Source of the DNA: Azospirillum lipoferum 4B | Lineage (GTDB): Bacteria; Pseudomonadota; Alphaproteobacteria; Azospirillales; Azospirillaceae | Direction of reading: 5' to 3' | Length of the DNA: 64,000 bases | NCBI RefSeq assembly: GCF_000283655.1 | Contig: NC_016586.1 | Location: 635,001-699,000 of the forward strand | In this document: positions 1 through 64,000 of the stretch, piece by piece | Layout of the letters: each line of letters opens with the position of its first letter | Numbering within the stretch: the stretch's first letter is position 1 | Translations under genes and position numbers: made by a program | Notes under the pieces: generated by a model | What the model was told of the DNA's origin: nothing | Databases searched by the model: none | Seen by the model: only the letters and a program-made list of their open reading frames with translations

Positions 1-66
1 GGTGGGGTGTGGCTTTCCGCCCTCCATCTTGCGGCGCATAACGCCTGCCATGGGAGTCACGCCAAC

Positions 67-1113
67 ATGAAGAAGTTGCTGTCTTCGCTCATCGTCGCCG
101 CGTCGCTGGTCGCCGGGCCGGCGATGGCCGCCGATCCGGTTCCGACCCCGGATGCCGTCAAGACGCTGAAGTCCGACGCCACCAAGAAGAAATACTCCAT
201 CGCCACCGTGGTGAAGGTGGACGGCATCGCCTGGTTCGACCGCATGCGCGATGGCGTGAAGCAGTTTGCCGGCGACACCGGCCACGACACCTGGATGGTG
301 GGGCCGAGCCAGGCCGACGCGGCGGCACAGGTCCAGCTGGTCGAGAACCTGATCGCCCAGGGCGTGGACGCCATCGCCATCGTCCCCTTCTCCGTCGAGG
401 CGGTGGAACCGGTGCTGAAGAAGGCGCGCGACCGCGGCATCGTGGTGATCGCGCATGAGGCGTCGAACATCCAGAACGCCGACTATGTGCTGGAGGCCTT
501 CGACAACTTCGCCTATGGCGCCAAGCTGATGGAAGTGCTGGGCAAGGCGATGGGCGGCGAGGGCAAATATGTCTGCACCGTCGGCAGCCTGACCTCCAAA
601 TCGCAGAACGAATGGATCGACGGCGCCATCGCCTACCAGAAGCAGAATTTCCCCAAGATGCAGATGGTGACCAACCGTCTGGAGACCTATGACGACGCCA
701 ACACCGACTACAACAAGCTGAAGGAAGTCCTGACCACCTATCCGGACCTGAAGGGCATCATCGGCGGCCCGATGCCGACCTCGGCCGGCGCCGGGCGTCT
801 GGTGGCCGAACGCGGTCTGAAGAACAAGCTGTTCTTCTCCGGCACCGGTCTGGTTTCGGTGGCCGGCCAGTATCTGGCCCAGGGCGACATCCAGTACATC
901 CAGTTCTGGGATCCCGCGGTCGCCGGCTATGCCATGAACATGATGGCGGTAATGGCGCTGGACGGGAAGAAGGACCAGATCAAGGCCGGCCTGAACCTGG
1001 GCCTGCCGGGCTACACCGCCCTGACCACGCCGCAGGGCGCCAAGGCCAACCTGCTGTACGGCCAGGGCTGGGTGGGCGTGACCAAGGAAAACATGAACGC
1101 CTACGACTTCTGA
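67..1113 (+). CDS. Sugar ABC transporter periplasmic binding protein
   Basis: Periplasmic binding protein of the RhaS/LsrB-like (Peripla_BP_4) family, delivering a sugar to the importer encoded just downstream. The 348-residue product opens with a Sec signal peptide (MKKLLSSL..., hydrophobic core, AMA/AD cleavage near residue 21), then the two-lobe fold with LVENLIAQGVDAIAIVPF and DYNKLKEVLTTYPDLKGI. The start at 67 is preferred over an in-frame GTG at 7: it has GGGAG at 52-56 and begins exactly with the signal peptide. It is first of a same-strand cluster with ATPase, permeases and two sugar kinases. The ligand is not determinable from sequence; the two kinases point to a pentose or pentulose. 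Confidence 0.88.
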   Translation: MKKLLSSLIVAASLVAGPAMAADPVPTPDAVKTLKSDATKKKYSIATVVKVDGIAWFDRMRDGVKQFAGDTGHDTWMVGPSQADAAAQVQLVENLIAQGVDAIAIVPFSVEAVEPVLKKARDRGIVVIAHEASNIQNADYVLEAFDNFAYGAKLMEVLGKAMGGEGKYVCTVGSLTSKSQNEWIDGAIAYQKQNFPKMQMVTNRLETYDDANTDYNKLKEVLTTYPDLKGIIGGPMPTSAGAGRLVAERGLKNKLFFSGTGLVSVAGQYLAQGDIQYIQFWDPAVAGYAMNMMAVMALDGKKDQIKAGLNLGLPGYTALTTPQGAKANLLYGQGWVGVTKENMNAYDF

Positions 1114-1198
1114 TGACCTGAAGGCGGACGCCGGCGGTCCATAAAGGCTGCCGGCGTCCGTGTCTTCATCCTTATCCTCGAACCGCCGGGCGGAAGAC

Positions 1199-2701
1199 AT
1201 GTCAGACGGTTTCATCGAACTCCGCGGCATCCGGAAGGTATTTTCCGGCGTCGTCGCGCTGGACGCCATGTCCCTGGTCATCAAGCCCGGCGAGATCCAT
1301 TGCCTGGCCGGAGAGAACGGGTCGGGCAAATCCACAGTCATCAAGATCATGTCCGGCGTCTACCAGCCGGACGGCGGCGAAATCCTGATCGACGGCAAGC
1401 CGGTGCCGGGCATGACGCCGATCGGCGCCATCGCCCACGGCGTCCAGGTCATCTACCAGGACTTCTCCCTGTTCGGGAACCTGACCGTCGCCGAGAATCT
1501 GGCGATGAACGTCCATTTGGGCGAAAAGCGGCGCCTGATGAACTGGCGGCGCACCCGCGCCATCGCCCGCGAGGCGGTCGACCGGCTCGGCGTCGAACTG
1601 GATTTGGATGCGGAGGTCGCCTCGCTGCCGACCGCCGGCAAGCAGCTGGTCGCCATCGCCCGCGCCCTGATGTCCGACGCCCGCCTGATCATCATGGACG
1701 AGCCGACCACCGCCCTGACCCGCAAGGAGGTCGAGACACTGTTCCGCATCGTCCGCGACATCCAGGCGCGCGGCATCGCCATCCTGTTCGTCAGCCACAA
1801 GATGCGCGAGATGCTGGAGATCAGCGAGCGCATCACCGTGATCCGCAACGGCCGCAAGGTGGCGGAGGGGCCGACCGGCGACTTCGACGAGGCGTCGATC
1901 ACCCGCCACATGACCGGCAGCGACATCCTCAACAAACCCTATGTCTGGACCCCGCCCCCCGGCCCGCCGCCGGTGCCGCGTCTGGAGATCCGCGGCCTGA
2001 CCGTGCCCGGCAAGTGCGAGGGGCTGGATCTGGCCATCCGGCCCGGCGAGATCGTCGGGCTGTCCGGCCTGCTGGGCTCCGGCCGCACCGAGCTGGCGCT
2101 GACGCTGTTCGGCATGGTCCCGCGCCATGAGGGTGAAATCCTGATCGACGGCGCGCCGGTGCGGCTGCGCACGACCCAGGAGGCCATCAAGGCCGGCATC
2201 GCCTATGTGCCGGAGGACCGGCTGACCGAAGGGCTGTTCCTGTCGCAGAGCATCAAGCGCAACATGCTCGCCACCTCCTACGAGCGGCTGGCGCGCAAGC
2301 TGGTGATCGACCGCGAGCAGGCGGAGGAGATGACGCAGGGCATGGTCCGCGCCATGCAGATCGCCACCCCCACCGCCGAGAAGCCGGTGATGCAGCTGTC
2401 GGGCGGCAACCAGCAGCGCGTGGTTCTGGCCCGCTGGCTGCTGACCGACGCCCGCGTGCTGATCCTGAACGGCCCGACCGTCGGCGTCGATGTCGGGTCG
2501 AAGGCGGAAATCCACGCCAAGATCCGGGAGCTGGCGCAGCATCACGGCCTTGCCGTGCTGATGATCTCCGACGACGTGCTGGAGCTGGTGCAGAACTGCA
2601 ACCGCATCGTGCTGATGCATCGCGGGCGCTTCATCGATGATCTGCCCGCAGCCGACGTCACCGAGGAGTCGGTCAGCGACCGGCTCAAGACCTTTACCTA
2701 G
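1199..2701 (+). CDS. Sugar ABC transporter ATP-binding protein, two ABC domains
   Basis: Tandem ATPase of the RbsA/MglA class (500 aa) energising sugar import at the inner membrane. The first domain has Walker A GENGSGKST near residues 38-46, a degenerate signature (TAGKQ) and Walker B LIIMDEPT near 162. The second has a degenerate Walker A (GSGRTE near 293), a good LSGGNQQ near 400, but LILNGPT where LILDEPT is expected, so both Walker B Asp and catalytic Glu are replaced. The second site is therefore probably non-hydrolytic, as tolerated in this family. ATG 1199 fits the domain start; a GTG at 1160 is the alternative and the Shine-Dalgarno is weak for both. It lies 85 bp after the binding-protein gene. 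Confidence 0.9.
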   Translation: MSDGFIELRGIRKVFSGVVALDAMSLVIKPGEIHCLAGENGSGKSTVIKIMSGVYQPDGGEILIDGKPVPGMTPIGAIAHGVQVIYQDFSLFGNLTVAENLAMNVHLGEKRRLMNWRRTRAIAREAVDRLGVELDLDAEVASLPTAGKQLVAIARALMSDARLIIMDEPTTALTRKEVETLFRIVRDIQARGIAILFVSHKMREMLEISERITVIRNGRKVAEGPTGDFDEASITRHMTGSDILNKPYVWTPPPGPPPVPRLEIRGLTVPGKCEGLDLAIRPGEIVGLSGLLGSGRTELALTLFGMVPRHEGEILIDGAPVRLRTTQEAIKAGIAYVPEDRLTEGLFLSQSIKRNMLATSYERLARKLVIDREQAEEMTQGMVRAMQIATPTAEKPVMQLSGGNQQRVVLARWLLTDARVLILNGPTVGVDVGSKAEIHAKIRELAQHHGLAVLMISDDVLELVQNCNRIVLMHRGRFIDDLPAADVTEESVSDRLKTFT

Positions 2702-2711
2702 GGGGGAACCG

Positions 2712-3689
2712 ATGGCCCTGCTCCGCCGGTCGGAAACGGTCATCGCGGGCATCCTGCTGCTCGCCATGGTCCTCATCGGCACGATCAACCCTGCCTTCTG
2801 GCAGCTCGACAATTTGTTCAGCCTGATGCGCAGCAACGTCATTATCGGCATCATGGCCTTGGGCGTGCTGCTGGTGCTGATTTCGGGCGGCATCGACGTG
2901 TCCTTCCCGGCCTTCGCCGTCGCCTCCATGTACCTGACGATCAAGGGCATGCTGGCGCTGGGATACAACGGCGTCGTGCTGCCGCTGCTGGCCGCCACCC
3001 TGATGGGTCTGCTGTTCGGCGCGGTGAACGGCTTCTTCGTCTACAAGTTCCGCATGATCCCGCTGATCGTGACGCTGGGCACCAGCGCCATGGTGCGCGG
3101 CTTCCTGCTGGGCGTCGTCGGCACAAGCATGATCAACATCAACAAGATGCCGACCGCGCTGATCGATTTCGCCCGCACCGACGTCATCAGCGTGACCAAG
3201 GCCGACGGCACCACCTATGGCTTGACGGCGATGGTGCTGATCTATCTGGGGCTGGCGCTCGCCATGCATCTGGTGCTGCGCTACACCATGATCGGCCGCA
3301 GCGCCTATGCGCTGGGCGGCGACCCGGAGGCGGCGCGGCGCGCCGGCTTCGACCTGCGCAAGACCATCTTCTTCATCTACTGCGTCGCCGGTGCGCTGGC
3401 CGGATTCGCCGGGCTGCTGCACAGCGGCATGATCTGGCTGGCCAATCCGCGCGATTTCGTCGGCCTCGAACTGGATGTCATCGCCGCGGTGGTGCTGGGC
3501 GGCGCGTCGATCTTCGGCGGGCGGGGCAGCGTTCTTGGCACCATGCTCGGCGTCTTCATGCTGGTGATGGTCAAGAACAGCCTGATCATCATGAAAGTGG
3601 ACACCACCTGGCAACTCGTCGCCGTGGGTCTGATCGTCATCGTCGCGACCGCCCTGTCGGCCTGGCGCGACCGCCGCCGGACGGCATGA
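2712..3689 (+). CDS. Sugar ABC transporter permease (RbsC type), first
   Basis: Inner-membrane permease of the BPD_transp_2 family, 325 aa, with 8-10 hydrophobic helices and the family hallmark ISGGIDVSFPAFAVAS near residues 60-75 plus GGASIFGGRGS near the C-terminus. It pairs with the next gene to form a heterodimeric channel. Start 2712 is preferred because GGGGGAA lies 5 bp upstream and the protein then begins just before the first membrane helix. It follows the ATPase gene by 10 bp, so the genes are co-transcribed. Confidence 0.9.
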   Translation: MALLRRSETVIAGILLLAMVLIGTINPAFWQLDNLFSLMRSNVIIGIMALGVLLVLISGGIDVSFPAFAVASMYLTIKGMLALGYNGVVLPLLAATLMGLLFGAVNGFFVYKFRMIPLIVTLGTSAMVRGFLLGVVGTSMININKMPTALIDFARTDVISVTKADGTTYGLTAMVLIYLGLALAMHLVLRYTMIGRSAYALGGDPEAARRAGFDLRKTIFFIYCVAGALAGFAGLLHSGMIWLANPRDFVGLELDVIAAVVLGGASIFGGRGSVLGTMLGVFMLVMVKNSLIIMKVDTTWQLVAVGLIVIVATALSAWRDRRRTA

Positions 3690-3700
3690 GGAGGCGGATC

Positions 3701-4693
3701 ATGAAGGCACAGATGAACATCCGCAGTCTGGTCAACCGCGACAACAACATCGTCCAGCTTCTGGTGATGACGGTGCTGATCTTCGCCGTGATGACGGCGC
3801 TCAGCCCCGACAAGTTCCTGCGCTACTACAATTTCGAATCGATCACCTACATCTTCCCCGAGCTTGGCCTGCTCTCCATCGCCATGATGATCGCCATGCT
3901 GACCGGCGGCATCGACCTGTCGGTGGTGGGGGTCGCCAACCTGTCGGGCATCCTGGCCGGCGTGCTGTTCCACAAGCTGGCGGGGGCGGCCGGCATCGCC
4001 GACACCGGCATCCTGACCGTGCTGCTCGGCGGGGTCATCGCGCTCGGCACCGGGCTGGTGGCGGGGACGGTCAACGGGCTGCTGATCACCCGGATGGGCA
4101 TCACGCCGATCCTGGCGACGCTGGGAACGGGGCAGGTCTTCACCGGTCTTGCCATCGTGCTGACCGGCGGGCCGGCCATCGTCGGCTTTCCCACCGCCTG
4201 GGGCTTCCTCGGCAACGGCAAGATCCTGGGGCTGGCGACACCCTTCGTGCTGTTCGCGGTCATCGCCGCCCTGATCGCCTTCATGCTGACCCGCACCGCG
4301 CTGGGCATCAACCTGATGCTGATCGGCACCAACCCGAAGGCGGCGCTGTTCGCCGGGCTGAAGCGGGAGCGCATGGTGCTCTACAGCTACATGCTGACCG
4401 GCGTGCTGGCCTCGGTCGCCGGGATCATCCTGTCGGGACGGACCAACGCGGCGAAGTCTGACTACGGCAACTCCTATCTGCTGCAGGCGGTGCTGATCGC
4501 CGTGCTGGGCGGCACCAATCCGGCCGGCGGGCGCGGCACCGTGCTGGGCATCACCATCGCCGTGGTGGCGCTGATGCTGCTGTCGAGCGGCTTCCAGATC
4601 CTGCGCTTCTCCAACCACCTGATCGACTTCATCTGGGGCGCGTTCCTGCTGCTGGTCATCGTGATCAACGCCTACAAGAACCGCACCCGCTAG
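3701..4693 (+). CDS. Sugar ABC transporter permease (RbsC type), second
   Basis: Second permease of the same importer, 330 aa, BPD_transp_2 family, with the conserved LTGGIDLSVVGVANLSG segment and GGTNPAGGRGT near the C-terminus. An ATG overlapping the upstream stop codon exists at 3686, but the start at 3701 has an ideal GGAGG at 3690-3694 with 6 bp spacing and is chosen. The gap to the preceding gene is 11 bp. Two different permeases plus a tandem ATPase is the arrangement of Lsr/Rha-type importers. Confidence 0.9.
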   Translation: MKAQMNIRSLVNRDNNIVQLLVMTVLIFAVMTALSPDKFLRYYNFESITYIFPELGLLSIAMMIAMLTGGIDLSVVGVANLSGILAGVLFHKLAGAAGIADTGILTVLLGGVIALGTGLVAGTVNGLLITRMGITPILATLGTGQVFTGLAIVLTGGPAIVGFPTAWGFLGNGKILGLATPFVLFAVIAALIAFMLTRTALGINLMLIGTNPKAALFAGLKRERMVLYSYMLTGVLASVAGIILSGRTNAAKSDYGNSYLLQAVLIAVLGGTNPAGGRGTVLGITIAVVALMLLSSGFQILRFSNHLIDFIWGAFLLLVIVINAYKNRTR

Positions 4694-4717
4694 CCCGCAT
4701 CTCCGGGAGGACCCTCC

Positions 4718-5803
4718 ATGAACGTCCGGACCGTGATCCATTTCCGCAAGAGCTTCTTCGGCGAGGCGGAGCGCCCGATCGCCGAGGCGCACGGCATGAC
4801 GGCCAGCCTGTTCCGCTACGACAGCGGGATCGAGGCGGTGCGGCTGTCCAACCGGCGCGGCCATCTGGTGGTGCTGCCCTATTACGGGCAGATGGTGTGG
4901 GATGCCGTGTTCGACGGCGTCGACCTGACCATGGCGAACATGTTCGACATGCCGCGCCCGGCCAGCGAGATCGTCGGCACATACGGCTGCTTCGCCTTCC
5001 ATTCCGGGCTGCTGCGCAACGGCTGCCCCGGCCCGCAGGATAGCCATCCTCTGCATGGCGAGATGCCCTGCGCGCCGATGGATTCCGCCGGGCTGGAGGT
5101 GGGCGAGGATGACGAAGGGCCCTACATGGCCGTCACCGGCCGGCGCGAGTATGTGATGGGCTTCGGCGCCCACTATGTTGCCCGCCCGCGCGTGGTTCTG
5201 CGCCCCGGCTCCGCCCTGTTCGACATCAGGATGGAGGTGGAAAACCTGTCGGGCGCGACCATGGACCTGATGTACATGTGCCACGTCAATTTCGCCTTCG
5301 CCGAGGGCGCCCGCATCGTCCAGCCCACTCCCTTCACGCCGGAGGCGACGGCGGTGCGCACGGTGGTGCCGGCCCATGTGCCGCGCAGCCCCGCCTATGA
5401 CGCGCTGCTGGCCGACCTCGCCCGCGATCCGGCGGTGATGGAGGTGCTGGACGAGCCCGAACGCTACGACCCGGAGCAGGTCTTCTACATCCGCGGCCTG
5501 CGCACCGACGAGGAGGGCGGCACCGCACTGATGATGCGGCGGCGGGAGGGCGACGCCTTCCACATCGCATACAGCACGCGGGAGTTCCCCAAGACGGTGC
5601 GCTGGGTGCTGGTCAACAGCGACCAGAAGGTCTGCGCCTTCGCCCTGCCCTCCACCTGCGAGCCGGAGGGCTACACTGCGGAGTCGATGAAAGGGAATGT
5701 GCAGAAACTGGCGGGTGGCGAGACGCGGCGCTTTTCCGTACGGCTGGGCTATCTGACCGCCGACGAGGCCGAAGCCGAGGAATGCGCCATCCGGGCGCTG
5801 TAA
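4718..5803 (+). CDS. DUF4432 (aldose 1-epimerase-like) protein
   Basis: 361-residue protein resembling the DUF4432 branch of the galactose-mutarotase superfamily. These are cytoplasmic beta-sandwich proteins thought to interconvert sugar anomers or act on related sugars. Visible features are VVLPYYGQMVWDAVFDG, the conserved GTYGCFAFHSGLLRNGCPG with HPLHGEMPCAP (likely active-site His), and MYMCHVNFAF. GGGAGG lies about 10 bp before the ATG. Placed between the importer genes and two sugar kinases, it probably presents the imported sugar in the right form to the kinases. The exact reaction is inferred from context. Confidence 0.75.
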   Translation: MNVRTVIHFRKSFFGEAERPIAEAHGMTASLFRYDSGIEAVRLSNRRGHLVVLPYYGQMVWDAVFDGVDLTMANMFDMPRPASEIVGTYGCFAFHSGLLRNGCPGPQDSHPLHGEMPCAPMDSAGLEVGEDDEGPYMAVTGRREYVMGFGAHYVARPRVVLRPGSALFDIRMEVENLSGATMDLMYMCHVNFAFAEGARIVQPTPFTPEATAVRTVVPAHVPRSPAYDALLADLARDPAVMEVLDEPERYDPEQVFYIRGLRTDEEGGTALMMRRREGDAFHIAYSTREFPKTVRWVLVNSDQKVCAFALPSTCEPEGYTAESMKGNVQKLAGGETRRFSVRLGYLTADEAEAEECAIRAL

Positions 5804-5818
5804 GAGGAGTAGCAGAAG

Positions 5819-6742
5819 ATGGGCAAGATCGCCGTGGTCGGCAGCAACATGGTCGACCTGATCACCTACACCGCCCGCATGCCCGGCCCCGGCGAGACCA
5901 TCGAGGCGCCGCGCTTCGAGATGGGCTGCGGCGGCAAGGGCGCCAACCAGGCCATCGCCGCCGCCCGGCTGGGGGCGGAGGTGATGATGGTCACCAAGGT
6001 CGGCGACGACATCTTCGCCGACAACACCATCCGCAACTTCGAGGCATCGGGCATCGACACCCGTTATGTCGAGCGGGTGCCGGGCACCTCCAGCGGCGTC
6101 GCCCCGATCTTCGTCGAGCCGTCGGGCGAGAACAGCATCCTGATCATCAAGGGCGCCAACGCCCTGCTGTCGCCGGCCGACGTCGACCGCGCCGCCGAGG
6201 ATCTGAAGGGCTGCGACCTGATCGTCATGCAGCTGGAAGTGCCGCTCGAGACGATCTACCACACCATCGAGTTCGGCGCGCGGCACGGCATCGAAACCCT
6301 GTTGAACCCGGCCCCCGCCCCCGCCGACCTCGACCCCGAACGGATCGGGCAGGTCACTTTCCTGGTGCCGAACCAGACCGAACTCGCGACCATTTCCGGA
6401 CTTCCGGTGACATCGGAGGCGGAAGCCGAGACGGCGGCGCGCTCCCTGATCGGGCGCGGCATCCGCACCGTGATCGTCACGCTGGGCGCCCGCGGCGCGT
6501 TGCTGGTGACGAAGGGCGAGGAAACGCGGCGGATCGAGCCGGTGCGGGTCACGCCGGTGGACACCACCGGGGCCGGCGACGCCTTCATCGGCAGCTTCGC
6601 GCGCTATTATGTGGAGAACCGCGACCTCGACGCCGCGCTGCACATGGCGGTGCGCTATGCCGCCGACAGCATCACCCGGCCGGGCACCCAGAAATCCTAT
6701 GCCAGCCGCGAGGCGTTCGAAGCCTTCTGCGCCAGCCTGTAG
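5819..6742 (+). CDS. PfkB-family carbohydrate kinase (ribokinase-like)
   Basis: Cytoplasmic sugar kinase of the PfkB/ribokinase family, 307 aa, the usual length. It begins with GKIAVVGSNMVDLI and has the first signature GCGGKGANQAIAAARLG near residues 38-54. The catalytic second signature DTTGAGDAFIGSF lies near 247-259 and includes the GAGD anion hole and base Asp. NPAPAPADL is typical of ribokinases and deoxyribokinases. Spacing to the upstream gene is 15 bp with a GAGGAG ribosome site. Ribose or deoxyribose are the closest family substrates, but specificity cannot be fixed from sequence. Confidence 0.85.
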   Translation: MGKIAVVGSNMVDLITYTARMPGPGETIEAPRFEMGCGGKGANQAIAAARLGAEVMMVTKVGDDIFADNTIRNFEASGIDTRYVERVPGTSSGVAPIFVEPSGENSILIIKGANALLSPADVDRAAEDLKGCDLIVMQLEVPLETIYHTIEFGARHGIETLLNPAPAPADLDPERIGQVTFLVPNQTELATISGLPVTSEAEAETAARSLIGRGIRTVIVTLGARGALLVTKGEETRRIEPVRVTPVDTTGAGDAFIGSFARYYVENRDLDAALHMAVRYAADSITRPGTQKSYASREAFEAFCASL

Positions 6743-6763
6743 CCGTCGAACGGAGGACATGCC

Positions 6764-8404
6764 ATGACGCGCGCCGTGATCGGGGTGGATGTGGGGACCG
6801 GCAGCGCCCGCGCCGGCATCTTCGACCTTGCCGGCCGGCGGCTGGCCGCCGCATCGCGCCCGATCCGGATGTGGAAGCCCGAGCCGGAATGGGCGGAGCA
6901 ATCCTCCGACGACATCTGGAGCGCGGTCTGCGCTGCCGTGCGCGAGGCGATGGAGGCTTGCGGCGAAAGGCCGGAAGTGGTCGGCATCGGCTTCGACGCC
7001 ACCTGTTCGCTGGTGGTTCTGGACGCCGCCGGGCGGCCGGTGACGGTCGATCCGGAGGGTGACGATTCCCGCAACGTCATCGTCTGGATGGACCACCGCG
7101 CCATCGACCAGACCGACCGCATCAATGCAGGCGGATACGAGGTTCTGCGCCATGTCGGCGGGCGGCTGTCGCCGGAGATGCAGACGCCGAAGCTGCTGTG
7201 GCTGAAGGAGAAGCTGCCGCAAAGCTGGAGCCGCGCCGCGCATTTCTTCGACCTGCCGGACTTCCTGACCTGGCGGGCGACCGGGGCAACGCGGCGGTCG
7301 CTGTGCTCGCTGGTTTGCAAATGGACCTATCTGGGTCATGAGGGCCGGTGGGACGATTCCTATCTCCGCGCCATCGGGCTGGGCGATCTGGTGGATGAGG
7401 GGCATGCGCGCATCGGCACCGATGTCGGCGCGGTCGGCAGCGCCATCGGCGGCGGCCTGACCGTGGATGCGGCGCGCGAACTTGGCCTGACGCCGGGCAT
7501 CGCCGTCGGCACCTCCATGATCGACGCCCATGCCGGCGGGATCGGCGTCATCGGTGTGCCGCTCGCAGCATCGGCCACTGTCGATTACGACCGGCGGCTG
7601 GCGCTGATCGGCGGCACGTCGAGCTGCCATATGGTGATGAGCCCGGCCGAACCGCGCTTCATCCCCGGTGTCTGGGGACCCTACCACTCCGCCATGCTGC
7701 CGGGGCTGTGGCTGAACGAGGGCGGGCAGTCGGCGACCGGTGCGCTGATCGACCATGTGGTGCAGGGCCATCCCCGCCATGCCGACCTTGCCCTTGAGGC
7801 CCAACGGCGCGGCACGACGGTCTATCGGCTGCTGAACGACGAGCTGGCCGCACTGGCGGAGCGCAGCGGCGGGCCGATGGCGATGCTGACCCGCGACCTG
7901 CATGTGCTGCCCGACTTCCACGGCAACCGTTCGCCGCGCGCCGACGCCAGCCTGCGCGGCGCCGTCAGCGGGCTTCGCCTGTCGGATGGGCTGGAGGATC
8001 TGGCGCTGCTCTATCTGGCGACGGTGCAGGCCGTCGCCTACGGCACCCGGCACATCGTCGCGGCGATGAACGGCACCGGCTATGCCATCGACACCATCCT
8101 CGCCTGCGGCGGTGGCACCAAGAATCCGGTGTTCCTGGAGGCGCATGCCGATGCCACCGGCTGCACGCTGGTCCTGCCGGAGGAACCGGAGGCGGTGCTG
8201 CTGGGATCCGCCGTTCTGGGTGCGGTTGCGGCGGGAGCCTTCCCCGACATCGCCGCCGGCATGGCCGGCATGACCCGCGCCGGCCGCAGCATCGAGCCGG
8301 CCGAAGGGCGTTTGCGCGCCTACCACGACGCCAAATACAGCGTCTTCCTGCGGCTTCACGACGACCAGATGGCCTATCGCGCCCTGATGGCGGCAGCCGG
8401 CTGA
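6764..8404 (+). CDS. FGGY-family pentulose kinase (ribulokinase-like)
   Basis: 546-residue FGGY kinase. The N-terminal domain has the ATPase-fold phosphate loop [15 protein letters not shown] at residues 6-20, then GFDATCSLV and [10 protein letters not shown], which are characteristic of the D-ribulokinase/FGGY subgroup. The C-terminal domain has [11 protein letters not shown] and [14 protein letters not shown]. It phosphorylates a ketopentose or polyol-derived ketose before entry into the pentose phosphate pathway. It is the last gene of the sugar cluster, 21 bp after the PfkB kinase. Having two kinases of different folds in one cluster suggests two sugars, or an aldose and its ketose, are handled. 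Confidence 0.82.
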
Positions 8405-8479
8405 AGCCTCCCGGCAAGCCACCCCACGCGCTGTCACCAGCGAGACGCCGGTCGCCGGCTGCGCCCGGACCGGCGCCGG

Positions 8480-8534
8480 ATGGAACGTATGAAACGCTAT
8501 GGAACGGTTTTCCGGGCCTGTTCCATTGTTCCAT
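8480..8534. repeat. Nested inverted repeats ATGGAAC/GTTCCAT
   Basis: In the 367-bp gap between two convergent genes, ATGGAAC occurs at 8480-8486 and 8499-8505, and its reverse complement GTTCCAT at 8520-8526 and 8528-8534. Inner and outer pairs can fold as alternative hairpins. A related ATGAAAC lies at 8489-8495. It may be the 3'-end structure of the plus-strand sugar operon or a protein-binding site; there is no following T-run. Apart from this and the terminator at 8716-8748, nothing else was seen in this gap. Confidence 0.5.
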
Positions 8535-8715
8535 CCGAAGGGCGCAGGGCCGCGCAGCACCGGGTTCATGCCGTGAAAGCGGCAGTTTCGCTGTATTGTT
8601 TCGGAAGAGGAACGAGTGGGCCGCCGCCACCGCGCCATGCCTTCCCTCCGGCGGATGAAACAAAGGGGGTCCCCCAGTCCTACCACCGTCGACGGCCGGC
8701 GCTAAGCACGGGATG

Positions 8716-8748
8716 AAAAAAGGACGGCCGCCGGGGCAGCCGTCCTTT
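8716..8748 (-). terminator. Intrinsic terminator of the gentisate/permease operon
   Basis: Perfect 10-bp stem AAAGGACGGC (8719-8728) / GCCGTCCTTT (8739-8748) with a 10-nt loop. On the minus strand the stem runs into a U-tract (A-run 8716-8721 on the plus strand). It sits 23 bp beyond the stop of the MFS permease gene, so it ends the minus-strand catabolic operon. Confidence 0.85.
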
Positions 8749-8771
8749 CACTGGCGACGCGGTGCCGGCAG

Positions 8772-10136
8772 TCAATGCGCCAGCGTGGCGGATGCCTTCA
8801 ACGCAGCGGACGGAACCGGATGGCGGCGCAGGGCGAAGACCGCCAGGGACGCCAGCAGCGCCGGGCCGACCGCCGCAAGCACCACCCCTTGCGCGCTCCA
8901 GCCCGCCCCCAGCAGGGCGCCGCCGGCCACCGGGCCGATGATGGAGCCGATGCGGCCGATGCCGAGCGCCCAACCGACGCCGGTGGAGCGGATCGCCGTC
9001 GGATAGATGCCGGCGGCCAGCGCGTTCATGCCGATCTGCGCGCCGACGACGCCGAAGCCGGCCAGGAAGACCGCCGGCATCAGCAGCCACAGGTCGTGCG
9101 AGCCGAAGGCGACGCCGACGATGAACAGCGCCGAGGCGGCATAGGCGCTGCCCAGCACCAGATGCGGGTTCATCCGGTCGATCATGCGGCCGAGCGCGAT
9201 GGCGCCGACCACGCCGCCGAGATTGAGAACGGCGGTGGACAGGATCGCGGTGCCGATGGGCATGCCGCTGGCGCGCAGCAGCGACGGCAGCCAGTTGACC
9301 AGGAAATACATCACCAGCAGGTTCATGAAGAAGGCCGCCCACAGCAGCAGGGTGGTGCGCGCCCTCCCCTCCTGGAACAGCTTGGCGACGGTGAAGCCGG
9401 CCGCCTTCGGTTCATGCAGGACGAAGCCGGTCCCGGCGTCGATGCGGGATGCGTGCTCCGGATCCAGCCGCTTCAGGATGCCGCCGATCCTCTCGCGCGG
9501 AGCGCCGCTGGCGACCAGATAGCGCAGCGATTCCGGCAGCCAGACGATCAGCACCAGCAGCACCGCCAGCGGGGCGACGCCGCCGACGATGAAGACCGAC
9601 TGCCAGCCGTAAGCGGCGATCAGCGGCGCGCTGATGACGCCGCCGACGGTCGAGCCGAAGGGGAAGCCGCAGAACATGATGGTGACCAGCGTCGCCCGCA
9701 GCCGTGCCGGCGCATATTCGGAGGTCAGCGCGATGATGTTCGGCATCGCCCCGCCCAGCCCGACGCCGGTCAGGAAGCGGTAGATCAGCAGCTCGTTCAT
9801 CGTGCCGGCCCAGGCGGTCACCAGCGAGAAGACGCCGAAGATCAGCATGGACAGCAGGATGATGCTCTTGCGCCCGAAGCGGTCGGCCGCCGGGCTGAGG
9901 ATGAAGGCGCCGACCGTCAGGCCGGCGAGGCCGGCGCCGAAGATCGGGCCGAAGCCGGCGACGCTCATCCCCCACTGTTCGGCGATGACCGGCGCCACAT
10001 AGGCGATGGCTTGTGTATCGAAGCCGTCCAGAAGCGCGATCAGCGCGCAGAGCGCGGTGATCAGGAACTGGAACCGGCCGAACCGCGCGCGTTCGATCGC
10101 CGCGGTCACGTCGATGACGTGCTGCTGTCCGGGCAT
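8772..10136 (-). CDS. MFS transporter, aromatic acid:H+ symporter (AAHS) family
   Basis: 454-residue inner-membrane permease with 12 predicted helices. It has the AAHS signature DGFDTQAIAYVAPVI in the first helix, whose Asp is needed for proton-coupled uptake in PcaK-type carriers. It also has loop 2-3 motif A, AADRFGRKSI. It is the last gene of an operon encoding salicylate hydroxylation and gentisate cleavage, so the likely cargo is salicylate, gentisate or a hydroxybenzoate. It starts 120 bp after the dioxygenase gene and is followed by a strong terminator. Confidence 0.88.
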   Translation of the reverse strand: MPGQQHVIDVTAAIERARFGRFQFLITALCALIALLDGFDTQAIAYVAPVIAEQWGMSVAGFGPIFGAGLAGLTVGAFILSPAADRFGRKSIILLSMLIFGVFSLVTAWAGTMNELLIYRFLTGVGLGGAMPNIIALTSEYAPARLRATLVTIMFCGFPFGSTVGGVISAPLIAAYGWQSVFIVGGVAPLAVLLVLIVWLPESLRYLVASGAPRERIGGILKRLDPEHASRIDAGTGFVLHEPKAAGFTVAKLFQEGRARTTLLLWAAFFMNLLVMYFLVNWLPSLLRASGMPIGTAILSTAVLNLGGVVGAIALGRMIDRMNPHLVLGSAYAASALFIVGVAFGSHDLWLLMPAVFLAGFGVVGAQIGMNALAAGIYPTAIRSTGVGWALGIGRIGSIIGPVAGGALLGAGWSAQGVVLAAVGPALLASLAVFALRRHPVPSAALKASATLAH

Positions 10137-10256
10137 GTGCCCCTCCCATTGATGTCGGTGTCCGGTCCGGATCGTTGTCCGGCCGGCCGGCGGCCGTCTC
10201 TGGACCGCCGGCCGTCTGCCCTTTTCGGCGAAGGGCTTGGGCGAACGGTGTGGCGC

Positions 10257-11321
10257 TCAGGCGCGCCGTTCGCGGTAGAGGCCCAGCTTCTCCTGGGCGG
10301 TGCGGTCGGAATAGCCGAACAGCACCAGGTCGCTGCCGGCCTGGATCGTCACCTCGTCCCAGCTCGGCACGACGATCACGTCACGCTCGGACAGGGTGAA
10401 TTCCCTGTCGCCGACCCTGGCATGGCCGTGCCCCTCCACCACCACGAGGACGGTGCCATCGGTGGAGCGGCGCGGCTTCGTCTCGAAGCCCGTCGGCAGC
10501 AGGCGGACATGGGCCGAGATGGTCGGCATGATCGCGCCGCCGTCGGCCGGGTTGATGAATTCCAGCGCATGGCCAATCCAGGGATCGGGCGTTTCCGCCG
10601 CCGCCAGGGCGGCGAGGCTGGCCCGCCATTGCGGATAGGGGTAGTGGAACAGCGGCTGGTGCGCCGGCCGGCGGTCGGCGGCGGTGCCGCGCATCGGCCG
10701 CATGTTGTGGCCGTAGCGCGCGCTGCTGTCGCCCGGCCGCACCGTCTCGGGATGGGCCGGCTGGCCGAGATGCTCGGCGAAGCTGGCGTCGAAATGGCGC
10801 ACGGTCGGGATGTCCAGCCCGTCGAGCCAGATCATCGCATGGTCGGTGGTGTTGCCATGGTCGTGCCACTGCCAGTTCGGCGTCAGCACGAGGTCGAAGG
10901 GGTTCATCACCGCCTTCTCGCCATCCACCGCGGTGTAGGCGCCATGGCCTTCCATGACGAAGCGCAGCGCCGACTGGCTGTGACGGTGGCAGGGCGCCAC
11001 CTCGCCGGGCAGGATCATCTGCAGCCCGGCATAGAGGCTGGTGGTGATGCCGGCGGTGCCGGGCGTGCCGGGATTCTCCAGGATCAGCACGCGGCGTTCC
11101 GCCTTCTCCGCGCTGATCAGGTCGCCGGCCCGCATCAGATGGGCGCGGGCGGTGGCATACTCCCACTTCGCCGCCACCGTCGGCGCCCGTGGCGTCGGGG
11201 TGACCAGCGCGCCCAGCACCTCCCACAGCGGATAGAGATGCTGGGGCCGCATCGCCTCGTAGAGCTGGCGGAGCTGGGCGTCGGTGTCGTTGCTGAGAAG
11301 TCCGTGGGTGTCGGGCGCCAT
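10257..11321 (-). CDS. nagI: Gentisate 1,2-dioxygenase
   Basis: Fe(II) bicupin enzyme (354 aa, family-typical) that opens the gentisate ring to maleylpyruvate. The N-terminal cupin carries the metal-binding CHRHSQSALRFVMEG, with two His ligands, and the later WHDHGN supplies the third. A second cupin follows near residues 240-340 (ARVGDREFTLSERDVIVVPSW). ATG 11321 is chosen over upstream in-frame starts because GAGGAGG lies 9 bp before it; the gap from the ferredoxin stop is 4 bp. In the operon it consumes the product of the Rieske oxygenase. The symbol follows the nag salicylate pathway and is given by analogy. Confidence 0.9.
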   Translation of the reverse strand: MAPDTHGLLSNDTDAQLRQLYEAMRPQHLYPLWEVLGALVTPTPRAPTVAAKWEYATARAHLMRAGDLISAEKAERRVLILENPGTPGTAGITTSLYAGLQMILPGEVAPCHRHSQSALRFVMEGHGAYTAVDGEKAVMNPFDLVLTPNWQWHDHGNTTDHAMIWLDGLDIPTVRHFDASFAEHLGQPAHPETVRPGDSSARYGHNMRPMRGTAADRRPAHQPLFHYPYPQWRASLAALAAAETPDPWIGHALEFINPADGGAIMPTISAHVRLLPTGFETKPRRSTDGTVLVVVEGHGHARVGDREFTLSERDVIVVPSWDEVTIQAGSDLVLFGYSDRTAQEKLGLYRERRA

Positions 11322-11325
11322 GGCG

Positions 11326-11664
11326 TCACGCCTCCTCGATCTGGACATAGAGGACACCGTCCTCGATTTTTACCGGAAAACTGCGGACCGGCACGGTGCA
11401 GGGCGCGCCGGCCGCCGCGCCGGTGCGGACGTCGAACAGGCCCTGGTGCAGCGGGCATTCGATCAGGTGCCCGTCGAGATAGCCGTCGGACAGGAAGGCC
11501 TGCCCGTGGGTGCAGACGTCGGAGGTGGCGAAATACTCGCCCTCCACCGCATAGAGCGCCACGCGCTGGCCGCCGGCCTGGGCGCGGGCGACGCCGTCCT
11601 GCTCGACGGCGGCGGCCGGGATGGTCTTGAACCAAGTCGTCGTCACGGGTGTCGTCACGGTCAT
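11326..11664 (-). CDS. nagAb: Rieske-type [2Fe-2S] ferredoxin
   Basis: 112-residue Rieske ferredoxin that passes electrons from a reductase to the oxygenase. The cluster ligands are visible as CTHGQAFLS (Cys-X-His) and CPLHQGLFD (Cys-X2-His), separated by 17 residues. GAGG lies about 9 bp upstream of ATG 11664. It sits between the oxygenase small subunit (11-bp gap) and gentisate dioxygenase (4-bp gap), as in nag-type salicylate 5-hydroxylase operons. Confidence 0.88.
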
Positions 11665-11675
11665 GGGAGTTTTCC

Positions 11676-12185
11676 TCAGGCCGGATAGATCAGGCTGTTG
11701 GCGATCATCTCGGAATCGAAGACGACCACGCGTTCCGCCAAACGCAGCCGCCCCCTATCCTCGACCAGCCGGTCGTGACAGACGCCGCACAGCACGATGG
11801 AGGGCTGCCGGTCGATCAGTGTCTGGACCATCAGCAGATTGTGGCGGGTGCGGATGCCGTCGCCGCCCACCGTCACCCGCAGGGGGCCGGGAAAGCGGCG
11901 GTAATAGCGCGGGGCGTACATCTGGGTCTTGAGCAGGCCGGTCACCCGGTCCTGCAGCATTCCGCGGCTTTCCGCCTGCATGGTGCAGAGCATGAAGCCG
12001 CGCTCGTGGTTCTCGCGCGGGATGACGCGGTAGAGGCACTCTTCGGTGAAGAAGTCCGGCCACTCCTCCAGCCGCACATCGTCGAGCGCATCGTAATAGG
12101 CGTCGTAGAAGTCGCGGACCCGGGCGCGCAGTGCCGCGTCCGCAGCCATCGCCGCATCGTCACGGCTCATCGTCAGCGTGCTCAT
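11676..12185 (-). CDS. nagH: Aromatic-ring hydroxylating oxygenase, small (beta) subunit
   Basis: 169-residue beta subunit of the ring-hydroxylating oxygenase family (NTF2-like fold), which scaffolds the alpha subunit. Recognisable segments are [24 protein letters not shown], a substrate-pocket-like [10 protein letters not shown], and the C-terminal [26 protein letters not shown] 12185 overlaps the alpha-subunit stop in an ATGA, implying translational coupling and equal stoichiometry. In this gentisate operon the most likely role is salicylate 5-hydroxylase; anthranilate or hydroxybenzoate substrates remain possible. Confidence 0.82.
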
Positions 12186-13453
12186 AGCCCCATCACCTCG
12201 CGCCAGTAGCGGTACATGCCGCGGATCGCGGTTTCGGTGACCATGTGGTCGGTCGGCGCGATGTCGTGCCCGCCCATCGTCACCAGCGCCTCGGCATCGG
12301 GGGAGGCGGCGAAGCCCTGCTGGCACATCTCGATCACCTCGCCGTCGTCGGCCGACACGAAGCCGGCCGGGCCGAACAGGTTGGCCTGCCGGGTGCGGCG
12401 CAGCTTCATCTCCGGCGTGTCGTCGGCATAGCACCAGTGGGTCCAGTGGAAATCGAAGCCGCCGGCCCCGGTCGGCACGATCTGGCGCGTGGTCAGCGAA
12501 TTGACCTGCTGCTGCAGGATGACGCTGGGGAAGATGGTGATCATGCCCACCGTCTCGTCGCCGGGGAACTCGTTCACCACGTCGAGGATGCGCGGGTCGG
12601 CCAGCTTCAGGTCGCCCTGGAAATTGCGCATGTCGGCGGTGACGTCGTTGACCTCCTGCGCGCCCTTGCGGCTGATCAGCACGCCGTGGCGGCCGGTGTC
12701 GTCGATGTCGACCGCGGATTTCTGGTCGGCGCGGAACAGGCCGAAGGTGACGAAGAACACATGCAGCAGGCCCGCATGGTACGGGTCCTTGATGTTCTCC
12801 ATCATCAGCTTCCAGTTGCCGGGAATGTGCTGGCGGTTGTAGCCGAGCACCTCCAGCTTCCGGCCGTCATAGACGCGCGTGTAGTGCTTCCAGAATTTTT
12901 CGCCGAGATAGTCGCGGAAGGGCGGCGTGTCGTCGGAGAAGGTGGCCCACACCACGCCGTTGACCACCTCGACCCGCAGGCGGCGCAGGCCGTGCTTCGC
13001 GGTGTCGAAATCGGCCGGCATGCCGCCCTGGCGCCGCACGCCGCGGCGGAAGGGAACGCCGATCAGCTCGCCGCGCAGGTCGTAGGCCCACTGGTGATAG
13101 GGGCAGAGCAGGTCCTTGGCGTGGCCGGACCGGCTTTGGCAGAACTTCACGCCGCGGTGGGCGCAGCGGTTCTCCACCACGCTGATCTCATCCTCGGCGC
13201 TGCGCACCACGATCACCGGCTTTTCGCCCAGCGTGGTGGTCTTGAAGTCGCCGACCTTCGGGATCTCGGCCTCCAGGGCGCAATAGAGCCAGTGCGGGCC
13301 GTACCAGATCCGCTCCAGCTCGCGCCGGTAGGTCTCCTCGTCCGAATAGACCCAGTAGGGAACCTGCGAGGCTCCGTCGGCGGCCCAGCGCCGGGGGGCC
13401 GGGCGGTCCTGCTGTGTGGAGTCCCGGCTGGCGGGACTGCTGGCCGTGCTCAT
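12182..13453 (-). CDS. nagG: Rieske oxygenase large (alpha) subunit, probable salicylate 5-hydroxylase
   Basis: 423-residue catalytic subunit. The Rieske cluster is bound by CAHRGVKFC and CPYHQWAYDLRG. The mononuclear iron site is given by ENIKDPYHAGLLH, the conserved D-x2-H-x4-H. It adds oxygen to salicylate to give gentisate, which the dioxygenase further along the operon cleaves. ATG 13453 is chosen because GGAGGA lies directly upstream and the protein then begins MSTASSPASR; a longer reading from 13519 would run through the promoter. It is the first gene of the operon and is divergent from the ferredoxin reductase. Substrate assignment rests on operon context and NagG-like sequence. Confidence 0.85.
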   Translation of the reverse strand: MSTASSPASRDSTQQDRPAPRRWAADGASQVPYWVYSDEETYRRELERIWYGPHWLYCALEAEIPKVGDFKTTTLGEKPVIVVRSAEDEISVVENRCAHRGVKFCQSRSGHAKDLLCPYHQWAYDLRGELIGVPFRRGVRRQGGMPADFDTAKHGLRRLRVEVVNGVVWATFSDDTPPFRDYLGEKFWKHYTRVYDGRKLEVLGYNRQHIPGNWKLMMENIKDPYHAGLLHVFFVTFGLFRADQKSAVDIDDTGRHGVLISRKGAQEVNDVTADMRNFQGDLKLADPRILDVVNEFPGDETVGMITIFPSVILQQQVNSLTTRQIVPTGAGGFDFHWTHWCYADDTPEMKLRRTRQANLFGPAGFVSADDGEVIEMCQQGFAASPDAEALVTMGGHDIAPTDHMVTETAIRGMYRYWREVMGL

Positions 13454-13480
13454 CGCTCCTCCGCGCATCTTGTTGGCAAA

Positions 13481-13521
13481 GCGTATTGCATATCGTGCGA
13501 TGAATTGTATATTGCGCAATA
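13481..13521. promoter_or_regulatory. Divergent promoter with TATTGC palindromes
   Basis: The 172-bp gap between the oxygenase operon and the ferredoxin reductase holds a perfect 12-bp palindrome TATTGCGCAATA at 13510-13521. A second related element, GTATTGCATATC, starts at 13484, about 26 bp away. The AT-rich stretch is unusual for this GC-rich DNA. It is a plausible operator for the IclR-type regulator encoded nearby, controlling both directions; this is inference. Confidence 0.5.
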
Positions 13522-13625
13522 CGAACGATGCGTCAAGAGCGAACCATCAGTGACAGCGACAGTTCGTCCACGAAGGGCTCCGCCGCCCGTGGAGGCGGGC
13601 CGCAGCACGAAGGAGGAAGACGGGC

Positions 13626-14906
13626 ATGAGTGCAGGCATGGATGCGGGCGTGGTCATCGTCGGAGCCGGGCAGGCCGGCGGACGGGTGGCGCTGCTGCTG
13701 GCCCAGCGCGGCTTTCCCGGTCCGGTGACGCTGGTGGGCGCGGAAACGCTGCCCCCCTATGAGCGCCCGCCCCTGTCCAAGGAGATGCTGGCCGATCCGC
13801 AGCATCCGCTGCCGCTGCTGGTCCCGGCGGCGGAGTACGAGCGGCTGGGGATCGCGCTGCGGCTGGGCCGCCGGGTCACCGCCATCGACCGCGCCCGCCG
13901 GGTGGTTGCGCTGGACGACGGCCGGACCCTGCCCTACGGGCGGCTGGTGCTGGCCACCGGCGGACGGCCGCGGCAACTGCCCTTCGCGCTGGAGCGCCTG
14001 CAGGTGCTGCGCACGGTCGAGGATGTCCGCGCCATCGCGGCGCGGGCGGAAAAGGCGGCCGGCGTGCTGGTAATCGGCGGCGGCGTCATCGGGCTGGAGG
14101 TGGCGGCGACCCTGCGCCGGCGCGGGCTGGCGGTGACGGTGGTGGAGGTCGGGTCACGCCTGCTCGGCCGCAATTTCCCGGAACCGGTCGCCGCGGCCAT
14201 CGCCGAACGCCACGCGGCGGAAGGGGTGGTGGTCCGCACCGGGGTGCGCGTGCGCACCATGAGCGAGGATGCCGGCGGGCTGCACGCCACCCTGTCCGAC
14301 GGCAGCACGATCGGCGCCGATTTCGCGGTGGCCGGCATCGGCATCACCCCCGACACGGCGCTGGCGCAGGACTGCGGGCTGGTCACCGACGACGGCGTGG
14401 TGGTGGACGCCGGGATGCGCAGCTCCGACCCCGACATCCTGGCGGTCGGCGACATGGCGGCGATTCCGGGACCGGACGGACGGCCGATGCGCTGCGAGAC
14501 CTGGCAGAACGCCAACGTCACCGCCGAGCGGGCCGTCGCCACCCTCCTGGGCGAGGCGATCCCGCCGGGCGAGGCCGGCTGGTTCTGGACCGACCAGTAC
14601 GATCTGAACGTGCAGCTGACCGGCGACACCATGATCGGCAACACGATGTCTGGCGGGGCCGGCCGGGTGGTGGAGCAGCGCTCCGCGGTGCCCGGCGGGC
14701 GGCTCTACCTGATGCTGGACGGCGACGGCCGGCTGGTCGGCGCGGCGGCGATCAATGCCGGCCGCGACATGAGCGTCTGCCGCCGTCTGGTCGCCGCCGG
14801 GGTCAGGCTGCCGGGCGCGATGCTCGGCTCGGATCTGTTCGACGCGCGGGCGGCCCGCGCCCTGCTCACGCCGGCTCCGGCCAGCGCCCGCCCAGTCGAT
14901 GCGTGA
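13626..14906 (+). CDS. NAD(P)H-dependent ferredoxin reductase (FAD, putidaredoxin-reductase type)
   Basis: 426-residue flavoprotein with the FAD Rossmann motif VVIVGAGQAGGRVALLLAQRG at residues 8-28, PPYERPPLSKEML, and the NAD(H) motif VLVIGGGVIGLEVAATLRRRG near 144-164. The C-terminal FAD contact is DILAVGDMA. It likely supplies electrons to the Rieske ferredoxin encoded divergently. It is not the plant-type 2Fe-2S reductase of classical nag operons but a BphA4/CamA-type enzyme. GGAGG lies 9 bp before the ATG. Its 3' end overlaps the convergent IclR gene by 41 bp. Confidence 0.87.
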   Translation: MSAGMDAGVVIVGAGQAGGRVALLLAQRGFPGPVTLVGAETLPPYERPPLSKEMLADPQHPLPLLVPAAEYERLGIALRLGRRVTAIDRARRVVALDDGRTLPYGRLVLATGGRPRQLPFALERLQVLRTVEDVRAIAARAEKAAGVLVIGGGVIGLEVAATLRRRGLAVTVVEVGSRLLGRNFPEPVAAAIAERHAAEGVVVRTGVRVRTMSEDAGGLHATLSDGSTIGADFAVAGIGITPDTALAQDCGLVTDDGVVVDAGMRSSDPDILAVGDMAAIPGPDGRPMRCETWQNANVTAERAVATLLGEAIPPGEAGWFWTDQYDLNVQLTGDTMIGNTMSGGAGRVVEQRSAVPGGRLYLMLDGDGRLVGAAAINAGRDMSVCRRLVAAGVRLPGAMLGSDLFDARAARALLTPAPASARPVDA

Positions 14907-15633
14907 TCTCGCGGCAGGCGGCGATCAGCCGCTCCCTCACCGCCGGGTCCTCGTCGGTCTTGAAGGTCTGCGAGGCGATGACCGAGACGACCATGACCAG
15001 CTGGCCCTGCAGGTTGAAGACCGGCCCGGCGAAGGCGCGCAGCCCCGGCACGGTGGTGCCGTCGACCCCGGCGATCAGGTCGCGCCGCACCTGCCGGCGG
15101 ATGGCGTCGATGTCGATCGGGCCGTCGGTGCGGTCGCGCACCAGCTCGCGCTGCAGCACGTCGGAGACGAAACTCTCGTTCTGGAAGGCGAGGAAGACCT
15201 TGCCGGTCGCCGACTGGGTCAGCGGCAGGCGCGAGCCGATGGTCAGCGTGGTGTAGATCGGCGGCGATCCGGGAAACCAGCGCACGATGGTCGGCCCCAG
15301 ATCGGCCCATACCGCGAGCTGCAGGGTGCGGCCGGTCTCCTCCACCAGCTCCTGCGCGATCAGGGCGGCCTGTTCGAACACGTCGAGCCGGGCCATCGCC
15401 GCCAGCCCGAGCCGCAGGGCGCCGCTGTGCATATCGTAGAGCGTGGTCGCCGGGTCCTGCCGCAGGAAGCCGGTGTTCACGAAGCTGGCGAGATAGCGGT
15501 GGGCCTGGCTGACCGACATCTCGCTCGCCTTGGCGATCTCGGTCAGGCTGCTCGGCCGGCCCAGCCGGACCACGGCGTCGAGCACGCCCATGCCGATCTC
15601 CACCGATTGGATGCCCTTGCGCTTCGTCGTCAT
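14866..15633 (-). CDS. IclR-family transcriptional regulator
   Basis: 255-residue DNA-binding regulator. The N-terminal winged helix (SLTEIAKASEMSVSQAHRYLASF, residues about 30-52) is followed by the IclR effector domain with LPLTQSATGKVFLAF and GLRAFAGPVFNLQGQLVMVVSV. It probably responds to salicylate, gentisate or a ring-cleavage product and controls the surrounding catabolic genes. ATG 15633 (MTTKRKG) is chosen as the natural start of the helix-turn-helix domain, although its ribosome site is weak. It is divergent from maleylpyruvate isomerase, with 122 bp between them, and tail-overlaps the reductase gene. Confidence 0.85.
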   Translation of the reverse strand: MTTKRKGIQSVEIGMGVLDAVVRLGRPSSLTEIAKASEMSVSQAHRYLASFVNTGFLRQDPATTLYDMHSGALRLGLAAMARLDVFEQAALIAQELVEETGRTLQLAVWADLGPTIVRWFPGSPPIYTTLTIGSRLPLTQSATGKVFLAFQNESFVSDVLQRELVRDRTDGPIDIDAIRRQVRRDLIAGVDGTTVPGLRAFAGPVFNLQGQLVMVVSVIASQTFKTDEDPAVRERLIAACREITHRLGGRWPEPA

Positions 15634-15706
15634 GCCGCCCGCCCCGTCCGAAATCCCCGGCGTTCCGTCCACCGAAGGGCCGGCACCATAGCGCGCCGGC
15701 GGGCGG

Positions 15707-15722
15707 CGGAACACCCATTCCG
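15707..15722. promoter_or_regulatory. CGGAA-N6-TTCCG palindrome in the IclR/isomerase intergenic region
   Basis: Inverted repeat CGGAA (15707-15711) and TTCCG (15718-15722) lies between the divergent IclR gene and the isomerase gene, 34 bp before the latter's ATG. IclR-family operators are commonly built from GGAA/TTCC half-sites, so this is a candidate autoregulatory and target site. The motif is short and could be chance. Confidence 0.35.
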
Positions 15723-15755
15723 GACCAGGAACCGATCATCGAGGAGGGAACCAGC

Positions 15756-16394
15756 ATGAAGATCTACGATTATTTCCGGTCCTCGGCGGCCTACCGGCTG
15801 CGAATCGCCCTCACCCTGAAGGGGTTGAGCGCCGAGCGGCACTTCATCCATCTGCGCCGCAGGGAGCAGAGCGCGCCGGACTATCTCGCCGTCAACCCGA
15901 TGGGCCTCGTGCCGGCGCTGGAGACCGGCGGCCGGACCCTGACCCAGTCGCTCGCCATCATCGAGTATCTCGACGAGACCCACCCCGACCCGGCGCTGCT
16001 GCCGCACGATCCGCTCGACCGCGCCTGGGTTCGCTCGCTGGCGCTGGCCGTCGCCTGCGACATCCATCCGGTCAACAACTTGCGCATCCTCAACCACCTG
16101 CGCGACGCGCTGGGCCAGGACGAGGCGGCCCGCAACGGCTGGTACGCCCATTGGGTGGCGGAAGGCTTCCGCGGGCTGGAGGCGATGCTGGCCGGCGATG
16201 ACCGCGTCGGCGCCTTCTGCTTCGGCGATGCGCCGACCATCGCCGACATCTGCCTCGTCCCGCAGGTCTTCAATGCCGAACGGATGAACTGCCCGCTCGA
16301 CGACTATCCCACCATCCGCCGCATCGCCGCGGCGGCCCGAGCCCTGCCCGCCTTCCAGGCCGCCGAGCCCGGCCGCCAGCCCGACGCCGAATGA
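15756..16394 (+). CDS. nagL: Maleylpyruvate isomerase (zeta-class glutathione transferase)
   Basis: 212-residue zeta-class GST that uses glutathione to isomerise maleylpyruvate to fumarylpyruvate. The N-terminal thioredoxin-like domain carries the catalytic [18 protein letters not shown], with the zeta-class SS-x3-R motif, and PMGLVPALE with the cis-Pro. DGRTLTQS-like [17 protein letters not shown] contacts glutathione. GAGGAGGG precedes the ATG at good distance. The next gene begins in an ATGA overlap or, more likely, 29 bp downstream. Maleylacetoacetate isomerase is the sister function, but the gentisate context favours maleylpyruvate. Confidence 0.88.
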
Positions 16395-16423
16395 CCGTCT
16401 TCAACACCGGAGGAAAGCCAGAA

Positions 16424-17122
16424 ATGACCGATTACGTCTTCGCCCCCGCCGCCATCCCCGCCGCACCGGTCCGCGGCACCGACGCCCGCTTCCCGATCAA
16501 CCGCATCTTCTGCGTCGGCCGCAATTACGAGGCCCATGCGCGCGAAATGGGCGTGGAGGTCGACCGCGAGGCGCCCTTCTATTTCACCAAGTCCCCCGGC
16601 ACCTATGTGCCGAGCGGCGCGACCGTCGCCTATCCGCCGGCAACCGAGAATTATCATTACGAGATGGAGCTGGTCGTCGCCATCGGGAAGCCGGCCTTCC
16701 GCATCGCGCGGGACGAGGCGCTGGATGTGGTCTACGGCTATGGCTGCGGCCTCGACATGACCCGGCGCGACCTGCAGCTCGCCGCCCGCGCCAAGCAGCG
16801 GCCCTGGGACATCGGCAAGGATTTCGAGGAATCGGCCGTCCTGGCGGAGATCGTCCCGGTGGCTCAGTGCGGCCATCCGGCCAGCGGCAGTCTGGAGCTG
16901 CGCGTCAATGGCGAGACGAAGCAGTCCACCGACCTGACCCTGCTGATCTGGTCGGTGCCGGAGTTGATCGCCCACCTGTCCACCCTCTACCACCTGCAGC
17001 CGGGCGACCTGATCTACACCGGCACGCCGGAGGGCGTCGGCGCCGTCAAGCCGGGCGACCGCATCGAGGGCAGCATCGCCGGGCTGGGCGGCATCGCCCT
17101 GACCATCGGCGAGCCGGCCTGA
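16424..17122 (+). CDS. nagK: Fumarylpyruvate hydrolase (FAH family)
   Basis: 232-residue member of the fumarylacetoacetase family that splits fumarylpyruvate into fumarate and pyruvate, completing the gentisate route. It has the family core [19 protein letters not shown], the metal-binding [16 protein letters not shown] (Glu ligands) and [14 protein letters not shown], and the C-terminal [18 protein letters not shown] 16424 is selected for the GGAGG at 16409-16413; an upstream ATG at 16391 overlaps the isomerase stop but lacks a site. It is the last gene of the salicylate island. Confidence 0.88.
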
Positions 17123-17177
17123 CGGCGGACCCGGAACCGGGGCGGGATCGGGCGGGGAGAATGCTTCCCGCCGGCCC

Positions 17178-17226
17178 AGTCCGCTGCCCCAGTCCGCTGC
17201 CCCCGTCCGCTGCCCCCGTCCGCTGC
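17178..17226 (+). repeat. Four-copy 13-bp tandem repeat
   Basis: Units at 17178-17190 and 17191-17203 (AGTCCGCTGCCCC), 17204-17216 (CGTCCGCTGCCCC) and 17217-17226 (truncated). It lies in the 324-bp gap after the fumarylpyruvate hydrolase gene. An imperfect GGCGGGG/TCCCGCC hairpin (17151-17172) precedes it and may close the upstream transcript. No coding potential was seen here. Confidence 0.8.
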
Positions 17227-17306
17227 ATGCCAGTTGCCGCGAAACCGGAGTTGCGATGTCGGGAGCGTTCGTCTAAAGGTCGGCCCTGCCAGGCCGGGCC
17301 CCTCTG

Positions 17307-17323
17307 ACAGTTCTCAGAACTGT
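17307..17323. promoter_or_regulatory. 17-bp perfect palindrome upstream of the TerC-family gene
   Basis: ACAGTTCT and AGAACTGT flank a single C at 17315. The site is 124 bp before the TerC-family start codon and is the clearest operator-like sequence there. The regulator is unknown. No convincing match to the manganese yybP-ykoY riboswitch was seen in this leader. Confidence 0.45.
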
Positions 17324-17446
17324 GATGTCGGACTGGAAAGACGATCAGAGTGGCCCCGCCCCGTGCCTGCCGGCAGCGTTCCTTACCGTATGTCCGGATC
17401 GGCCCGTGGATGCCACTCTCTTGCCCGATGTGAGAGGACTGCATCT

Positions 17447-18118
17447 ATGACCGATCTGTTCACGGCCGACGCCCTCGCGGCGTTGCTTCAGGTTATCGCC
17501 ATCGATCTCGTGCTGGCCGGCGACAATGCCATCGTCGTCGGCATGGCTGCCGCCGCGGTGCCGCTGGCCCAGCGCCGCAAAGTCATCTTCTGGGGAATTG
17601 CCGCGGCCATCGTGCTGCGCATCTTCTTCGCCCTCATCACCACGCAGCTTCTCGCCATCATCGGCCTGACCCTGGCCGGCGGCGTGCTGCTGCTGTGGGT
17701 GTGCTGGAAGATGTTCCGCGAACTGCGCAGCCATGGCGAGGACGAGGTCGCCCCCGACGAGGCCATGAGCATGCCCGAGTCCGGCGGCATCGGCGTCGCC
17801 GGTACGGCCGGCGGCGCGGCCGTCGCAGCGGCCGGCGCCACCACGGTCGGTGCGGCCATCTGGCAGATCGTGGTCGCCGACGTGTCGATGTCGCTGGACA
17901 ATGTGCTGGCGGTGGCCGGCGCCGCCAAGGAGCACCCGACCATCCTGGTGATCGGGCTGGTGCTGTCGGTCGTGCTGATGGGTGCGGCGGCCAACATGAT
18001 CGCCCATGCGCTGCACAAGCACCGCTGGATCGGCTGGGTCGGCCTCGTCATCATCACCTATGTCGCCCTCGACATGATCTGGCGCGGCAGCAACGAGGTT
18101 CTCCGCCAGTTGGCGTAA
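17447..18118 (+). CDS. TerC/YjbE-family integral membrane protein
   Basis: 223-residue TerC-family membrane protein with about seven hydrophobic helices and the two acidic family motifs in membrane segments: DLVLAGDNAIVVG near residues 19-31 and DVSMSLDNVLAV near 145-156. Relatives export manganese or assist metal loading of exported enzymes. The cytoplasmic loop between the halves (EDEVAPDEAMSMPESGG) is acidic. ATG 17447 is preceded by AGAGG at 9 bp; a longer in-frame reading from 17234 covers the leader palindrome and is rejected. It stands as a single-gene unit closed by a terminator at 18241. Confidence 0.85.
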   Translation: MTDLFTADALAALLQVIAIDLVLAGDNAIVVGMAAAAVPLAQRRKVIFWGIAAAIVLRIFFALITTQLLAIIGLTLAGGVLLLWVCWKMFRELRSHGEDEVAPDEAMSMPESGGIGVAGTAGGAAVAAAGATTVGAAIWQIVVADVSMSLDNVLAVAGAAKEHPTILVIGLVLSVVLMGAAANMIAHALHKHRWIGWVGLVIITYVALDMIWRGSNEVLRQLA

Positions 18119-18240
18119 CGCCGGCACGGGAGCGTGACCAACTCGGTTGGGGACCGGACCTGATCGGCCATTCACCCCGCGTTAATCCGCCGGGTCCAGA
18201 GTGGACACAGGTTCATACGCTTCCTCCAGAACCAGACCTC

Positions 18241-18275
18241 AAGGCCGCGCCATCCTGGCTGCGGCCTTTTTCTTT
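18241..18275 (+). terminator. Intrinsic terminator after the TerC-family gene
   Basis: Stem AAGGCCGC (18241-18248) / GCGGCCTT (18261-18268), 12-nt loop, followed by TTTTTCTTT on the plus strand. It ends the transcript of the TerC-family gene, 123 bp beyond its stop codon. Confidence 0.8.
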
Positions 18276-18296
18276 GGCGCCTTCTGCTTCGCGCCG

Positions 18297-18995
18297 TCAG
18301 CGGTCCTCCGCATCCCCCGGAACCGCAACCTGACCCGCAACCGGCCCGATCCGGTAGGCGCAGCGCCGGGCGTCGGCCAGGATATGCTCGACGCGGCAGA
18401 CCGGGGCATCGGATCCGACCACCTGCTGGAAGACGGCCAGTTCGGACCGGCAGAATCCCTGGTCGGCACCGGCGGCGGCACAGATCGGGCAATGGTTCTC
18501 GACCAGGAGGAGCGAGCCGTCCGCCTCCTCCCACCAGTCGGCCATATAGCCTTCCCGGCTGCGAATCGCCGCGAGGCGGGCCACGCGGTCCCTCACCTGC
18601 ACCACATCCTTCAATTCGGCCAGGTAATTGGCCTCGGTGTCGGCCCGGCGCGCCGCGATCACACTGTCGAGCGCCTCCTGCCCCAGCCTTTCGGCGATGC
18701 TCCGGATCAGCTGTGCCGCCAGATCGGCATGGGAATCCGGAAAGCGCGCGTGACCGGCCGCCGTCAACTGCCAGAGCTGGGCCGGCCGCCCAACCCCGCG
18801 CGGGCGGGCACGCGCCTCGACCAGCCCTTCGGCCGCAAGCCGGCTCAGTTGCTGGCGCATGTTCTCCGCCGTCGTGCCGAGCGCCTGCCCCAGATCCGCC
18901 GTGGTTTGCGGGCCTTGCGTCTTCAAGACCGTCAACAGCTTGTCGGTCACGGTCCTCGGCGACCACCCATGATTTTCCAAGCCGTGGCTTGACAT
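18297..18995 (-). CDS. SufR-like winged-helix regulator with Fe-S cysteines
   Basis: 232-residue regulator. The N-terminal winged helix (TTADLGQALGTTAENMRQQLSRL then GRPAQLWQLT) is of the ArsR/DeoR-like type used by SufR. The C-terminal part has the SufR cysteine pattern ENHCPICAAA, GFCRSEL, VCRVEH and ADARRCAYRI, expected to hold an iron-sulfur cluster. It is divergent from superoxide dismutase with 97 bp between starts, so it may sense iron or oxidative stress and control sod and itself. ATG 18995 gives a start just before the DNA-binding domain; the ribosome site is weak. Fe-S binding is inferred from Cys placement. Confidence 0.75.
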   Translation of the reverse strand: MSSHGLENHGWSPRTVTDKLLTVLKTQGPQTTADLGQALGTTAENMRQQLSRLAAEGLVEARARPRGVGRPAQLWQLTAAGHARFPDSHADLAAQLIRSIAERLGQEALDSVIAARRADTEANYLAELKDVVQVRDRVARLAAIRSREGYMADWWEEADGSLLLVENHCPICAAAGADQGFCRSELAVFQQVVGSDAPVCRVEHILADARRCAYRIGPVAGQVAVPGDAEDR

Positions 18996-19092
18996 ATTAA
19001 CCGCCACCCAATAAACCAAGTTTGTGCTTTGAATTTTAGCCGCTCGGCACTGCCGACGCAATGGCCGGGCGGCCTTGGCGAAGGAGGAACCG

Positions 19093-19722
19093 ATGACCGC
19101 TGCGTTCGTTCTGCCCGATCTGCCCTATGCTCCCGATGCGCTCGGGCCGGCGATGTCGCTGGAAACCATGACGCTTCACCATGGCAAGCACCATGCCGCC
19201 TATGTCGCCAAGCTGAACGAGCTGGTTCCGGGATCGGCATTCGCCGGCCTGCAGCTGGACGAGGTCGTGCGGAAGTCCTTCGCCGATCCGCAGGCCCAGG
19301 CGATTTTCAACAATGCCGGCCAGCATTGGAACCACATCCATTTCTGGTCCTGGATGAAGCCGGGCGGCGGCGGGGCGGTTCCCGGCGCGCTGGAACGCCG
19401 CCTGATCGACAGCTTCGGCTCGGTCGAGGCGTTCCGGGACGGCTTCGTCAAGGAGGGGGTCGCCCAGTTCGGATCCGGCTGGGTCTGGCTGACCGAGGAA
19501 GCCGACGGGCGGCTGGCCCTGATGCGCACGCCGAACGGCGAGAACCCGCTGGCGCACGGCCGGCACGCGCTGCTGGGCTGCGACGTGTGGGAACATGCCT
19601 ATTACGTCGATTACCGCAACCGCCGTCCCGACTATCTCGCGGCGTTCCTGGAACAGCTGGTCGATTGGGAGTCCGTTGCCGCGCGGCTGGGTCAAGCGTC
19701 CGGCGCGACCGCTGCCGGGTGA
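19093..19722 (+). CDS. sodB: Superoxide dismutase, Fe/Mn family (probably iron type)
   Basis: 209-residue cytoplasmic enzyme dismutating superoxide. Metal ligands are visible: His in TLHHGKHHAAYV, His in QHWNHIHFW, and Asp/His in DVWEHAYYVDYRN. The Gln just before the second ligand (NNAGQHWNH) is the position typical of the iron form, but cambialistic use cannot be excluded. AAGGAGG at 19081-19087 sits 5 bp before ATG 19093. It is divergent from the SufR-like regulator. No terminator was seen immediately downstream. Confidence 0.92.
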   Translation: MTAAFVLPDLPYAPDALGPAMSLETMTLHHGKHHAAYVAKLNELVPGSAFAGLQLDEVVRKSFADPQAQAIFNNAGQHWNHIHFWSWMKPGGGGAVPGALERRLIDSFGSVEAFRDGFVKEGVAQFGSGWVWLTEEADGRLALMRTPNGENPLAHGRHALLGCDVWEHAYYVDYRNRRPDYLAAFLEQLVDWESVAARLGQASGATAAG

Positions 19723-19921
19723 TCGTCGTCTGACGCTGCTTTTGAAGGTTTGACGGTCAGGCTGGCGTCGCGGGAAACCGTGGCGCCGTCTGTCCGTTCG
19801 GAAAGCGGGACGTAAGGGGATTTGCACGCACGCCGCCGGAGCGGAAAAAGACGGTGGCTGACGTTCAGGCTCGGGAGGCTGACGGCTGGCTTCCGCTGTA
19901 GGTGCGTTCGAATGATTGAAT

Positions 19922-19940
19922 GATAACGATAATCATTCGC
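19922..19940. promoter_or_regulatory. Fur-box-like site with no close target
   Basis: The 19 bases match 16 of 19 positions of the classical Fur box GATAATGATAATCATTATC. It lies in the 558-bp gap between superoxide dismutase and the SDR gene, 200 bp after one and 340 bp before the other, with a palindromic repeat in between. No gene obviously reads from it, so a small RNA or unannotated transcript is possible. Confidence 0.6.
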
Positions 19941-19986
19941 ATGTCAAGCGCCAACCTGCGGTCACCCAGGGCATCACGGTACCTTA

Positions 19987-20079
19987 TTCGGCCGTCATTC
20001 CCGCAACGGCGGGATTCCACCCGTTTCAGCCGCTTCATTGCGGAGCTTCCTGGATCCCCGCTTTCGCGGGGATGACGCA
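19987..20079. repeat. Palindromic intergenic repeat, GTCATCCCCGC family, copy 1
   Basis: Two hairpins, TCCCGC-AACG-GCGGGA and ATCCCCGC-TTTC-GCGGGGAT, lie in inverted arrangement, bounded by GGCCGTCATTCC and GGGATGACG. Related copies are at 34949-34986 and 62734-62780. It lies between the Fur-like site and the SDR gene. It looks like a REP/MITE-type element, not a gene. Confidence 0.75.
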
Positions 20080-20280
20080 AAGTCCCTTTGATTCCAGAGA
20101 CTTAATGTCGCCCCGAGATCAGTGCATCCCGTAGCGCCTTCGCAGGCATGACCGGCTTCCTCGGAAAAGAACACGTTCTTCATATGCGATTGCCGGGGGG
20201 GGAGAGGGCGATCTTCCCGAAGCTGTGATACTGTGGCGCATCAATCGGATGCCTCCAACGTCATGAGGAAAGATCGGACA

Positions 20281-21069
20281 ATGTCGAACAACGTCCCGAA
20301 CACCGCCACGGCCAAAATCGCCATCGTCACCGGCGCCACTTCCGGTTTCGGCGATGCCATCGCCCGGCGGCTGGTGGCGGAGGGCTGGCGGATCGTCGCC
20401 ACCGGCCGGCGTCGGGACCGGCTGGACGCGCTGGTCGAGGCGCTGGGCGGGCCGGCGGTGGTCCATCCGCTGTGTTTCGACATCCGCGACGAGGAGGCGA
20501 CGCGGGACGCCCTGGCCTCGCTGCCGGACGACTTCGCCGATATCTCCGTCCTGGTCAACAATGCCGGGCTGGCGCTGGGCACCAAGGCGGCGCAGGACTG
20601 CGACCTGGAGCAGTGGCGCACCATGATCGACACCAACGTCACCGGGCTGGTGACGATCACCCGGCTGCTGCTGGACCGGCTGATCGCCCGGCGCGGGCTG
20701 ATCGTCAACCTCGCGTCGGTCGCCTCCAACTGGCCTTATCCCGGCGGCAACGTCTATGGCGGCACCAAGGCCTTCGTGCGGCAGTTCTCGCTCGGACTGC
20801 GCAGCGATCTGTCGGCGCAGGGCGTGCGCGTGACCTCCATCGAGCCGGGCTTGGCGGAAAGCGAATTCACGCTGGTGCGCACCGGCGGCGACAAGGCGGC
20901 CTACGATGCGCTCTATGGCGGGGCCAACCCGCTGCAACCGGAGGACATCGCCGAGACGGTGCGCTGGGTGGTGTCGCTGCCGCCCCACGTCAACATCAAC
21001 GCCGTGGAGATCATGCCGGTCAGCCAGTCCTGGGCACCGTTCAAGATCCACCGCGAAACGCAGAACTGA
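20281..21069 (+). CDS. SDR-family NAD(P)-dependent oxidoreductase (YdfG-like)
   Basis: 262-residue short-chain dehydrogenase of the YdfG class, which oxidises 3-hydroxy acids or L-allo-threonine/serine with NADP+. It shows the cofactor motif TGATSGFGDAIAR, arginines after the second strand (TGRRRDR) suggesting NADP, NNAGLALG, the catalytic Ser in NLASVASNWPYPGG, and the YxxxK pair in VYGGTKAF. GAGGAAAG lies about 9 bp upstream of ATG 20281. It stands alone between an intergenic repeat and a convergent permease gene. The physiological substrate is not evident. Confidence 0.85.
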   Translation: MSNNVPNTATAKIAIVTGATSGFGDAIARRLVAEGWRIVATGRRRDRLDALVEALGGPAVVHPLCFDIRDEEATRDALASLPDDFADISVLVNNAGLALGTKAAQDCDLEQWRTMIDTNVTGLVTITRLLLDRLIARRGLIVNLASVASNWPYPGGNVYGGTKAFVRQFSLGLRSDLSAQGVRVTSIEPGLAESEFTLVRTGGDKAAYDALYGGANPLQPEDIAETVRWVVSLPPHVNINAVEIMPVSQSWAPFKIHRETQN

Positions 21070-21138
21070 GAAACACTGGCCGCAAGGTCGGCGGTTGCAC
21101 CGCTGGCGGCGCTCGCCGCCGGCGGTGATGCGCGCCGA

Positions 21139-21939
21139 TCAGTCGCGGCCCTTGCCGACCAGCAGCCGCTCCAGCCCATAGACACGGTCGAGCACCAGCA
21201 TGGCGGCGACCGTCAGGAAGATCAGCACCGCCGACACCGCGGCGACCAGCGGGTCGATGTTGTCCTGGATGTAGAGGAACAGGCGCACCGGCAGGGTCGT
21301 GGTTTCCGGCGAGGCGATGAAGACGGTCATCGTCACCTCGTCGAAGCTGTTGATGAAGGCCAGCACCCAGCCGCTGGCGACACCCGGCAGGATCAGCGGC
21401 AGCGTCACCCGGCGGAAGCAGGTCCAGGAGGAGGCGCCGAGCGACGATGCCGCATTCTCCACCGCGCGGTCCATGCCGGTGGATGCCGCCAGGATCAGGC
21501 GCAGCGCGAAGGGCAGGATGATGATGACGTGGCTCAGCACCAGACCGACGAAGGTGCCGCCCAGCCCGATCATGGTGAAGAAGCGCAGGAAGGCGATGCC
21601 GAGCACGATGTGCGGCACCATCAGCGGCGACAGGAACAGCGCCTGGATCGCCTCGCGCCCGAAGAACTGGTGGCGCGCGATGGCAAGGGCGGCCGGCACC
21701 GCCACCAGGATCGCCAGGGTGGAGGACACCGCCCCCAGCAGCAGGCTGTCCTTGAAGGCGCGGATGAATTCCGGATTGTCGCCGATGGCGCGGAACCAGC
21801 GCAGCGACAGCCCCTCGGTCGGCAGCGACAGATAGCCCTGCGAGGTGAAGGCGACGGCGCAGACGATCAGGATCGGCGCCAGCAGGAAGCCCAGGAACAG
21901 GACGTGGAAGATCAGCGCGAGTGGGCCGTTGCGGTTCAT
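21139..21939 (-). CDS. ABC transporter permease (PotC-like)
   Basis: 266-residue inner-membrane permease of the spermidine/putrescine (BPD_transp_1) type with six helices and an EAA-like loop (AASSLGASSWTCFRRVTLPLILPG, near residues 165-188) that docks to the ATPase. It is last of the operon and overlaps the previous permease by 4 bp. The FAD-dehydrogenase and LysR genes beyond suggest an amino-acid derivative, opine or polyamine as cargo. Confidence 0.87.
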   Translation of the reverse strand: MNRNGPLALIFHVLFLGFLLAPILIVCAVAFTSQGYLSLPTEGLSLRWFRAIGDNPEFIRAFKDSLLLGAVSSTLAILVAVPAALAIARHQFFGREAIQALFLSPLMVPHIVLGIAFLRFFTMIGLGGTFVGLVLSHVIIILPFALRLILAASTGMDRAVENAASSLGASSWTCFRRVTLPLILPGVASGWVLAFINSFDEVTMTVFIASPETTTLPVRLFLYIQDNIDPLVAAVSAVLIFLTVAAMLVLDRVYGLERLLVGKGRD

Positions 21940-22874
21940 TCGAACACCTGTTTGTAGCGACGTTCGACCAGCCGGTTGCAGCCGACGATGATGACGATGT
22001 TGGCGATCAGCAGCAGCACCGCCACGGTGGCGCCCAAGGGCCAGTTCAGCGTGTTCAGGAACTCGTCATAGGCGAGAGTCGCCGCCACCTTCAGCCGCCG
22101 CCCGCCGATGATCGCCGGGGTGGCGAAGGCGCTGGCCGCCAGCGCGAAGACGATGATGGAGCCCGACAGGATGCCCGGCACGATCTGCGGCAGCACCACC
22201 CGGCGCATCACCGTCAGCGGCCCGGCGCCCAGCGACAGCGCCGCATTCTCCACCTGCGGGTCGAGCCGCTGGAGCGAGGCCCAGACCGACAGCACCATGA
22301 AGGGCACCAGCACATGGGTCAGCGCGATGATGACGCCGGTTTCCGTATACATGAACTCGATCGGCGTCGCGATCAGCCCCAGCGCCATCAGCCCCTGGTT
22401 GACCAGACCCGTCGAGCCGAACAGCAGCGCCCAGCCCAGCGTGCGCGACACCACCGAGATCAGCAGCGGCCCCAGCACGATCAGCAGGCAAAGCCCGCGC
22501 CAGGGCGACTTCATGCGGCGCAGGATATAGGCCTCCGGCGCGCCGAACACCGCGCAGAGAATCGTCACCACCGCGGCGATGCGGAAGGTGCGCAGGAAGA
22601 CCTCGTGGAAATAGTCGTCGGCGATGATCTCGGCATAGTTGCCGAGCTGCCAGACATTCTCGATGCCGCCATAGAAGCTGAAGCTGTTCAGCGACAACAG
22701 GAAGGTCATCGCCAGCGGCACCAGCAGCAGCACCGCGAACAAGGCGAGGCCGGGGGCGCTCAGCAGATAGGGCGCCCAGGGGAAGCTGCGCGGACGGCGC
22801 GGCGGGGGTGCGTGGGTATCCGGCTTCGCGGCGGATGCCTGCAGTTGGGTATCGGTGGAGGCCGCCATGCTCAT
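21936..22874 (-). CDS. ABC transporter permease (PotB-like)
   Basis: 312-residue permease partner of the same importer, with an N-terminal proline-rich cytosolic tail (PPPRRPRSFPW) before the first helix. Six membrane helices and an EAA-like segment (NAALSLGAGPLTVMRRVVLPQIVPG) are seen. It overlaps the upstream ATPase gene and the downstream permease gene by 4 bp each in ATGA junctions, giving tight translational coupling. Confidence 0.87.
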   Translation of the reverse strand: MSMAASTDTQLQASAAKPDTHAPPPRRPRSFPWAPYLLSAPGLALFAVLLLVPLAMTFLLSLNSFSFYGGIENVWQLGNYAEIIADDYFHEVFLRTFRIAAVVTILCAVFGAPEAYILRRMKSPWRGLCLLIVLGPLLISVVSRTLGWALLFGSTGLVNQGLMALGLIATPIEFMYTETGVIIALTHVLVPFMVLSVWASLQRLDPQVENAALSLGAGPLTVMRRVVLPQIVPGILSGSIIVFALAASAFATPAIIGGRRLKVAATLAYDEFLNTLNWPLGATVAVLLLIANIVIIVGCNRLVERRYKQVFE

Positions 22875-23944
22875 GCCGCCTCCCGGGCGGACAGGTCCGC
22901 CTCCGGATCGGCGGGCATCACCGCCATGTCCTGCGGGCGCCAGCCGATCGTCACCCGCTCGCGCTCCGCCGGCAGGGGCGAGCCGTCATGCTGGCGGATC
23001 ACCATCACGCGGCCGGCCGCGGTCTCGATCTCGAACAGCCACTGCGTGCCCTGGAAGACGCGGGCCAGTACCGTGCCGCTGAGCCCGCCCGCATCGACGA
23101 AGCCGATCTTCTCCGGCCGGACGGCCAACGCCCCCGGTCCCGGCGGCACCGGCTGCGACACCGGCCACACGCTGTCCGCGACGGTGATGACGGTTCCTGC
23201 CGCCCCGCTGCCGACCATGCCCGGCAGCAGGTTGGTGCGGCCGAGGAAGTTGGCGACGAAGGCGTTGGCCGGGCGGTCGTAGGCCTCCTGCGGGGAGGCG
23301 ACCTGCTGGACGCGGCCCTTGTTCATCACCACCACGCGGTCGGACAGGGCCATCGCCTCCGACTGGTCGTGGGTGACGAGGATCATGGTGGTGCCGACGG
23401 TGCGCTGGATGCGGCGCAGCTCGATCTGCATCTCCTCGCGCATCTTGGCGTCGAGGTTGGACAGCGGTTCGTCGAGAAGCAGAAGGCTCGGCTTGATGAC
23501 CAGCGCGCGGGCCAGCGCCACGCGCTGCTGCTGGCCGCCGGACATGCGGCGAGGGTGGCGGTCGCCATACTGCTCCAGCCCGACCAGCTTCAGCGCGTCG
23601 GCCACCATGCGGTCACGGTCGGCGCGGGCGATCTTGCGCATCTCCAGCCCGAAGGCGACGTTTTCGGCCGCGGTCATGTGGGGGAACAGGGCATAGCTCT
23701 GGAAGACGATGCCCAGCCCACGCTCGTTCGGCTTCTTCGCCAGCAGGTCCTGGCCGTCCAGCATCACGCGGCCGCCGTCGGCGTCGAGGAAGCCGGCGAT
23801 CATCTGCAAGGTGGTGGTCTTGCCGCAGCCCGACGGCCCCAGCAGCGAAATCAGCTCGCCCTTCTCGACGGTCAGCGAGACGCGATCGACCGCCGTCCAA
23901 TTGGCGAAGCGCTTGGTCAGTTGGTCGAGAACCAGATAAGTCAT
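22871..23944 (-). CDS. ABC transporter ATP-binding protein (PotA-like)
   Basis: 357-residue ATPase with Walker A GPSGCGKTT near residue 37, signature MSGGQQQRVALARAL, Walker B LLLLDEPLSNLD, the switch His in THDQSEAM, and a C-terminal TOBE domain from about 275. It energises import with the two permeases. GGGAG lies 9 bp before ATG 23944. A composite palindromic repeat separates it from the binding-protein gene upstream and may adjust its expression. Confidence 0.9.
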   Translation of the reverse strand: MTYLVLDQLTKRFANWTAVDRVSLTVEKGELISLLGPSGCGKTTTLQMIAGFLDADGGRVMLDGQDLLAKKPNERGLGIVFQSYALFPHMTAAENVAFGLEMRKIARADRDRMVADALKLVGLEQYGDRHPRRMSGGQQQRVALARALVIKPSLLLLDEPLSNLDAKMREEMQIELRRIQRTVGTTMILVTHDQSEAMALSDRVVVMNKGRVQQVASPQEAYDRPANAFVANFLGRTNLLPGMVGSGAAGTVITVADSVWPVSQPVPPGPGALAVRPEKIGFVDAGGLSGTVLARVFQGTQWLFEIETAAGRVMVIRQHDGSPLPAERERVTIGWRPQDMAVMPADPEADLSAREAA

Positions 23945-24026
23945 GCCGTCGTCTCCCTTTCGCTTCGCCCCTGAAGCGTCCGCACATCCAACGCTTGCGA
24001 AGGACTGCAACCGTCGTGGGCGGATG

Positions 24027-24143
24027 GCCCTTCTCCCCTTGTGGGAGAAGGGTTGGGATGAGGGGTGCAGCCGGCCGAAGGCCGGCGGAACCGTGAGTTC
24101 GCGCCCCCTCACCCCAACCCCTCTCCCGCAAGGGGAGAGGGGC
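24027..24143. repeat. Composite three-hairpin palindromic element, copy 1
   Basis: 117 bp made of an outer left hairpin (CCCTTCTCCCC / GGGAGAAGGG), a central palindrome CCGGCCGAAGGCCGG and a right hairpin (CCCTCTCCC / GGGGAGAGGG) preceded by CCCTCACCCCAACC. The same element occurs inverted at 41798-41913 and as one hairpin at 53121-53159. It sits inside the importer operon, between the binding protein and the ATPase, where it could stabilise or attenuate mRNA. Confidence 0.85.
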
Positions 24144-24159
24144 TCTGCTCCTTACATCC

Positions 24160-25221
24160 TCAGCGCTCGATCTCGCGGGTCCAGCGCTTGTTCCATGCTT
24201 CGCGGTTCTTGTTGATGGTGTCCCAGTCCACCACCAGCAGCTTGCCGACCTGCTCGGGGCCATAGGGGATGCCGACCTGCTTTTCGGCGGGCAGTTCGAC
24301 CGTCTTGTTCACCGGGCCGAAGCCGGCGTTGACGGCCAGCGCGGTCTGCGCCTCGACGCCCAGCATGTGCTGGATGAACTTCTGTGCCTCGGCCGCATTC
24401 TTGCTGCCGGCGACCTGACAGGCGGCGGAGCCCAGCACGATGCCGCCCTCCTTCGGGTAGGTGAAGGTGGCGGGGAAGCCGGTGTCGGCCAGCGCCTTGG
24501 CCCGGCCCGAGCCCCAGACGGCGATGACGGCCTGGTTGCTCTGGAACAGCTCGGTCATCTTGCCCGGCGACGGCTCGTAGGCCAGGACGTTCGGGTTGAT
24601 CTTGTCCTTGAATTCCTTGAAGCCCGGCTCGATGTTGGTCTCGCCGCCGCCGTTCAGGCGGGCCATCATCACCAGCGCGTGCAGTCCGTAGCTGTTGTTG
24701 ATCGGCGGGACCACCAGCTTCTTCTTGTAGCGCGGATCCTCGATGTCCTTCCACGAGGTCGGGGCCGGGATCTTGTTCTCGTCGAAATAGGCCTTGTTGT
24801 AGACGATGCCGGTGCCGACCGCGCCGAAGTTGATCGCCTTGCCCGACGGCATCTTCGCCAGATCATAGAGCTGGTCGTAGACCGGCGCCTTCGCCAGATC
24901 GGCGCAGAAGTTCAGCGCCACCGCCTGATACATCGGGCCGTCGTCGAGGATGACGACGTCGATCTGCTGGTTGCCCTTCTGGGCCTGCAGCTTGGCGAGG
25001 TTGTCGGTGGAGTTGCCGGCGACATACTCGACCTTCACGCCCGTCGCCTTTTCGAAGGCCGGGATGATGTCCTTGCGCATGGTCTGCTCGAAGGAACCGC
25101 CATAGGCGGCGACATAGAGCGTCTTGTCCTGGGCCCCCGTTTGGGCCTGGGCCGTCTGGATCGCGGCCATGCCGCACCACAGGGCCGCCGTCGCCATCAA
25201 CCCGCACATCACGGAGCGCAT
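24160..25221 (-). CDS. ABC transporter substrate-binding protein (PotD-like)
   Basis: 353-residue periplasmic protein with a signal peptide ending AQTAQAQ near residue 27, then LYVAAYGGSFEQTMRKDIIPAFEKATG, typical of the spermidine/putrescine or opine-binding family (SBP_bac_8). ATG 25221 has AGGAG at 7 bp and is preferred over the ATG at 25227, which is too close. It is first of the importer operon. A motif shared with the divergent dehydrogenase promoter lies at 25430-25443. Substrate is inferred only from the neighbouring dehydrogenases. Confidence 0.85.
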   Translation of the reverse strand: MRSVMCGLMATAALWCGMAAIQTAQAQTGAQDKTLYVAAYGGSFEQTMRKDIIPAFEKATGVKVEYVAGNSTDNLAKLQAQKGNQQIDVVILDDGPMYQAVALNFCADLAKAPVYDQLYDLAKMPSGKAINFGAVGTGIVYNKAYFDENKIPAPTSWKDIEDPRYKKKLVVPPINNSYGLHALVMMARLNGGGETNIEPGFKEFKDKINPNVLAYEPSPGKMTELFQSNQAVIAVWGSGRAKALADTGFPATFTYPKEGGIVLGSAACQVAGSKNAAEAQKFIQHMLGVEAQTALAVNAGFGPVNKTVELPAEKQVGIPYGPEQVGKLLVVDWDTINKNREAWNKRWTREIER

Positions 25222-25429
25222 CGTCATTCTCCTCTTGAGCCTCGGCCCCTGTTCAGGGGTCCCTGTTCACGATCCTGGGGTTTCATCTGAGCCTGATCTT
25301 CGGACCGCATCGCGATGCGGAACCGGATCGCCGCTTTTACCGTCCCTCACCTTGCCGCCGCCGTTGTTGCGGGCTGTTTTTCGGGAAGGTCGCGGCCAGG
25401 ACGCAGGCCAAGGGTGCTGGTGCAGTCAC

Positions 25430-25443
25430 ATAACCGTCAAATC
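25430..25443 (-). promoter_or_regulatory. Candidate LysR target site upstream of the importer operon
   Basis: Read in the direction of the importer genes, GATTTGACGGTTAT lies about 210 bp before the binding-protein start. An almost identical 14-mer (GATTTGACAGTTAT, 26492-26505) lies upstream of the dehydrogenase operon in the same orientation relative to its genes. A shared site for the LysR regulator encoded between them is the simplest reading. TTGACR could also be a -35 element. Confidence 0.5.
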
Positions 25444-25472
25444 GAAAAACCGCCATCATTCATCCGGTAATG

Positions 25473-26429
25473 TTATAATTCCGTGTTCCGAACGAGTTGA
25501 GAACCGGCTTCGGTGCCGGTGCCCGGTCCGAGGAAGCGGTCGCGGAAGTGCATCGCCTCCTCCATGAAGCCGGCGAGGAAATCCTCGGCGATCATCGACA
25601 GCGGCACCTGGGCGGAGCGCAGGATGGCGATGTCGAAGCCGATGCGCGGTTCGAAGGGGCGGACGACCAGCCCGTGCGGGACATAATCCTGGGCGGTGAA
25701 GGGATCGACGATCGACACGCCATAACCGGCCGCCACCATGGCGCAGGCATTCATCGTCAGCTGGGCTTCCACCCGCATCACCCGCGACACGTCATGGTCG
25801 GCGAAAACGGTGTCGATGCGGGAGCGCAGCAGCGCCGGCGGGGTGGTGGAGATGAAGCTCTCCCCCTCGAAATCCTTCGGGACCAGCACATCCTTCGCGG
25901 CGAGCGGATGGCCGGGCGGCAGGATTGCGACCGCCGGAATGCCGGGGATCTTCTCGGTCAGCACCGCCGCATGGTCGATGGGGGTGTGGGCGAATCCCAA
26001 CTCGCACTGGCCGGTCGCCACCCAGTCCAGGATGATGGGCGAGGTGCTGCCGCGCAGCGCGATGTCCACCCGCGGCCGTTCGCTGAGAAAGCGCGCAACG
26101 TAGCGCGGCAGGAATCCGACGCCCAGCGCCGGCATCGCCGCCACCCGCAACGCCCCGCTGCGCCGGGCGGTCAGGTCGCGCGCCGTCTGTTCGATCAGTT
26201 CCAGCCCGACGAAGGCGCGGTCGACCACCTGATAGAGCGAGATCGCCTCGCTGGTCGGCGCGATGCGGGGGCCGCGCCGTTCGAACAGCGTCAGCTTCAG
26301 CGCATATTGCAGGTCGCTGATCAGGCGGCTGACCGCGGGTTGGGAGATGTTCAGCAGTTCGGCCGCGGCGGTGATGCCGCCGGTCACCATCACCGCGCGG
26401 AAGGCCTCGATCTGGCGCGGATTGATCAT
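25473..26429 (-). CDS. LysR-family transcriptional regulator
   Basis: 318-residue LysR regulator with an N-terminal winged helix-turn-helix (AFRAVMVTGGITAAAELLNISQPAVSRLI, residues 10-38) and a two-lobe effector domain. ATG 26429 (MINPRQIEAF) is the natural family start. It lies between the importer operon and the divergent dehydrogenase operon and probably activates both in response to the transported amino acid or opine, as OccR/NocR-like regulators do for opines. The effector is unknown. Confidence 0.87.
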   Translation of the reverse strand: MINPRQIEAFRAVMVTGGITAAAELLNISQPAVSRLISDLQYALKLTLFERRGPRIAPTSEAISLYQVVDRAFVGLELIEQTARDLTARRSGALRVAAMPALGVGFLPRYVARFLSERPRVDIALRGSTSPIILDWVATGQCELGFAHTPIDHAAVLTEKIPGIPAVAILPPGHPLAAKDVLVPKDFEGESFISTTPPALLRSRIDTVFADHDVSRVMRVEAQLTMNACAMVAAGYGVSIVDPFTAQDYVPHGLVVRPFEPRIGFDIAILRSAQVPLSMIAEDFLAGFMEEAMHFRDRFLGPGTGTEAGSQLVRNTEL

Positions 26430-26491
26430 GGCGCCGGGCCCGCTCCGGCGGCGGATACATAACATTCGGTCATGAAACACCCCTTCGATCT

Positions 26492-26505
26492 GATTTGACA
26501 GTTAT
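26492..26505 (+). promoter_or_regulatory. Candidate LysR target site upstream of the dehydrogenase operon
   Basis: GATTTGACAGTTAT matches the site at 25430-25443 in 13 of 14 positions and is oriented the same way relative to its downstream genes, 271 bp before the FAD-oxidoreductase ATG. The 347-bp gap around it holds no other recognisable feature. Confidence 0.5.
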
Positions 26506-26776
26506 AGGTTGGCTGCCGATGCTGTCGCAAGGATCGAGGAGCGGCGGAGCGCCGCCGGGCAGCATCCCGTGGTGCTCCGCCAAAGAAAACACTGCAGTTA
26601 GCAATCCATCCATGTGTAACGCTGGCGGATCCGGCGTGTCCGCAAGGATATGCGCGACATTCATAAGTATTCGGCACCAAATGAGTGTGCCGGATTATTC
26701 GATGCGCGCCAAACGATAACGACGACAGCCGATGCGCACGGAAAATGGTGCGGCGCCGGCGGCGGGAGTGGAGACG

Positions 26777-27910
26777 ATGACGCAGCCCAGTCGGGGCGGA
26801 GAATACGACGTCGCCGTGATCGGCGGCGGGCTGGTCGGATCGGCGCTGGCCTGGGGCCTCGCCCGGTCGGGCCAGAAGGTCGCCATGCTGGACGAGGGCG
26901 ACATCGCCGTGCGCCCGTCGCGCGGCAACTTCGCCCTGGTCTGGGTGCAGGGCAAGGGTCTCGGCATGGCGGAGTATGCCGGCTGGACCAAGCAGTCCTC
27001 CGACGACTGGAGCGGCTTCGCCGACCTGCTGTACCAGCAGACCGGGCTGGACGTCGCCTACCGGCGCCCCGGCGGCTTCATGCCGATGCTGTCGGAGGAG
27101 GATCTGCAAGCCCGCGCCAACACCATGATGCGGCTGCACAACCAGCCGGACATGATCCCCTACCCCTACGAAGTGATGGACCGCGAGACGCTGCGCAAGG
27201 AGCTGCCCTTCATCGGGCCGGACGTGGTCGGCGGCACCTATTGCCCCTTGGACGGCCATTGCAACTCGCTGCGGCTGCTGCGCACCCTGCATACGGGCAT
27301 CGGCATGCTGGGCGTCGATTACCGGCCCAACCACCGGGTCGAGAGCATCGAGCATCGCGACGGCGGCTTCCGCATGAGCACCGCCGGCGGCGAGGTGCGC
27401 GCCGGCAAGATCGTGCTGGCTGCCGGCCACGACAGCGCCCGGTTGGCGCCGATGGTCGGGCTGTCCGCCCCGGTCCGTCCGCAGCGCGGCCATGTCATCG
27501 TCACCGAGAAGACCGCCCCCTTCCTGCACCACCCCACCGCCTATGTCCGCCAGACCGACGAGGGCGGGGTGATGATCGGCGACAGCTTCGAGGAGGCCGG
27601 CTTCGACACCACGCTGCAGCCCGGCGTGTCGTCGGCCGTCGCGGAGCGCGCCATCCGCTTCTTCCCGCTGCTGGGCAAGCTGAACGTGGTGCGGAGCTGG
27701 GCGGCGCTGCGCGTGCTGACCCCGGACGGCTTCCCGATCTACGAGGAGTCGAAGACGGCGCCCGGCGCCTTCGTCGCCACCTGCCACAGCGGCGTCACCC
27801 TTGCCGCCAACCATGCGCTGACGCTGGCGCCGCTGATCGCGGCCGGCGGCCTCGGCGACCGATTTGCGCCCTTCAGCGCCCGGAGGTTCCATGTTCCGCA
27901 GGCTGCCTGA
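26777..27910 (+). CDS. FAD-dependent amino-acid/opine dehydrogenase subunit (DAO type, HcnC/OoxB-like)
   Basis: 377-residue flavoprotein of the DAO family with the N-terminal FAD motif VAVIGGGLVGSALAWGLA and the C-terminal HSGVTLAANHALTLAPLIA. Such proteins form heterotrimers with a small 2Fe-2S subunit and a second FAD subunit, both encoded next, and oxidise opines, D-hydroxyproline, glycine or similar amines, passing electrons to the respiratory chain. ATG 26777 has GGAG at 5-6 bp; an earlier ATG at 26732 lacks a site. Its end overlaps the next gene by 20 bp. Confidence 0.83.
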   Translation: MTQPSRGGEYDVAVIGGGLVGSALAWGLARSGQKVAMLDEGDIAVRPSRGNFALVWVQGKGLGMAEYAGWTKQSSDDWSGFADLLYQQTGLDVAYRRPGGFMPMLSEEDLQARANTMMRLHNQPDMIPYPYEVMDRETLRKELPFIGPDVVGGTYCPLDGHCNSLRLLRTLHTGIGMLGVDYRPNHRVESIEHRDGGFRMSTAGGEVRAGKIVLAAGHDSARLAPMVGLSAPVRPQRGHVIVTEKTAPFLHHPTAYVRQTDEGGVMIGDSFEEAGFDTTLQPGVSSAVAERAIRFFPLLGKLNVVRSWAALRVLTPDGFPIYEESKTAPGAFVATCHSGVTLAANHALTLAPLIAAGGLGDRFAPFSARRFHVPQAA

Positions 27911-28205
27911 GATCGAAACCGCCATTGGGACCGCTGCCGAAGCGGTCGCCTTCACCATCGACGGCCGCCCGGCCAGTGCGCGGGCCGGAGACAGCGTTGC
28001 CGCCGCCCTGCTGGCGAACGGCGTCACCGCCTGCCGCAACACGCCGGTCAGCGGTGCGGCGCGCGGACCCTACTGCATGATGGGCGTCTGCTTCGACTGC
28101 CTCGTCACCATCGACGGCACCGGCAACCGCCAGGGCTGTCAGGTGCGCGTGGCGCCGGGCATGGCGGTGGAAACCCAGAACGGCAAGCGCGAGGTGGAGC
28201 GATGA
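27891..28205 (+). CDS. Small (2Fe-2S)-binding dehydrogenase subunit (HcnA-like)
   Basis: 104-residue protein with a plant-ferredoxin-like domain. Cluster cysteines are visible in CRNTP, PYCMMGVCFDC and GCQVRV. Length and pattern match the small subunit of HcnABC, opine oxidase and D-hydroxyproline dehydrogenase complexes. GGAGG precedes the ATG at 27891, which lies inside the end of the upstream gene, and its own stop overlaps the next ATG. It probably relays electrons between the two FAD subunits. Confidence 0.85.
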   Translation: MFRRLPEIETAIGTAAEAVAFTIDGRPASARAGDSVAAALLANGVTACRNTPVSGAARGPYCMMGVCFDCLVTIDGTGNRQGCQVRVAPGMAVETQNGKREVER

Positions 28206-29653
28206 GCGCCCAGGGGAGCAAGTTTGACTTCGACATCGCCGTCGTCGGCTCCGGTCCGGCCGGCCTCGCCGCTGCGGCGCTCGCCGCGTCCAAGGGCGCG
28301 TCGGTGGTGCTGCTCGACGAACAGACGGAACCGGGCGGCCAGATCTACCGCGCCGTCACCGAGACGCCGGTGCGCGACCGCAAGGTGCTCGGTCCCGACT
28401 ATTGGCACGGCGCCGAGCTGCTGGGACCGCTGCGCGACAGCGGTGCCGCCCACTGGCCGGGTGCCACGGTGTGGAGCATCGCCCGCCCGCGCGAGGACGG
28501 GCCGGACGGGGAGCGCAGCATCCAGATCGGCCTGTCGCGCAACGGTGCGGCGGCGATGCTGACCGTGCGCCACGTCATCCTGGCGACCGGCGCGCTGGAA
28601 CGGCCCTTCCCCATTCCCGGCTGGACCCTGCCGGGCGTGCTGGGCGCAGGTGCGGCGCAGGTGCTGCTGAAGACCTCCGGCCTCGTGCCGTCGGGCGCAA
28701 CGGTGATGGCGGGCAGCGGGCCGCTGCTGTGGCTGCTGGCCTGGCAGTATCTGCAGGCCGGCGCGCGGATCGACGCCATCCTCGACACCACGCCAAAGCA
28801 GAACTGGCGCGCCGCCCTGCCGCTGCTGCCCGGTTTCCTGCGCTCGCCCTATTTGGCCAAGGGCATGAAGCTGATGCTGGAGGTGCGGCGCAAGCTGACC
28901 GTCATCGGCAATGTCACCGCGCTCCGCGCCGACGGTGACGGCGCACTCAAGAGCGTCACCTACACCCGCAACGGCACGGAGCACCGGCTGCCGGCCGACA
29001 CGCTTCTGCTGCACCAGGGCGTCGTCCCCAACCTGAATCTCGCCAACGCCACCGGCTGCGCCCAGCGCTGGGACGAGCAGCAGCGCTGCTGGCGCCCGAC
29101 CACCGACGAGTGGGGAGCCACCTCCGTCGAGGGCGTGTCGCTGGCCGGCGACGGTGCCGGCATCGGCGGCGCCCGCGCGGCGGAAGAAGCCGGACGGCTG
29201 GCGGCGCTCGACGCTCTGCACCGGCTGGGGCGCATCGGGCGGGAGCAGCGCGACCAGTCCGCCGCGCCGTTCCGCGCCGCACTCGACCGGGCGCTGACGG
29301 GGCGCGCCTTCCTCGACACGCTCTACACCCCGGCGGAGACGTTCCGCGTGCCGGCCGACGACACCATCGTCTGCCGCTGCGAGGAGATCACCGCCGGCGC
29401 GGTGCGCGAAGCGGTGCGGCTGGGCTGCTCCGGCCCCAACCAGGCCAAGAGTTTCCTGCGCTGCGGCATGGGGCCGTGCCAGGGCCGGCTCTGCGGCCCG
29501 ACGGTGACCGAGGTCATCGCGGCGGAGCGCGGCGTCTCCCCGGCGGAGGTCGGCTATTACCGCCTGCGCCCGCCGGTGAAGCCGATCACGCTCGCCGAGC
29601 TGGCCGCCCTGCCGAAGACCGACGCCGACATCGACGCCGTGTTCAAGCACTGA
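28202..29653 (+). CDS. FAD-dependent dehydrogenase subunit with BFD-like 2Fe-2S domain (HcnB/OoxA-like)
   Basis: 483-residue flavoprotein. It has an N-terminal FAD motif (IAVVGSGPAGLAAAALAASKG), a pyridine-nucleotide-type middle domain (HVILATGALERPFPIPGW) and a C-terminal bacterioferredoxin-ferredoxin-like cluster domain with CRCEEI and CGMGPCQGRLCG. It completes the three-subunit dehydrogenase with the two preceding genes; starts and stops overlap (ATGA at 28202). The gene order here is DAO subunit, small subunit, large subunit. Hydrogen cyanide synthase is a sequence relative but is not implied by context. Confidence 0.85.
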   Translation: MSAQGSKFDFDIAVVGSGPAGLAAAALAASKGASVVLLDEQTEPGGQIYRAVTETPVRDRKVLGPDYWHGAELLGPLRDSGAAHWPGATVWSIARPREDGPDGERSIQIGLSRNGAAAMLTVRHVILATGALERPFPIPGWTLPGVLGAGAAQVLLKTSGLVPSGATVMAGSGPLLWLLAWQYLQAGARIDAILDTTPKQNWRAALPLLPGFLRSPYLAKGMKLMLEVRRKLTVIGNVTALRADGDGALKSVTYTRNGTEHRLPADTLLLHQGVVPNLNLANATGCAQRWDEQQRCWRPTTDEWGATSVEGVSLAGDGAGIGGARAAEEAGRLAALDALHRLGRIGREQRDQSAAPFRAALDRALTGRAFLDTLYTPAETFRVPADDTIVCRCEEITAGAVREAVRLGCSGPNQAKSFLRCGMGPCQGRLCGPTVTEVIAAERGVSPAEVGYYRLRPPVKPITLAELAALPKTDADIDAVFKH

Positions 29654-29666
29654 CCGGAGGCGCCCG

Positions 29667-30794
29667 ATGACCGCAAGCGCCTCCTTCAAACCAGACGTCA
29701 TCGTCATCGGCGGCGGGCTGCACGGCTGCTCCGCCGCGCTGCAGCTGTCGATGCGCGGCGTGCGCGTGCTGGTTCTGGAGAAGGACCATGTCGCCCGCCA
29801 CGCCTCCGGCGTCAATGCGGGCGGCGTGCGCCAGCTCGGCCGCCATGTCGCGGAGGTGCCGCTGTCCGTCGCTTCCATGGCGTTGTGGCACGGCATCCGC
29901 GATCTGGTGGACGACGATTGCGGCTTCGAAAGCCATGGCCAGATCAAGGTGGCGGAGACCGAGGCCGAGCTGGAGACGGTGCGTGCCCGCGTCGCCGAAC
30001 TCAACGCGCTGGGCTTCACCCACGAGGAGGTGATCGGGCAGGACGAGCTGCGGTCGCTGGTGCCGGCCATCGCCGATCATTGCGTCGGTGCGCTGGTGTC
30101 GCGCGGCGACGGGGCGGCAATCCCCTTCCGCACCACCTTCGCCTTCCGCCGCAAGGCCATCGCGCTGGGCGCCCGCTTTCAGGAGGGTGGCGCCGTGACG
30201 CGGCTGGCCCGCAAGGGCGGGCTGTGGAGCGTGGAAACGGCGGACGGCGGCCGGTTCGAGGCGCCGGTGGTGGTGAATGCCGCCGGGGCCTGGGCCGACC
30301 GCATCGCCGCGCAGGTGGGGGAGCCGGTGCCGCTGGAGGTCATCGCGCCGATGCTGATGATCACCGCCCGCGTCGCCCCCTTCATCAAGCCGGTGGTGGG
30401 TGCGACCGGCCGCACGCTGTCCTTCAAGCAGTTCCCCAACGGGACCGTGCTGATCGGCGGCGGGCTGCTGGGCCGGGCGGTGCGCGACGAGAACCGGACG
30501 GAGCTGGACTTCTCCCAGGTGTCGGTGAATGCCCGCACGGTGTGGGACCTGTTCCCCTCCATGCGCGGCGCCACCATCGTCCGCAGCTGGGCGGGAATCG
30601 AGGCACGCATGCCGGACCAGATCCCGGTGATCGGCCCCAGCGGCACCGAACCGGACCTCTACCATTCCTTCGGCTTCTCAGCGCACGGCTTCCAGCTCGG
30701 CCCCATCGTCGGGCGGATCACCGCCGACCTGATCACGGGCGGGGCCACCGACCTGCCCGTCGCCCCCTTCCGCATCGGCCGCTTCGCCGCCTGA
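29667..30794 (+). CDS. FAD-dependent oxidoreductase (sarcosine-oxidase-beta/D-amino-acid type)
   Basis: 375-residue DAO-family flavoprotein. It has VIVIGGGLHGCSAALQLSMRGV at the start, ASGVNAGGVRQLGRH typical of sarcosine/dimethylglycine-type enzymes, and FGFSAHGFQLGPIVGR near the C-terminus. It is distinct from the first DAO subunit of this operon, so the locus encodes two flavin oxidation steps. GGAGG lies 6 bp before ATG 29667 and 13 bp separate it from the previous gene. It probably yields an imine that the RidA protein encoded next hydrolyses. Confidence 0.82.
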   Translation: MTASASFKPDVIVIGGGLHGCSAALQLSMRGVRVLVLEKDHVARHASGVNAGGVRQLGRHVAEVPLSVASMALWHGIRDLVDDDCGFESHGQIKVAETEAELETVRARVAELNALGFTHEEVIGQDELRSLVPAIADHCVGALVSRGDGAAIPFRTTFAFRRKAIALGARFQEGGAVTRLARKGGLWSVETADGGRFEAPVVVNAAGAWADRIAAQVGEPVPLEVIAPMLMITARVAPFIKPVVGATGRTLSFKQFPNGTVLIGGGLLGRAVRDENRTELDFSQVSVNARTVWDLFPSMRGATIVRSWAGIEARMPDQIPVIGPSGTEPDLYHSFGFSAHGFQLGPIVGRITADLITGGATDLPVAPFRIGRFAA

Positions 30795-30812
30795 CCTTTG
30801 GAGCATCATCCC

Positions 30813-31160
30813 GTGACGATCCAGCGCTTCCACCCGACCCCGCGGCTCTGCGACATGGTCATCCACAAGGACACCGTCTATCTCGCCGGCCAGATCGTTG
30901 ATGACGGATCAACCACCGTGGAGGCGCAGACCCGCGACGTGCTGCGCCAGATCGACGCCCTGCTGGCCGAGGCCGGGACGAGCAAGAGCAACATCCTGAC
31001 CGCCACGGTCTATCTCGCTGACATCGCCACCTTCCCCGAGATGAACGCCGCCTGGGACGCCTGGGTCGACAAGGCCAATCCGCCGGCCCGCGCGACGGTG
31101 GAGGCCAAGCTGGCCGACCCGTCGATCCTGGTCGAGATCGTCGTCGTCGCGGGACTCTGA
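30813..31160 (+). CDS. RidA-family enamine/imine deaminase, first copy
   Basis: 115-residue RidA-family protein that hydrolyses reactive 2-aminoacrylate-type imines to 2-oxo acids. The conserved arginine (PPARATVEA) that binds the substrate carboxylate is present, as is the YLAGQI strand near the start. GTG 30813 is chosen for the GGAG 9 bp upstream; a TTG at 30798 would be the alternative. It follows two flavin dehydrogenases whose products are imines, which explains its presence. Confidence 0.86.
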   Translation: MTIQRFHPTPRLCDMVIHKDTVYLAGQIVDDGSTTVEAQTRDVLRQIDALLAEAGTSKSNILTATVYLADIATFPEMNAAWDAWVDKANPPARATVEAKLADPSILVEIVVVAGL

Positions 31161-31193
31161 CCCAATCAACCTTCGTCATTTCCGGAGCCTGCC

Positions 31194-31958
31194 ATGAAGC
31201 GCCTCGTCACCGGCGTTGCCGCCCTCCTCTTGCTTGCGTCCGGCGGCATTGCCGCGGCGCAGGAGATCCGCATCGCCACCGAGGGCGCCTATCCGCCCTT
31301 CAACTTCACCCAGCCCGACGGCAAGGTGGCGGGGCTGGAGGTCGATCTTGCCAACGCGCTGTGCGAGCGGATGAAGCGGCCCTGCACCGTCATGGCGCAG
31401 GAATGGGACGGCATCATTCCGGGACTGCTGGCGAAGAAGTACGACGCCATCATGGCGACGATGAACATCACGCCGGAACGGGCGAAGGCCATCGGCTTCT
31501 CCACCCCCTACATGGTGGTGCCGGCCTATTTCGTGGCACCTGCCAAGTCCGCCATCGACGGCTCGCCCGCCAGCCTGCGCGGCAAGACCATCGGCGCCCA
31601 GGTCTCCACCACCCATTCCCGCTATGTCGAGAAGCATCTCGGCAGCGAGGCGACGCTGAAGACCTACGACACCGCCTCCAACCTGCTGGCCGATTTGAAG
31701 GCCGGGCGGATCGACGCCGCCATCACCACCGGCGCCACCGCGTCCGACTGGGTGAAGGGCGACGGCGGCAAGTCGGTCAAGCTGGTCGGCCAGCCGGTGA
31801 TCGACGCCGAGGTGTTCGGCCCCGGCATCGGCGTCGGCCTGCGCAAGGAGGACGAGAGCCTGAAGCAGTCCTTCGACGAGGCGATCCGCGCGGTCGTGCA
31901 GGACGGCACCCTGGCCCGCATTGCCGCCCGCTACGTCGATTTTTCCATCACCCCCTGA
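31194..31958 (+). CDS. Polar amino-acid ABC transporter substrate-binding protein
   Basis: 254-residue periplasmic protein of the SBP_bac_3 family (ArgT/HisJ/opine-binding type). The signal peptide (MKRLVTGVAALLLLASGGIAAAQ) is cleaved near residue 22, followed by IRIATEGAYPPFNFTQPDGKVAGLEVDLANAL. It resembles octopine/nopaline/lysine-arginine binders. No cognate permease or ATPase gene lies next to it, so it must use a transporter encoded elsewhere. GGAG precedes the ATG. It sits between the two RidA genes. Confidence 0.86.
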   Translation: MKRLVTGVAALLLLASGGIAAAQEIRIATEGAYPPFNFTQPDGKVAGLEVDLANALCERMKRPCTVMAQEWDGIIPGLLAKKYDAIMATMNITPERAKAIGFSTPYMVVPAYFVAPAKSAIDGSPASLRGKTIGAQVSTTHSRYVEKHLGSEATLKTYDTASNLLADLKAGRIDAAITTGATASDWVKGDGGKSVKLVGQPVIDAEVFGPGIGVGLRKEDESLKQSFDEAIRAVVQDGTLARIAARYVDFSITP

Positions 31959-31987
31959 GTTCTTTTAAAACCGAGGAGCAGTTCCCA

Positions 31988-32335
31988 GTGATCAAGCGCA
32001 TCGAGAAGACCAAGATCATGCACCGCGTCGTCGTCAACAACGGCACGGCCTATCTCGGCGGCATCATCGCCGACGACGTCAGCGTCGGCATGGGCGGCCA
32101 GGTCACGCAGATCTGCGGCAAGCTCGACCAGGTGCTGGCGATGGCCGGCAGCGACAAGACCAAGCTGCTGTCCGCCCAGCTGTTCATCACCGACATGAGC
32201 CTGAAGAACGAGATGAACGAGGCATGGCTCGCCTGGCTCGACGGCAACGACCTGCCGGCCCGCGCCACCATCGGCGTCGCCGATCTCGGCGCGCCGGAGA
32301 TCAAGATCGAGGTGGTCGTCACCGCCGCCGTCTGA
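31988..32335 (+). CDS. RidA-family enamine/imine deaminase, second copy
   Basis: 115-residue RidA-family protein beginning with GTG 31988, supported by GAGGAG 9 bp upstream. It has the strand YLGGIIADD and the substrate-binding Arg in LPARATIGV, but differs clearly from the first copy (for example MGGQVTQICGKLDQVLAMAGSDKTKLL). It resembles the RidA subgroup found in amino-acid and opine catabolic operons. Two paralogues in one operon suggest two different imine intermediates. Confidence 0.84.
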   Translation: MIKRIEKTKIMHRVVVNNGTAYLGGIIADDVSVGMGGQVTQICGKLDQVLAMAGSDKTKLLSAQLFITDMSLKNEMNEAWLAWLDGNDLPARATIGVADLGAPEIKIEVVVTAAV

Positions 32336-32354
32336 TTGCCGCATATAAGCCGTG

Positions 32355-32381
32355 ACGCCCCGTGCCCGACGCGCGGGGCGT
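32355..32381 (+). terminator. Stem-loop at the end of the dehydrogenase operon
   Basis: Stem ACGCCCCG (32355-32362) / CGGGGCGT (32374-32381) lies 20 bp after the second RidA stop codon, followed by a weak T-rich stretch (TGCTGTTTG). It is a probable terminator for the plus-strand operon. The rest of the gap to 32515 shows nothing clear. Confidence 0.55.
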
Positions 32382-32515
32382 TGCTGTTTGAGGATTACCG
32401 TTTCGGTTCCGGGCGCTGCACCGCCGCCTCGCTACCGGCGGAACAGGCGGCGGCACCGTCAGGTGCCACCTGCGCCTGCTCCACCTGCGAAGCGCCACCC
32501 TGCCTCTGGGTCACA

Positions 32516-34831
32516 TCACCATTTGACGGTGGCGTGGACCAGGAAGGAGCGCCCGGCCTCCAGGTAGCGGCGGCGGTCGGCGGAGGTCTCGGCGACGCTC
32601 ACCACGTTGATGTAGTTGTAGTATTCCTGGTTGAACAGGTTCTTGACCGAGGCGCCGAGCGACAAATGGTCGGTCGGGTTCAGGTAGGCCGACAGGTCGA
32701 CCGTGGTGTAGGAAGGGGCCTTGAGGTAGGTGGAGCTGCTGACGTCGTCGGCCTTCTTGGCGAAGGCGTGGGTGGTGACGACCTCCGCCCCCCAGAAATT
32801 GTCCGGCGCGGTGTAGGACAGGCCGGCGTTCACGGTCAGCGGCGCCACCTCGTCGATGGCGGTCTTGGCGTCGAGGTCGAAGCCGCGGGCGAAGGCCGCC
32901 GCGCCGAACAGCGACCAGCCCGGCCGGAAGCGCCATTCGCCCTTGCCCTCGACGCCGAAGATCTCGACCTTCGAGATGTTTTGCGACTGGTAGCGCAGCA
33001 GGCCGGCGCTGCTGCGGCCGACCGCCCGCTGGGCGATGAAGTTGCTGTAGCGGTTGTAGTAGCTGGAAACCTGGAAGCTGGAGCCGTCGGCGTATTTGGC
33101 GCGGAAGCCGGCCTCGACCCCGTTGCTGGTCTCCGGCTTCAGGCTGGCATTGGGCAGCACCTCGTAGCCATAGGTCGGGTTGGAGAAGCCGAGGTTGGCG
33201 TCGTCATAGGGCGGCGCGCGGAAGCCGTGGGCATACTGGCCGAACAGCGAATATTCGCGGGTCAGCTCGTAGGTGGCGCCGAACTTGGGCGACAGCGCCA
33301 GCTTGTCCAGCTTCGACGGGGTGGAGGACGGGTTGGAGGCGAGATAGGCCGCGTCCAGTTCCGGGTTCATCCGGTAATAGTCGAGGCGCAGGGCCGGCAC
33401 CAGACGCAGCCGGTCGATGGTGATCTCGTCCTGCAGATAGCCGCCCAGCATCAGCGTGCTGGTGTTGGGGAAGGTGCGGCTGGGATAGGTGTCGCCGTTG
33501 TAGCTCTTGGCGGAGGCGCCGGTCGCCGTGTTGGTCAGCGTCACGTCGCGCATGCGCTCCGTGCGGATGTGATCGACGCTGAAGCCGTAGGAGAGGCGGT
33601 TGGGCAGCCCGAACCAGCTGGTGTCGGTGCGCATGTTGACCGCGCCGCCGAAGATGCGCTGTTCGGATTCGTTGTTGGTCTCTTCGCGCAGGGTGGAGCG
33701 CGCCGGGAACAGCGTGTTGGTGGAGGTGGCGACGCCGGCGGTGCGGGTGCGGTTTTCCTGATGGTCGTAGCCGGTGGCGTAGAGCCGCCAGTCGATATGG
33801 TCGATGAAGCCGATGGGGGCGTCGTGCGAATGCTCCAGCCCGATGCGCCAGCGCGTCGCCTCGTCGTCGCTGACGGAATCGGCGACGGTGCCGCGGGTGG
33901 TGCGCGACGGGACGGTCGAGAAGATGTAGCTGGCGGCGGCGCCGACGTCGTTGCGCAGGGTGGTGTCGGTGTCGCGGTGGAAATACTCGCCGGTCAGCGT
34001 CACCTTGTCGGGACCGCGTTCCCACACCAGCTTGGCGAGGCCGTTGTTGACCTGATAGTCCTGCGGGTTGCGGAAGCTCTTGTCCTTGGACTTGTACTCC
34101 TCACCGTCGCGGCGGGTGAAGATGCCGAGAAGCGAGAACTCGCCCGCGCGCATCGCCGCGGTGCCGGTTTCGGAGATGGAACTGTCGACGCTGTCGTAGG
34201 CCCCCTTCAGCGAGGCGTAGAAATCCTTGCCGGGATAGAGGTAGTCGGCCGGATCCTTTGTGACGTAGCCGACGACGCCGCCCAGCGCGTCAGACCCGTA
34301 GAGGGCGGAGGACGGGCCGCGCACGATCTCCACCTGCTTGAGGGAATCGAGATCCACCGCGTCGCGGCTGTAGCCGGCGGACGGCCCGGCCGATTTCGGC
34401 GTTTCCGGCAGGCGGGTGCCGTCGATCAGCATCAGGACCCGGTTGTCGGTGATGCCGCGGATGGCGAAGCCGCCGGCACCGGCGCGGGCGGGCGAATTGC
34501 TGACCGTCACACCCGGCTCGTAGCGGGTCAAATCCTGCAGGCGGTGCAGGCCGCGCGTCTCGATCTGCTCCTCCCCGATCACGGAGATGGTGGAGGTCGC
34601 CTCGTCCAGCCGCCGCTCCCCGCGCTCGCCATAGACGGTCACCGCGTCGAGCACGGTCGTCGGCTGGCCCGCCTGTGGGGCCGCCGCCGTTTGCGTCGCG
34701 GTTTGGCCTGCGGTTTGGGCGAGCGCCGCGCCGGCGCCGGCCAGGGTCAGCGCCGACACCGACAGCCACAGCGCCCGGCGCAGCCGTCCAGGCCCTGCGA
34801 TCCGCCGCGGAATGCTGGGGGTTGCGGTCAT
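32516..34831 (-). CDS. TonB-dependent heme/hemoglobin receptor
   Basis: 771-residue outer-membrane receptor importing heme across the outer membrane. It has a signal peptide (ALTLAGAGAALAQ near residue 38), a plug domain (VTVYGERGERRLDEATSTISV through LKQVEIVRGPSSALYGSDALGG) and a 22-strand barrel. The heme-receptor FRAP box FRAPPYDDANLGFSNPTYGYE is present and the protein ends in an aromatic-terminated strand (HATVKW). GAGGAGA precedes ATG 34831 and a Fur-like site lies 65-83 bp upstream. Together with HutX and HmuSTUV it forms a heme uptake system; no TonB-ExbBD genes are in the window. Confidence 0.9.
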   Translation of the reverse strand: MTATPSIPRRIAGPGRLRRALWLSVSALTLAGAGAALAQTAGQTATQTAAAPQAGQPTTVLDAVTVYGERGERRLDEATSTISVIGEEQIETRGLHRLQDLTRYEPGVTVSNSPARAGAGGFAIRGITDNRVLMLIDGTRLPETPKSAGPSAGYSRDAVDLDSLKQVEIVRGPSSALYGSDALGGVVGYVTKDPADYLYPGKDFYASLKGAYDSVDSSISETGTAAMRAGEFSLLGIFTRRDGEEYKSKDKSFRNPQDYQVNNGLAKLVWERGPDKVTLTGEYFHRDTDTTLRNDVGAAASYIFSTVPSRTTRGTVADSVSDDEATRWRIGLEHSHDAPIGFIDHIDWRLYATGYDHQENRTRTAGVATSTNTLFPARSTLREETNNESEQRIFGGAVNMRTDTSWFGLPNRLSYGFSVDHIRTERMRDVTLTNTATGASAKSYNGDTYPSRTFPNTSTLMLGGYLQDEITIDRLRLVPALRLDYYRMNPELDAAYLASNPSSTPSKLDKLALSPKFGATYELTREYSLFGQYAHGFRAPPYDDANLGFSNPTYGYEVLPNASLKPETSNGVEAGFRAKYADGSSFQVSSYYNRYSNFIAQRAVGRSSAGLLRYQSQNISKVEIFGVEGKGEWRFRPGWSLFGAAAFARGFDLDAKTAIDEVAPLTVNAGLSYTAPDNFWGAEVVTTHAFAKKADDVSSSTYLKAPSYTTVDLSAYLNPTDHLSLGASVKNLFNQEYYNYINVVSVAETSADRRRYLEAGRSFLVHATVKW

Positions 34832-34895
34832 CTCTGTCTCTCCTCGCTCTTTTTGGGGTCACGCCGGACCCGGCCGGCACGGTGATGTCAGTTTT

Positions 34896-34914
34896 GCTAT
34901 TGATTATTATTCGC
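34896..34914 (-). promoter_or_regulatory. Fur/iron-box-like site of the heme receptor
   Basis: On the minus strand, GCGAATAATAATCAATAGC matches 13 of 19 Fur-box positions and lies about 65 bp before the receptor ATG. It shares the core GCGAATwATwmTCA with the site upstream of hutX. The AT-rich sequence is exceptional in this DNA, which supports a regulatory role. Confidence 0.55.
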
Positions 34915-34930
34915 AACCGATAGGCGCAGA

Positions 34931-34986
34931 ACGGCCGAAATTGCTTTTTCGGCCGTCATCCCCGCGAAGGCGGGGATGACGGCCGA
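34931..34986. repeat. Perfect palindrome, GTCATCCCCGC family, copy 2
   Basis: A 17-bp perfect stem (34949-34965 with 34970-34986) has a GAAG loop and contains GGCCGTCATCCCCGC. An overlapping alternative stem ACGGCCGAAA (34931-34940) / TTTCGGCCGT (34948-34957) shares its left arm, so the two hairpins exclude each other. It lies between hutX and the receptor gene and may end the hutX transcript. Confidence 0.75.
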
Positions 34987-35013
34987 GGGAGGTCCACAAT
35001 CACTCAGAAGCTC

Positions 35014-35556
35014 TCATGCCACTGACACGCAGAGCAGGTCGCGCAAGGACAGGAAGCGGTCCACCTGATCGGGCAGAAGCTGGCGCTTTTCGTCGCGGCC
35101 GACGAAGATCTTGAACATCGCCTCTCCGTCGCCGTTGAAGAAGATCACGGCGCAGCTGTCGCCGCTGCCCATGAAGGGACGACGGACGAAGGCGAGGTCG
35201 GCGCAGCGGTCCAGGCGGATATGGCCGCCGATCGGGCTGCCGCCGGCCAGATTGTAGAAGCCGCGCCCGAACTGGCCGAGCGGCAGCGGCCCCTTGCATT
35301 CCAGGACCAGATCGGCGCTGTGAACCAGGAAGGTGATCGGCCCCCAGCCGGCGATGTCGGTCATCGCCGCTTCCGCCGCCGAACCGGGGGCGAAGCCGCG
35401 CATGGCCGCCGGCAGGCAGTCGACGACGGCGCGCAGGCTGACGCCGGTCTCCGCCGCCACCGCCTCCAGCACCCCGCCGGGTTCGGCAAGAAGCCGTGCG
35501 CGCAGGGACTCCAATGCTGCATCCTGGCTGGCGGCGGGGGTGTGCTGTGCGGTCAT
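35014..35556 (-). CDS. hutX: Heme utilization cytosolic carrier, HutX/HuvX family
   Basis: 180-residue HutX-type protein, a small cytosolic heme carrier/storage protein that hands imported heme onward. Family features are GGVLEAVAAETGVSLRAVVDCLP near the start, WGPITFLVHSADLVLECKGPLP, the LGRGFYNL-like FGRGFYNLAGGSPIGGHI, and IFFNGDGEAMFKIFVGRDE near the C-terminus. ATG 35556 is preferred over one at 35595, which would nearly abut the Fur-like box. It is transcribed separately from the receptor. Confidence 0.82.
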   Translation of the reverse strand: MTAQHTPAASQDAALESLRARLLAEPGGVLEAVAAETGVSLRAVVDCLPAAMRGFAPGSAAEAAMTDIAGWGPITFLVHSADLVLECKGPLPLGQFGRGFYNLAGGSPIGGHIRLDRCADLAFVRRPFMGSGDSCAVIFFNGDGEAMFKIFVGRDEKRQLLPDQVDRFLSLRDLLCVSVA

Positions 35557-35607
35557 GGCGGGTTCCGAATCGGCAGGACGGTGGGGGACAGGCATCTGTC
35601 CGGTGAT

Positions 35608-35626
35608 ATTTATGAGAATAATTCGC
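35608..35626 (-). promoter_or_regulatory. Fur/iron-box-like site upstream of hutX
   Basis: On the minus strand, GCGAATTATTCTCATAAAT lies about 52 bp before the hutX start. It matches the Fur box only moderately (11 of 19) but shares GCGAATwATwmTCA with the receptor site, suggesting one local iron regulator recognises both. Confidence 0.45.
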
Positions 35627-35665
35627 AGTCGCGTTCAGGCTCAACCGCGCTTCCCTTAACGCCGC

Positions 35666-37111
35666 TTAATGTGGCGGGGCCGTCCGGTCCATCTGGGCAT
35701 GGCGGCCGAGCCGGAGGGTGACGCGGAGCCCCGGCGCATTGTCGTCCAGCAGCAGCCCGCCGCCATGCAGCGTGGCGATGGCGCCGACGATGGACAGGCC
35801 GAGCCCATAGCCCGGCACCCCGTCCTGCGGGTTGAGCCGGAAGAAGCGCTGGACCGCCAGCGCCCGCTGGCCGGGGGCGAGGCCCGGTCCGCGGTCGGCG
35901 ACGCACAGCTCCTCCCAACCGTCGCGGATGCCGGCCGACAGCCGGATCTCCCGGCCTTGGGGCGCATATTTCAAGGCATTGTCCACGAGGTTGGCGACGG
36001 CCTGGAACAGCAGGCTGCGGTCGCCGCGGATGCGCAGCCCCGGCTCGACCGCGACGGACAGCGCGACGCCGGCGTCGTCGGCCAGCGGCAGGTAGGATTC
36101 GCGGATCTCCTCCAGCAACGCTTCGGCGTCCAGCGGCTCCATGCTCAGGCTGCAGCGGGCGGTTTCGATCTCGCCCAACCGCATGATGGCGCGGAACAGC
36201 TGCTGGATGCGCAGCGTCTCCTCGATGCCGTCCTCCAGCGCGCGGCGGATCTCGGGGTCGGCGCAGTCCTCGGCGATGCCGGCCAGCCGGTTGTGCAGGT
36301 GGGTCAGCGGCGTGCGCAGCTCGTGCGCGATGCTGCTGGAGACGCTCGACACCTCCTCCACCAGCCGGTTGACGCGGTCGAGCGTGCGGTTGATCTCGCG
36401 GCCGAGGCCGGCGAACTCATCGTCGGTGCGGCCGATGTCGATCCGGCGGTTGCGGTCGCCCCCGGCATAGGCGGCGAGCGCCTCGCTCATCGCGCCGACC
36501 CGGCGCAGCGTGCCGGAACTGAAATAGACGCCGAAGGTCAGGCTGGTCAGCAGGAACAGCAGCACGCCGACGCCGGCCGCCAGCGGCACCGCCCGCATCT
36601 GGCTCAGCATCGGCTGGATGTCGTAGGCGTTGATGAAGCGGCCGCCGTCGGGCAGCGCCACCACCAGCGCCTGCATCTTCCAGCCGTCGGTGGCGTCCTT
36701 GCCCCGGCGTTCGACCAGCCCGGTCGGGCAGGAGGCAAGACGGGCGGGGTCGCAGTTCAGCGCGTCCAGCAGCCGCGCCGCCGTCGCGTCGTCGCCGTAG
36801 AGCAGACGTCCCGACGCATCCAGAACCAGCCGCTTGCGCGCCGTCTCCGTTTCGAACATCTCGCGGCGGCGCAGGTCGGCGGCCAGATCGGGGGCGTCGT
36901 CGAAGCGGCCGAGCTGACGCTGGGTCGCGGTGTCGCGTTCCAACAGCTCGACCACATGGTCCTGGACCAGATCGGTCAGCAGGCTGCGGCTCCACAGCAC
37001 CGCGCCGGAGGTGACGACGACGAAGACGGCGCCGATGGTCATGGTCTGGCGGAAGCTGCGGGTGTCCAGCAGCGGGCGGATGCGGGCGGGAAGCCGCTCA
37101 ACCAAGCGCAT
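35666..37111 (-). CDS. Sensor histidine kinase (two-component)
   Basis: 481-residue membrane sensor. It has a first membrane helix near residues 24-45, a periplasmic loop of about 130 residues, a second helix near 165-187 (AAGVGVLLFLLTSLTFGVYF) and a HAMP-like segment with DDEFAGLGREINRTLDR. The phospho-acceptor box is SSIAHELRTPLTHLH. N, G1 and G2 boxes follow: NLVDNALKYAP, DRGPGLAPG, GYGLGLSIV. The start overlaps the response-regulator gene by 14 bp. Placed inside the heme uptake island, it may sense heme or iron stress; the signal is inferred from position only. Confidence 0.87.
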   Translation of the reverse strand: MRLVERLPARIRPLLDTRSFRQTMTIGAVFVVVTSGAVLWSRSLLTDLVQDHVVELLERDTATQRQLGRFDDAPDLAADLRRREMFETETARKRLVLDASGRLLYGDDATAARLLDALNCDPARLASCPTGLVERRGKDATDGWKMQALVVALPDGGRFINAYDIQPMLSQMRAVPLAAGVGVLLFLLTSLTFGVYFSSGTLRRVGAMSEALAAYAGGDRNRRIDIGRTDDEFAGLGREINRTLDRVNRLVEEVSSVSSSIAHELRTPLTHLHNRLAGIAEDCADPEIRRALEDGIEETLRIQQLFRAIMRLGEIETARCSLSMEPLDAEALLEEIRESYLPLADDAGVALSVAVEPGLRIRGDRSLLFQAVANLVDNALKYAPQGREIRLSAGIRDGWEELCVADRGPGLAPGQRALAVQRFFRLNPQDGVPGYGLGLSIVGAIATLHGGGLLLDDNAPGLRVTLRLGRHAQMDRTAPPH

Positions 37112-37769
37112 AGCCGATCGCCCGCACGGTGCGCAGCAGGGGCGGATCGAAGTCCTTGTCGATCTTGCTGCGCAGCTTGAAGACATGCACCTCCACCAGA
37201 TTGGTCGGCGGGTTGAAGCCGTAGCCCCAGGCCTTTTCCAGCAGCATGGTCCGGGTCACCGTCTGGCCGGGATTGCTCATCAGGATGTGCAGCAGGCGGA
37301 ATTCCTTGTCGGTCAGTTCGATGGGCACCCCCTGCCGCGTCACCCGCCGCTGGGCCACGTCCATCACCAGATCGCCGACGGTCAGCAGGTCGCCGGGAGC
37401 CGCCATCGCCTGCCCATGGCGGCGGGACAGATGCTCCAGCCGCACCAGCAGCTCGGCGAAGTCGAAGGGCTTGCCCAGGTAATCGTCGGCCCCAGCGCGC
37501 AGCCCGGCCACCCGGTCGGAGGTCTCGTCCAGCGCCGACAGCACGAGAACCGGCGGATGGCGCGTGCCGTTCAGCCGCTTCAGCACCTCCATCCCGTCGA
37601 GCTTCGGCAGCATGCGGTCGAGCACGACGACGTCGAACGCCTCTTCCGCCAGCAGGCGCAGCGCCTCCTCGCCGTCGCCGGAGAAGCGGCAGGAATGGCC
37701 GGAGCCGTTGAGCTTGGCCCCGATCCAGTAGCTGACAGCCGCATCGTCCTCGACGACCAGAACGCGCAA
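37098..37769 (-). CDS. OmpR/PhoB-family response regulator
   Basis: 223-residue regulator. The receiver domain has acidic VVEDDAA, phospho-acceptor Asp in DVVVLDRMLP near residue 51 and the invariant Lys in DYLGKPFDF. The C-terminal winged helix has ELTDKEFRLLHILMSNPG and VHVFKLRSKIDKDF. The start is a TTG at 37769 with an extended GAAAGGAGGAGG just upstream; no in-frame ATG fits. It pairs with the adjacent kinase gene, with overlapping ends. Confidence 0.87.
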   Translation of the reverse strand: MRVLVVEDDAAVSYWIGAKLNGSGHSCRFSGDGEEALRLLAEEAFDVVVLDRMLPKLDGMEVLKRLNGTRHPPVLVLSALDETSDRVAGLRAGADDYLGKPFDFAELLVRLEHLSRRHGQAMAAPGDLLTVGDLVMDVAQRRVTRQGVPIELTDKEFRLLHILMSNPGQTVTRTMLLEKAWGYGFNPPTNLVEVHVFKLRSKIDKDFDPPLLRTVRAIGYALG

Positions 37770-37787
37770 CGCCTCCTCCTTTCATAA

Positions 37788-37807
37788 GAAATGATATTAA
37801 TAATCAG
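37788..37807. promoter_or_regulatory. AT-rich imperfect palindrome before the response-regulator gene
   Basis: GAAATGATATTAATAATCAG resembles the local iron boxes and lies 19 bp before the TTG start, overlapping the last codons of hmuV. It could place the two-component pair under iron control. The match is weak. Confidence 0.3.
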
Positions 37808-38645
37808 TCGCGATTGTGCCGTCCAGCCCGGATGGCGGCTGCCCTGTCGTAGCGAAGACGGCCCCCTGCCCGTCCGGGGCCGGCATCCGGACGAAGCGGG
37901 TGGCGAAGACCCGTTCCAGCACCGGCACCGGCAGGGCGGACATCGGGCCGCTCCAGGCCTCCCGCCCATCCGCCAGCACCAGCGCGTCGTCGCAATAGCG
38001 GGCGGCCAGCGTCATGTCGTGCAGCACCACGGCGCAGGCGCCGCCGGTCCGCTCCATCCAGGCCCGCGCCGCCCGCAGCAGGTGATGCTGGTGCGCCGGA
38101 TCCAGGCTGGCGGTCGGCTCGTCGAGCAGCAGGCAGGGGAAGCCGTCCGCTCCGTCGCGGTGGAGCGCTCCGGCGGCGAGCTGCGCGAGTGCGCGGGCGA
38201 AGGCAACGCGCTGGCTTTCGCCGCCCGACAGCTGGGGCAGCAGGCGGTCGCGCAAACCCTCGGCATCGGCGGCCCGCAGGCTGTCGGCGATCAGCCGCCG
38301 CCGGTCGGCGGCAGAACAGGGTGCGGTTTCGACTGCCAGCATGATCGCCTCCTCCACCGAGAAGGCGAAACCGGCGGCGGGATGCTGGCCGACCAGCGCC
38401 CGGCGGTGGGCGAGAAGCCGCGGCGGCAGTTCGCGCAGATCCCGGCCGTCGAGGCGGACAGCGCCGCCGGTCGGACGGCGTTCGCCCGACAGCAGGGCCA
38501 GCAGGGTCGATTTGCCGGCACCGTTGGGGCCGAGAATCGCCAGCAGCCGGCCGGGAACCAGATGGACGGTCACGCCATCGACCAGCCGGCGGCCGCCCAC
38601 GGCAAAGGACACTTGATCGGCTTGCAGCAAGATGGGGTTCCTCAC
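37797..38645 (-). CDS. hmuV: Heme ABC transporter ATP-binding protein
   Basis: 282-residue ATPase of the heme/siderophore importer class, with Walker A GPNGAGKST near residue 37, signature LSGGESQRVAFARAL, Walker B CLLLDEPTASLD, and the switch His in LHDMTL. The start is a GTG at 38645 overlapping the permease stop codon, so translation is coupled. It is the last gene of the hmuSTUV operon and drives heme entry into the cytoplasm. Confidence 0.9.
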   Translation of the reverse strand: MRNPILLQADQVSFAVGGRRLVDGVTVHLVPGRLLAILGPNGAGKSTLLALLSGERRPTGGAVRLDGRDLRELPPRLLAHRRALVGQHPAAGFAFSVEEAIMLAVETAPCSAADRRRLIADSLRAADAEGLRDRLLPQLSGGESQRVAFARALAQLAAGALHRDGADGFPCLLLDEPTASLDPAHQHHLLRAARAWMERTGGACAVVLHDMTLAARYCDDALVLADGREAWSGPMSALPVPVLERVFATRFVRMPAPDGQGAVFATTGQPPSGLDGTIATDY

Positions 38646-39739
38646 CCGAACGAACGTCCGCCGCGGGCGCGCAGCAGCCACAGGAAGACGGGCGCGCCGA
38701 CGGCGCCGAGCAGCAGCCCGACCGGCACGTCGGCCGGGGCGGCGATGCTGCGGGCGGTGGTGTCGGCCAGGACCAGCAGGGTCGCCGCCGCCAGGGCGGT
38801 CGCCGGCAGCAGCCGGCGGTGGACCGGCCCCAGCCACAGCCGGATCATGTGCGGAACCACCAGCCCGACGAAGCCGATCAGGCCGGAGACGGCGACCGCC
38901 GCCCCCACCCCCAGCGCCACCAGCAGGACGGTGCGCACGGCGAAACGGTGCGGCTCCAGACCGAGAAGGAAGGCGTCGCGCTCGCCCAGCGCATAGAGGT
39001 CGAGCCGGCGGGCGTTGGCGAGCAGCCCGGCGGTTGCCGCCAGCATCAGGACCAGAGCCGGGCCGATGTGAGTCCAGGCGGCGCCGCCGAAACCGCCCAT
39101 CATCCAGAAGGTCATCTGCCGCAACGCCTGATCGTCGCCCAGATAGCTGCACAGGCCGATGCCGGCGGCGCCCAGCGCATTGACGGCGATGCCGGCCAGC
39201 AGCATGTCGGTGGCGGAGCAGCGCCCGTCGCGCCGCGCCAACGCCAGGATCAGGATCGTCGCCACCAGCGCACCCAGGAAGGCGGTCGCCGGCAGCAGGG
39301 TGGACAGCGACAGCCCGCTGCGCGACAGCCCCAGCCCGGCAACCCCCAGCATCATGGTGACCGACCCGGCGAACGCCGCACCGCTCGATACGCCGACCAG
39401 ACCGGGATCGGCCAGCGGATTGCGGAAGATCGCCTGCAGCGAGGCACCGGCGACGCCCAGCGTGACGCCGACCGCCGCCGCCAGCACGATGCGCGGCAGG
39501 CGCAGGGTGTAGAGGACGGCGGCGTCGCGGGCGCCCAGCGGCTCGCCCGGCAGGCCGATTGCCTGCGCCAGATGCAACAGCACCCGGTCCAGCGGCAGGG
39601 CGATGCTGCCGGTCGACAGGGCGATCAGGACCGCAACCGTCAGCGCGGCGCCCAGCAGCCCAAGCGCGGGGCCGAGGCGGGGGCGGCGGCTGGACGGCAT
39701 GGCGGCGGCGATGGACATGCCGGTGCTGCCGATGCTCAT
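38642..39739 (-). CDS. hmuU: Heme ABC transporter permease
   Basis: 365-residue FecCD-family permease with about ten membrane helices and the family segments RLPRIVLAAAVGVTLGVAGASLQ and GLVGVSSGAAFAG. GLVVPHMIRLWLGP lies in the loop before the last helices. ATG 39739 overlaps the preceding stop codon by 4 bp and has a GGGAAGGG ribosome site. It forms the inner-membrane channel for heme. Confidence 0.9.
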   Translation of the reverse strand: MSIGSTGMSIAAAMPSSRRPRLGPALGLLGAALTVAVLIALSTGSIALPLDRVLLHLAQAIGLPGEPLGARDAAVLYTLRLPRIVLAAAVGVTLGVAGASLQAIFRNPLADPGLVGVSSGAAFAGSVTMMLGVAGLGLSRSGLSLSTLLPATAFLGALVATILILALARRDGRCSATDMLLAGIAVNALGAAGIGLCSYLGDDQALRQMTFWMMGGFGGAAWTHIGPALVLMLAATAGLLANARRLDLYALGERDAFLLGLEPHRFAVRTVLLVALGVGAAVAVSGLIGFVGLVVPHMIRLWLGPVHRRLLPATALAAATLLVLADTTARSIAAPADVPVGLLLGAVGAPVFLWLLRARGGRSFG

Positions 39740-40629
39740 GGCCCGCCCTTCCCGGTTTGGGCGCGCAGCAGCGCCTCGACCGCTTCCGGCGTGCGCGGAC
39801 CCAGCCCGACCAGAAGCGCGCCGTCGATCTGGACGACGCGGCGGTCGCGCGCCGCCGGGGTCATCGCCAGCTGCGGCAGGGAGAGCAGGCCGTCGAGCCC
39901 GCCCGACCGCTCCACCAGCGCGCGGCTGACCAGCAGGATCTGCGGCTCGGCGGCCAGGGCGGCTTCGGCCGACAATGGCGGGAAGTCGCGGTCGCTGTCG
40001 ATGGCGTTGCGCCCGCCGGCCAGCGCGATCAGGGCATCCGGCACGGTGCCGCGCCCGGCCGCCATCATGCCGCCGGGACCGCCGCCGACCAGACAGAGGA
40101 TGCGCGCACCCGCCTTGCCGGAACCGGCGGCCTGCTGCGCCTCGGCCGACAGGGCGGACAGCCGGCCGGTCAGTTCGGCGGCGAGGCGCCGGCCCTCCTC
40201 CTCACGGCCCAGGGCGCGGGCGACGGCGGCGATCTTGGCGCTCAGCCCGGCCGGGTTGGAGACTTCCGGCACCATCTCCACCGTCACGCCCATGGCGCGC
40301 AGCTGGTCGAAGGCGGTCTGCGGCCCGGCCCCCTCGACCGCCAGCACATGGGTGGGGGCGAGCGACATCAGCCCCTCCGCCGACAGGGTGCGCATATAGC
40401 CGACATCGGGCTTCGCCGCGGCGGCAGCCGGCTGGCGGCTGACCGTGTCGCGCCCGACCACCGCATCGCCGGCCCCGAGTGCGAAGGCAAGCTCCGTCAC
40501 CGGCGCTCCGATGGTGACGAGGCGCATCTTCGCCGCCCCCTCTGCTGCCTCGGCGGCATGCGCCGTCAGGCAGGCGGCGATGCCGAGGGCGAGGGCGGCC
40601 AGCAGACGGCGGGGGAATGCGCGCATCAT
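39736..40629 (-). CDS. hmuT: Heme ABC transporter substrate-binding protein
   Basis: About 297-residue periplasmic heme-binding protein of the class III (helical-backbone) type. A signal peptide (LLAALALGIAACLTAHAAEA) is followed by RLVTIGAPVTELAFALGAGDAVVGRD and PDVGYMRTLSAEGLMSL with the candidate heme-ligand Tyr. Three consecutive ATGs (40632, 40629, 40626) follow a GGGAG site; 40629 gives 6-bp spacing, so the exact start is uncertain by a codon. It carries heme from the outer membrane receptor to HmuUV. Confidence 0.88.
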   Translation of the reverse strand: MMRAFPRRLLAALALGIAACLTAHAAEAAEGAAKMRLVTIGAPVTELAFALGAGDAVVGRDTVSRQPAAAAAKPDVGYMRTLSAEGLMSLAPTHVLAVEGAGPQTAFDQLRAMGVTVEMVPEVSNPAGLSAKIAAVARALGREEEGRRLAAELTGRLSALSAEAQQAAGSGKAGARILCLVGGGPGGMMAAGRGTVPDALIALAGGRNAIDSDRDFPPLSAEAALAAEPQILLVSRALVERSGGLDGLLSLPQLAMTPAARDRRVVQIDGALLVGLGPRTPEAVEALLRAQTGKGGP

Positions 40630-40645
40630 CATGGGCTCCCGCATC

Positions 40646-41605
40646 TCAGGCGACGCCCGGCAGATCGGGCATCGACCGGGCCAGCGCGCGCCATTCCGTC
40701 CGTTCCGGCTTGTCCTCGTCGCGCTGGCCGCACAGGATGGCGCAGTTCTCCCCTTGCGCGTTGTAGAGCTCGACGGTGGTGATGCCGCCCTTGTCGGTCG
40801 GCTTGAACACCACCCAGGCGCTGGACAGGCGCGCCATGTCGCAGTGCAGGCGGAAGGCGGGATCGTCGATGCCGAGCACGGCCCCGTCCGTCCGCAGCGT
40901 GGCAATGGTGCCGGTGTGGATCTGGATGCAGCCGGCATTGCCGACGAAGATCATGATCTCCATCCGGTCGTCGCGGGCGGATTGGAGCAGGCCGGTCACA
41001 GCCGCCAGCGGGATTTCGCGGGCGAACTCGCCGCCCGCCAGCCGCATGGCGTCGAGGCGGGCGACGCCGAACCGCTTCAGCATCCCATGGAACTCGTGGA
41101 CGTCGGCCATCGCCGCCCAGGCGGCGCGCAGACCGGCGACGTCGATGTCGGCCGGAACGGTGGCGACCGTCTGGACCGGCGCTTCACCGCCGTCGAGGTC
41201 GGCGACCATTTCGCCATCCGCCCGGTGCTCGTCCAGGAAGGAATTCCAGGCCGCGGCATCGGTGTCGGCCGTGCGATGGATGGCGTGGACCGGCTGCCCG
41301 GCGGCGTTGCTGACCAGAATCGCGCCGGCGGCCGGATCGTAGACGGTCAGACGCCAGTGGCGGGGGAAGATCCGCAGATCGACGTCGCGGTTCAGCACGA
41401 TGATGGCGTGGCCGTTGCCGGACACATTGCCGAAACGGCCGATCTTCTCATGGGTGATGGCGCTGTTGGCGGTGACGACCCGGACCGGACCGAGAGCGTC
41501 CAGCCGCGGCAGGGCAACCGGCCAGTCCACCCCGAGGCGCAGGAGGCCGGTCGCGCCGGCGGTGACGGTGGGCCCCTCGATGGAAGGCAGGGAGGTGTCG
41601 GGCAT
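40646..41605 (-). CDS. hmuS: Heme-degrading/heme-trafficking protein, HmuS/HemS family
   Basis: 319-residue cytosolic protein with the tandem HemS-type repeat, including FGNVSGNGHAIIVLNRDVDLRIFPRHW in the first half and MIFVGNAGCIQIHTGTIATLR in the second, the latter with the conserved heme-contact segment. It is somewhat shorter than typical HemS/HmuS (about 345 aa), missing residues mostly at the N-terminus. It receives imported heme and may cleave it to release iron. First gene of hmuSTUV, with a strong Fur box 56-74 bp upstream. Confidence 0.87.
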   Translation of the reverse strand: MPDTSLPSIEGPTVTAGATGLLRLGVDWPVALPRLDALGPVRVVTANSAITHEKIGRFGNVSGNGHAIIVLNRDVDLRIFPRHWRLTVYDPAAGAILVSNAAGQPVHAIHRTADTDAAAWNSFLDEHRADGEMVADLDGGEAPVQTVATVPADIDVAGLRAAWAAMADVHEFHGMLKRFGVARLDAMRLAGGEFAREIPLAAVTGLLQSARDDRMEIMIFVGNAGCIQIHTGTIATLRTDGAVLGIDDPAFRLHCDMARLSSAWVVFKPTDKGGITTVELYNAQGENCAILCGQRDEDKPERTEWRALARSMPDLPGVA

Positions 41606-41660
41606 CGGGAGAATCCTCGGGAATGGCTGGCGTTGCGCCGGGTGGTGACGTTTCCCAGAT

Positions 41661-41679
41661 GATTATGATAGTCATTATC
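41661..41679 (-). promoter_or_regulatory. Fur box of the hmuSTUV operon
   Basis: GATTATGATAGTCATTATC matches 17 of 19 positions of the Fur consensus and is nearly palindromic. It lies 56 bp upstream of the hmuS start codon, the expected place for iron-dependent repression. Confidence 0.8.
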
Positions 41680-41797
41680 AATGACAAGGCGGGGTTCATT
41701 AACCCGCATTAATTCCGGCTTGGTGGGGAACGGGGGGCCTACGGCTTGTACAGTTCTCGCACTTGCAACATGTGCCCGCAGCTTCGTGCTGAGCAAA

Positions 41798-41913
41798 GCC
41801 CCTCTCCCCTTGCGGGAGAGGGGTTGGGGTGAGGGGTTGCAAGCTTGGTTTCCTCCGGCCTTCGGCCGGCAGCACCCCTCATCCCAACCCTTCTCCCGCA
41901 AGGGGAGAAGGGC
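41798..41913. repeat. Composite three-hairpin palindromic element, copy 2 (inverted)
   Basis: 116-bp reverse-complement counterpart of the element at 24027-24143, with the same order of outer hairpins around a central CCGGCCTTCGGCCGG palindrome. It lies in the 524-bp gap between hmuS and the nickel/peptide-type operon, together with the Fur box and the GTTATAAC palindrome. No gene was seen in the gap. Confidence 0.85.
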
Positions 41914-42039
41914 TACCAGCGATCAAAGGTCGTGAGTTTTCGCAAATGCGAGTTAACCGGTCACCAGCCATGGCCATCATCACAGCCAGTCGCCACTCTG
42001 CCGATTTCGGAATGCAAGCCGTTCGCAACCGGGCTATAT

Positions 42040-42057
42040 GTCACGTTATAACATTAC
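42040..42057. promoter_or_regulatory. GTTATAAC-centred palindrome upstream of the nickel/peptide-type importer
   Basis: GTCACGTTATAACATTAC is an 18-bp imperfect palindrome (14 of 18 positions) centred on GTTATAAC, 73 bp before the operon's start. The TATAACATTAC half resembles alphaproteobacterial Zur boxes. It suggests metal-responsive control of the importer; this is tentative. Confidence 0.4.
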
Positions 42058-42129
42058 TATAAGCCCCTGATCGGTTGAGACGGCGGCTGAACGTCGTCTC
42101 CGGCCAACCAGTTGAAGGACCAAGGAATC

Positions 42130-43677
42130 GTGTCAGGACACGCTATTTGCCGCCGAATGCTCGGCGCACTCGGCATCGGCGCCGTCGCGGCTTTCGCGCT
42201 GGCGCCAAGCGCCGTTTCCGCTCAGGACCGCACCCTGAGCATCGTGGCGCCGTGGGAGATCGGCAGCACCGATCCGTCGAAGGCCGGCTTTGTCTTCACC
42301 CGCCTGGAGGTGGCCGAGACGCTGCTCGACGCCGACGACGCCGGCCAGCCCCGCCCGGCCCTGGCGGCATCCTGGACCGTTTCGGAGGACCGGCTGAGCT
42401 GGCGTTTCCGCCTGCGCGACGGCGTGCGCTTCCATGACGGCACGCCCATGACCGCCGAGGCGGCGGTGGCGAGCCTGCGCCTTGCGCTGGGCAAGCCCGG
42501 TCCGCTCAAGCAGGCGCCGGTCGCCGCCATCGACGCGGACGGCGGGGAGATCGTCATCCGTCTCAGCGAGCCCTTCGGACCGCTGCCGGCCACCCTCGCC
42601 CACAGCTCCACCCAGATCCTGGCCCCGGCCTCCTACGCGGAGAACGGACAGGCGACGCAGGTGATCGGCACCGGACCCTACCGCATCGAACGGCTGGAGC
42701 CGCCGCAGCGCCTCGTCGCCGCCCGCTTCGCCGATTATTGGGGGACCAAGCCGGCGGTGGAGCGCATCGGCTTCCTGGCCGCCGGGCGGGGCGAGACCCG
42801 CGCGCTGATGGCGGAGAGCGGCGACGCCGACATCGTCTTCACCCTCGACCCGGCCAGCCAGAAGCGGCTGCGCGGCAACCGCAAGCTCCAGGTCCATGCG
42901 GTGCCGATCCCGCGCACCGTGACGCTGAAGGTGAATGCCGGGCACCCGTTCCTGCAGGACGTCCGCGCGCGGGAGGCGCTGAGCCTGACCATCGACCGCG
43001 CCGGCATCGCCGCCGCCATCCTGCGCACGCCCGACGCCGCCGCCGGACAGCTGCTGCCGCCGAGCCTGCCGGACTGGCATGTCGCAGGGTTGCCGCCGCT
43101 GGGCCGCGACGTTGGGCGGGCGTCGGCGCTGCTGGCCGAATTGGGCTGGACCAAGGGGGCCGACGGCATTCTGGAGCGCGGCGGCCAGCCCTTCCGCCTG
43201 ACCCTGCGCACCTTCTCCGACCGGCCGGAGCTGCCGCTGATCGCCACCGCCATCCAGGATCAGGCGCGCGCCGCCGGCATCGACCTGCGCGTCGCCATCG
43301 GCAATTCCAGCGACATCCCGGCGGGCCACCGCGACGGAACGCTGGAGCTGGCCCTGATGGCGCGCAACTTCGCCCTCATCCCCGACCCGCTGGCGACTCT
43401 GCTGGAGGATTTCGGAGCGGCGGGCGGCGATTGGGGCGCCATGGGCTGGACCGAGCCGCGCATGGAGGCGGTGCTGGCCGAACTGCGCAACACCACCGAC
43501 CCGGCGCGCCGGTCGGATCTGCGCCGGCAGGCCGCCTCGCTGCTGCAGGCCGGGCTGCCGGTGATCCCGGTCGCCTGGTATCAGCAGACCGCCGCCGTGT
43601 CCAAGCGCGTCGAAGGCTTCACCATCGACCCGTTCGAGCGCAGCTACCGCCTCTCCCGCCTGCGGTGGGCGCCGTGA
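42130..43677 (+). CDS. ABC transporter substrate-binding protein, nickel/peptide (SBP_bac_5) family
   Basis: 515-residue periplasmic protein with a signal peptide (AVAAFALAPSAVSAQ) and then LSIVAPWEIGSTDPSKAGFVFTRL, which resembles NikA/YntA-type metal or metallophore binders more than oligopeptide binders. LRDGVRFHDGTPMTAEAAVASL is the conserved family core. The start is uncertain: GTG 42130 (AAGGA 10 bp upstream) or TTG 42112. It is first of a four-gene importer operon. A metal complex is the favoured cargo, but peptide cannot be excluded. Confidence 0.8.
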   Translation: MSGHAICRRMLGALGIGAVAAFALAPSAVSAQDRTLSIVAPWEIGSTDPSKAGFVFTRLEVAETLLDADDAGQPRPALAASWTVSEDRLSWRFRLRDGVRFHDGTPMTAEAAVASLRLALGKPGPLKQAPVAAIDADGGEIVIRLSEPFGPLPATLAHSSTQILAPASYAENGQATQVIGTGPYRIERLEPPQRLVAARFADYWGTKPAVERIGFLAAGRGETRALMAESGDADIVFTLDPASQKRLRGNRKLQVHAVPIPRTVTLKVNAGHPFLQDVRAREALSLTIDRAGIAAAILRTPDAAAGQLLPPSLPDWHVAGLPPLGRDVGRASALLAELGWTKGADGILERGGQPFRLTLRTFSDRPELPLIATAIQDQARAAGIDLRVAIGNSSDIPAGHRDGTLELALMARNFALIPDPLATLLEDFGAAGGDWGAMGWTEPRMEAVLAELRNTTDPARRSDLRRQAASLLQAGLPVIPVAWYQQTAAVSKRVEGFTIDPFERSYRLSRLRWAP

Positions 43678-43691
43678 GGGGAGCCTTGTTG

Positions 43692-44624
43692 ATGAAGGCG
43701 GTCGGGCACCGGCTGCTGCAGGCGGTGCTGGTCGCGCTGGCGGTGGGGATCCTGACCTTCCTGCTGACCGGCATGCTGCCGGGCGACACGGCCTTCCGCA
43801 TCGCCGCCGGCCGCTACGGCTACGACCATGTCACCGCCGCCGCCGCAGAGGCCGTGCGGGCCGAGCTGGGCCTCGACCGGCCGGCCGCCGTCGCGCTCGG
43901 CCAATGGCTGTGGGACCTGCTGCGCTTCGACCTCGGCGATTCGCTGGTCAGCGGCGATCCGGTGGTCGAGGAGATCGCCCACCAGCTCGGCCATTCCGCC
44001 AAGCTGGCGCTGATGGCGGTCCTGCTGTCGACGCTGCTCGGGCTGCCGCTCGGCATCCTGGCCGGGCTGCGTCCGGGCGGGCTGGTCGACCGGGCGTCGC
44101 TGGTGCTGGCGACGGGGCTGCGCGCTGTGCCGCAATTCGTGGTCGGCATCCTGCTGATCCTGCTGGTGGCGGTCGGGCTGGGCGCCCTGCCGGTGGCCGG
44201 GCATGACAGCGCCGCGCATGGGCTGCTGCCGGCGCTGACGCTGGCGCTGGGGATGGCCGCGGTGTCGAGCCGGGTCACGCGCGACGCCACGCTGGCGGTC
44301 GTCCGCTCCCCCTACTACGCCTTCGCGCGGACCAAGGGCCTGCCGGAGCGGGCGGCCTTCCTGCGCCACGGGCTGCGCAACATCGGCGTGCCGGTGCTGG
44401 CCTATCAGGGGGTGCAGCTGGTCTATCTGATCGAAGGGGTCGTGGTGGTCGAGACACTGTTCGCGTGGCCGGGCATCGGCCATGCGCTGGTCCATGCCGT
44501 CATCGCCCGCGACGTGCCGATGATCCAGGGCACGGCTCTGGTGATGGGGCTGACATTCGTCCTGCTGAACGGGCTGGTCGACCTCGCCTGCGCCGCCATC
44601 GATCCGCGGAGGGTTCGGGCATGA
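43692..44624 (+). CDS. ABC transporter permease, nickel/peptide family (DppB/NikB type)
   Basis: 310-residue permease with an N-terminal helix (LVALAVGILTFLLTGMLPGDTAF), a periplasmic loop, and the BPD_transp_1 core including TRDATLAVVRSPYYAFARTKGLPERAAFLRH, the ATPase-docking region. It begins 14 bp after the binding-protein stop with GAGGGGA upstream. Its last codons overlap the next permease start. Confidence 0.87.
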   Translation: MKAVGHRLLQAVLVALAVGILTFLLTGMLPGDTAFRIAAGRYGYDHVTAAAAEAVRAELGLDRPAAVALGQWLWDLLRFDLGDSLVSGDPVVEEIAHQLGHSAKLALMAVLLSTLLGLPLGILAGLRPGGLVDRASLVLATGLRAVPQFVVGILLILLVAVGLGALPVAGHDSAAHGLLPALTLALGMAAVSSRVTRDATLAVVRSPYYAFARTKGLPERAAFLRHGLRNIGVPVLAYQGVQLVYLIEGVVVVETLFAWPGIGHALVHAVIARDVPMIQGTALVMGLTFVLLNGLVDLACAAIDPRRVRA

Positions 44625-45415
44625 GGAACACTGTTCTCAATGGCCGCCGCATGACCGGACTGGCGGTCCTGGCAGCAGTCGCCGCCTTCGCCTGGGCGGT
44701 TCCGTTGTTGTCCGGCGCCGATCCCAACCGGCAGGATCTAAGCGCCATCCTCGCCGCCCCGTCCTGGGCCGAGCCGCTGGGCACCGACCATCTCGGCCGC
44801 AGCATGCTGGCGCGGCTGGCGGCGGCGCTGCGGCTGTCGCTGAGCCTCGCCCTGCTGGGGGTGCTGTCGGCCGCGGTGCCGGGGGTTCTGCTGGGCATCG
44901 CGGCGGGCTGGCGCGGCGGCTGGGTGGACCGGGGCCTGGGCATCCTCGCCGACACGGTGCTGGCCCTGCCGGGGCTTCTGCTGGTCCTGCTGCTGACGGC
45001 GCTGGCGCCGGGCAACCTGTGGACCCTCTATGTCGGGATCGCGCTGGTGCTGTGGGTGGAGTATTTCCGCGTGGTGCGCGCCACCACCCGGACGCTGGCC
45101 GGCTCGCCGCAGATCGAGGCGTCGCGGCTGCTGGGCTTCGGCCCCGCCTATATCCTGCGCCGCCATCTGTGGCCGGAGATCGCGCCGGTGGTGCTGACCC
45201 TGGCAGCCTTCGGCGCCGCCACCGCGATCCTCGCCATCGCCGCTCTCGGCTTCGTCAGCGTCGGGGTGCGCCCGCCGACGGCGGAGCTGGGGCTGATGAT
45301 GACGGAGCTGCTGCCCTATTACGACGAGGCGCCCTGGATTCTGCTGCAGCCGATCCTGGCCGTCTTCCTGCTGGTCCTGTCCCTCAACCTCCTGGCGGGG
45401 AGCCGCAAGCCATGA
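44621..45415 (+). CDS. ABC transporter permease, nickel/peptide family (DppC/NikC type)
   Basis: 264-residue partner permease beginning in an ATGA overlap with the preceding gene. Family core LGTDHLGRSMLARLAAALRLSLSLA lies near residues 49-73 and the EAA loop near 165-185 (EASRLLGFGPAYILRRHLWPEI). It ends overlapping the ATPase start at 45412. Confidence 0.87.
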   Translation: MRNTVLNGRRMTGLAVLAAVAAFAWAVPLLSGADPNRQDLSAILAAPSWAEPLGTDHLGRSMLARLAAALRLSLSLALLGVLSAAVPGVLLGIAAGWRGGWVDRGLGILADTVLALPGLLLVLLLTALAPGNLWTLYVGIALVLWVEYFRVVRATTRTLAGSPQIEASRLLGFGPAYILRRHLWPEIAPVVLTLAAFGAATAILAIAALGFVSVGVRPPTAELGLMMTELLPYYDEAPWILLQPILAVFLLVLSLNLLAGSRKP

Positions 45416-46800
45416 CCGTCCTGCTCACCGTCGAGGACCTCACGGTCGTTTCGACCGACGCCATCCTGCGGCCGACCGGCCTGACCCTGCGGGCCGGGCG
45501 CCCGCTGACCATCCTGGGACAGACGGGATCGGGCAAGAGCCTGCTGGCCCAGGCGATCATGGGCGTGCTGCCGGACGGGCTGAGCGCCGCCGGCCGTGTC
45601 CTGCTGGACGGCCGCGACCTGCTGGCCATGCCGATGGCCGAGCGCCGGGCGCTGTGGGGCCGGACCATCGGCCTGCTGCCGCAGGAACCCTGGCTGGCGC
45701 TGGACCCGACCATGCGGGCCGGCGCCCAGGTGGCGGAGACGCACCGCCTCGTCGCCGGTCTGACCGCGGCGGAGGCCGACGCGGCGGCGCGGGCGGATCT
45801 GGCGCATCTCGGACTGGCCGACGCCTTCGGCAAGCTGCCGGGCGAGCTGTCCGGCGGCATGGCCCAGCGCGTCGCCTTCGCCGCAGCCCGCGCCGGCCGG
45901 GGGCGCATCGTCATCGCCGACGAGCCGACCAAGGGGCTGGACGCCGACCGCCGCGACGACGCGGTCGCCCTGCTGCTCCGCGAGGTCGAGGAGGGCGGCG
46001 GCCTGCTGACCATCACCCACGACGTGGCGGTCGCCCGCCAGCTGGGCGGCGACGTGATGGTGATGCGCGAGGGCGAGGTGGTGGAACAGGGCCCGGCCGA
46101 GGAGGTGCTGCGGGCGCCGCGCAGCGCCTATGCCCGCGACCTGCTGGCGGCGGAACCCTCCTCCTGGCCGAAGCTGCCGCCGCGGCCGGCGGGGGAGCCC
46201 ATGCTGCGGGCGCGGGGGCTGGCCAAGGCGCGCGGCGGGAAACCGCTGTTCGACGGGCTCGACCTGGAGATCCGGGCCGGCGAGATCGTCGGCGTCGGCG
46301 GACCCAGCGGCTGCGGCAAGAGCACGCTCGGCGGCCTGCTGCTCGGCCTTGTCGCGCCGGATCGCGGATCGGTGTGGCGCAAGCCGGGGATCGGACGGCA
46401 CCGCTTCCAGAAGCTCTACCAGGACCCGCCGGCGGCCTTCCCGCCGCATGGCAGCCTCCGGCAGACGCTGACCGATCTGGTCCGGCTGCACCGGCTGGAC
46501 TGGAGCGAAGTGGAGCGGCTGATGGACCGGCTGCGGCTGTCCCCCACCCTGCTCGACCGCCGCCCGCGCGAGGTGTCCGGCGGCGAGTTGCAGCGGCTGG
46601 CATTGCTGCGGGTGCTGCTGCTCGACCCGGTGTTCCTGTTCGCCGACGAGCCGACCTCCCGCCTCGACCTCGTCACCCAGCAGGAGACGGTGGCGCTGCT
46701 GACCGGCATCGCGCGTGACCGCGGCTGCGCCGTCCTGCTGGTCAGCCATGACGCCGGGCTTCTCGACCGGACGGCGGACCGGCGGATCGCCCTGGCCTGA
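45412..46800 (+). CDS. Fused tandem ATPase of the nickel/peptide-type importer (DppD-DppF)
   Basis: 462-residue protein joining two ABC ATPase domains that are usually separate polypeptides. The first half has Walker A GQTGSGKSL near residue 36, LSGGMAQRVAFAAARAG and IVIADEPTKGLD. The second half has Walker A GPSGCGKST near 298, VSGGELQRLALLRVL and LFADEPTSRLD. Each half is shorter than a stand-alone OppD/OppF, lacking long C-terminal oligopeptide domains, which fits NikD/NikE better. The start at 45412 overlaps the permease stop. Confidence 0.87.
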   Translation: MTVLLTVEDLTVVSTDAILRPTGLTLRAGRPLTILGQTGSGKSLLAQAIMGVLPDGLSAAGRVLLDGRDLLAMPMAERRALWGRTIGLLPQEPWLALDPTMRAGAQVAETHRLVAGLTAAEADAAARADLAHLGLADAFGKLPGELSGGMAQRVAFAAARAGRGRIVIADEPTKGLDADRRDDAVALLLREVEEGGGLLTITHDVAVARQLGGDVMVMREGEVVEQGPAEEVLRAPRSAYARDLLAAEPSSWPKLPPRPAGEPMLRARGLAKARGGKPLFDGLDLEIRAGEIVGVGGPSGCGKSTLGGLLLGLVAPDRGSVWRKPGIGRHRFQKLYQDPPAAFPPHGSLRQTLTDLVRLHRLDWSEVERLMDRLRLSPTLLDRRPREVSGGELQRLALLRVLLLDPVFLFADEPTSRLDLVTQQETVALLTGIARDRGCAVLLVSHDAGLLDRTADRRIALA

Positions 46801-46810
46801 CGGCGTGACG

Positions 46811-46855
46811 TCGCCTTCCCGCCGCCGGTCATGCTGCCGGCGGTTGGGGAGGCGA
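46811..46855 (+). terminator. Strong stem-loop after the fused ATPase gene
   Basis: Long inverted repeat: CGCCTTCCC (46812-46820) and GCCGCCGG (46821-46828) pair with CCGGCGGT and GGGGAGGCG (46837-46854), with an 8-nt loop. It lies 11 bp beyond the stop codon and is followed by TTTCCC. Probable terminator, although the T-run is short. Confidence 0.55.
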
Positions 46856-46920
46856 TTTCCCATGCCGATCCATTTGCGGTACGCACAAAGCACAGTTGAT
46901 ATGTGCTAAATAGGTATTGG

Positions 46921-46938
46921 ATTCCCTTGTTAGGGAAT
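46921..46938. promoter_or_regulatory. ATTCCCT/AGGGAAT inverted repeat before the amino-acid importer
   Basis: A 7-bp perfect inverted repeat with a TGTT loop lies 100 bp before the binding-protein start, within an AT-rich stretch that also includes GAATATTC. It may be an operator for the importer operon. The regulator is unknown. Confidence 0.4.
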
Positions 46939-47037
46939 ATTCTTTCCTGTAGCGTGACGGGAACCGCCCGACGCCGAAGAGCGCCCAAGGTGGCGGACCA
47001 ACCCAATACCCATTCCATAAACACCGGGCATCAACCG

Positions 47038-47811
47038 ATGAATTGGCTGAAATCGCTTCTCGTCGCCGGCCTTCTGCAGGTCGCCGCCGTCTCCGCCGCC
47101 GAGGCCCAGGGCGACCTCGACCGCATCAAGGCGGACGGCGTGATGAAGATCGGCACCGAGGGCACCTATGCCCCCTTCACCTATCACGACGCGTCGGGCG
47201 CGCTGGTCGGCTTCGATGTCGAGATCGGGCGCGAGGTCGCCAAGCGGATCGGCGTGAAGGCGGAGTTCCTGGAAGGCAAGTGGGACGGGCTGATCGCCGG
47301 CCTGGATGCCCGCCGCTACGACGCCGTGATCAATCAGGTCGGCATCACCGAGGCGCGCAAGGCCAAATACGATTTCTCCGATCCCTACATCACCAGCCGC
47401 GCCGTGCTGATCGTCCGCGGCGACAATGATGCCATCAAGAGCTTCGACGACCTGAAGGGCAGGAAGGCGGCGCAGTCGCTGTCCAGCAACTTCGGCAAGC
47501 TGGCCGAAGCGTCGGGCGCGCAGCTGGTCGGCACCGACGGCTTCGACCAGTCGATCCAGCTGGTCCTGAACGGCCGGGCCGACGCGACGGTCAACGACAG
47601 CCTGTCCTTCCTGGACTTCAAGAAGCAGAAGCCGAACGCCAACGTGAAGATTGCCGCGACCCGCGACAACGCCGACCAGTCCGGCATCATCGTCCGCAAG
47701 GGCGAGGCCAAGCTGGTCGCCGCCATCAACGAGGCTTTGGCCGCCATGAAGGCCGACGGCACCTATGGGACGATCTCGCAGAAGTATTTCGGCGCCGACG
47801 TTTCCAAGTAA
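47038..47811 (+). CDS. Amino-acid (cystine-type) ABC transporter substrate-binding protein
   Basis: 257-residue SBP_bac_3 protein with a signal peptide (LLVAGLLQVAAVSAAEAQ) and IKADGVMKIGTEGTYAPFTYHDASG, WDGLIAGLDARRYDAVINQVGIT and SDPYI-type motifs characteristic of the TcyA/FliY cystine-binding group. ATG 47038 gives the natural signal peptide; its ribosome site is weak. It forms an importer with the permease and ATPase genes that follow after a strong hairpin. Confidence 0.87.
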   Translation: MNWLKSLLVAGLLQVAAVSAAEAQGDLDRIKADGVMKIGTEGTYAPFTYHDASGALVGFDVEIGREVAKRIGVKAEFLEGKWDGLIAGLDARRYDAVINQVGITEARKAKYDFSDPYITSRAVLIVRGDNDAIKSFDDLKGRKAAQSLSSNFGKLAEASGAQLVGTDGFDQSIQLVLNGRADATVNDSLSFLDFKKQKPNANVKIAATRDNADQSGIIVRKGEAKLVAAINEALAAMKADGTYGTISQKYFGADVSK

Positions 47812-47838
47812 CGGCCAGTCAAGCGGCAAACCATCCCC

Positions 47839-47871
47839 AATGCCCCCTGCCCCGTCCGGGCCGGGGGCATT
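47839..47871 (+). terminator. Intercistronic hairpin (partial terminator/attenuator)
   Basis: AATGCCCCC (47839-47847) pairs perfectly with GGGGGCATT (47863-47871) between the binding-protein and permease genes. It likely stabilises the upstream message or reduces readthrough so that binding protein exceeds membrane components, as commonly seen in such operons. Confidence 0.6.
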
Positions 47872-47904
47872 GTCGTTCCTTCACCACGAGAGGCACCTTC
47901 CCCC

Positions 47905-48585
47905 TTGCTGCACTGGCTTACCCTGATGGCGGACTCGCTTCCGTCGCTGCTGTGGGCGGCGCTGGTCTTCACCGTGCCGCTGACGCTGGCCTCCTTCGCG
48001 CTGGGCCTGACGGTCGGGCTGGTGGCGGCGGTGGTCCGGCTGTTCGGGCCGGCGCCGCTGGCCGCCATCGTCCGCTTCTATGTCTGGATCATCCGCGGCA
48101 CGCCGCTGCTGGTGCAGCTGTTCCTGATCTTCTACGGCCTGCCCAGCGTCGGCATCGTGCTGGACGCCTTCCCGGCGGCGCTGATCGGCTTCACGCTGAA
48201 TGTCGGCGCCTACACCTCCGAGATCATCCGCGCCGTCATCGGATCGGTGCCGAAGGGGCAGTGGGAGGCCGCCTATTCCATCGGCATGAGCTGGTCGCAG
48301 GCGATGCGCCGCACCATCCTGCCGCAGGCCGCCCGCGTCGCGGTGCCGCCGCTGTCCAACACCTTCATCTCGCTGGTCAAGGACACCTCGCTCGCCGCCG
48401 CCATCACGGTGCCTGAGCTGTTCCAGGCCGCCCAGCGCATCGTCGCCACCAGCTACGAGCCGTTGATCCTCTATGTTGAAGTGGCGCTGATCTATCTGGC
48501 GCTGAGCTCCATCCTGTCGGCGCTGCAGGTCCGGCTGGAACGCCGGTTCGGGCAGTATGGCGGTTTCCTGGAGGCGAAGTCGTGA
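47905..48585 (+). CDS. Amino-acid ABC transporter permease (TcyL type)
   Basis: 226-residue permease of the His/Glu/Gln/Arg/cystine family with five membrane helices and the conserved IIRGTPLLVQLFLIFYGLP and GAYTSEIIRAVIGSVPKGQWEAA segments. The start is most likely a TTG at 47905 (GAGAGG about 11 bp upstream), giving the usual short N-terminus; ATG 47926 is the alternative. Its stop overlaps the ATPase start. Confidence 0.88.
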   Translation: MLHWLTLMADSLPSLLWAALVFTVPLTLASFALGLTVGLVAAVVRLFGPAPLAAIVRFYVWIIRGTPLLVQLFLIFYGLPSVGIVLDAFPAALIGFTLNVGAYTSEIIRAVIGSVPKGQWEAAYSIGMSWSQAMRRTILPQAARVAVPPLSNTFISLVKDTSLAAAITVPELFQAAQRIVATSYEPLILYVEVALIYLALSSILSALQVRLERRFGQYGGFLEAKS

Positions 48586-49349
48586 TCCGGCTGTCGAACA
48601 TCGAAAAGCGCTTCGGCGAACTGACCGTGCTGAAGAGCGTGTCCGTCACGGTGGCGGAAGGGCGCGTCACCGCGCTGATCGGCCCGTCCGGCGGCGGCAA
48701 GAGCACGCTGCTGCGCTGCATCAACCTGCTGGAAATCCCGACCGCCGGAACCGTGCGCATCGGCGAAGAGGAATTGGCCTTCAAGCCCGGCGGCAAGCCC
48801 GGATGGAAGGACATCCAGCGGCTGCGCGGCCAGACCGGCATGGTGTTCCAGAACTTCCAGCTCTTCCCCCACCGTACGGCGGTGGAGAATGTGATGGAAG
48901 GGCTGGTGACCGTGCAGAAATGGCCGGCGGAGAAGGCGCGGGAGCACGCGATGGCCCTGCTGCACAAGGTCGGCATGGCCCACAAGGCCGAGGCGTGGCC
49001 CGCGACCCTGTCGGGCGGCCAGCAGCAGCGCGTCGCCATCGCCCGCGCGCTGGCCCCGTCGCCGCGCGTGCTTCTGTGCGACGAGCCGACCTCCGCGCTC
49101 GATCCCGAACTGTCGGGCGAGGTGGTGGAGGTGCTGGGCACGCTGGCGGCGGAGGGCACCACCATGGTGATGGCCACCCACGACCTGCGCCTCGCCTCGC
49201 GCATCGCGCATGAGGTGGTGTTCCTCGACGGCGGCGAGGTGGTGGAGACCGGCCCCTCGCGGGAACTGTTCACCCGCCCGGCGCGCGAACGCACCCAACG
49301 CTTCATCGCCACCCTGACCCAACAGGGGCAGCAGGGCGAAGGGGTCTGA
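48582..49349 (+). CDS. Amino-acid ABC transporter ATP-binding protein (TcyN type)
   Basis: 255-residue ATPase beginning with GTG 48582 inside the permease stop (GTGA). It has Walker A GPSGGGKST near residue 34, LSGGQQQRVAIARAL, LLCDEPTSALDPEL and the switch His in THDLRLAS. It energises uptake of cystine or a related polar amino acid. Convergent with adhE, 76 bp apart, with no clear terminator between. Confidence 0.9.
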   Translation: MIRLSNIEKRFGELTVLKSVSVTVAEGRVTALIGPSGGGKSTLLRCINLLEIPTAGTVRIGEEELAFKPGGKPGWKDIQRLRGQTGMVFQNFQLFPHRTAVENVMEGLVTVQKWPAEKAREHAMALLHKVGMAHKAEAWPATLSGGQQQRVAIARALAPSPRVLLCDEPTSALDPELSGEVVEVLGTLAAEGTTMVMATHDLRLASRIAHEVVFLDGGEVVETGPSRELFTRPARERTQRFIATLTQQGQQGEGV

Positions 49350-49425
49350 AAACGTGTCTGGGGCTGCCGGGCGTGGGGCGTTCACCCCGGCCCGACGGCC
49401 CCGGACGGTCATGCAAGGTTGTGCG

Positions 49426-52086
49426 TTATTCGGCAGCCGTCTTCGTGGCGCCGACCACGCTCAGCGCCGTTTGGCTGCGGTCGCTCTCCGGCTCGGCATA
49501 GGCGCGTCCATAGTAGCTGTCGAGCAGCAGCTGCCTGATCTCGGCGACCAGCGGATAGCGCGGGTTGGCGCCGGTGCACTGGTCGTCGAAGGCGGCCTCG
49601 GCAATCGCATCGACCCGCGCCAGGAACGCCGCCTCCGGCACCCCCGCCGCCTGGATCGAGGCCGGGATCTCCAAAGCCTGCTTCAGCTCCTCGACCCAGC
49701 CGATCAGCTTCTCCACCCGCTCATGGTCGCGGCTGCCGCCCAGGTCCAGATGCCGGGCGATCTGCGCATAGCGCGCCACCCCCTTGGGCCGGTCATACTG
49801 GCTGAACGCCGTCTGCTTGGTCGGGATGTCCGCCGCGTTGTAGCGGATCACGTTGGCGATCAGCAGCGCGTTGGCGATGCCGTGCGGAATGTGGAACTCA
49901 GCCCCCAGCTTGTGCGCCATCGAATGGCACACCCCGAGGAAGGCGTTGGCGAAGGCGATGCCGGCCAGCGTCGCCGCGTTGTGCACGAGTTCCCGCGCCT
50001 TCGGGTCCTTCGAGCCGTTGCGGTAGGCAGACGGCAGATGCTCCTTCAACAGCTTCAGCGCCTGCAAGGCCTGCCCGTCGGTGTACTCGTTCGCCACCAC
50101 CGAGACATAGGCCTCCAGCGCGTGCGTCACCGCGTCGATGCCGCCCGCCGCCGTCAGGCCCTTGGGCATGTCCATCACCAGATTGGCGTCGACGATCGCC
50201 AGCGTCGGCGTCAGCTCGTAATCGGCGATCGGATACTTGGTCCCGGTGCGCTCGTCGGTCACCACCGCAAAGGGCGTGACTTCCGATCCCGTGCCCGAGG
50301 TGGTCGGCACCGCCACCAGCTGCGCCTTCACGCCCAGCTTGGGGAAGGTGTAGATGCGCTTGCGGATGTCCATGAAGCGCAGCGCCAGATCCTCGAACGC
50401 CACCTCGGGCGCCTCGTACATCACCCAGATGATCTTGGCCGCATCCATCGGCGAGCCGCCACCCAGCGCCAGGATGACGTCGGGCTGGAAGGCATTCGCC
50501 AGAGCCACGCCCTTGCGCACCACCGCCAAGGTCGGGTCGGCGCTGACCTCGAAGAAGGTCTCGACCTCCAGACCCAGCGACTTCAGCACGCGGACGCTGT
50601 CGGCAACATGGCCGTTCTCGAACAGGAAGCGGTCGGTGACGATCAGGCAGCGCTTCTTGCCGCGCAGCTCCTCAAGCGCGAAGGGCAGGCAGCCGCGGCG
50701 GAAATAGATCGACTTGGGCAGCTTGTGCCACAGCATGTTCTCCGCCCTCTTCGCCACCGTCTTCTTGTTGATCAGGTGCTGCGGCCCGACATTCTCGGAG
50801 ATCGAGTTGCCGCCCCAGGACCCGCAGCCCAGTGTCAGCGACGGCGCGAGGCGGAAGTTGTAGAGGTCGCCGATGCCGCCATGCGACGACGGCGTGTTGA
50901 TCAGGATGCGGGCGGTCTTCATCTTGTCGCCGAAATGGCGGATGCGCTCGGCCTGCTGGTCCTGGTCGGTGTAGAGGACCGAGGTGTGGCCGATGCCGCC
51001 CAGCGCCACCAGGGCGGCGGCCTTGTCGCAGGCCTCGGGGAAGTCCTTGGCGCGGTAGAGCGCCAGGGTGGGCGACAGCTTCTCGTGGGCGAAGGGTTCG
51101 CTGTCGGCGATGTCGGTGACTTCGGCGATCAGCACCTTGGTGGCGTGCGGCACGGTGAGGCCGGCCATGGCGGCGATGGCGTGGGCGGGCTGGCCGACGA
51201 TGTCGGCGTTCAGATGGCCGTCGGTCAGCAGAACCTTGCGCACCGCGTCGGCCTCGCGGGCCGACAGGATGTAGCCGCCGTGATGGGCGAAGCGGTCGCG
51301 CACCGCGTCATAGACGGCATCGACCACCACCGCCGACTGTTCCGACGCGCAGACCACGCCGTTGTCGAAGGTCTTGGACATCAGGATGGAGGCCACCGCG
51401 CGCTTGATGTCGGCGAACTCGTCGATGACGGCCGGGGTGTTGCCGGCGCCGACGCCGATGGCGGGCTTGCCGGAGGAATAGGCGGCCTTGACCATGCCCG
51501 GCCCGCCGGTGGCGAGGATCAGGTTGATGTCGGGATGGTGCATGACGGCGTTGGAGAGCTCCAGCGAGGGCTCGTCGATCCAGCCGATGATGTCCTCGGG
51601 CGCGCCGGCCTCGACCGCGGCGGCGAGCACCAGGCGGGCGGCCTCGCAGGTCGATCTGCGGGCGCGGGGATGGGGGGAGAGCACCAGACCGTTGCGGGTC
51701 TTCAGCGCGATCAGCGCCTTGAAGATGGCGGTGGAGGTCGGGTTGGTGGTGGGGACGATGCCGCAGATCAGGCCGACCGGCTCGGCGATGGTGAGGATGC
51801 CGGCGTCGTCGTCTTCCGACAGGACGCCGCAGGTCTTGTCGTCCTTGTACTTGTTGTAGATGTATTCGGCGGCGAAGTGGTTCTTGATGACCTTGTCTTC
51901 CATCACGCCCATGCCGGTCTCCGCCACCGCCATCTTGGCGAGCGGAATGCGGGCGTCGGCGGCGGCCAGCGCCGCGCTGCGGAAGATCAGGTCGACCTTC
52001 TCCTGCGGATACTCGGCAAAGCGCGCTTGCGCCGCCTTCACCCGCGAGATCAGGGCGTTCAGGTCGGTGAGGGTCGTGACGGTCAT
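49426..52086 (-). CDS. adhE: Bifunctional acetaldehyde-CoA/alcohol dehydrogenase
   Basis: 886-residue AdhE that reduces acetyl-CoA to acetaldehyde and then ethanol, regenerating NAD+ under low oxygen. The N-terminal aldehyde dehydrogenase domain (about 1-440) has GICGIVPTTNPTSTAIFKAL and the catalytic Cys in DNGVVCASEQS. The C-terminal iron alcohol dehydrogenase domain has GGGSPMDAAKIIWVMYE and metal-binding FLGVCHSMAHKLG and FHIPHG. ATG 52086 is chosen because MTVTTLTDLNAL aligns with the start of enterobacterial AdhE; ATGs at 52092 and 52095 are alternatives. The protein is strikingly similar to gammaproteobacterial AdhE as I know it. A FixK-like regulator lies immediately upstream. Confidence 0.95.
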   Translation of the reverse strand: MTVTTLTDLNALISRVKAAQARFAEYPQEKVDLIFRSAALAAADARIPLAKMAVAETGMGVMEDKVIKNHFAAEYIYNKYKDDKTCGVLSEDDDAGILTIAEPVGLICGIVPTTNPTSTAIFKALIALKTRNGLVLSPHPRARRSTCEAARLVLAAAVEAGAPEDIIGWIDEPSLELSNAVMHHPDINLILATGGPGMVKAAYSSGKPAIGVGAGNTPAVIDEFADIKRAVASILMSKTFDNGVVCASEQSAVVVDAVYDAVRDRFAHHGGYILSAREADAVRKVLLTDGHLNADIVGQPAHAIAAMAGLTVPHATKVLIAEVTDIADSEPFAHEKLSPTLALYRAKDFPEACDKAAALVALGGIGHTSVLYTDQDQQAERIRHFGDKMKTARILINTPSSHGGIGDLYNFRLAPSLTLGCGSWGGNSISENVGPQHLINKKTVAKRAENMLWHKLPKSIYFRRGCLPFALEELRGKKRCLIVTDRFLFENGHVADSVRVLKSLGLEVETFFEVSADPTLAVVRKGVALANAFQPDVILALGGGSPMDAAKIIWVMYEAPEVAFEDLALRFMDIRKRIYTFPKLGVKAQLVAVPTTSGTGSEVTPFAVVTDERTGTKYPIADYELTPTLAIVDANLVMDMPKGLTAAGGIDAVTHALEAYVSVVANEYTDGQALQALKLLKEHLPSAYRNGSKDPKARELVHNAATLAGIAFANAFLGVCHSMAHKLGAEFHIPHGIANALLIANVIRYNAADIPTKQTAFSQYDRPKGVARYAQIARHLDLGGSRDHERVEKLIGWVEELKQALEIPASIQAAGVPEAAFLARVDAIAEAAFDDQCTGANPRYPLVAEIRQLLLDSYYGRAYAEPESDRSQTALSVVGATKTAAE

Positions 52087-52196
52087 GGTCATCATCCACT
52101 TGCTGTCCGGGGGCCGCCGTTCGGGCGCGCCGCTGCGGTTCCGGACGCCGATGCGCCCGGACCGCGGCCAAGTCATCGATAAGGAGTCGGTGCGGG

Positions 52197-52925
52197 TCAG
52201 AAGCCGCCGGCGAGGTCGGCCAGGGCGTCGCGGTCCAGCAGGTCCAGCTTGCCGCCAACGAGGATGCGGATCAGGCGGGTCGACTTCAGCTTGGTCAGGG
52301 TGCGCGACACGGTCTCGGTGGTCAGGCCGAGATGGTCGGCGATGTCGCTGCGGCCCATCGGCAGGTCGATGGTGCGCTCGCCGCCCTTGCGGTCGCTGAG
52401 GCGCAGCAGGAAGGTCGCAACCTTCTCGGCGGCACTCTTGCGGCCCAGCAGCACCATCTGGTCCTGCGCCGCGATCAGTTCCGAGGTGGTCGCCGACAGC
52501 AGCTTGCGGGCGAAGGCCGGCTGCGCGTCCATCAAGGCGTCCAGTTCCAGCCGCGGGATGCGCTGGATGGTGGTCGCGGTGACGGTTTCGGCGGTGTAGA
52601 GATACTGAGAGGCGAAGGCCAGCCCCATCATGTCGCCGGCCTGCAGGAAGCCGATGATCTGGCGCCGGCCGTCGGGGAGCATCTTGTAGAGGCGGACCAT
52701 GCCGCTCAACACCCGGAACACCGAGCCGGCCGCATCGCCTTCGCTGAACAGCGTGGTCTCGCGCTCATGGACCTTGGAGTGGCCCAGGCTGGCGAGCGGG
52801 TCGGCGGGGTTGCGCGGCTGGACGGCAGCGCCCATCCCGGCGGTCGGCGTCATCGCCAGGGCGGAGACCAGATAACCAGGAACGGCGCGGTTGGCGTGGG
52901 CGGCAATGGCGGCGTGCGTGGACAT
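52197..52925 (-). CDS. Crp/Fnr-family regulator (FixK-like)
   Basis: 242-residue regulator with a cyclic-nucleotide-like beta-barrel (ETTLFSEGDAAGSVFRVLSGMVRLYKML) and the FNR-type helix-turn-helix RSDIADHLGLTTETVSRTLTKLK. No cysteines are present, so it cannot bind an oxygen-sensing Fe-S cluster like FNR; it resembles FixK, which is controlled at transcription by FixLJ. GAGG lies 7 bp before ATG 52925. It is followed after 110 bp by adhE and preceded by possible FixJ sites, suggesting a FixLJ-FixK-adhE chain. Confidence 0.85.
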   Translation of the reverse strand: MSTHAAIAAHANRAVPGYLVSALAMTPTAGMGAAVQPRNPADPLASLGHSKVHERETTLFSEGDAAGSVFRVLSGMVRLYKMLPDGRRQIIGFLQAGDMMGLAFASQYLYTAETVTATTIQRIPRLELDALMDAQPAFARKLLSATTSELIAAQDQMVLLGRKSAAEKVATFLLRLSDRKGGERTIDLPMGRSDIADHLGLTTETVSRTLTKLKSTRLIRILVGGKLDLLDRDALADLAGGF

Positions 52926-53027
52926 GGTAGCCTCGACCTTTGCGGTGCGGTGCGCTCCGGTTCGTTCCGGGGTGCATCTGATGGCCCGAAGCTATCGATC
53001 CCCTGCCGTGCTGTGCAGTTCGGTGAT

Positions 53028-53070
53028 GTACCTAAGGAAGTTTGCGTAGGTAAGTGTACGTACGTAAGGG
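53028..53070 (-). promoter_or_regulatory. Repeated GTAnGTA elements upstream of the FixK-like gene (possible FixJ sites)
   Basis: GTAGGTAAG (53046-53054) and overlapping GTACGTAC/GTACGTAA (53056-53067) cluster 100-145 bp before the FixK-like start, beside GTACCTAAGG (53028-53037). From memory, FixJ binds sequences close to GTAMGTAG. With fixJ encoded 0.5 kb away, this cluster is a candidate FixJ-responsive promoter. Confidence 0.45.
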
Positions 53071-53120
53071 ACCGTATGGGGGGCGCGGGGCGAGGATTAT
53101 TGGAAGAGCCACGCAGTGCA

Positions 53121-53159
53121 TCCCCCTCACCCCGACCCTCTCCCCGGGGGGGAGAGGGA
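53121..53159. repeat. Partial copy of the composite palindromic element; possible terminator
   Basis: CCCCTCACCCCGACCC followed by a strong hairpin CCCTCTCCCC (53136-53145) / GGGGAGAGGG (53149-53158) corresponds to one outer hairpin of the elements at 24.03 and 41.80 kb. It lies directly after the truncated receiver reading frame and could end transcription from fixLJ. Confidence 0.65.
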
Positions 53160-53166
53160 GACTATC

Positions 53167-53349
53167 TCAGGCGGCGGCAGCCGACGGCAGCAGGCGGTTC
53201 AGCATGTCGATCAGCTGATCCTCGTCGAACGGCTTCTCCAGCACGGCAACGACGCCGGCCTCCTTGGCGCGGGCGAAGGTGGCGGGGTCGCCGCGGCCGG
53301 ACACCATGATCACCGGCATCCCGCCCGGCCCGCTGTCCAAATGATCCAT
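53167..53349 (-). pseudogene. Truncated response-regulator receiver domain
   Basis: A 60-residue reading frame contains only the C-terminal half of a receiver domain: MPVIMVSGRGDPATFARAKEAG and the invariant-Lys segment VAVLEKPFDEDQLIDML. The acidic pocket and phospho-acceptor Asp are absent, and no matching N-terminal half is seen upstream in any minus-strand frame. An ATG at 53349 with GGAGG upstream could allow translation. It sits between fixJ and the FixK-like gene and is probably a remnant of a second receiver protein (relatives of FixJ-type MVTGHGD motifs). Confidence 0.6.
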
Positions 53350-53473
53350 GACCGCCTCCGAACTTCCATGCAAACAGGATTGCGCCGACGGTGCGGCGCG
53401 TCATGGAAGATAAAAGGCTGCGGGGGGCGCCGATATACGGACCAATGCGTATGCGGCGCGCTTTTGATGCAGA

Positions 53474-54196
53474 TCACGCGCCTCCGGGGACCACGCCCGC
53501 GGCAATCGCCATGCGCACCAGGATCGGCAGGCTGTCGGCCTGCATCTTCTCCATCACCCGCGCGCGGTGGATTTCCACGGTGCGCGGGCTGATCGACAGT
53601 TCGAAGGCGATGACCTTGTTCGACTTGCCCGCGACCAGCCAGCGCAGCACGTCGAGTTCCCGCGGCGTCAGGGCGGCGAGGCGGGCCAGCACCTCCGGCG
53701 GCGCCGAGACGGCAGGCGGGGGTGCCGGCTGTTCCTGTACCGCGGCCGTCTGCGCGGCATCCGCCGTCCGGCTTTCCGCCGCGCGGGCAAGGGCAAGGGT
53801 GAGGGCGGAGCGCACGGCGGCGAGCAGCGCCTCCTCCTCGAACGGCTTCTCGACGAAATCGACCGCCCCCGCCTTCATGGCGCGCACGGCGAGCGGCACG
53901 TCGCCATGGCCGGTCATCACCACCACCGGCATGGCATGGCCGCCGCGGGTCAGCCGCTCCTGCACGTCCAGGCCGCTCATCTGCGGCATCCGCACATCGA
54001 CCAGCAGGCATCCGGGGCGCGACGGCGCGCCGGACTCCAGGAAGGCGAGCGGGGTGGAGAAGCTCTCCGCCCGGAAGCCGGCGCAGTCCAGCAGGACCTC
54101 CAGGGAGTCGCGAATGGCGTCGTCGTCGTCGAGGATGAAGACGGTGAGGTCGGCGGCCATGTCGGATCCGGCGTGGGGCGTGACGTCAGCGGGCAT
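53474..54196 (-). CDS. fixJ: Two-component response regulator FixJ
   Basis: 240-residue FixJ-type activator. The receiver domain (about 15-130) has [21 protein letters not shown], the phospho-acceptor Asp67 in [19 protein letters not shown] and the invariant Lys in DFVEKPF. An Ala/Pro-rich linker follows, then a LuxR-type helix-turn-helix ([36 protein letters not shown]). ATG 54196 overlaps the fixL stop region and has GGAGG 6 bp upstream; ATG 54160 lacks a site. It is longer than classical FixJ (about 205 aa) because of the linker and N-terminal extension. Phosphorylated by FixL at low oxygen. Confidence 0.9.
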
Positions 54197-55784
54197 CGCC
54201 GGCCTCCGGGGTGGCATCCGCGCCGACATCCCCATCGGCATCTCCACTGGCATCCGATGCGGACAGCGGAACGGTGAAGGCGAAGCTGGCGCCGGAGCCG
54301 GGGGGAGCCGCCGCCGGCTCCAGCCACAGCCGGCCGCCATGGGCCTCGATGATCGAGCGGCAGATCGACAGGCCGAGCCCCATGCCGCTGCTCTTGGTGG
54401 TGACGAAGGGCTGGAACAGCTGGGCGCGCACCGTCTCCGGCACGCCGGGACCGCTGTCGCTGACGGCGACGCGGCAGAAGCCGGGCTCGCCCGGCTCGGC
54501 GCCGGTGTGGACGGTCAGCACCCGCTGCGCCCCGGCCGGGCTTCCCTGCGCCATCGCCTCGATGGCGTTGCGGACGAGGTTGAGGATCACCTGCTGGACC
54601 TGGACCTTGTCGATCAGCACCAGCGGGTCGGCGGCGTCGAAGTCGAAGCGGACATGAAGCTCCCGCTCCTTCGCGCCGACCAGGGCGAGCGCGCTCGCCT
54701 CCTCCACCACCTTGTTGAGCGGCTCGACCGAGCGGTGGGTCTTGCCCTTTTCGATGAAGCTGCGCAGGTGGCGGATGATCTGGCCGGCGCGGGTGGCCTG
54801 GGCGCTCGCCTTGTCGACCATGTCCATCGCCTTGACCACCGTTTCCGGCCGTTCCATCAGGCGCTTGGCGGCCTTGGCATAGTTGATGACGGCGGTCAGC
54901 GGCTGGTTCAGTTCATGCGCCAGCGTCGAGGCCATCTGGCCCATGGCGCTGACCCGGCTGACATGCAGCAGTTCCGACTGGAGTTCCTGCAGGCGCCGTT
55001 CGGTGGCCTGCCGTTCGGTGAGGTCGCGGACGAAGCCGGTGAAGCGGCGCTGGCCGGCGAGCAGCACCTCGCCCACCGCCAGTTCCATCGGGAACACCGA
55101 CCCGTCGCGCCGCTGGCCGGAGACGACGCGGCCGATGCCGATGATGCGGCGCTCGCCCGTCCTGCCGTAACGCTCCAGATAGGCGTCGTGCTGCTCCCGG
55201 TAGGGCGAGGGCATCAGCATGCTGATATTTTGCCCGATCGCCTCCGCCGCAGCATAGCCGAACAGCCGTTCGGCCGCCGGGCTGAAGGATTCGATCAGCC
55301 CCTTCTCGTCGATGACGATGATGGCTTCCGGCACCGTCTCCAGGATGGAGGTCAGGCGGGCCTCGCGCTCGCGCAGCGCCGCCTCCGCCCGTTTGGCCGC
55401 GGTCAGGTCGCGGATGATGCCGATATAGACGGGGGCGCCGTCCTGGCTGGCCTCGCCGATCGACAGATCCATCGGGAAGCAGGAGCCGTCCTTGCGCAGG
55501 CCGGTCACCTCGCGGCCGATGCCGATGATGCGGCGCTCGCCGGTGCGGTGGTAGCGCTCCAGATAGCCGTCATGCTCCTCCTGGTAAGGCGACGGCATCA
55601 GCATCTTGACATTGCTGCCGATCACTTCGGCGGCGGTCCAGCCGAACAGGCGCTCGCAGGCAGGGTTGAAGGTCTTGATCCGGCCGCGGTCGTCGATGAT
55701 GACGATCCCGTCGGGCACGGTGTCCAGCATCGCCTGCAACTGCGATAGCGCGTCCAGGTTTTCATCCCGGAGGTCGTCGGCCAC
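54186..55784 (-). CDS. fixL: Oxygen sensor histidine kinase FixL with two PAS domains
   Basis: 532-residue soluble kinase. PAS1 (about 14-131) and PAS2 (about 142-260) both carry the FixL heme fingerprint: His71 in [10 protein letters not shown] with Arg91 in [10 protein letters not shown], and His199 in [10 protein letters not shown] with Arg219 in [10 protein letters not shown]. His199/Arg219 match the heme ligand and gating Arg of Bradyrhizobium FixL (His200/Arg220). The kinase core has [17 protein letters not shown] (His290), [13 protein letters not shown] and [17 protein letters not shown] 55784 has AAGAGGG at 7 bp; longer starts would overlap the upstream gene. It overlaps fixJ by 11 bp. 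Confidence 0.9.
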
Positions 55785-55857
55785 GTCCAAACCCTCTTGT
55801 GAAATCAATCTGCTGTCATTCGTCTCCGGCAACAGAGTAGTTGAGTACAACCGTCGG

Positions 55858-56934
55858 TCAAGGCTGCAGATCGGGCGAGGCGGCCACGGCCCCGCTGCCG
55901 AGGGCGTCGAGCTCAAGGTCGTCGACCGCGAGATTCTTGGCCTTGGCCTCCACCTCGAAATCGGCCCAGGAGAGATGGTCCGCCACCAGCCGGTTCACGG
56001 CGCGGTTCCACATGCGCTGGGAATGGGCGCGCAGATCCTTGGTCGTCAGCCCGCGCGCCGCCAGCGCGGCATAGTCCGGCAGGCTGTCGGCCGGCCAGTC
56101 CGCCAGCAAATCCTCGCGCGACACGCTGATATGGGCGACCGGGCGCACCCCGCGCCAGGAGCCGATGACGGTGGCGATTCGCGGATCGTCGGGACGCAGA
56201 TACTCCCCTTGCGTGCGGACCCAGTGATGGTGGAGGTCGAGCACGATCGGCACGGCATCGGCCAGCGGCAGCAGGTCGTCCAGCCCGAAGGACATCTCGT
56301 CGTTCTCGACGGTCAGCAGGTTGCGTGCGTCCTCCGACAGCAGGGCGAGGCCGCGGCGGAAACCGGCGATCCCCTCCCCGCGCCCACCGCCATGGATGTT
56401 GACATGCGCGCCTTGCGGGTGCCAGCCGCCGGCCAGCCCCATCATCCGCAGGATGTCGGCATGGTATTCCAGCTCCGCCACCGCATTGTCGAGGGTGGCG
56501 GAATTGGCGCTGTTCAGCACGCAATACTGGTCCGGGTGCAGCCCGATGCGGATGCCGGCCTCCACCGCCTTGCGGCCGGCATGCTCCAACCCGCTCTGCA
56601 CCAGCGACCGGATGCCGGGCTGGCGGTAGAGCGGCCGTCCGACCTCGTGGGTGTAGGCCGGCAGCAGTCCGCTGTTGACGCGCAGCAGGCGGCGATAGGC
56701 CGGTTGCCGGGCGACCTCGTCCAGCTGCAGATGCAGGGCCAGCAGGTTGCGACGCAGCACCCCGGTCAGTTTTTCCTCGGCGCGGGCAGGACCGAGCTTG
56801 GTCAGCGTCGCGATGGTGACGGTGCCGGGATTCATGCGCGTGGCAAGGCCGGCGTCGCCATCGGGCGGGATATACTGGCAGCACCAGCCGAAGCGGGGGG
56901 CGGAGGAGGACGGGATGTGAGCGCTGTCGGGCAT
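55858..56934 (-). CDS. uvsE: UV damage endonuclease UvsE/UvdE
   Basis: 358-residue TIM-barrel endonuclease that nicks 5' of UV photoproducts as an alternative to UvrABC. It shows [14 protein letters not shown] near the start and the metal/active-site segments [35 protein letters not shown] and VLDLHHHWV, all typical of the family. The C-terminus has a short extension rich in acidic residues. ATG 56934 is assumed as the start although its ribosome site is weak. It lies 73 bp upstream of fixL on the same strand, without obvious functional linkage. Confidence 0.9.
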
Positions 56935-57008
56935 CGGTCGGCACTGTGAAGCGGACGGGTCCCTTGATATGGACCGCCGGCAGGCACCGTCCACCGCAGG
57001 GACCAACA

Positions 57009-57674
57009 TCACCCCATCCCGCCCATCCGGCGCAGCCCCCCGGTCGCGACCGCCTGCAGGTCGGTGCCGCGGGCGTCGCGTGGAGCGGCCGCGGCCAGCG
57101 CGCCCAGACGGTCGGCCAGCGCGCGTTCGGCTGCGCACAGCTCCTCGCACAGGGCCCGCATCTCGGCGATGGAGGGACGCCATTTCCGGCTGCGCCGCCA
57201 GCTGCGGGCTGCGGCATCGATGACCCAGGCCGGGTATTCGCCCAGATCCTCGGCCCAGTCGAGCGCCATCATCCGCTCCACCTCGGGCGACAGCCCCTTG
57301 GCCGGGAAATGGCTGAGCAGGGTCAGCACGCGGCCGAGCAGATGGTCGCTGTCGGCCGGAGCCAGCACGGTGGCGTACAGCTCCTCAAGGCTCTGGCGGG
57401 CGAGCGTGGCCTCGGCGGCGGTGACGCCGTCCGGTGGCGACCACAACTCGATCATGCCGTCGAAACCGTCGTCGCCGAAGCGCGGGCGGCGGTCGGTCCG
57501 GCCTTGGGCGAGAAGCCGCTGGAGCGGCGGCGGCAGCGTGGCGGTCAGGCGGGCCTGCCGAAGGGGCGCCGGCAATGCCGGGTCGAAGGCAGCCGCCGAG
57601 GACGGGGAGGAGGAGCGCGGCAGGGCGGTGACAGTGGCGCTTCGCTTGGGGACACTTTTATTGGCTGCGGTCAT
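57009..57674 (-). CDS. Hypothetical protein next to the replication region
   Basis: 221-residue protein of unknown function. The N-terminal 60 residues are Ser/Ala/Pro-rich. A predicted helical core follows: LARQSLEELYATVLAPADSDHLLGRVLTLLSHFP, then MALDWAEDLGEYPAWVIDAAARSWRRSRKWRPSIAEM. No catalytic motif or membrane segment is seen. The W-x-R-S-R-K-W-x-P-S pattern recalls accessory replication or phage loader proteins, but I cannot name a family. GGGGAG lies 5 bp before ATG 57674, and the gene follows the helix-turn-helix protein by 12 bp, so the two form an operon reading away from the iteron origin. Confidence 0.7.
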   Translation of the reverse strand: MTAANKSVPKRSATVTALPRSSSPSSAAAFDPALPAPLRQARLTATLPPPLQRLLAQGRTDRRPRFGDDGFDGMIELWSPPDGVTAAEATLARQSLEELYATVLAPADSDHLLGRVLTLLSHFPAKGLSPEVERMMALDWAEDLGEYPAWVIDAAARSWRRSRKWRPSIAEMRALCEELCAAERALADRLGALAAAAPRDARGTDLQAVATGGLRRMGGMG

Positions 57675-57686
57675 CGGTCTCCCCTT

Positions 57687-58517
57687 TTACGACCAGGAGG
57701 GAGTGGCTGCGCGCTGGCGCAGTTCCGCGGCGGCGGCGGCCCAGGCGCCCAGCCGCTGTTCGGCTACGGCGGCGGCGGCGGATGGGCGGGCGGGCGGGGT
57801 GCTCGTTGCCGCAGAGGGGCGGTTGCGGACGACCGGGGCCTTGCCCACCGCGGCATCCTGCGCCAGCCAGGCCCGCCAGGCGGAGGAGATGTCGCGGTAG
57901 CGGTAGCCATGGGCACGGCAGCGCAGGATGAACCCTTCGACATGGCGGCCGAGGTCGATTTCGGCATGGCGGGCCTTGGCCCAGGCGAGGTCGTCGGCGG
58001 TCGGCATCCAATCCTCCGGAACCGTTTGCGCCTGACCGCGCCCGCCCGAAGCGTGCGAGTCCGGAATCTGTTTGGAATGGACCTGTTCCTGACTCGCCGG
58101 CGGACAGGGGCTGTGCATGTCCGAGTCATCCCTGTCGGCAGGCTGGACAGGGCGAGACGAGACGGACTCCCGGCCGGACTCTTCGGCGGCATCGACCGGG
58201 GTGAAGCGCAGGCGGTAGAGGCAGGACAGGCGGGCGCCGTCGCGGCCGCGGCGGTGTTCGACGCCGACCAGCCCGATGTCGCTCAGGCCCTGGATGATGC
58301 GGTTGATGGTGGGGCGCGAGCGCTTCAGCTTGGCGGCCAGCGTCGATTGCGACGGCCAGCACAGCCCGTCCTCGTCGGCGAAGGTGGCGAGCGCGGCCAG
58401 GACGGCGAAGCCGTCGGCCTCCAGGCCGGGATGGTCCAGCCACCAGGCGGGAATCCGTCCCCACCGTCTGGTATCCGGGGGATTTGCCGCCGATGTGGAT
58501 GGCGTCGGTGTGAGCAT
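57687..58517 (-). CDS. Winged-helix protein with DnaT-like C-terminal segment (putative replication accessory)
   Basis: 276-residue protein. The N-terminal winged helix-turn-helix (GFAVLAALATFADEDGLCWPSQSTLAAKLKRSRPTINRII) is of the type found in plasmid and phage replication/helper proteins. After a disordered linker, DWMPTADDLAWAKARHAEID and FILRCRAHGYRYRDISSAWRAWL resemble the single-strand-binding domain of DnaT-like primosomal proteins. GGAG lies 9 bp before ATG 58517. It is divergent from the initiator gene across the iterons, so a role in replication or its control is inferred. Confidence 0.65.
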   Translation of the reverse strand: MLTPTPSTSAANPPDTRRWGRIPAWWLDHPGLEADGFAVLAALATFADEDGLCWPSQSTLAAKLKRSRPTINRIIQGLSDIGLVGVEHRRGRDGARLSCLYRLRFTPVDAAEESGRESVSSRPVQPADRDDSDMHSPCPPASQEQVHSKQIPDSHASGGRGQAQTVPEDWMPTADDLAWAKARHAEIDLGRHVEGFILRCRAHGYRYRDISSAWRAWLAQDAAVGKAPVVRNRPSAATSTPPARPSAAAAVAEQRLGAWAAAAAELRQRAATPSWS

Positions 58518-58632
58518 GGGGGAAACTCCGCGAAAATACGGGACCGGCATGGATGGGCCGGCGAACTTGCGCGAAGGATTCCGCCGCTTGGCGCAGCCGT
58601 CGAATCGCGGGCAAAAGGGACCGAGTCGGTTG

Positions 58633-58715
58633 TGTCCCCTTCGCCCGCGCTTGTGTCCCATCGGCCCGCGCCTGTGTCGTCCCTGGTCGCGGATATGTCC
58701 CTTTTGGTCGCGTTG
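58633..58715 (+). repeat. Iteron array, forward cluster
   Basis: Four direct repeats start at 58633, 58654, 58675 and 58696, pitch 21 bp; the third copy is diverged. Further forward copies with wider spacing follow to 59057, the best conserved being 58885-58904 and 58981-59000. Confidence 0.85.
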
Positions 58716-59136
58716 GGCTTGCGAATCGGATCCGATCCCGTTTGCCCGCGCTTTGCCGGAGACCGGCGGCACCGGCGCCGCCGCAGGCTGTCCCGCTTGC
58801 CCGCGTTTCGCGGCCATGATCCGCGGTCCGGATCGCGGACTGTTTCGCGGAAGACGGCCGCTGGCCAGCCTCGCCGGCCGGATCTGTCCCATTTGCCCGC
58901 GCTTCGCGGTTCGGCCGGCCGCATCACGGAATTTGATGTGTCCCTAATGCTCGCGTTTGGGAGTCCTCCGGTGCCGGGACTGTCCCGTTTGCTCGCGCTT
59001 CGTGGCCCCATGGCGGGAATCCGCGCCCCCGAGTCTCTGTCCCATTTGCTCGCGTTTCGCCGAACCGCCGCGCGATTCGCACGGTTCCGACCCGACAGAT
59101 GCCCGTGGAGCGGCGCCATCCGATGGCCCGAGGACG

Positions 59137-59198
59137 AAGCGCGGGCATTCGGGATACAGCTGCGGGCATTTCCTACACAAGCGCGGCCAAACGGGACA
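59137..59198 (-). repeat. Iteron array, inverted cluster before the initiator gene
   Basis: Three copies at 59137, 59158 and 59179 have pitch 21 bp and are oriented opposite to the main array. The last is nearly perfect (AAGCGCGGCCAAACGGGACA). They end 85 bp before the initiator ATG and are well placed for autoregulation by Rep. Confidence 0.75.
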
Positions 59199-59283
59199 CA
59201 GGCCTGCAGACGGATTCGGCCCTGCCGGTTGCCACTGTCCGAGGCCAGACCCTATCGTGCCGTTTGGCGAGGAGGGATGAGCC

Positions 59284-60474
59284 ATGAGCAAGGCGAACGC
59301 GGTCCAGCTGACTCTGTTTGAGATGGAGGACCGCAGTCAGTCCCATATGATCGCGCTTTACGACACGGCGCCGCGATTCGTCTTCGTGTCGAAAGGCCGG
59401 GGGACCGAGCCGGAGCTGCCGGCCGCCAACGCCTTCGTCCAGTCGGTCCACAAGGAGTTTCCCTTCAAGGACGCCCTGTTCACGCTGACCCTGCAGCCCG
59501 CCCGCATCTATCGCCCGGCCAAGCCCGGCCCCGGCGAGGATCCGGCCGACAAGCGCATGGTCGAGTATGAGGTGTTCCCGTCCGAGCGCGAGCAGATCGT
59601 CGAGCAGGTGGTGCGCCGCCTCGCCATGGACCGCTCGCGCCTGTCGCTGATGGGCGACAAGCAGGACCGGGTGCGCGTCCATTTCTCGCTTTATGAGATC
59701 CGGCGGGAGCTGCGCGCGGTCAACCGCACCATGGACACGGCGGAAATCCGCGAGGCGCTGGAGATCCTGGCCCGTACCCGCATGATCATCAGCAAGGTGC
59801 CGGAGAACGGCCGCAAGTCGGCGCGGCCGGTGCTGGAATCCTCGGTCTTCCCCACGCTCTACATCCGCCCGCGCACCGGCGAAGGCGGCGAGGAGGACGA
59901 GAACGACACCTATCTGGAGTTCAACGCGCTGGTCGCCTCGGCCATCCGCAACCTGGAATTCAAGCCGATCTCCTACCAGTGGATCATGCGGCTGAAGAGC
60001 CCGGTGGCGCGCTGGCTCTACAACCGGCTGTCCATCGAGTATGGCGACCTCGATCTGGCCCGCCTGCCCGACGGGGTGCACAGCGTGCCGCCGATGATCC
60101 TGTCGGCCGACGACATCATCAACAACAGCGGCATGAACGAGTGGAGCCGGCGGCGCGACACGCTGCGCACGGTGACCCTGGCCGTCGATTCCCTGGTCGA
60201 GGAGGGCATTCTCGACCGGGTGGAGAAGACGGTGTCGAAGGACGGCCGGCGCATCAACGACATCGAATACATCATGATGCCGAGCCAGAAATTCCTGGAT
60301 CAGGTCCGCCGCGGCAACGACGTGCAGGAGGCGAACGCCGCCACCTACCGCGCCATCGCCGGCAGCGACGAGCGCCCGAAGGAGTTCCTGCCCATCACCC
60401 CCGGCCAGAGCGTCGAGGTCCGCCGCCGCCGCGGCAACCTGCTGGGCGCCCGCTCCGGCCAGGGCGAAGGCTGA
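59284..60474 (+). CDS. Plasmid/chromid replication initiation protein
   Basis: 396-residue initiator of the alphaproteobacterial Rep type, expected to bind the iterons upstream and open the origin. The N-terminus (MSKANAVQLTLFEMEDRSQSHM) precedes a winged-helix region with RRLAMDRSRLSLMGDKQDRVRVHFSLYEI and a second one including FKPISYQWIMRLKSPVARWLYNRLSIEYGDL, followed by SADDIINNSGMNEWSRRRDTL. GAGGAGGG lies about 10 bp before the ATG. No parA/parB genes are adjacent in this window. The identification rests on overall family resemblance and on the iteron array directly upstream. Confidence 0.82.
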   Translation: MSKANAVQLTLFEMEDRSQSHMIALYDTAPRFVFVSKGRGTEPELPAANAFVQSVHKEFPFKDALFTLTLQPARIYRPAKPGPGEDPADKRMVEYEVFPSEREQIVEQVVRRLAMDRSRLSLMGDKQDRVRVHFSLYEIRRELRAVNRTMDTAEIREALEILARTRMIISKVPENGRKSARPVLESSVFPTLYIRPRTGEGGEEDENDTYLEFNALVASAIRNLEFKPISYQWIMRLKSPVARWLYNRLSIEYGDLDLARLPDGVHSVPPMILSADDIINNSGMNEWSRRRDTLRTVTLAVDSLVEEGILDRVEKTVSKDGRRINDIEYIMMPSQKFLDQVRRGNDVQEANAATYRAIAGSDERPKEFLPITPGQSVEVRRRRGNLLGARSGQGEG

Positions 60475-60579
60475 TCCGGCCTCGGCCCATCCTGAAGCGC
60501 TGCCGCCGTCAGCCTTTGCAGCACGCCCGTCCTGCACTACAGTGAAACGGCGATTCAGCTGCGAAGGTTTTCCCGTTTC

Positions 60580-62673
60580 ATGGCCGATCTGTTCTTCAGC
60601 TACCCGCGTGCGGACGCAGAGCGGGTGCGCCCGCTGGTCGAAGAGTTGCGGCGCCTCGGCCTGTCCGTCTGGTTCGACGAGCATGAAATCGGCGACAGCG
60701 ACGCGATCACCCGGTCCATCGTCGAGGGGCTGGGGCAGGCGCGCATGCTGGTGGCGTGGTACTCGCGGGCCTATACGCGCTCCCGCCCCTGCCAATGGGA
60801 ACTGACCGCCGCCTATCTCGCCGCCCAGCATGAGGGGGGCGATCTGTCGCGCCGCATCCTGGTCGTCAACCCGGAACAGGGCGGCGACCACATCCAGCCC
60901 GTCGAACTGCGCGACCGCCTGTATCTGGAAGGCGGGACCGACGCGGTGGCCGATCTGGCCGGGCGCATCGCCCGGCGCCTGGACCGCGCCGCGACCTGGA
61001 TCGGCGACATCCGCCCCTTGCAGGCGCCGTCCTGGCTGGCCGGCCAGCGGCGCATCGGGTCCAACCGCTTCGTCGGCCGCGTGCCGGATCTGTGGAGCGT
61101 CCATAGCGGGCTGACCGCCGCCGCCGTCACCGTCATCACCGGCGCGCGGCCCGGCGGCGATCTGGTGCAGGTGCAGGGCATGGGCGGCATCGGCAAGTCG
61201 ATGCTGGCCGAGGAATACGCGCTGCGCTTCGGCGCCGCCTATCCCGGCGGCATCGTCTGGCTGTCCGCAGCCCGTACCGGCGCGGTGGCCGCGGACGGGC
61301 GCGAGGCGGAGGCGGAAGGCAGCGCCGGCCGGCACCTGTTCCAACTGGCCCGGAGCTTCGGCCTGCCCGTGCAGGGGATGGAGCCGTCTGCCGTCGCCGC
61401 CCAGGTCGGCCGCCATCTGGAAGCGCTCGGCAAGCCCTATCTGTGGATCGTCGACGACCTGCCGAGCGATGCCAATGCCGCGGTGCTGGCCCATTGGACG
61501 GCGCCCAGCACCAACGGCCGCACCCTCGTCACCACGCGCGGCACCCGTCTGGACGGCTGCGGGACGATCCACCGGCTCGACGTGCTGACGACGGAGGACG
61601 CTTTCCGCCTGCTCACCAGCCGCCAGCCGCCGCGCAACGAGGCCGAACGGACAATGGCGGCGGAGATCGTGACGGAGCTGGGCCGTCATGCTCTGGCCGT
61701 GGACGTCGCCGGTGCTGCTCTGCGCGCCATGAGCTATGCCGAGTTTCTGAAAGAACTGCGCAACCCCGGTGCCGACGCGCTGGCCCTGATGGAGGAGTTG
61801 GCGGGCGAGCTTCCCAACGGCCACCATCCCGGCATCGCCGTCACCCTGCTGCAAAGCATCGGCCGCCTCCGGCCGGAGGGCGTGCTGGTGCTGCAACTCG
61901 CCTCCCTCCTGGCGTCCGACCCGATCCCGACGAAGTACATCGCGGATGTCCTGGCGGAGCATGCGGGCGACGAGGCCGCCGGTCGCCGGATTGCCCTGCT
62001 GGAGATTCAGGCCGCCGAAGCGGAAGCGCTGGTGGACCGCCTTGGCCCGGAGGAGGTGACGGTCCACATCCTGACCGCCCGCACGATGCGCCAGCACGCT
62101 GCCGCCTCCGAAGACTTGCGGGCGGCGGCGGTGAGGGTGATGAACCGGGTGATGCCGAGGGCGGCAGATATTCGAGAGCATGCCACGCTCGAACCGCTGA
62201 TCGGGCATGTCCGCACGCTGACCGAGTCGGTGGAGGATGAGGAAACCGCCATGCTTCTGAGCTGGTTGGGCAGGTATGAGGATGAGCGTGGAGCTTACGG
62301 CCCGGCCATCGCGGTTCGGCAGAGGCAGCTTGACGCCGTGCGCCATTTATACGGCGAGGAGCACCCGAACACCTTGGTCTCCATGGGCAATCTCGCTTCG
62401 ACTCTCTGGAAGCAAGGTGATCTCGCCGGGGCGCGGGTATTGGAGGAACAGGTCTTGGCCGTCCGCCGCCGCGTGTTCGGCGAGGAGCACCCGCAGACCT
62501 TGACCTCCATGAACAATGTCGCTGAGACCTTGAGCAGCCAAGGCGATCTCGCCGGGGCGCGGGAGCTTCAGGAACAGGTTTTGGTAGTCCGCCGCCGCGT
62601 GCTCGGCGAGGAGCACCCGAACACCCAGGCTCTCCAAATTGGCCTCGACTTTGTCACCTCCCGCGCCCGCTGA
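60580..62673 (+). CDS. TIR-NB-ARC-TPR protein (STAND NTPase, putative antiphage immunity)
   Basis: 697-residue multidomain protein. A TIR domain (residues 1-135; DLFFSYPRADAERVRPLVEEL, VWFDEHEIGDS, and CQWELTAAYL with the candidate NADase Glu74) is followed by an NB-ARC/STAND ATPase (about 155-470; Walker A GMGGIGKSML near 200, Walker B YLWIVDDL near 288). A winged-helix-like region follows. Three TPR units of the kinesin-light-chain type from about 570 repeat GEEHPNT at exactly 126-bp intervals. By family knowledge, TPRs sense a trigger, STAND oligomerises and TIR depletes NAD+. No partner gene is adjacent, so it may act alone. The ribosome site before ATG 60580 is weak. Confidence 0.85.
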   Translation: MADLFFSYPRADAERVRPLVEELRRLGLSVWFDEHEIGDSDAITRSIVEGLGQARMLVAWYSRAYTRSRPCQWELTAAYLAAQHEGGDLSRRILVVNPEQGGDHIQPVELRDRLYLEGGTDAVADLAGRIARRLDRAATWIGDIRPLQAPSWLAGQRRIGSNRFVGRVPDLWSVHSGLTAAAVTVITGARPGGDLVQVQGMGGIGKSMLAEEYALRFGAAYPGGIVWLSAARTGAVAADGREAEAEGSAGRHLFQLARSFGLPVQGMEPSAVAAQVGRHLEALGKPYLWIVDDLPSDANAAVLAHWTAPSTNGRTLVTTRGTRLDGCGTIHRLDVLTTEDAFRLLTSRQPPRNEAERTMAAEIVTELGRHALAVDVAGAALRAMSYAEFLKELRNPGADALALMEELAGELPNGHHPGIAVTLLQSIGRLRPEGVLVLQLASLLASDPIPTKYIADVLAEHAGDEAAGRRIALLEIQAAEAEALVDRLGPEEVTVHILTARTMRQHAAASEDLRAAAVRVMNRVMPRAADIREHATLEPLIGHVRTLTESVEDEETAMLLSWLGRYEDERGAYGPAIAVRQRQLDAVRHLYGEEHPNTLVSMGNLASTLWKQGDLAGARVLEEQVLAVRRRVFGEEHPQTLTSMNNVAETLSSQGDLAGARELQEQVLVVRRRVLGEEHPNTQALQIGLDFVTSRAR
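62353..62625 (+). repeat. 126-bp tandem repeat encoding TPR units
   Basis: Units begin at 62353, 62479 and 62605 with GGCGAGGAGCACCCG and code for 42-residue TPRs; the third is cut short by the stop codon. High nucleotide identity between units suggests recent expansion. Confidence 0.8.
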
Positions 62674-62733
62674 CCCATAGGCGGTCACCTATAGGGCTTT
62701 GCCCATTTCCCAATGCACAGGCGCCTCTTTCCG

Positions 62734-62780
62734 CGTCATCGCCGCGAAGGCGGGGAGCCAGGACACTCCGCGATGACGGC
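62734..62780. repeat. Palindromic intergenic repeat, GTCATCCCCGC family, copy 3
   Basis: CGTCATCGCCGCGAAGGCGGGGA and, inverted, GCGATGACGGC lie in the 206-bp gap between two convergent genes. It is related to the copies at 19987 and 34949 but diverged. It could serve as a bidirectional transcription end. Confidence 0.6.
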
Positions 62781-62879
62781 CGAATAAATGCACTCTTGTC
62801 AATGGCTTGAAGACACTCGACCGGCGTCGCGTGCGGGCACCGGGGTGCCGCCACGCCGGTGCCGGCCGGAGGTCGCCGC

Positions 62880-63679
<800 letters not shown>

Positions 63680-63683
<4 letters not shown>

Positions 63684-64000
63684 TTGATCCCCCTGCGATA
63701 GAGCGTGTCGATATAGACCGCGGCGACCAGGACGATGCCGACGACGATGTTCTGCATCGGCGCATCCACCCCCAGCAGAACCATGCCGGATTGCAGCGAC
63801 TGCATCACCATGGCGCCGAGCATCGCCCCCAGGATGGTGCCGACGCCGCCGGCCATCGAGGTGCCGCCGATGATCGCCGCGGCGATGACATACAGCTCGT
63901 CCAGCGTGCCGTTGGCGTTGGTGGCGGCGTTCAGCCGGGCGGTGGCGATGCAGGCGGACAGACCGCACAGCGCGCCCATCAGCCCGAACACCATCACCAT
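63680..64000 (-). CDS. Sugar ABC transporter permease (FrcC/XylH type), C-terminal part
   Basis: The C-terminal 106 residues of a BPD_transp_2 permease; the gene continues past the right window edge. It contains [25 protein letters not shown] and [20 protein letters not shown], typical of FrcC/XylH. It pairs with the downstream single-domain ATPase in a sugar importer. Confidence 0.87.

Follow-up and report, generated by a model that had tools for sequence, protein, structure and literature searches.

How a large Azospirillum replicon starts and times its own replication is the question raised by the gap at positions 58518–59283 of the window (the whole 64-kb stretch of DNA analysed here). 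We consider it highly likely that this gap is an iteron-type origin together with its control region, belonging to a large Azospirillum replicon of the chromid or megaplasmid class; origin activity, binding by the neighbouring Rep protein and control by methylation are what we infer for it. Beyond the single locus, the gap very probably stands for a family of large replicons in Alphaproteobacteria that has been under-described, whose iteron origin region is real and well conserved and holds a strong excess of CcrM sites.

A confined array of 20-bp repeats precedes rep

The initial annotation had described 20-bp repeats upstream of the rep gene, and both a weight-matrix scan and an unseeded motif search of the gap bore them out at the same positions. 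Twelve strong 20-mers, nine of them forward and three inverted, were returned for the gap by the scan of the 64-kb window, along with one forward copy inside rep; all 13 score 20.2–32.3 bits, while the best match outside 58400–59500 reaches 9.9 bits. The identical 13 sites were recovered de novo with a motif score of 237, compared with a maximum of 78 across 40 dinucleotide-shuffled versions of the gap and of 112 across 30 further stretches of the window, each 966 bp long.

On the side away from rep the array begins with a single opposed copy on the minus strand (58603–58622), overlapped by a GAATC. This is followed by a distal cluster on the plus strand (58633–58652, 58654–58673, 58675–58694, and 58696–58715), by more widely spaced forward copies (58734–58753, 58789–58808, 58885–58904, 58939–58958, 58981–59000, and 59038–59057), and by a rep-proximal cluster on the minus strand (59137–59156, 59158–59177, and 59179–59198). 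Exact 21-bp runs had been claimed for the copies starting at 58633/58654/58675/58696 and at 59137/59158/59179. The pitch itself stands, because the copies at 58675 and 59158 are still recognisable in relatives (the former in L001 and L002, the latter in L002), but in the window each run includes one of these two decayed copies, which fall below threshold. The same decayed positions can be made out in plasmid pAB510b (L002, copies at 1791/1812/1833/1854 and 2295/2316/2337) and in L064. The two 21-bp clusters form a mirror image, each facing against its neighbouring gene, and the spaced middle copies of the window array follow no regular helical register.

A sigma-70-like promoter match precedes rep at 59229–59258 (plus strand; one found versus 0.1 expected, partly conserved in the clade) and is the only one found in 58450–59320. 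The inverted rep-proximal cluster, for which the initial annotation proposed an autoregulatory role that is plausible, ends 30 bp upstream of it, with no overlap. No Rfam elements were found in 57000–61000, and no tRNAs in the 64-kb window. Two smaller features belong to the same region. A perfect 12-bp palindrome, ATCGGATCCGAT, occupies 58725–58736 in a conserved non-iteron block beside a conserved GANTC, and at the iteron-like copy inside rep (59339–59358, plus strand, 25.8 bits by weight matrix) synonymous codons follow the iteron in the window's own clade, L029 excepted, and do not do so in the TGGAGC clade.

The scan for copies elsewhere that the initial annotation had proposed places the array at one spot only, in the window, in the nearest genome (G001, 6.9 Mb) and in two relatives available as whole replicons. 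Nine of the 10 exact pattern matches in the nearest genome are in the array, one is inside rep and none lies elsewhere; in the whole 645-kb and 724-kb relatives, every zero-mismatch match (11 and 9, respectively) is either in the array or is the rep-internal copy. The direct repeats therefore adjoin the initiator gene and are confined there, as in an iteron-type theta replicon.

The predicted initiator and a divergent pair of replication-type genes

The gene that follows the array, rep (59284–60474, plus strand), encodes a 396-aa replication initiator, distantly similar to the RepA of IncC plasmids and with a predicted fold like that of RepE, pi, and RctB. Assignment to a known Pfam or NCBIfam family was ruled out, as the window protein had zero matches in either; across the Rep family, weak matches to RPA (5/36) and Rep3_N (1/36) were seen, and no solved homologue was found by sequence. 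The predicted structure (pLDDT 85) gave 43 matches to solved structures with E<0.001, and all 43 were RepE54, RctB, pi, or a further Rep in complex with DNA of an iteron or unwinding element, where entries titled only 'co-crystal' were counted as RepE54 judging by the kind of crystal. E values against these four ranged from 6.6e-6 to 2e-4 with TM scores by target of 0.45–0.58; the match to RctB domains 2–3 had an E value of 9e-6 at 6% identity. The model thus points to a predicted fold of the winged-helix iteron initiators of the RepE/pi kind.

A tblastn search with Rep returned 1265 plasmid records. The closest Reps, 96% identical, are encoded by the 645-kb replicon of A. ramasamyi and by pAB510b (724 kb) of Azospirillum sp. 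B510. Identity is 54–58% in eleven other Azospirillum records, 34–38% in plasmids of Roseomonas, Skermanella, and further Azospirillum, and about 25–26% in gammaproteobacterial plasmids, of which the one record checked for type is IncC. By its size pAB510b is replicon 2 of B510 in a table of PMC3899980, and p2 is termed a chromid in passages of that paper and of PMC3245306; the putative origin in the window is of plasmid type, and its replicon may be a chromid. Collinear alignment covers most of an approximately 26-kb part of the window, against 382–426 kb of the A. ramasamyi replicon, and the window's own replicon is therefore likely to be a large Azospirillum secondary replicon of the same class as the 645- and 724-kb relatives.

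There is no repABC operon at the locus, and rep lies between non-par genes, unlike in a repABC replicon. A parAB locus far away on the same replicon had been named in advance as evidence against an origin at the array; on the two whole relatives (A. ramasamyi and B510) parAB is neither adjacent nor far, with 51 kb and 21 kb separating it from the array. At the former site (A. ramasamyi L149, 46159–50000) parAB is accompanied by a second ParA gene, 51–55 kb from the origin, and in several other family members par genes lie no more than a few kb from the array.

The initial annotation had left out a second, divergent operon beside the distal cluster, so that the array in fact sits between rep and a phage-like replication pair. 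The gene next to the gap (57687–58517, minus strand) encodes an HTH_36 replication protein (E 7.8e-11) resembling phage O and DnaD initiation proteins. HTH_36 was detected in 35/35 members of its family, PHROG replication initiation families match the protein from 7e-15, and the gene is present, in divergent orientation, in 70 of 74 loci. Its companion (57009–57674, minus strand, present in 66/74 loci) is a tentative helicase-loader protein of the G39P kind. Inhibitor_G39P matched the window protein at E 0.0018, below the cutoff, and was seen in 7/32 members of the family with E values up to 0.05; a PHROG helicase-loader family matched one of the 32 members, and a PHROG of unknown function all 32. 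The model of this protein (pLDDT 88) had no match below E 0.001 among solved structures; its only fold matches with E<0.001 were two phage proteins without a named function, while phage replisome organizers and the N-terminal domain of G39P came at E 0.7–1.1. Its identification as a helicase loader, drawn from these family and model matches, is tentative.

A conserved scaffold carries changing iterons

Using two peptide patterns we collected 55 loci from 84,980 species genomes, a search that misses relatives lacking the patterns; together with the window these make a set of 56, which includes near-duplicate strains, and its counts are not numbers of independent events. Both opposed clusters, distal and rep-proximal, with at least two copies each, are found in 49/56 loci, compared with 10/1120 randomised site sets having the same number of sites. 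Of the 56 loci, 51 have at least three copies in the distal cluster, 47 have at least three in the rep-proximal one, and in 47 a single opposed copy stands outside the distal cluster. Under a grouping rule that admits only intervals of 20–23 or 41–44 bp, cluster intervals were mostly 21 bp (n=238), with some of 22 bp (n=38), and the clusters thus keep to one helical register. The seven exceptions to the layout are L051, L066, L067, L068, L069, L072, and L074; in a further locus, L020 from Aeromonas, the upstream side extends across the start of the record, and no usable array is available.

At the chosen threshold the repeat sequence falls into 12 types, the window not counted. In a Rep tree built from 35 of the 55 genome loci plus the window, with long branches flagged, types I, Ib, II, and III occupy one branch each, and group IV does not. 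Replicons residing in the same genome shared an iteron type in none of 22 pairs (15 genomes with at least two loci), versus 347 of 1059 between-genome pairs, for which eight non-Azospirillum loci were omitted and L054, labelled Roseomonas, was retained; the permutation test on co-residents covers only these 15 genomes and ignores vertical descent. Slight cross-recognition, affecting 7–21% of copies, was seen in 3/22 co-resident pairs. The lack of sharing fits incompatibility, with vertical descent of old paralogues accounting for part of it. We conclude that the array defines the replicon type, as had been proposed from the window alone: iteron type tracks Rep clade, and co-residents have none in common. 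This suggests that a cell could hold several such replicons by changing the iteron sequence and keeping the scaffold, a point that returns in the joint reading below, and it makes these types on their constant scaffold a natural series for incompatibility studies.

Since the outer clusters face two divergent genes, and a promoter match adjoins one of the clusters, the repeats might be taken for operators of a transcription factor rather than for parts of an origin. Such operators are very improbable as the whole explanation: iteron type follows the Rep clade and is unshared by co-residents, as expected of incompatibility determinants, the protein encoded next door has the predicted fold of an iteron initiator, and replication-type genes flank the array on both sides. 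A replicon run by Rep and its iterons, as initially annotated, is instead supported by the confinement of the array, the tracking of type with clade, and the predicted initiator fold.

Customary marks of an origin are missing at the array

A DnaA box and an AT-rich unwinding element are typical of iteron-type theta origins. No DnaA-like box within two mismatches was found in the window gap, and over the 56 loci such boxes number 29, below the 44.7 expected by chance, with an exact box in one distant locus (L074). No AT-rich unwinding element was found in the window's module; a 40-bp stretch at 25–30% GC occurs only in a few loci (L023, L070, and L074). The lack of both is unusual for an iteron origin and is the main mark against simple membership of that class. 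The GC-skew switch predicted by the initial annotation did not materialise either, as neither whole relative has a clean one at the array; skew there is weak and off-centre, and it was dropped as an origin marker. Either the plasmid-borne replication pair may replace DnaA, or opening may occur elsewhere.

The second of these options would make the array an incompatibility and autoregulation region, with strand opening and the true start at another place on the replicon, and the absence of an AT-rich element, a DnaA box, and a skew switch speaks for such an arrangement. However, neither of the two whole relatives has another array of the window's iteron, and the array is next to rep and, at most loci, to two more genes of replication type. 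We regard a start elsewhere as unlikely and retain the gap itself as the probable origin.

CcrM sites are concentrated between the iterons

The GANTC (CcrM) sites of the gap had no place in the initial annotation. Nine of them occur in its 763 bp, compared with at most three in equal-size stretches elsewhere in the window (stretches beginning up to 1.5 kb ahead of the gap or up to 0.8 kb past it were skipped). The site on the HTH-gene side, 58577–58581, reads GAATCC on the minus strand and is kept in 12/12 clade relatives. The others are at 58602–58606, touching the singlet iteron (kept in 12/12), 58623–58627 (8/12), 58723–58727 (12/12), 58961–58965 (3/12), 59017–59021 (0/12), 59031–59035 (9/12), 59074–59078 (10/12), and, just upstream of the rep promoter match, 59213–59217 (5/12, each with another middle base). 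The eight non-iteron sites are kept in a mean of 7.4/12 clade relatives versus 3.0 for other non-iteron pentamers (P 0.001); pentamers of the iterons are kept in a mean of 7.3/12.

Across 55 of the 56 motif loci (L074, which lacks the HTH gene, was dropped), GANTC reaches 9.86 per kb in the gap versus 1.95 in the rest, and the difference is more than twofold in 51 loci. Seven similarly built control pentamers come to 0.66- to 1.97-fold, against the 4.85-fold enrichment of GANTC. The 750 bp before rep form the densest GANTC window in 32/55 loci, each about 11 kb long, tie for it in five, and are beaten in 18. Along the whole 645-kb relative, the gap has nine sites and no other window more than eight; in pAB510b the eight sites of the gap are equalled by the maximum elsewhere, reached in 0.03% of windows. 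A by-product of the iteron sequence was ruled out, as GANTC occurs at 1.9 per kb inside iterons versus 11.7 between them (55 loci, 70 sites partly overlapping an iteron being set aside), and so was a general property of intergenic DNA, given 1.9 per kb in 26 intergenic stretches (4725 bp within 50 kb) of one relative.

The two relatives from outside the Alphaproteobacteria whose gap could be read, Pseudomonas L019 (0.7 per kb) and Granulicella L066 (none at all), show no enrichment; neither does Lichenicola (1.4 vs 1.6 per kb), and Sabulicella and Roseococcus show only a little (3.5 and 3.3 per kb). Genes for both CcrM (E 8.5e-155 to a solved CcrM) and GcrA were identified in the nearest genome, although the GcrA search also matched in one archaeal control genome, and a passage of PMC4706337 describes GANTC as methylated in A. 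thiophilum. The locus thus combines enriched and conserved GANTC with a CcrM host as its nearest genome, the pattern expected of a CcrM-regulated origin.

The most conserved of the sites also gives some ground for an excess unrelated to methylation, in which promoter elements or host-factor sites would simply contain GANTC; this would concern the methylation part of our proposal only. The GANTC that lies some 27 bp beyond the singlet iteron (58577–58581 in the window) is found at the same place in 46/47 loci, where it is always GAATCC in one orientation, on the HTH-gene strand. In A. griseum it reads AAATC (AAATCC), and the site may therefore matter for a reason other than methylation. This explanation fits less well with the two sites (59213 and 58623) where the middle base changes while GANTC stays, with an excess that spans the whole gap, with its absence from the Pseudomonas and Granulicella loci, and with the ordinary density of other intergenic DNA in one relative. 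We think it rather improbable, and continue with methylation as the somewhat better account of the excess.

A possible mechanism and its relation to known systems

Rep very probably binds the 20-mers. We lean towards the spaced forward copies as the sites that would initiate replication, and give a slight preference to the view that CcrM methylation of GANTC would time either initiation or the two promoters. Chances look even that the mirror-placed 21-bp clusters would serve as operators through which Rep limits expression of rep as well as of the divergent HTH_36/loader operon. Equally balanced is the suggestion that the HTH_36 and loader-like proteins would bring in DnaB at an origin that has no recognisable DnaA box. 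These steps can be joined into one reading, which as a whole we put forward tentatively and hold at somewhat below even. In it, large replicons of Azospirillum and related Alphaproteobacteria would use iteron origins that had been remodelled so that CcrM holds them to one round per cell cycle. Rep would set copy number through two mirror operators, methylation of inter-iteron GANTC would gate re-initiation as Dam does for Vibrio chromosome 2, a phage-derived helicase-loading pair of the replicon's own would make DnaA boxes unneeded, and several replicons per cell would be accommodated through changed iterons on a kept scaffold.

Phage lambda O/P and SPP1 38/39 are helicase-loading pairs, and the arrangement of an HTH_36-type initiation protein beside a small possible loader is similar to theirs. 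The window pair differs in that it is divergent from an iteron Rep, and in its weak loader homology. Among plasmids, the likeness is to IncA/IncC, where the initiator is distantly similar (25.1% over 85% of the query, in an IncC-typed plasmid) and its gene likewise lies beside iterons. In PMC7433901, IncC is described with 19-bp iterons in 11 to 14 copies and a DnaA box in the replicon. The Azospirillum array, in contrast, consists of 20-mers of a different sequence in two opposed clusters, with GANTC sites, a divergent phage-like pair, and no DnaA box.

Similar to ori2 and RctB of V. cholerae chromosome 2, the locus may belong to an iteron chromid with an origin rich in methylation sites and with separate control sites, as PMC6090056 describes for ori2. 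There, the methylation sites are Dam GATC, placed within the iterons and working together with SeqA, whereas the Azospirillum array has CcrM GANTC, mostly between iterons, in Alphaproteobacteria. The repABC chromids and megaplasmids are comparable as large alphaproteobacterial replicons with GANTC-rich loci, and CcrM affects Agrobacterium ori2 (both in PMC6090056 and PMC11514494). The window locus differs from them in having iterons and no repABC operon, with parAB separate in two whole relatives; the p42d repC origin is described as free of iterons in PMC3155836.

The published picture has been a different one. The 2018 chromid review places iteron chromids in beta- and gammaproteobacteria, describes large alphaproteobacterial replicons as usually repABC and confines iterons there to small plasmids; it goes on to suggest that control by iterons, without SeqA, may be insufficient in Alphaproteobacteria (PMC6090056). 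In the 2012 genome paper, the Azospirillum replicons other than the chromosome are described, for the strains compared, as of repABC/parAB plasmid type (PMC3899980). The Azospirillum iteron family is an exception to both of these accounts, and we suggest the CcrM sites as the missing cell-cycle link for iteron replicons. Non-chromosomal replicons make up 55–60% of the genome in the strains compared (PMC3899980). With more than half of the genome on such replicons in this genus, the cell-cycle question can be tested there directly. We found no description of an Azospirillum iteron origin in the literature searched, a body that leaves most subscription journals outside its coverage; nor did we find there one of an Azospirillum origin with GANTC excess, including in passages of PMC4706337 and PMC3925955. 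Other related literature (PMC4980987, PMC13342612, PMC12456017, and again PMC3925955) is independent of the argument made here.

Some members of the family have unusual surroundings or arrays. On a Microvirga plasmid (L018, 1–5160), repC lies about 4 kb from a member of the window's rep family, a possible double replicon. The 910-kb plasmid of Pseudomonas sp. FeN3W (L019, 2216–4674) has 45 repeats, many at a 34–35 bp pitch, before a distant relative of rep. In the window, rep is directly followed by a gene for a 697-aa TIR-NB-ARC-TPR protein (60580–62673, plus strand); at this place neither of the two closest relatives has one annotated. The TIR part is similar to ThsB, and the gene may be a defence gene beside the origin.
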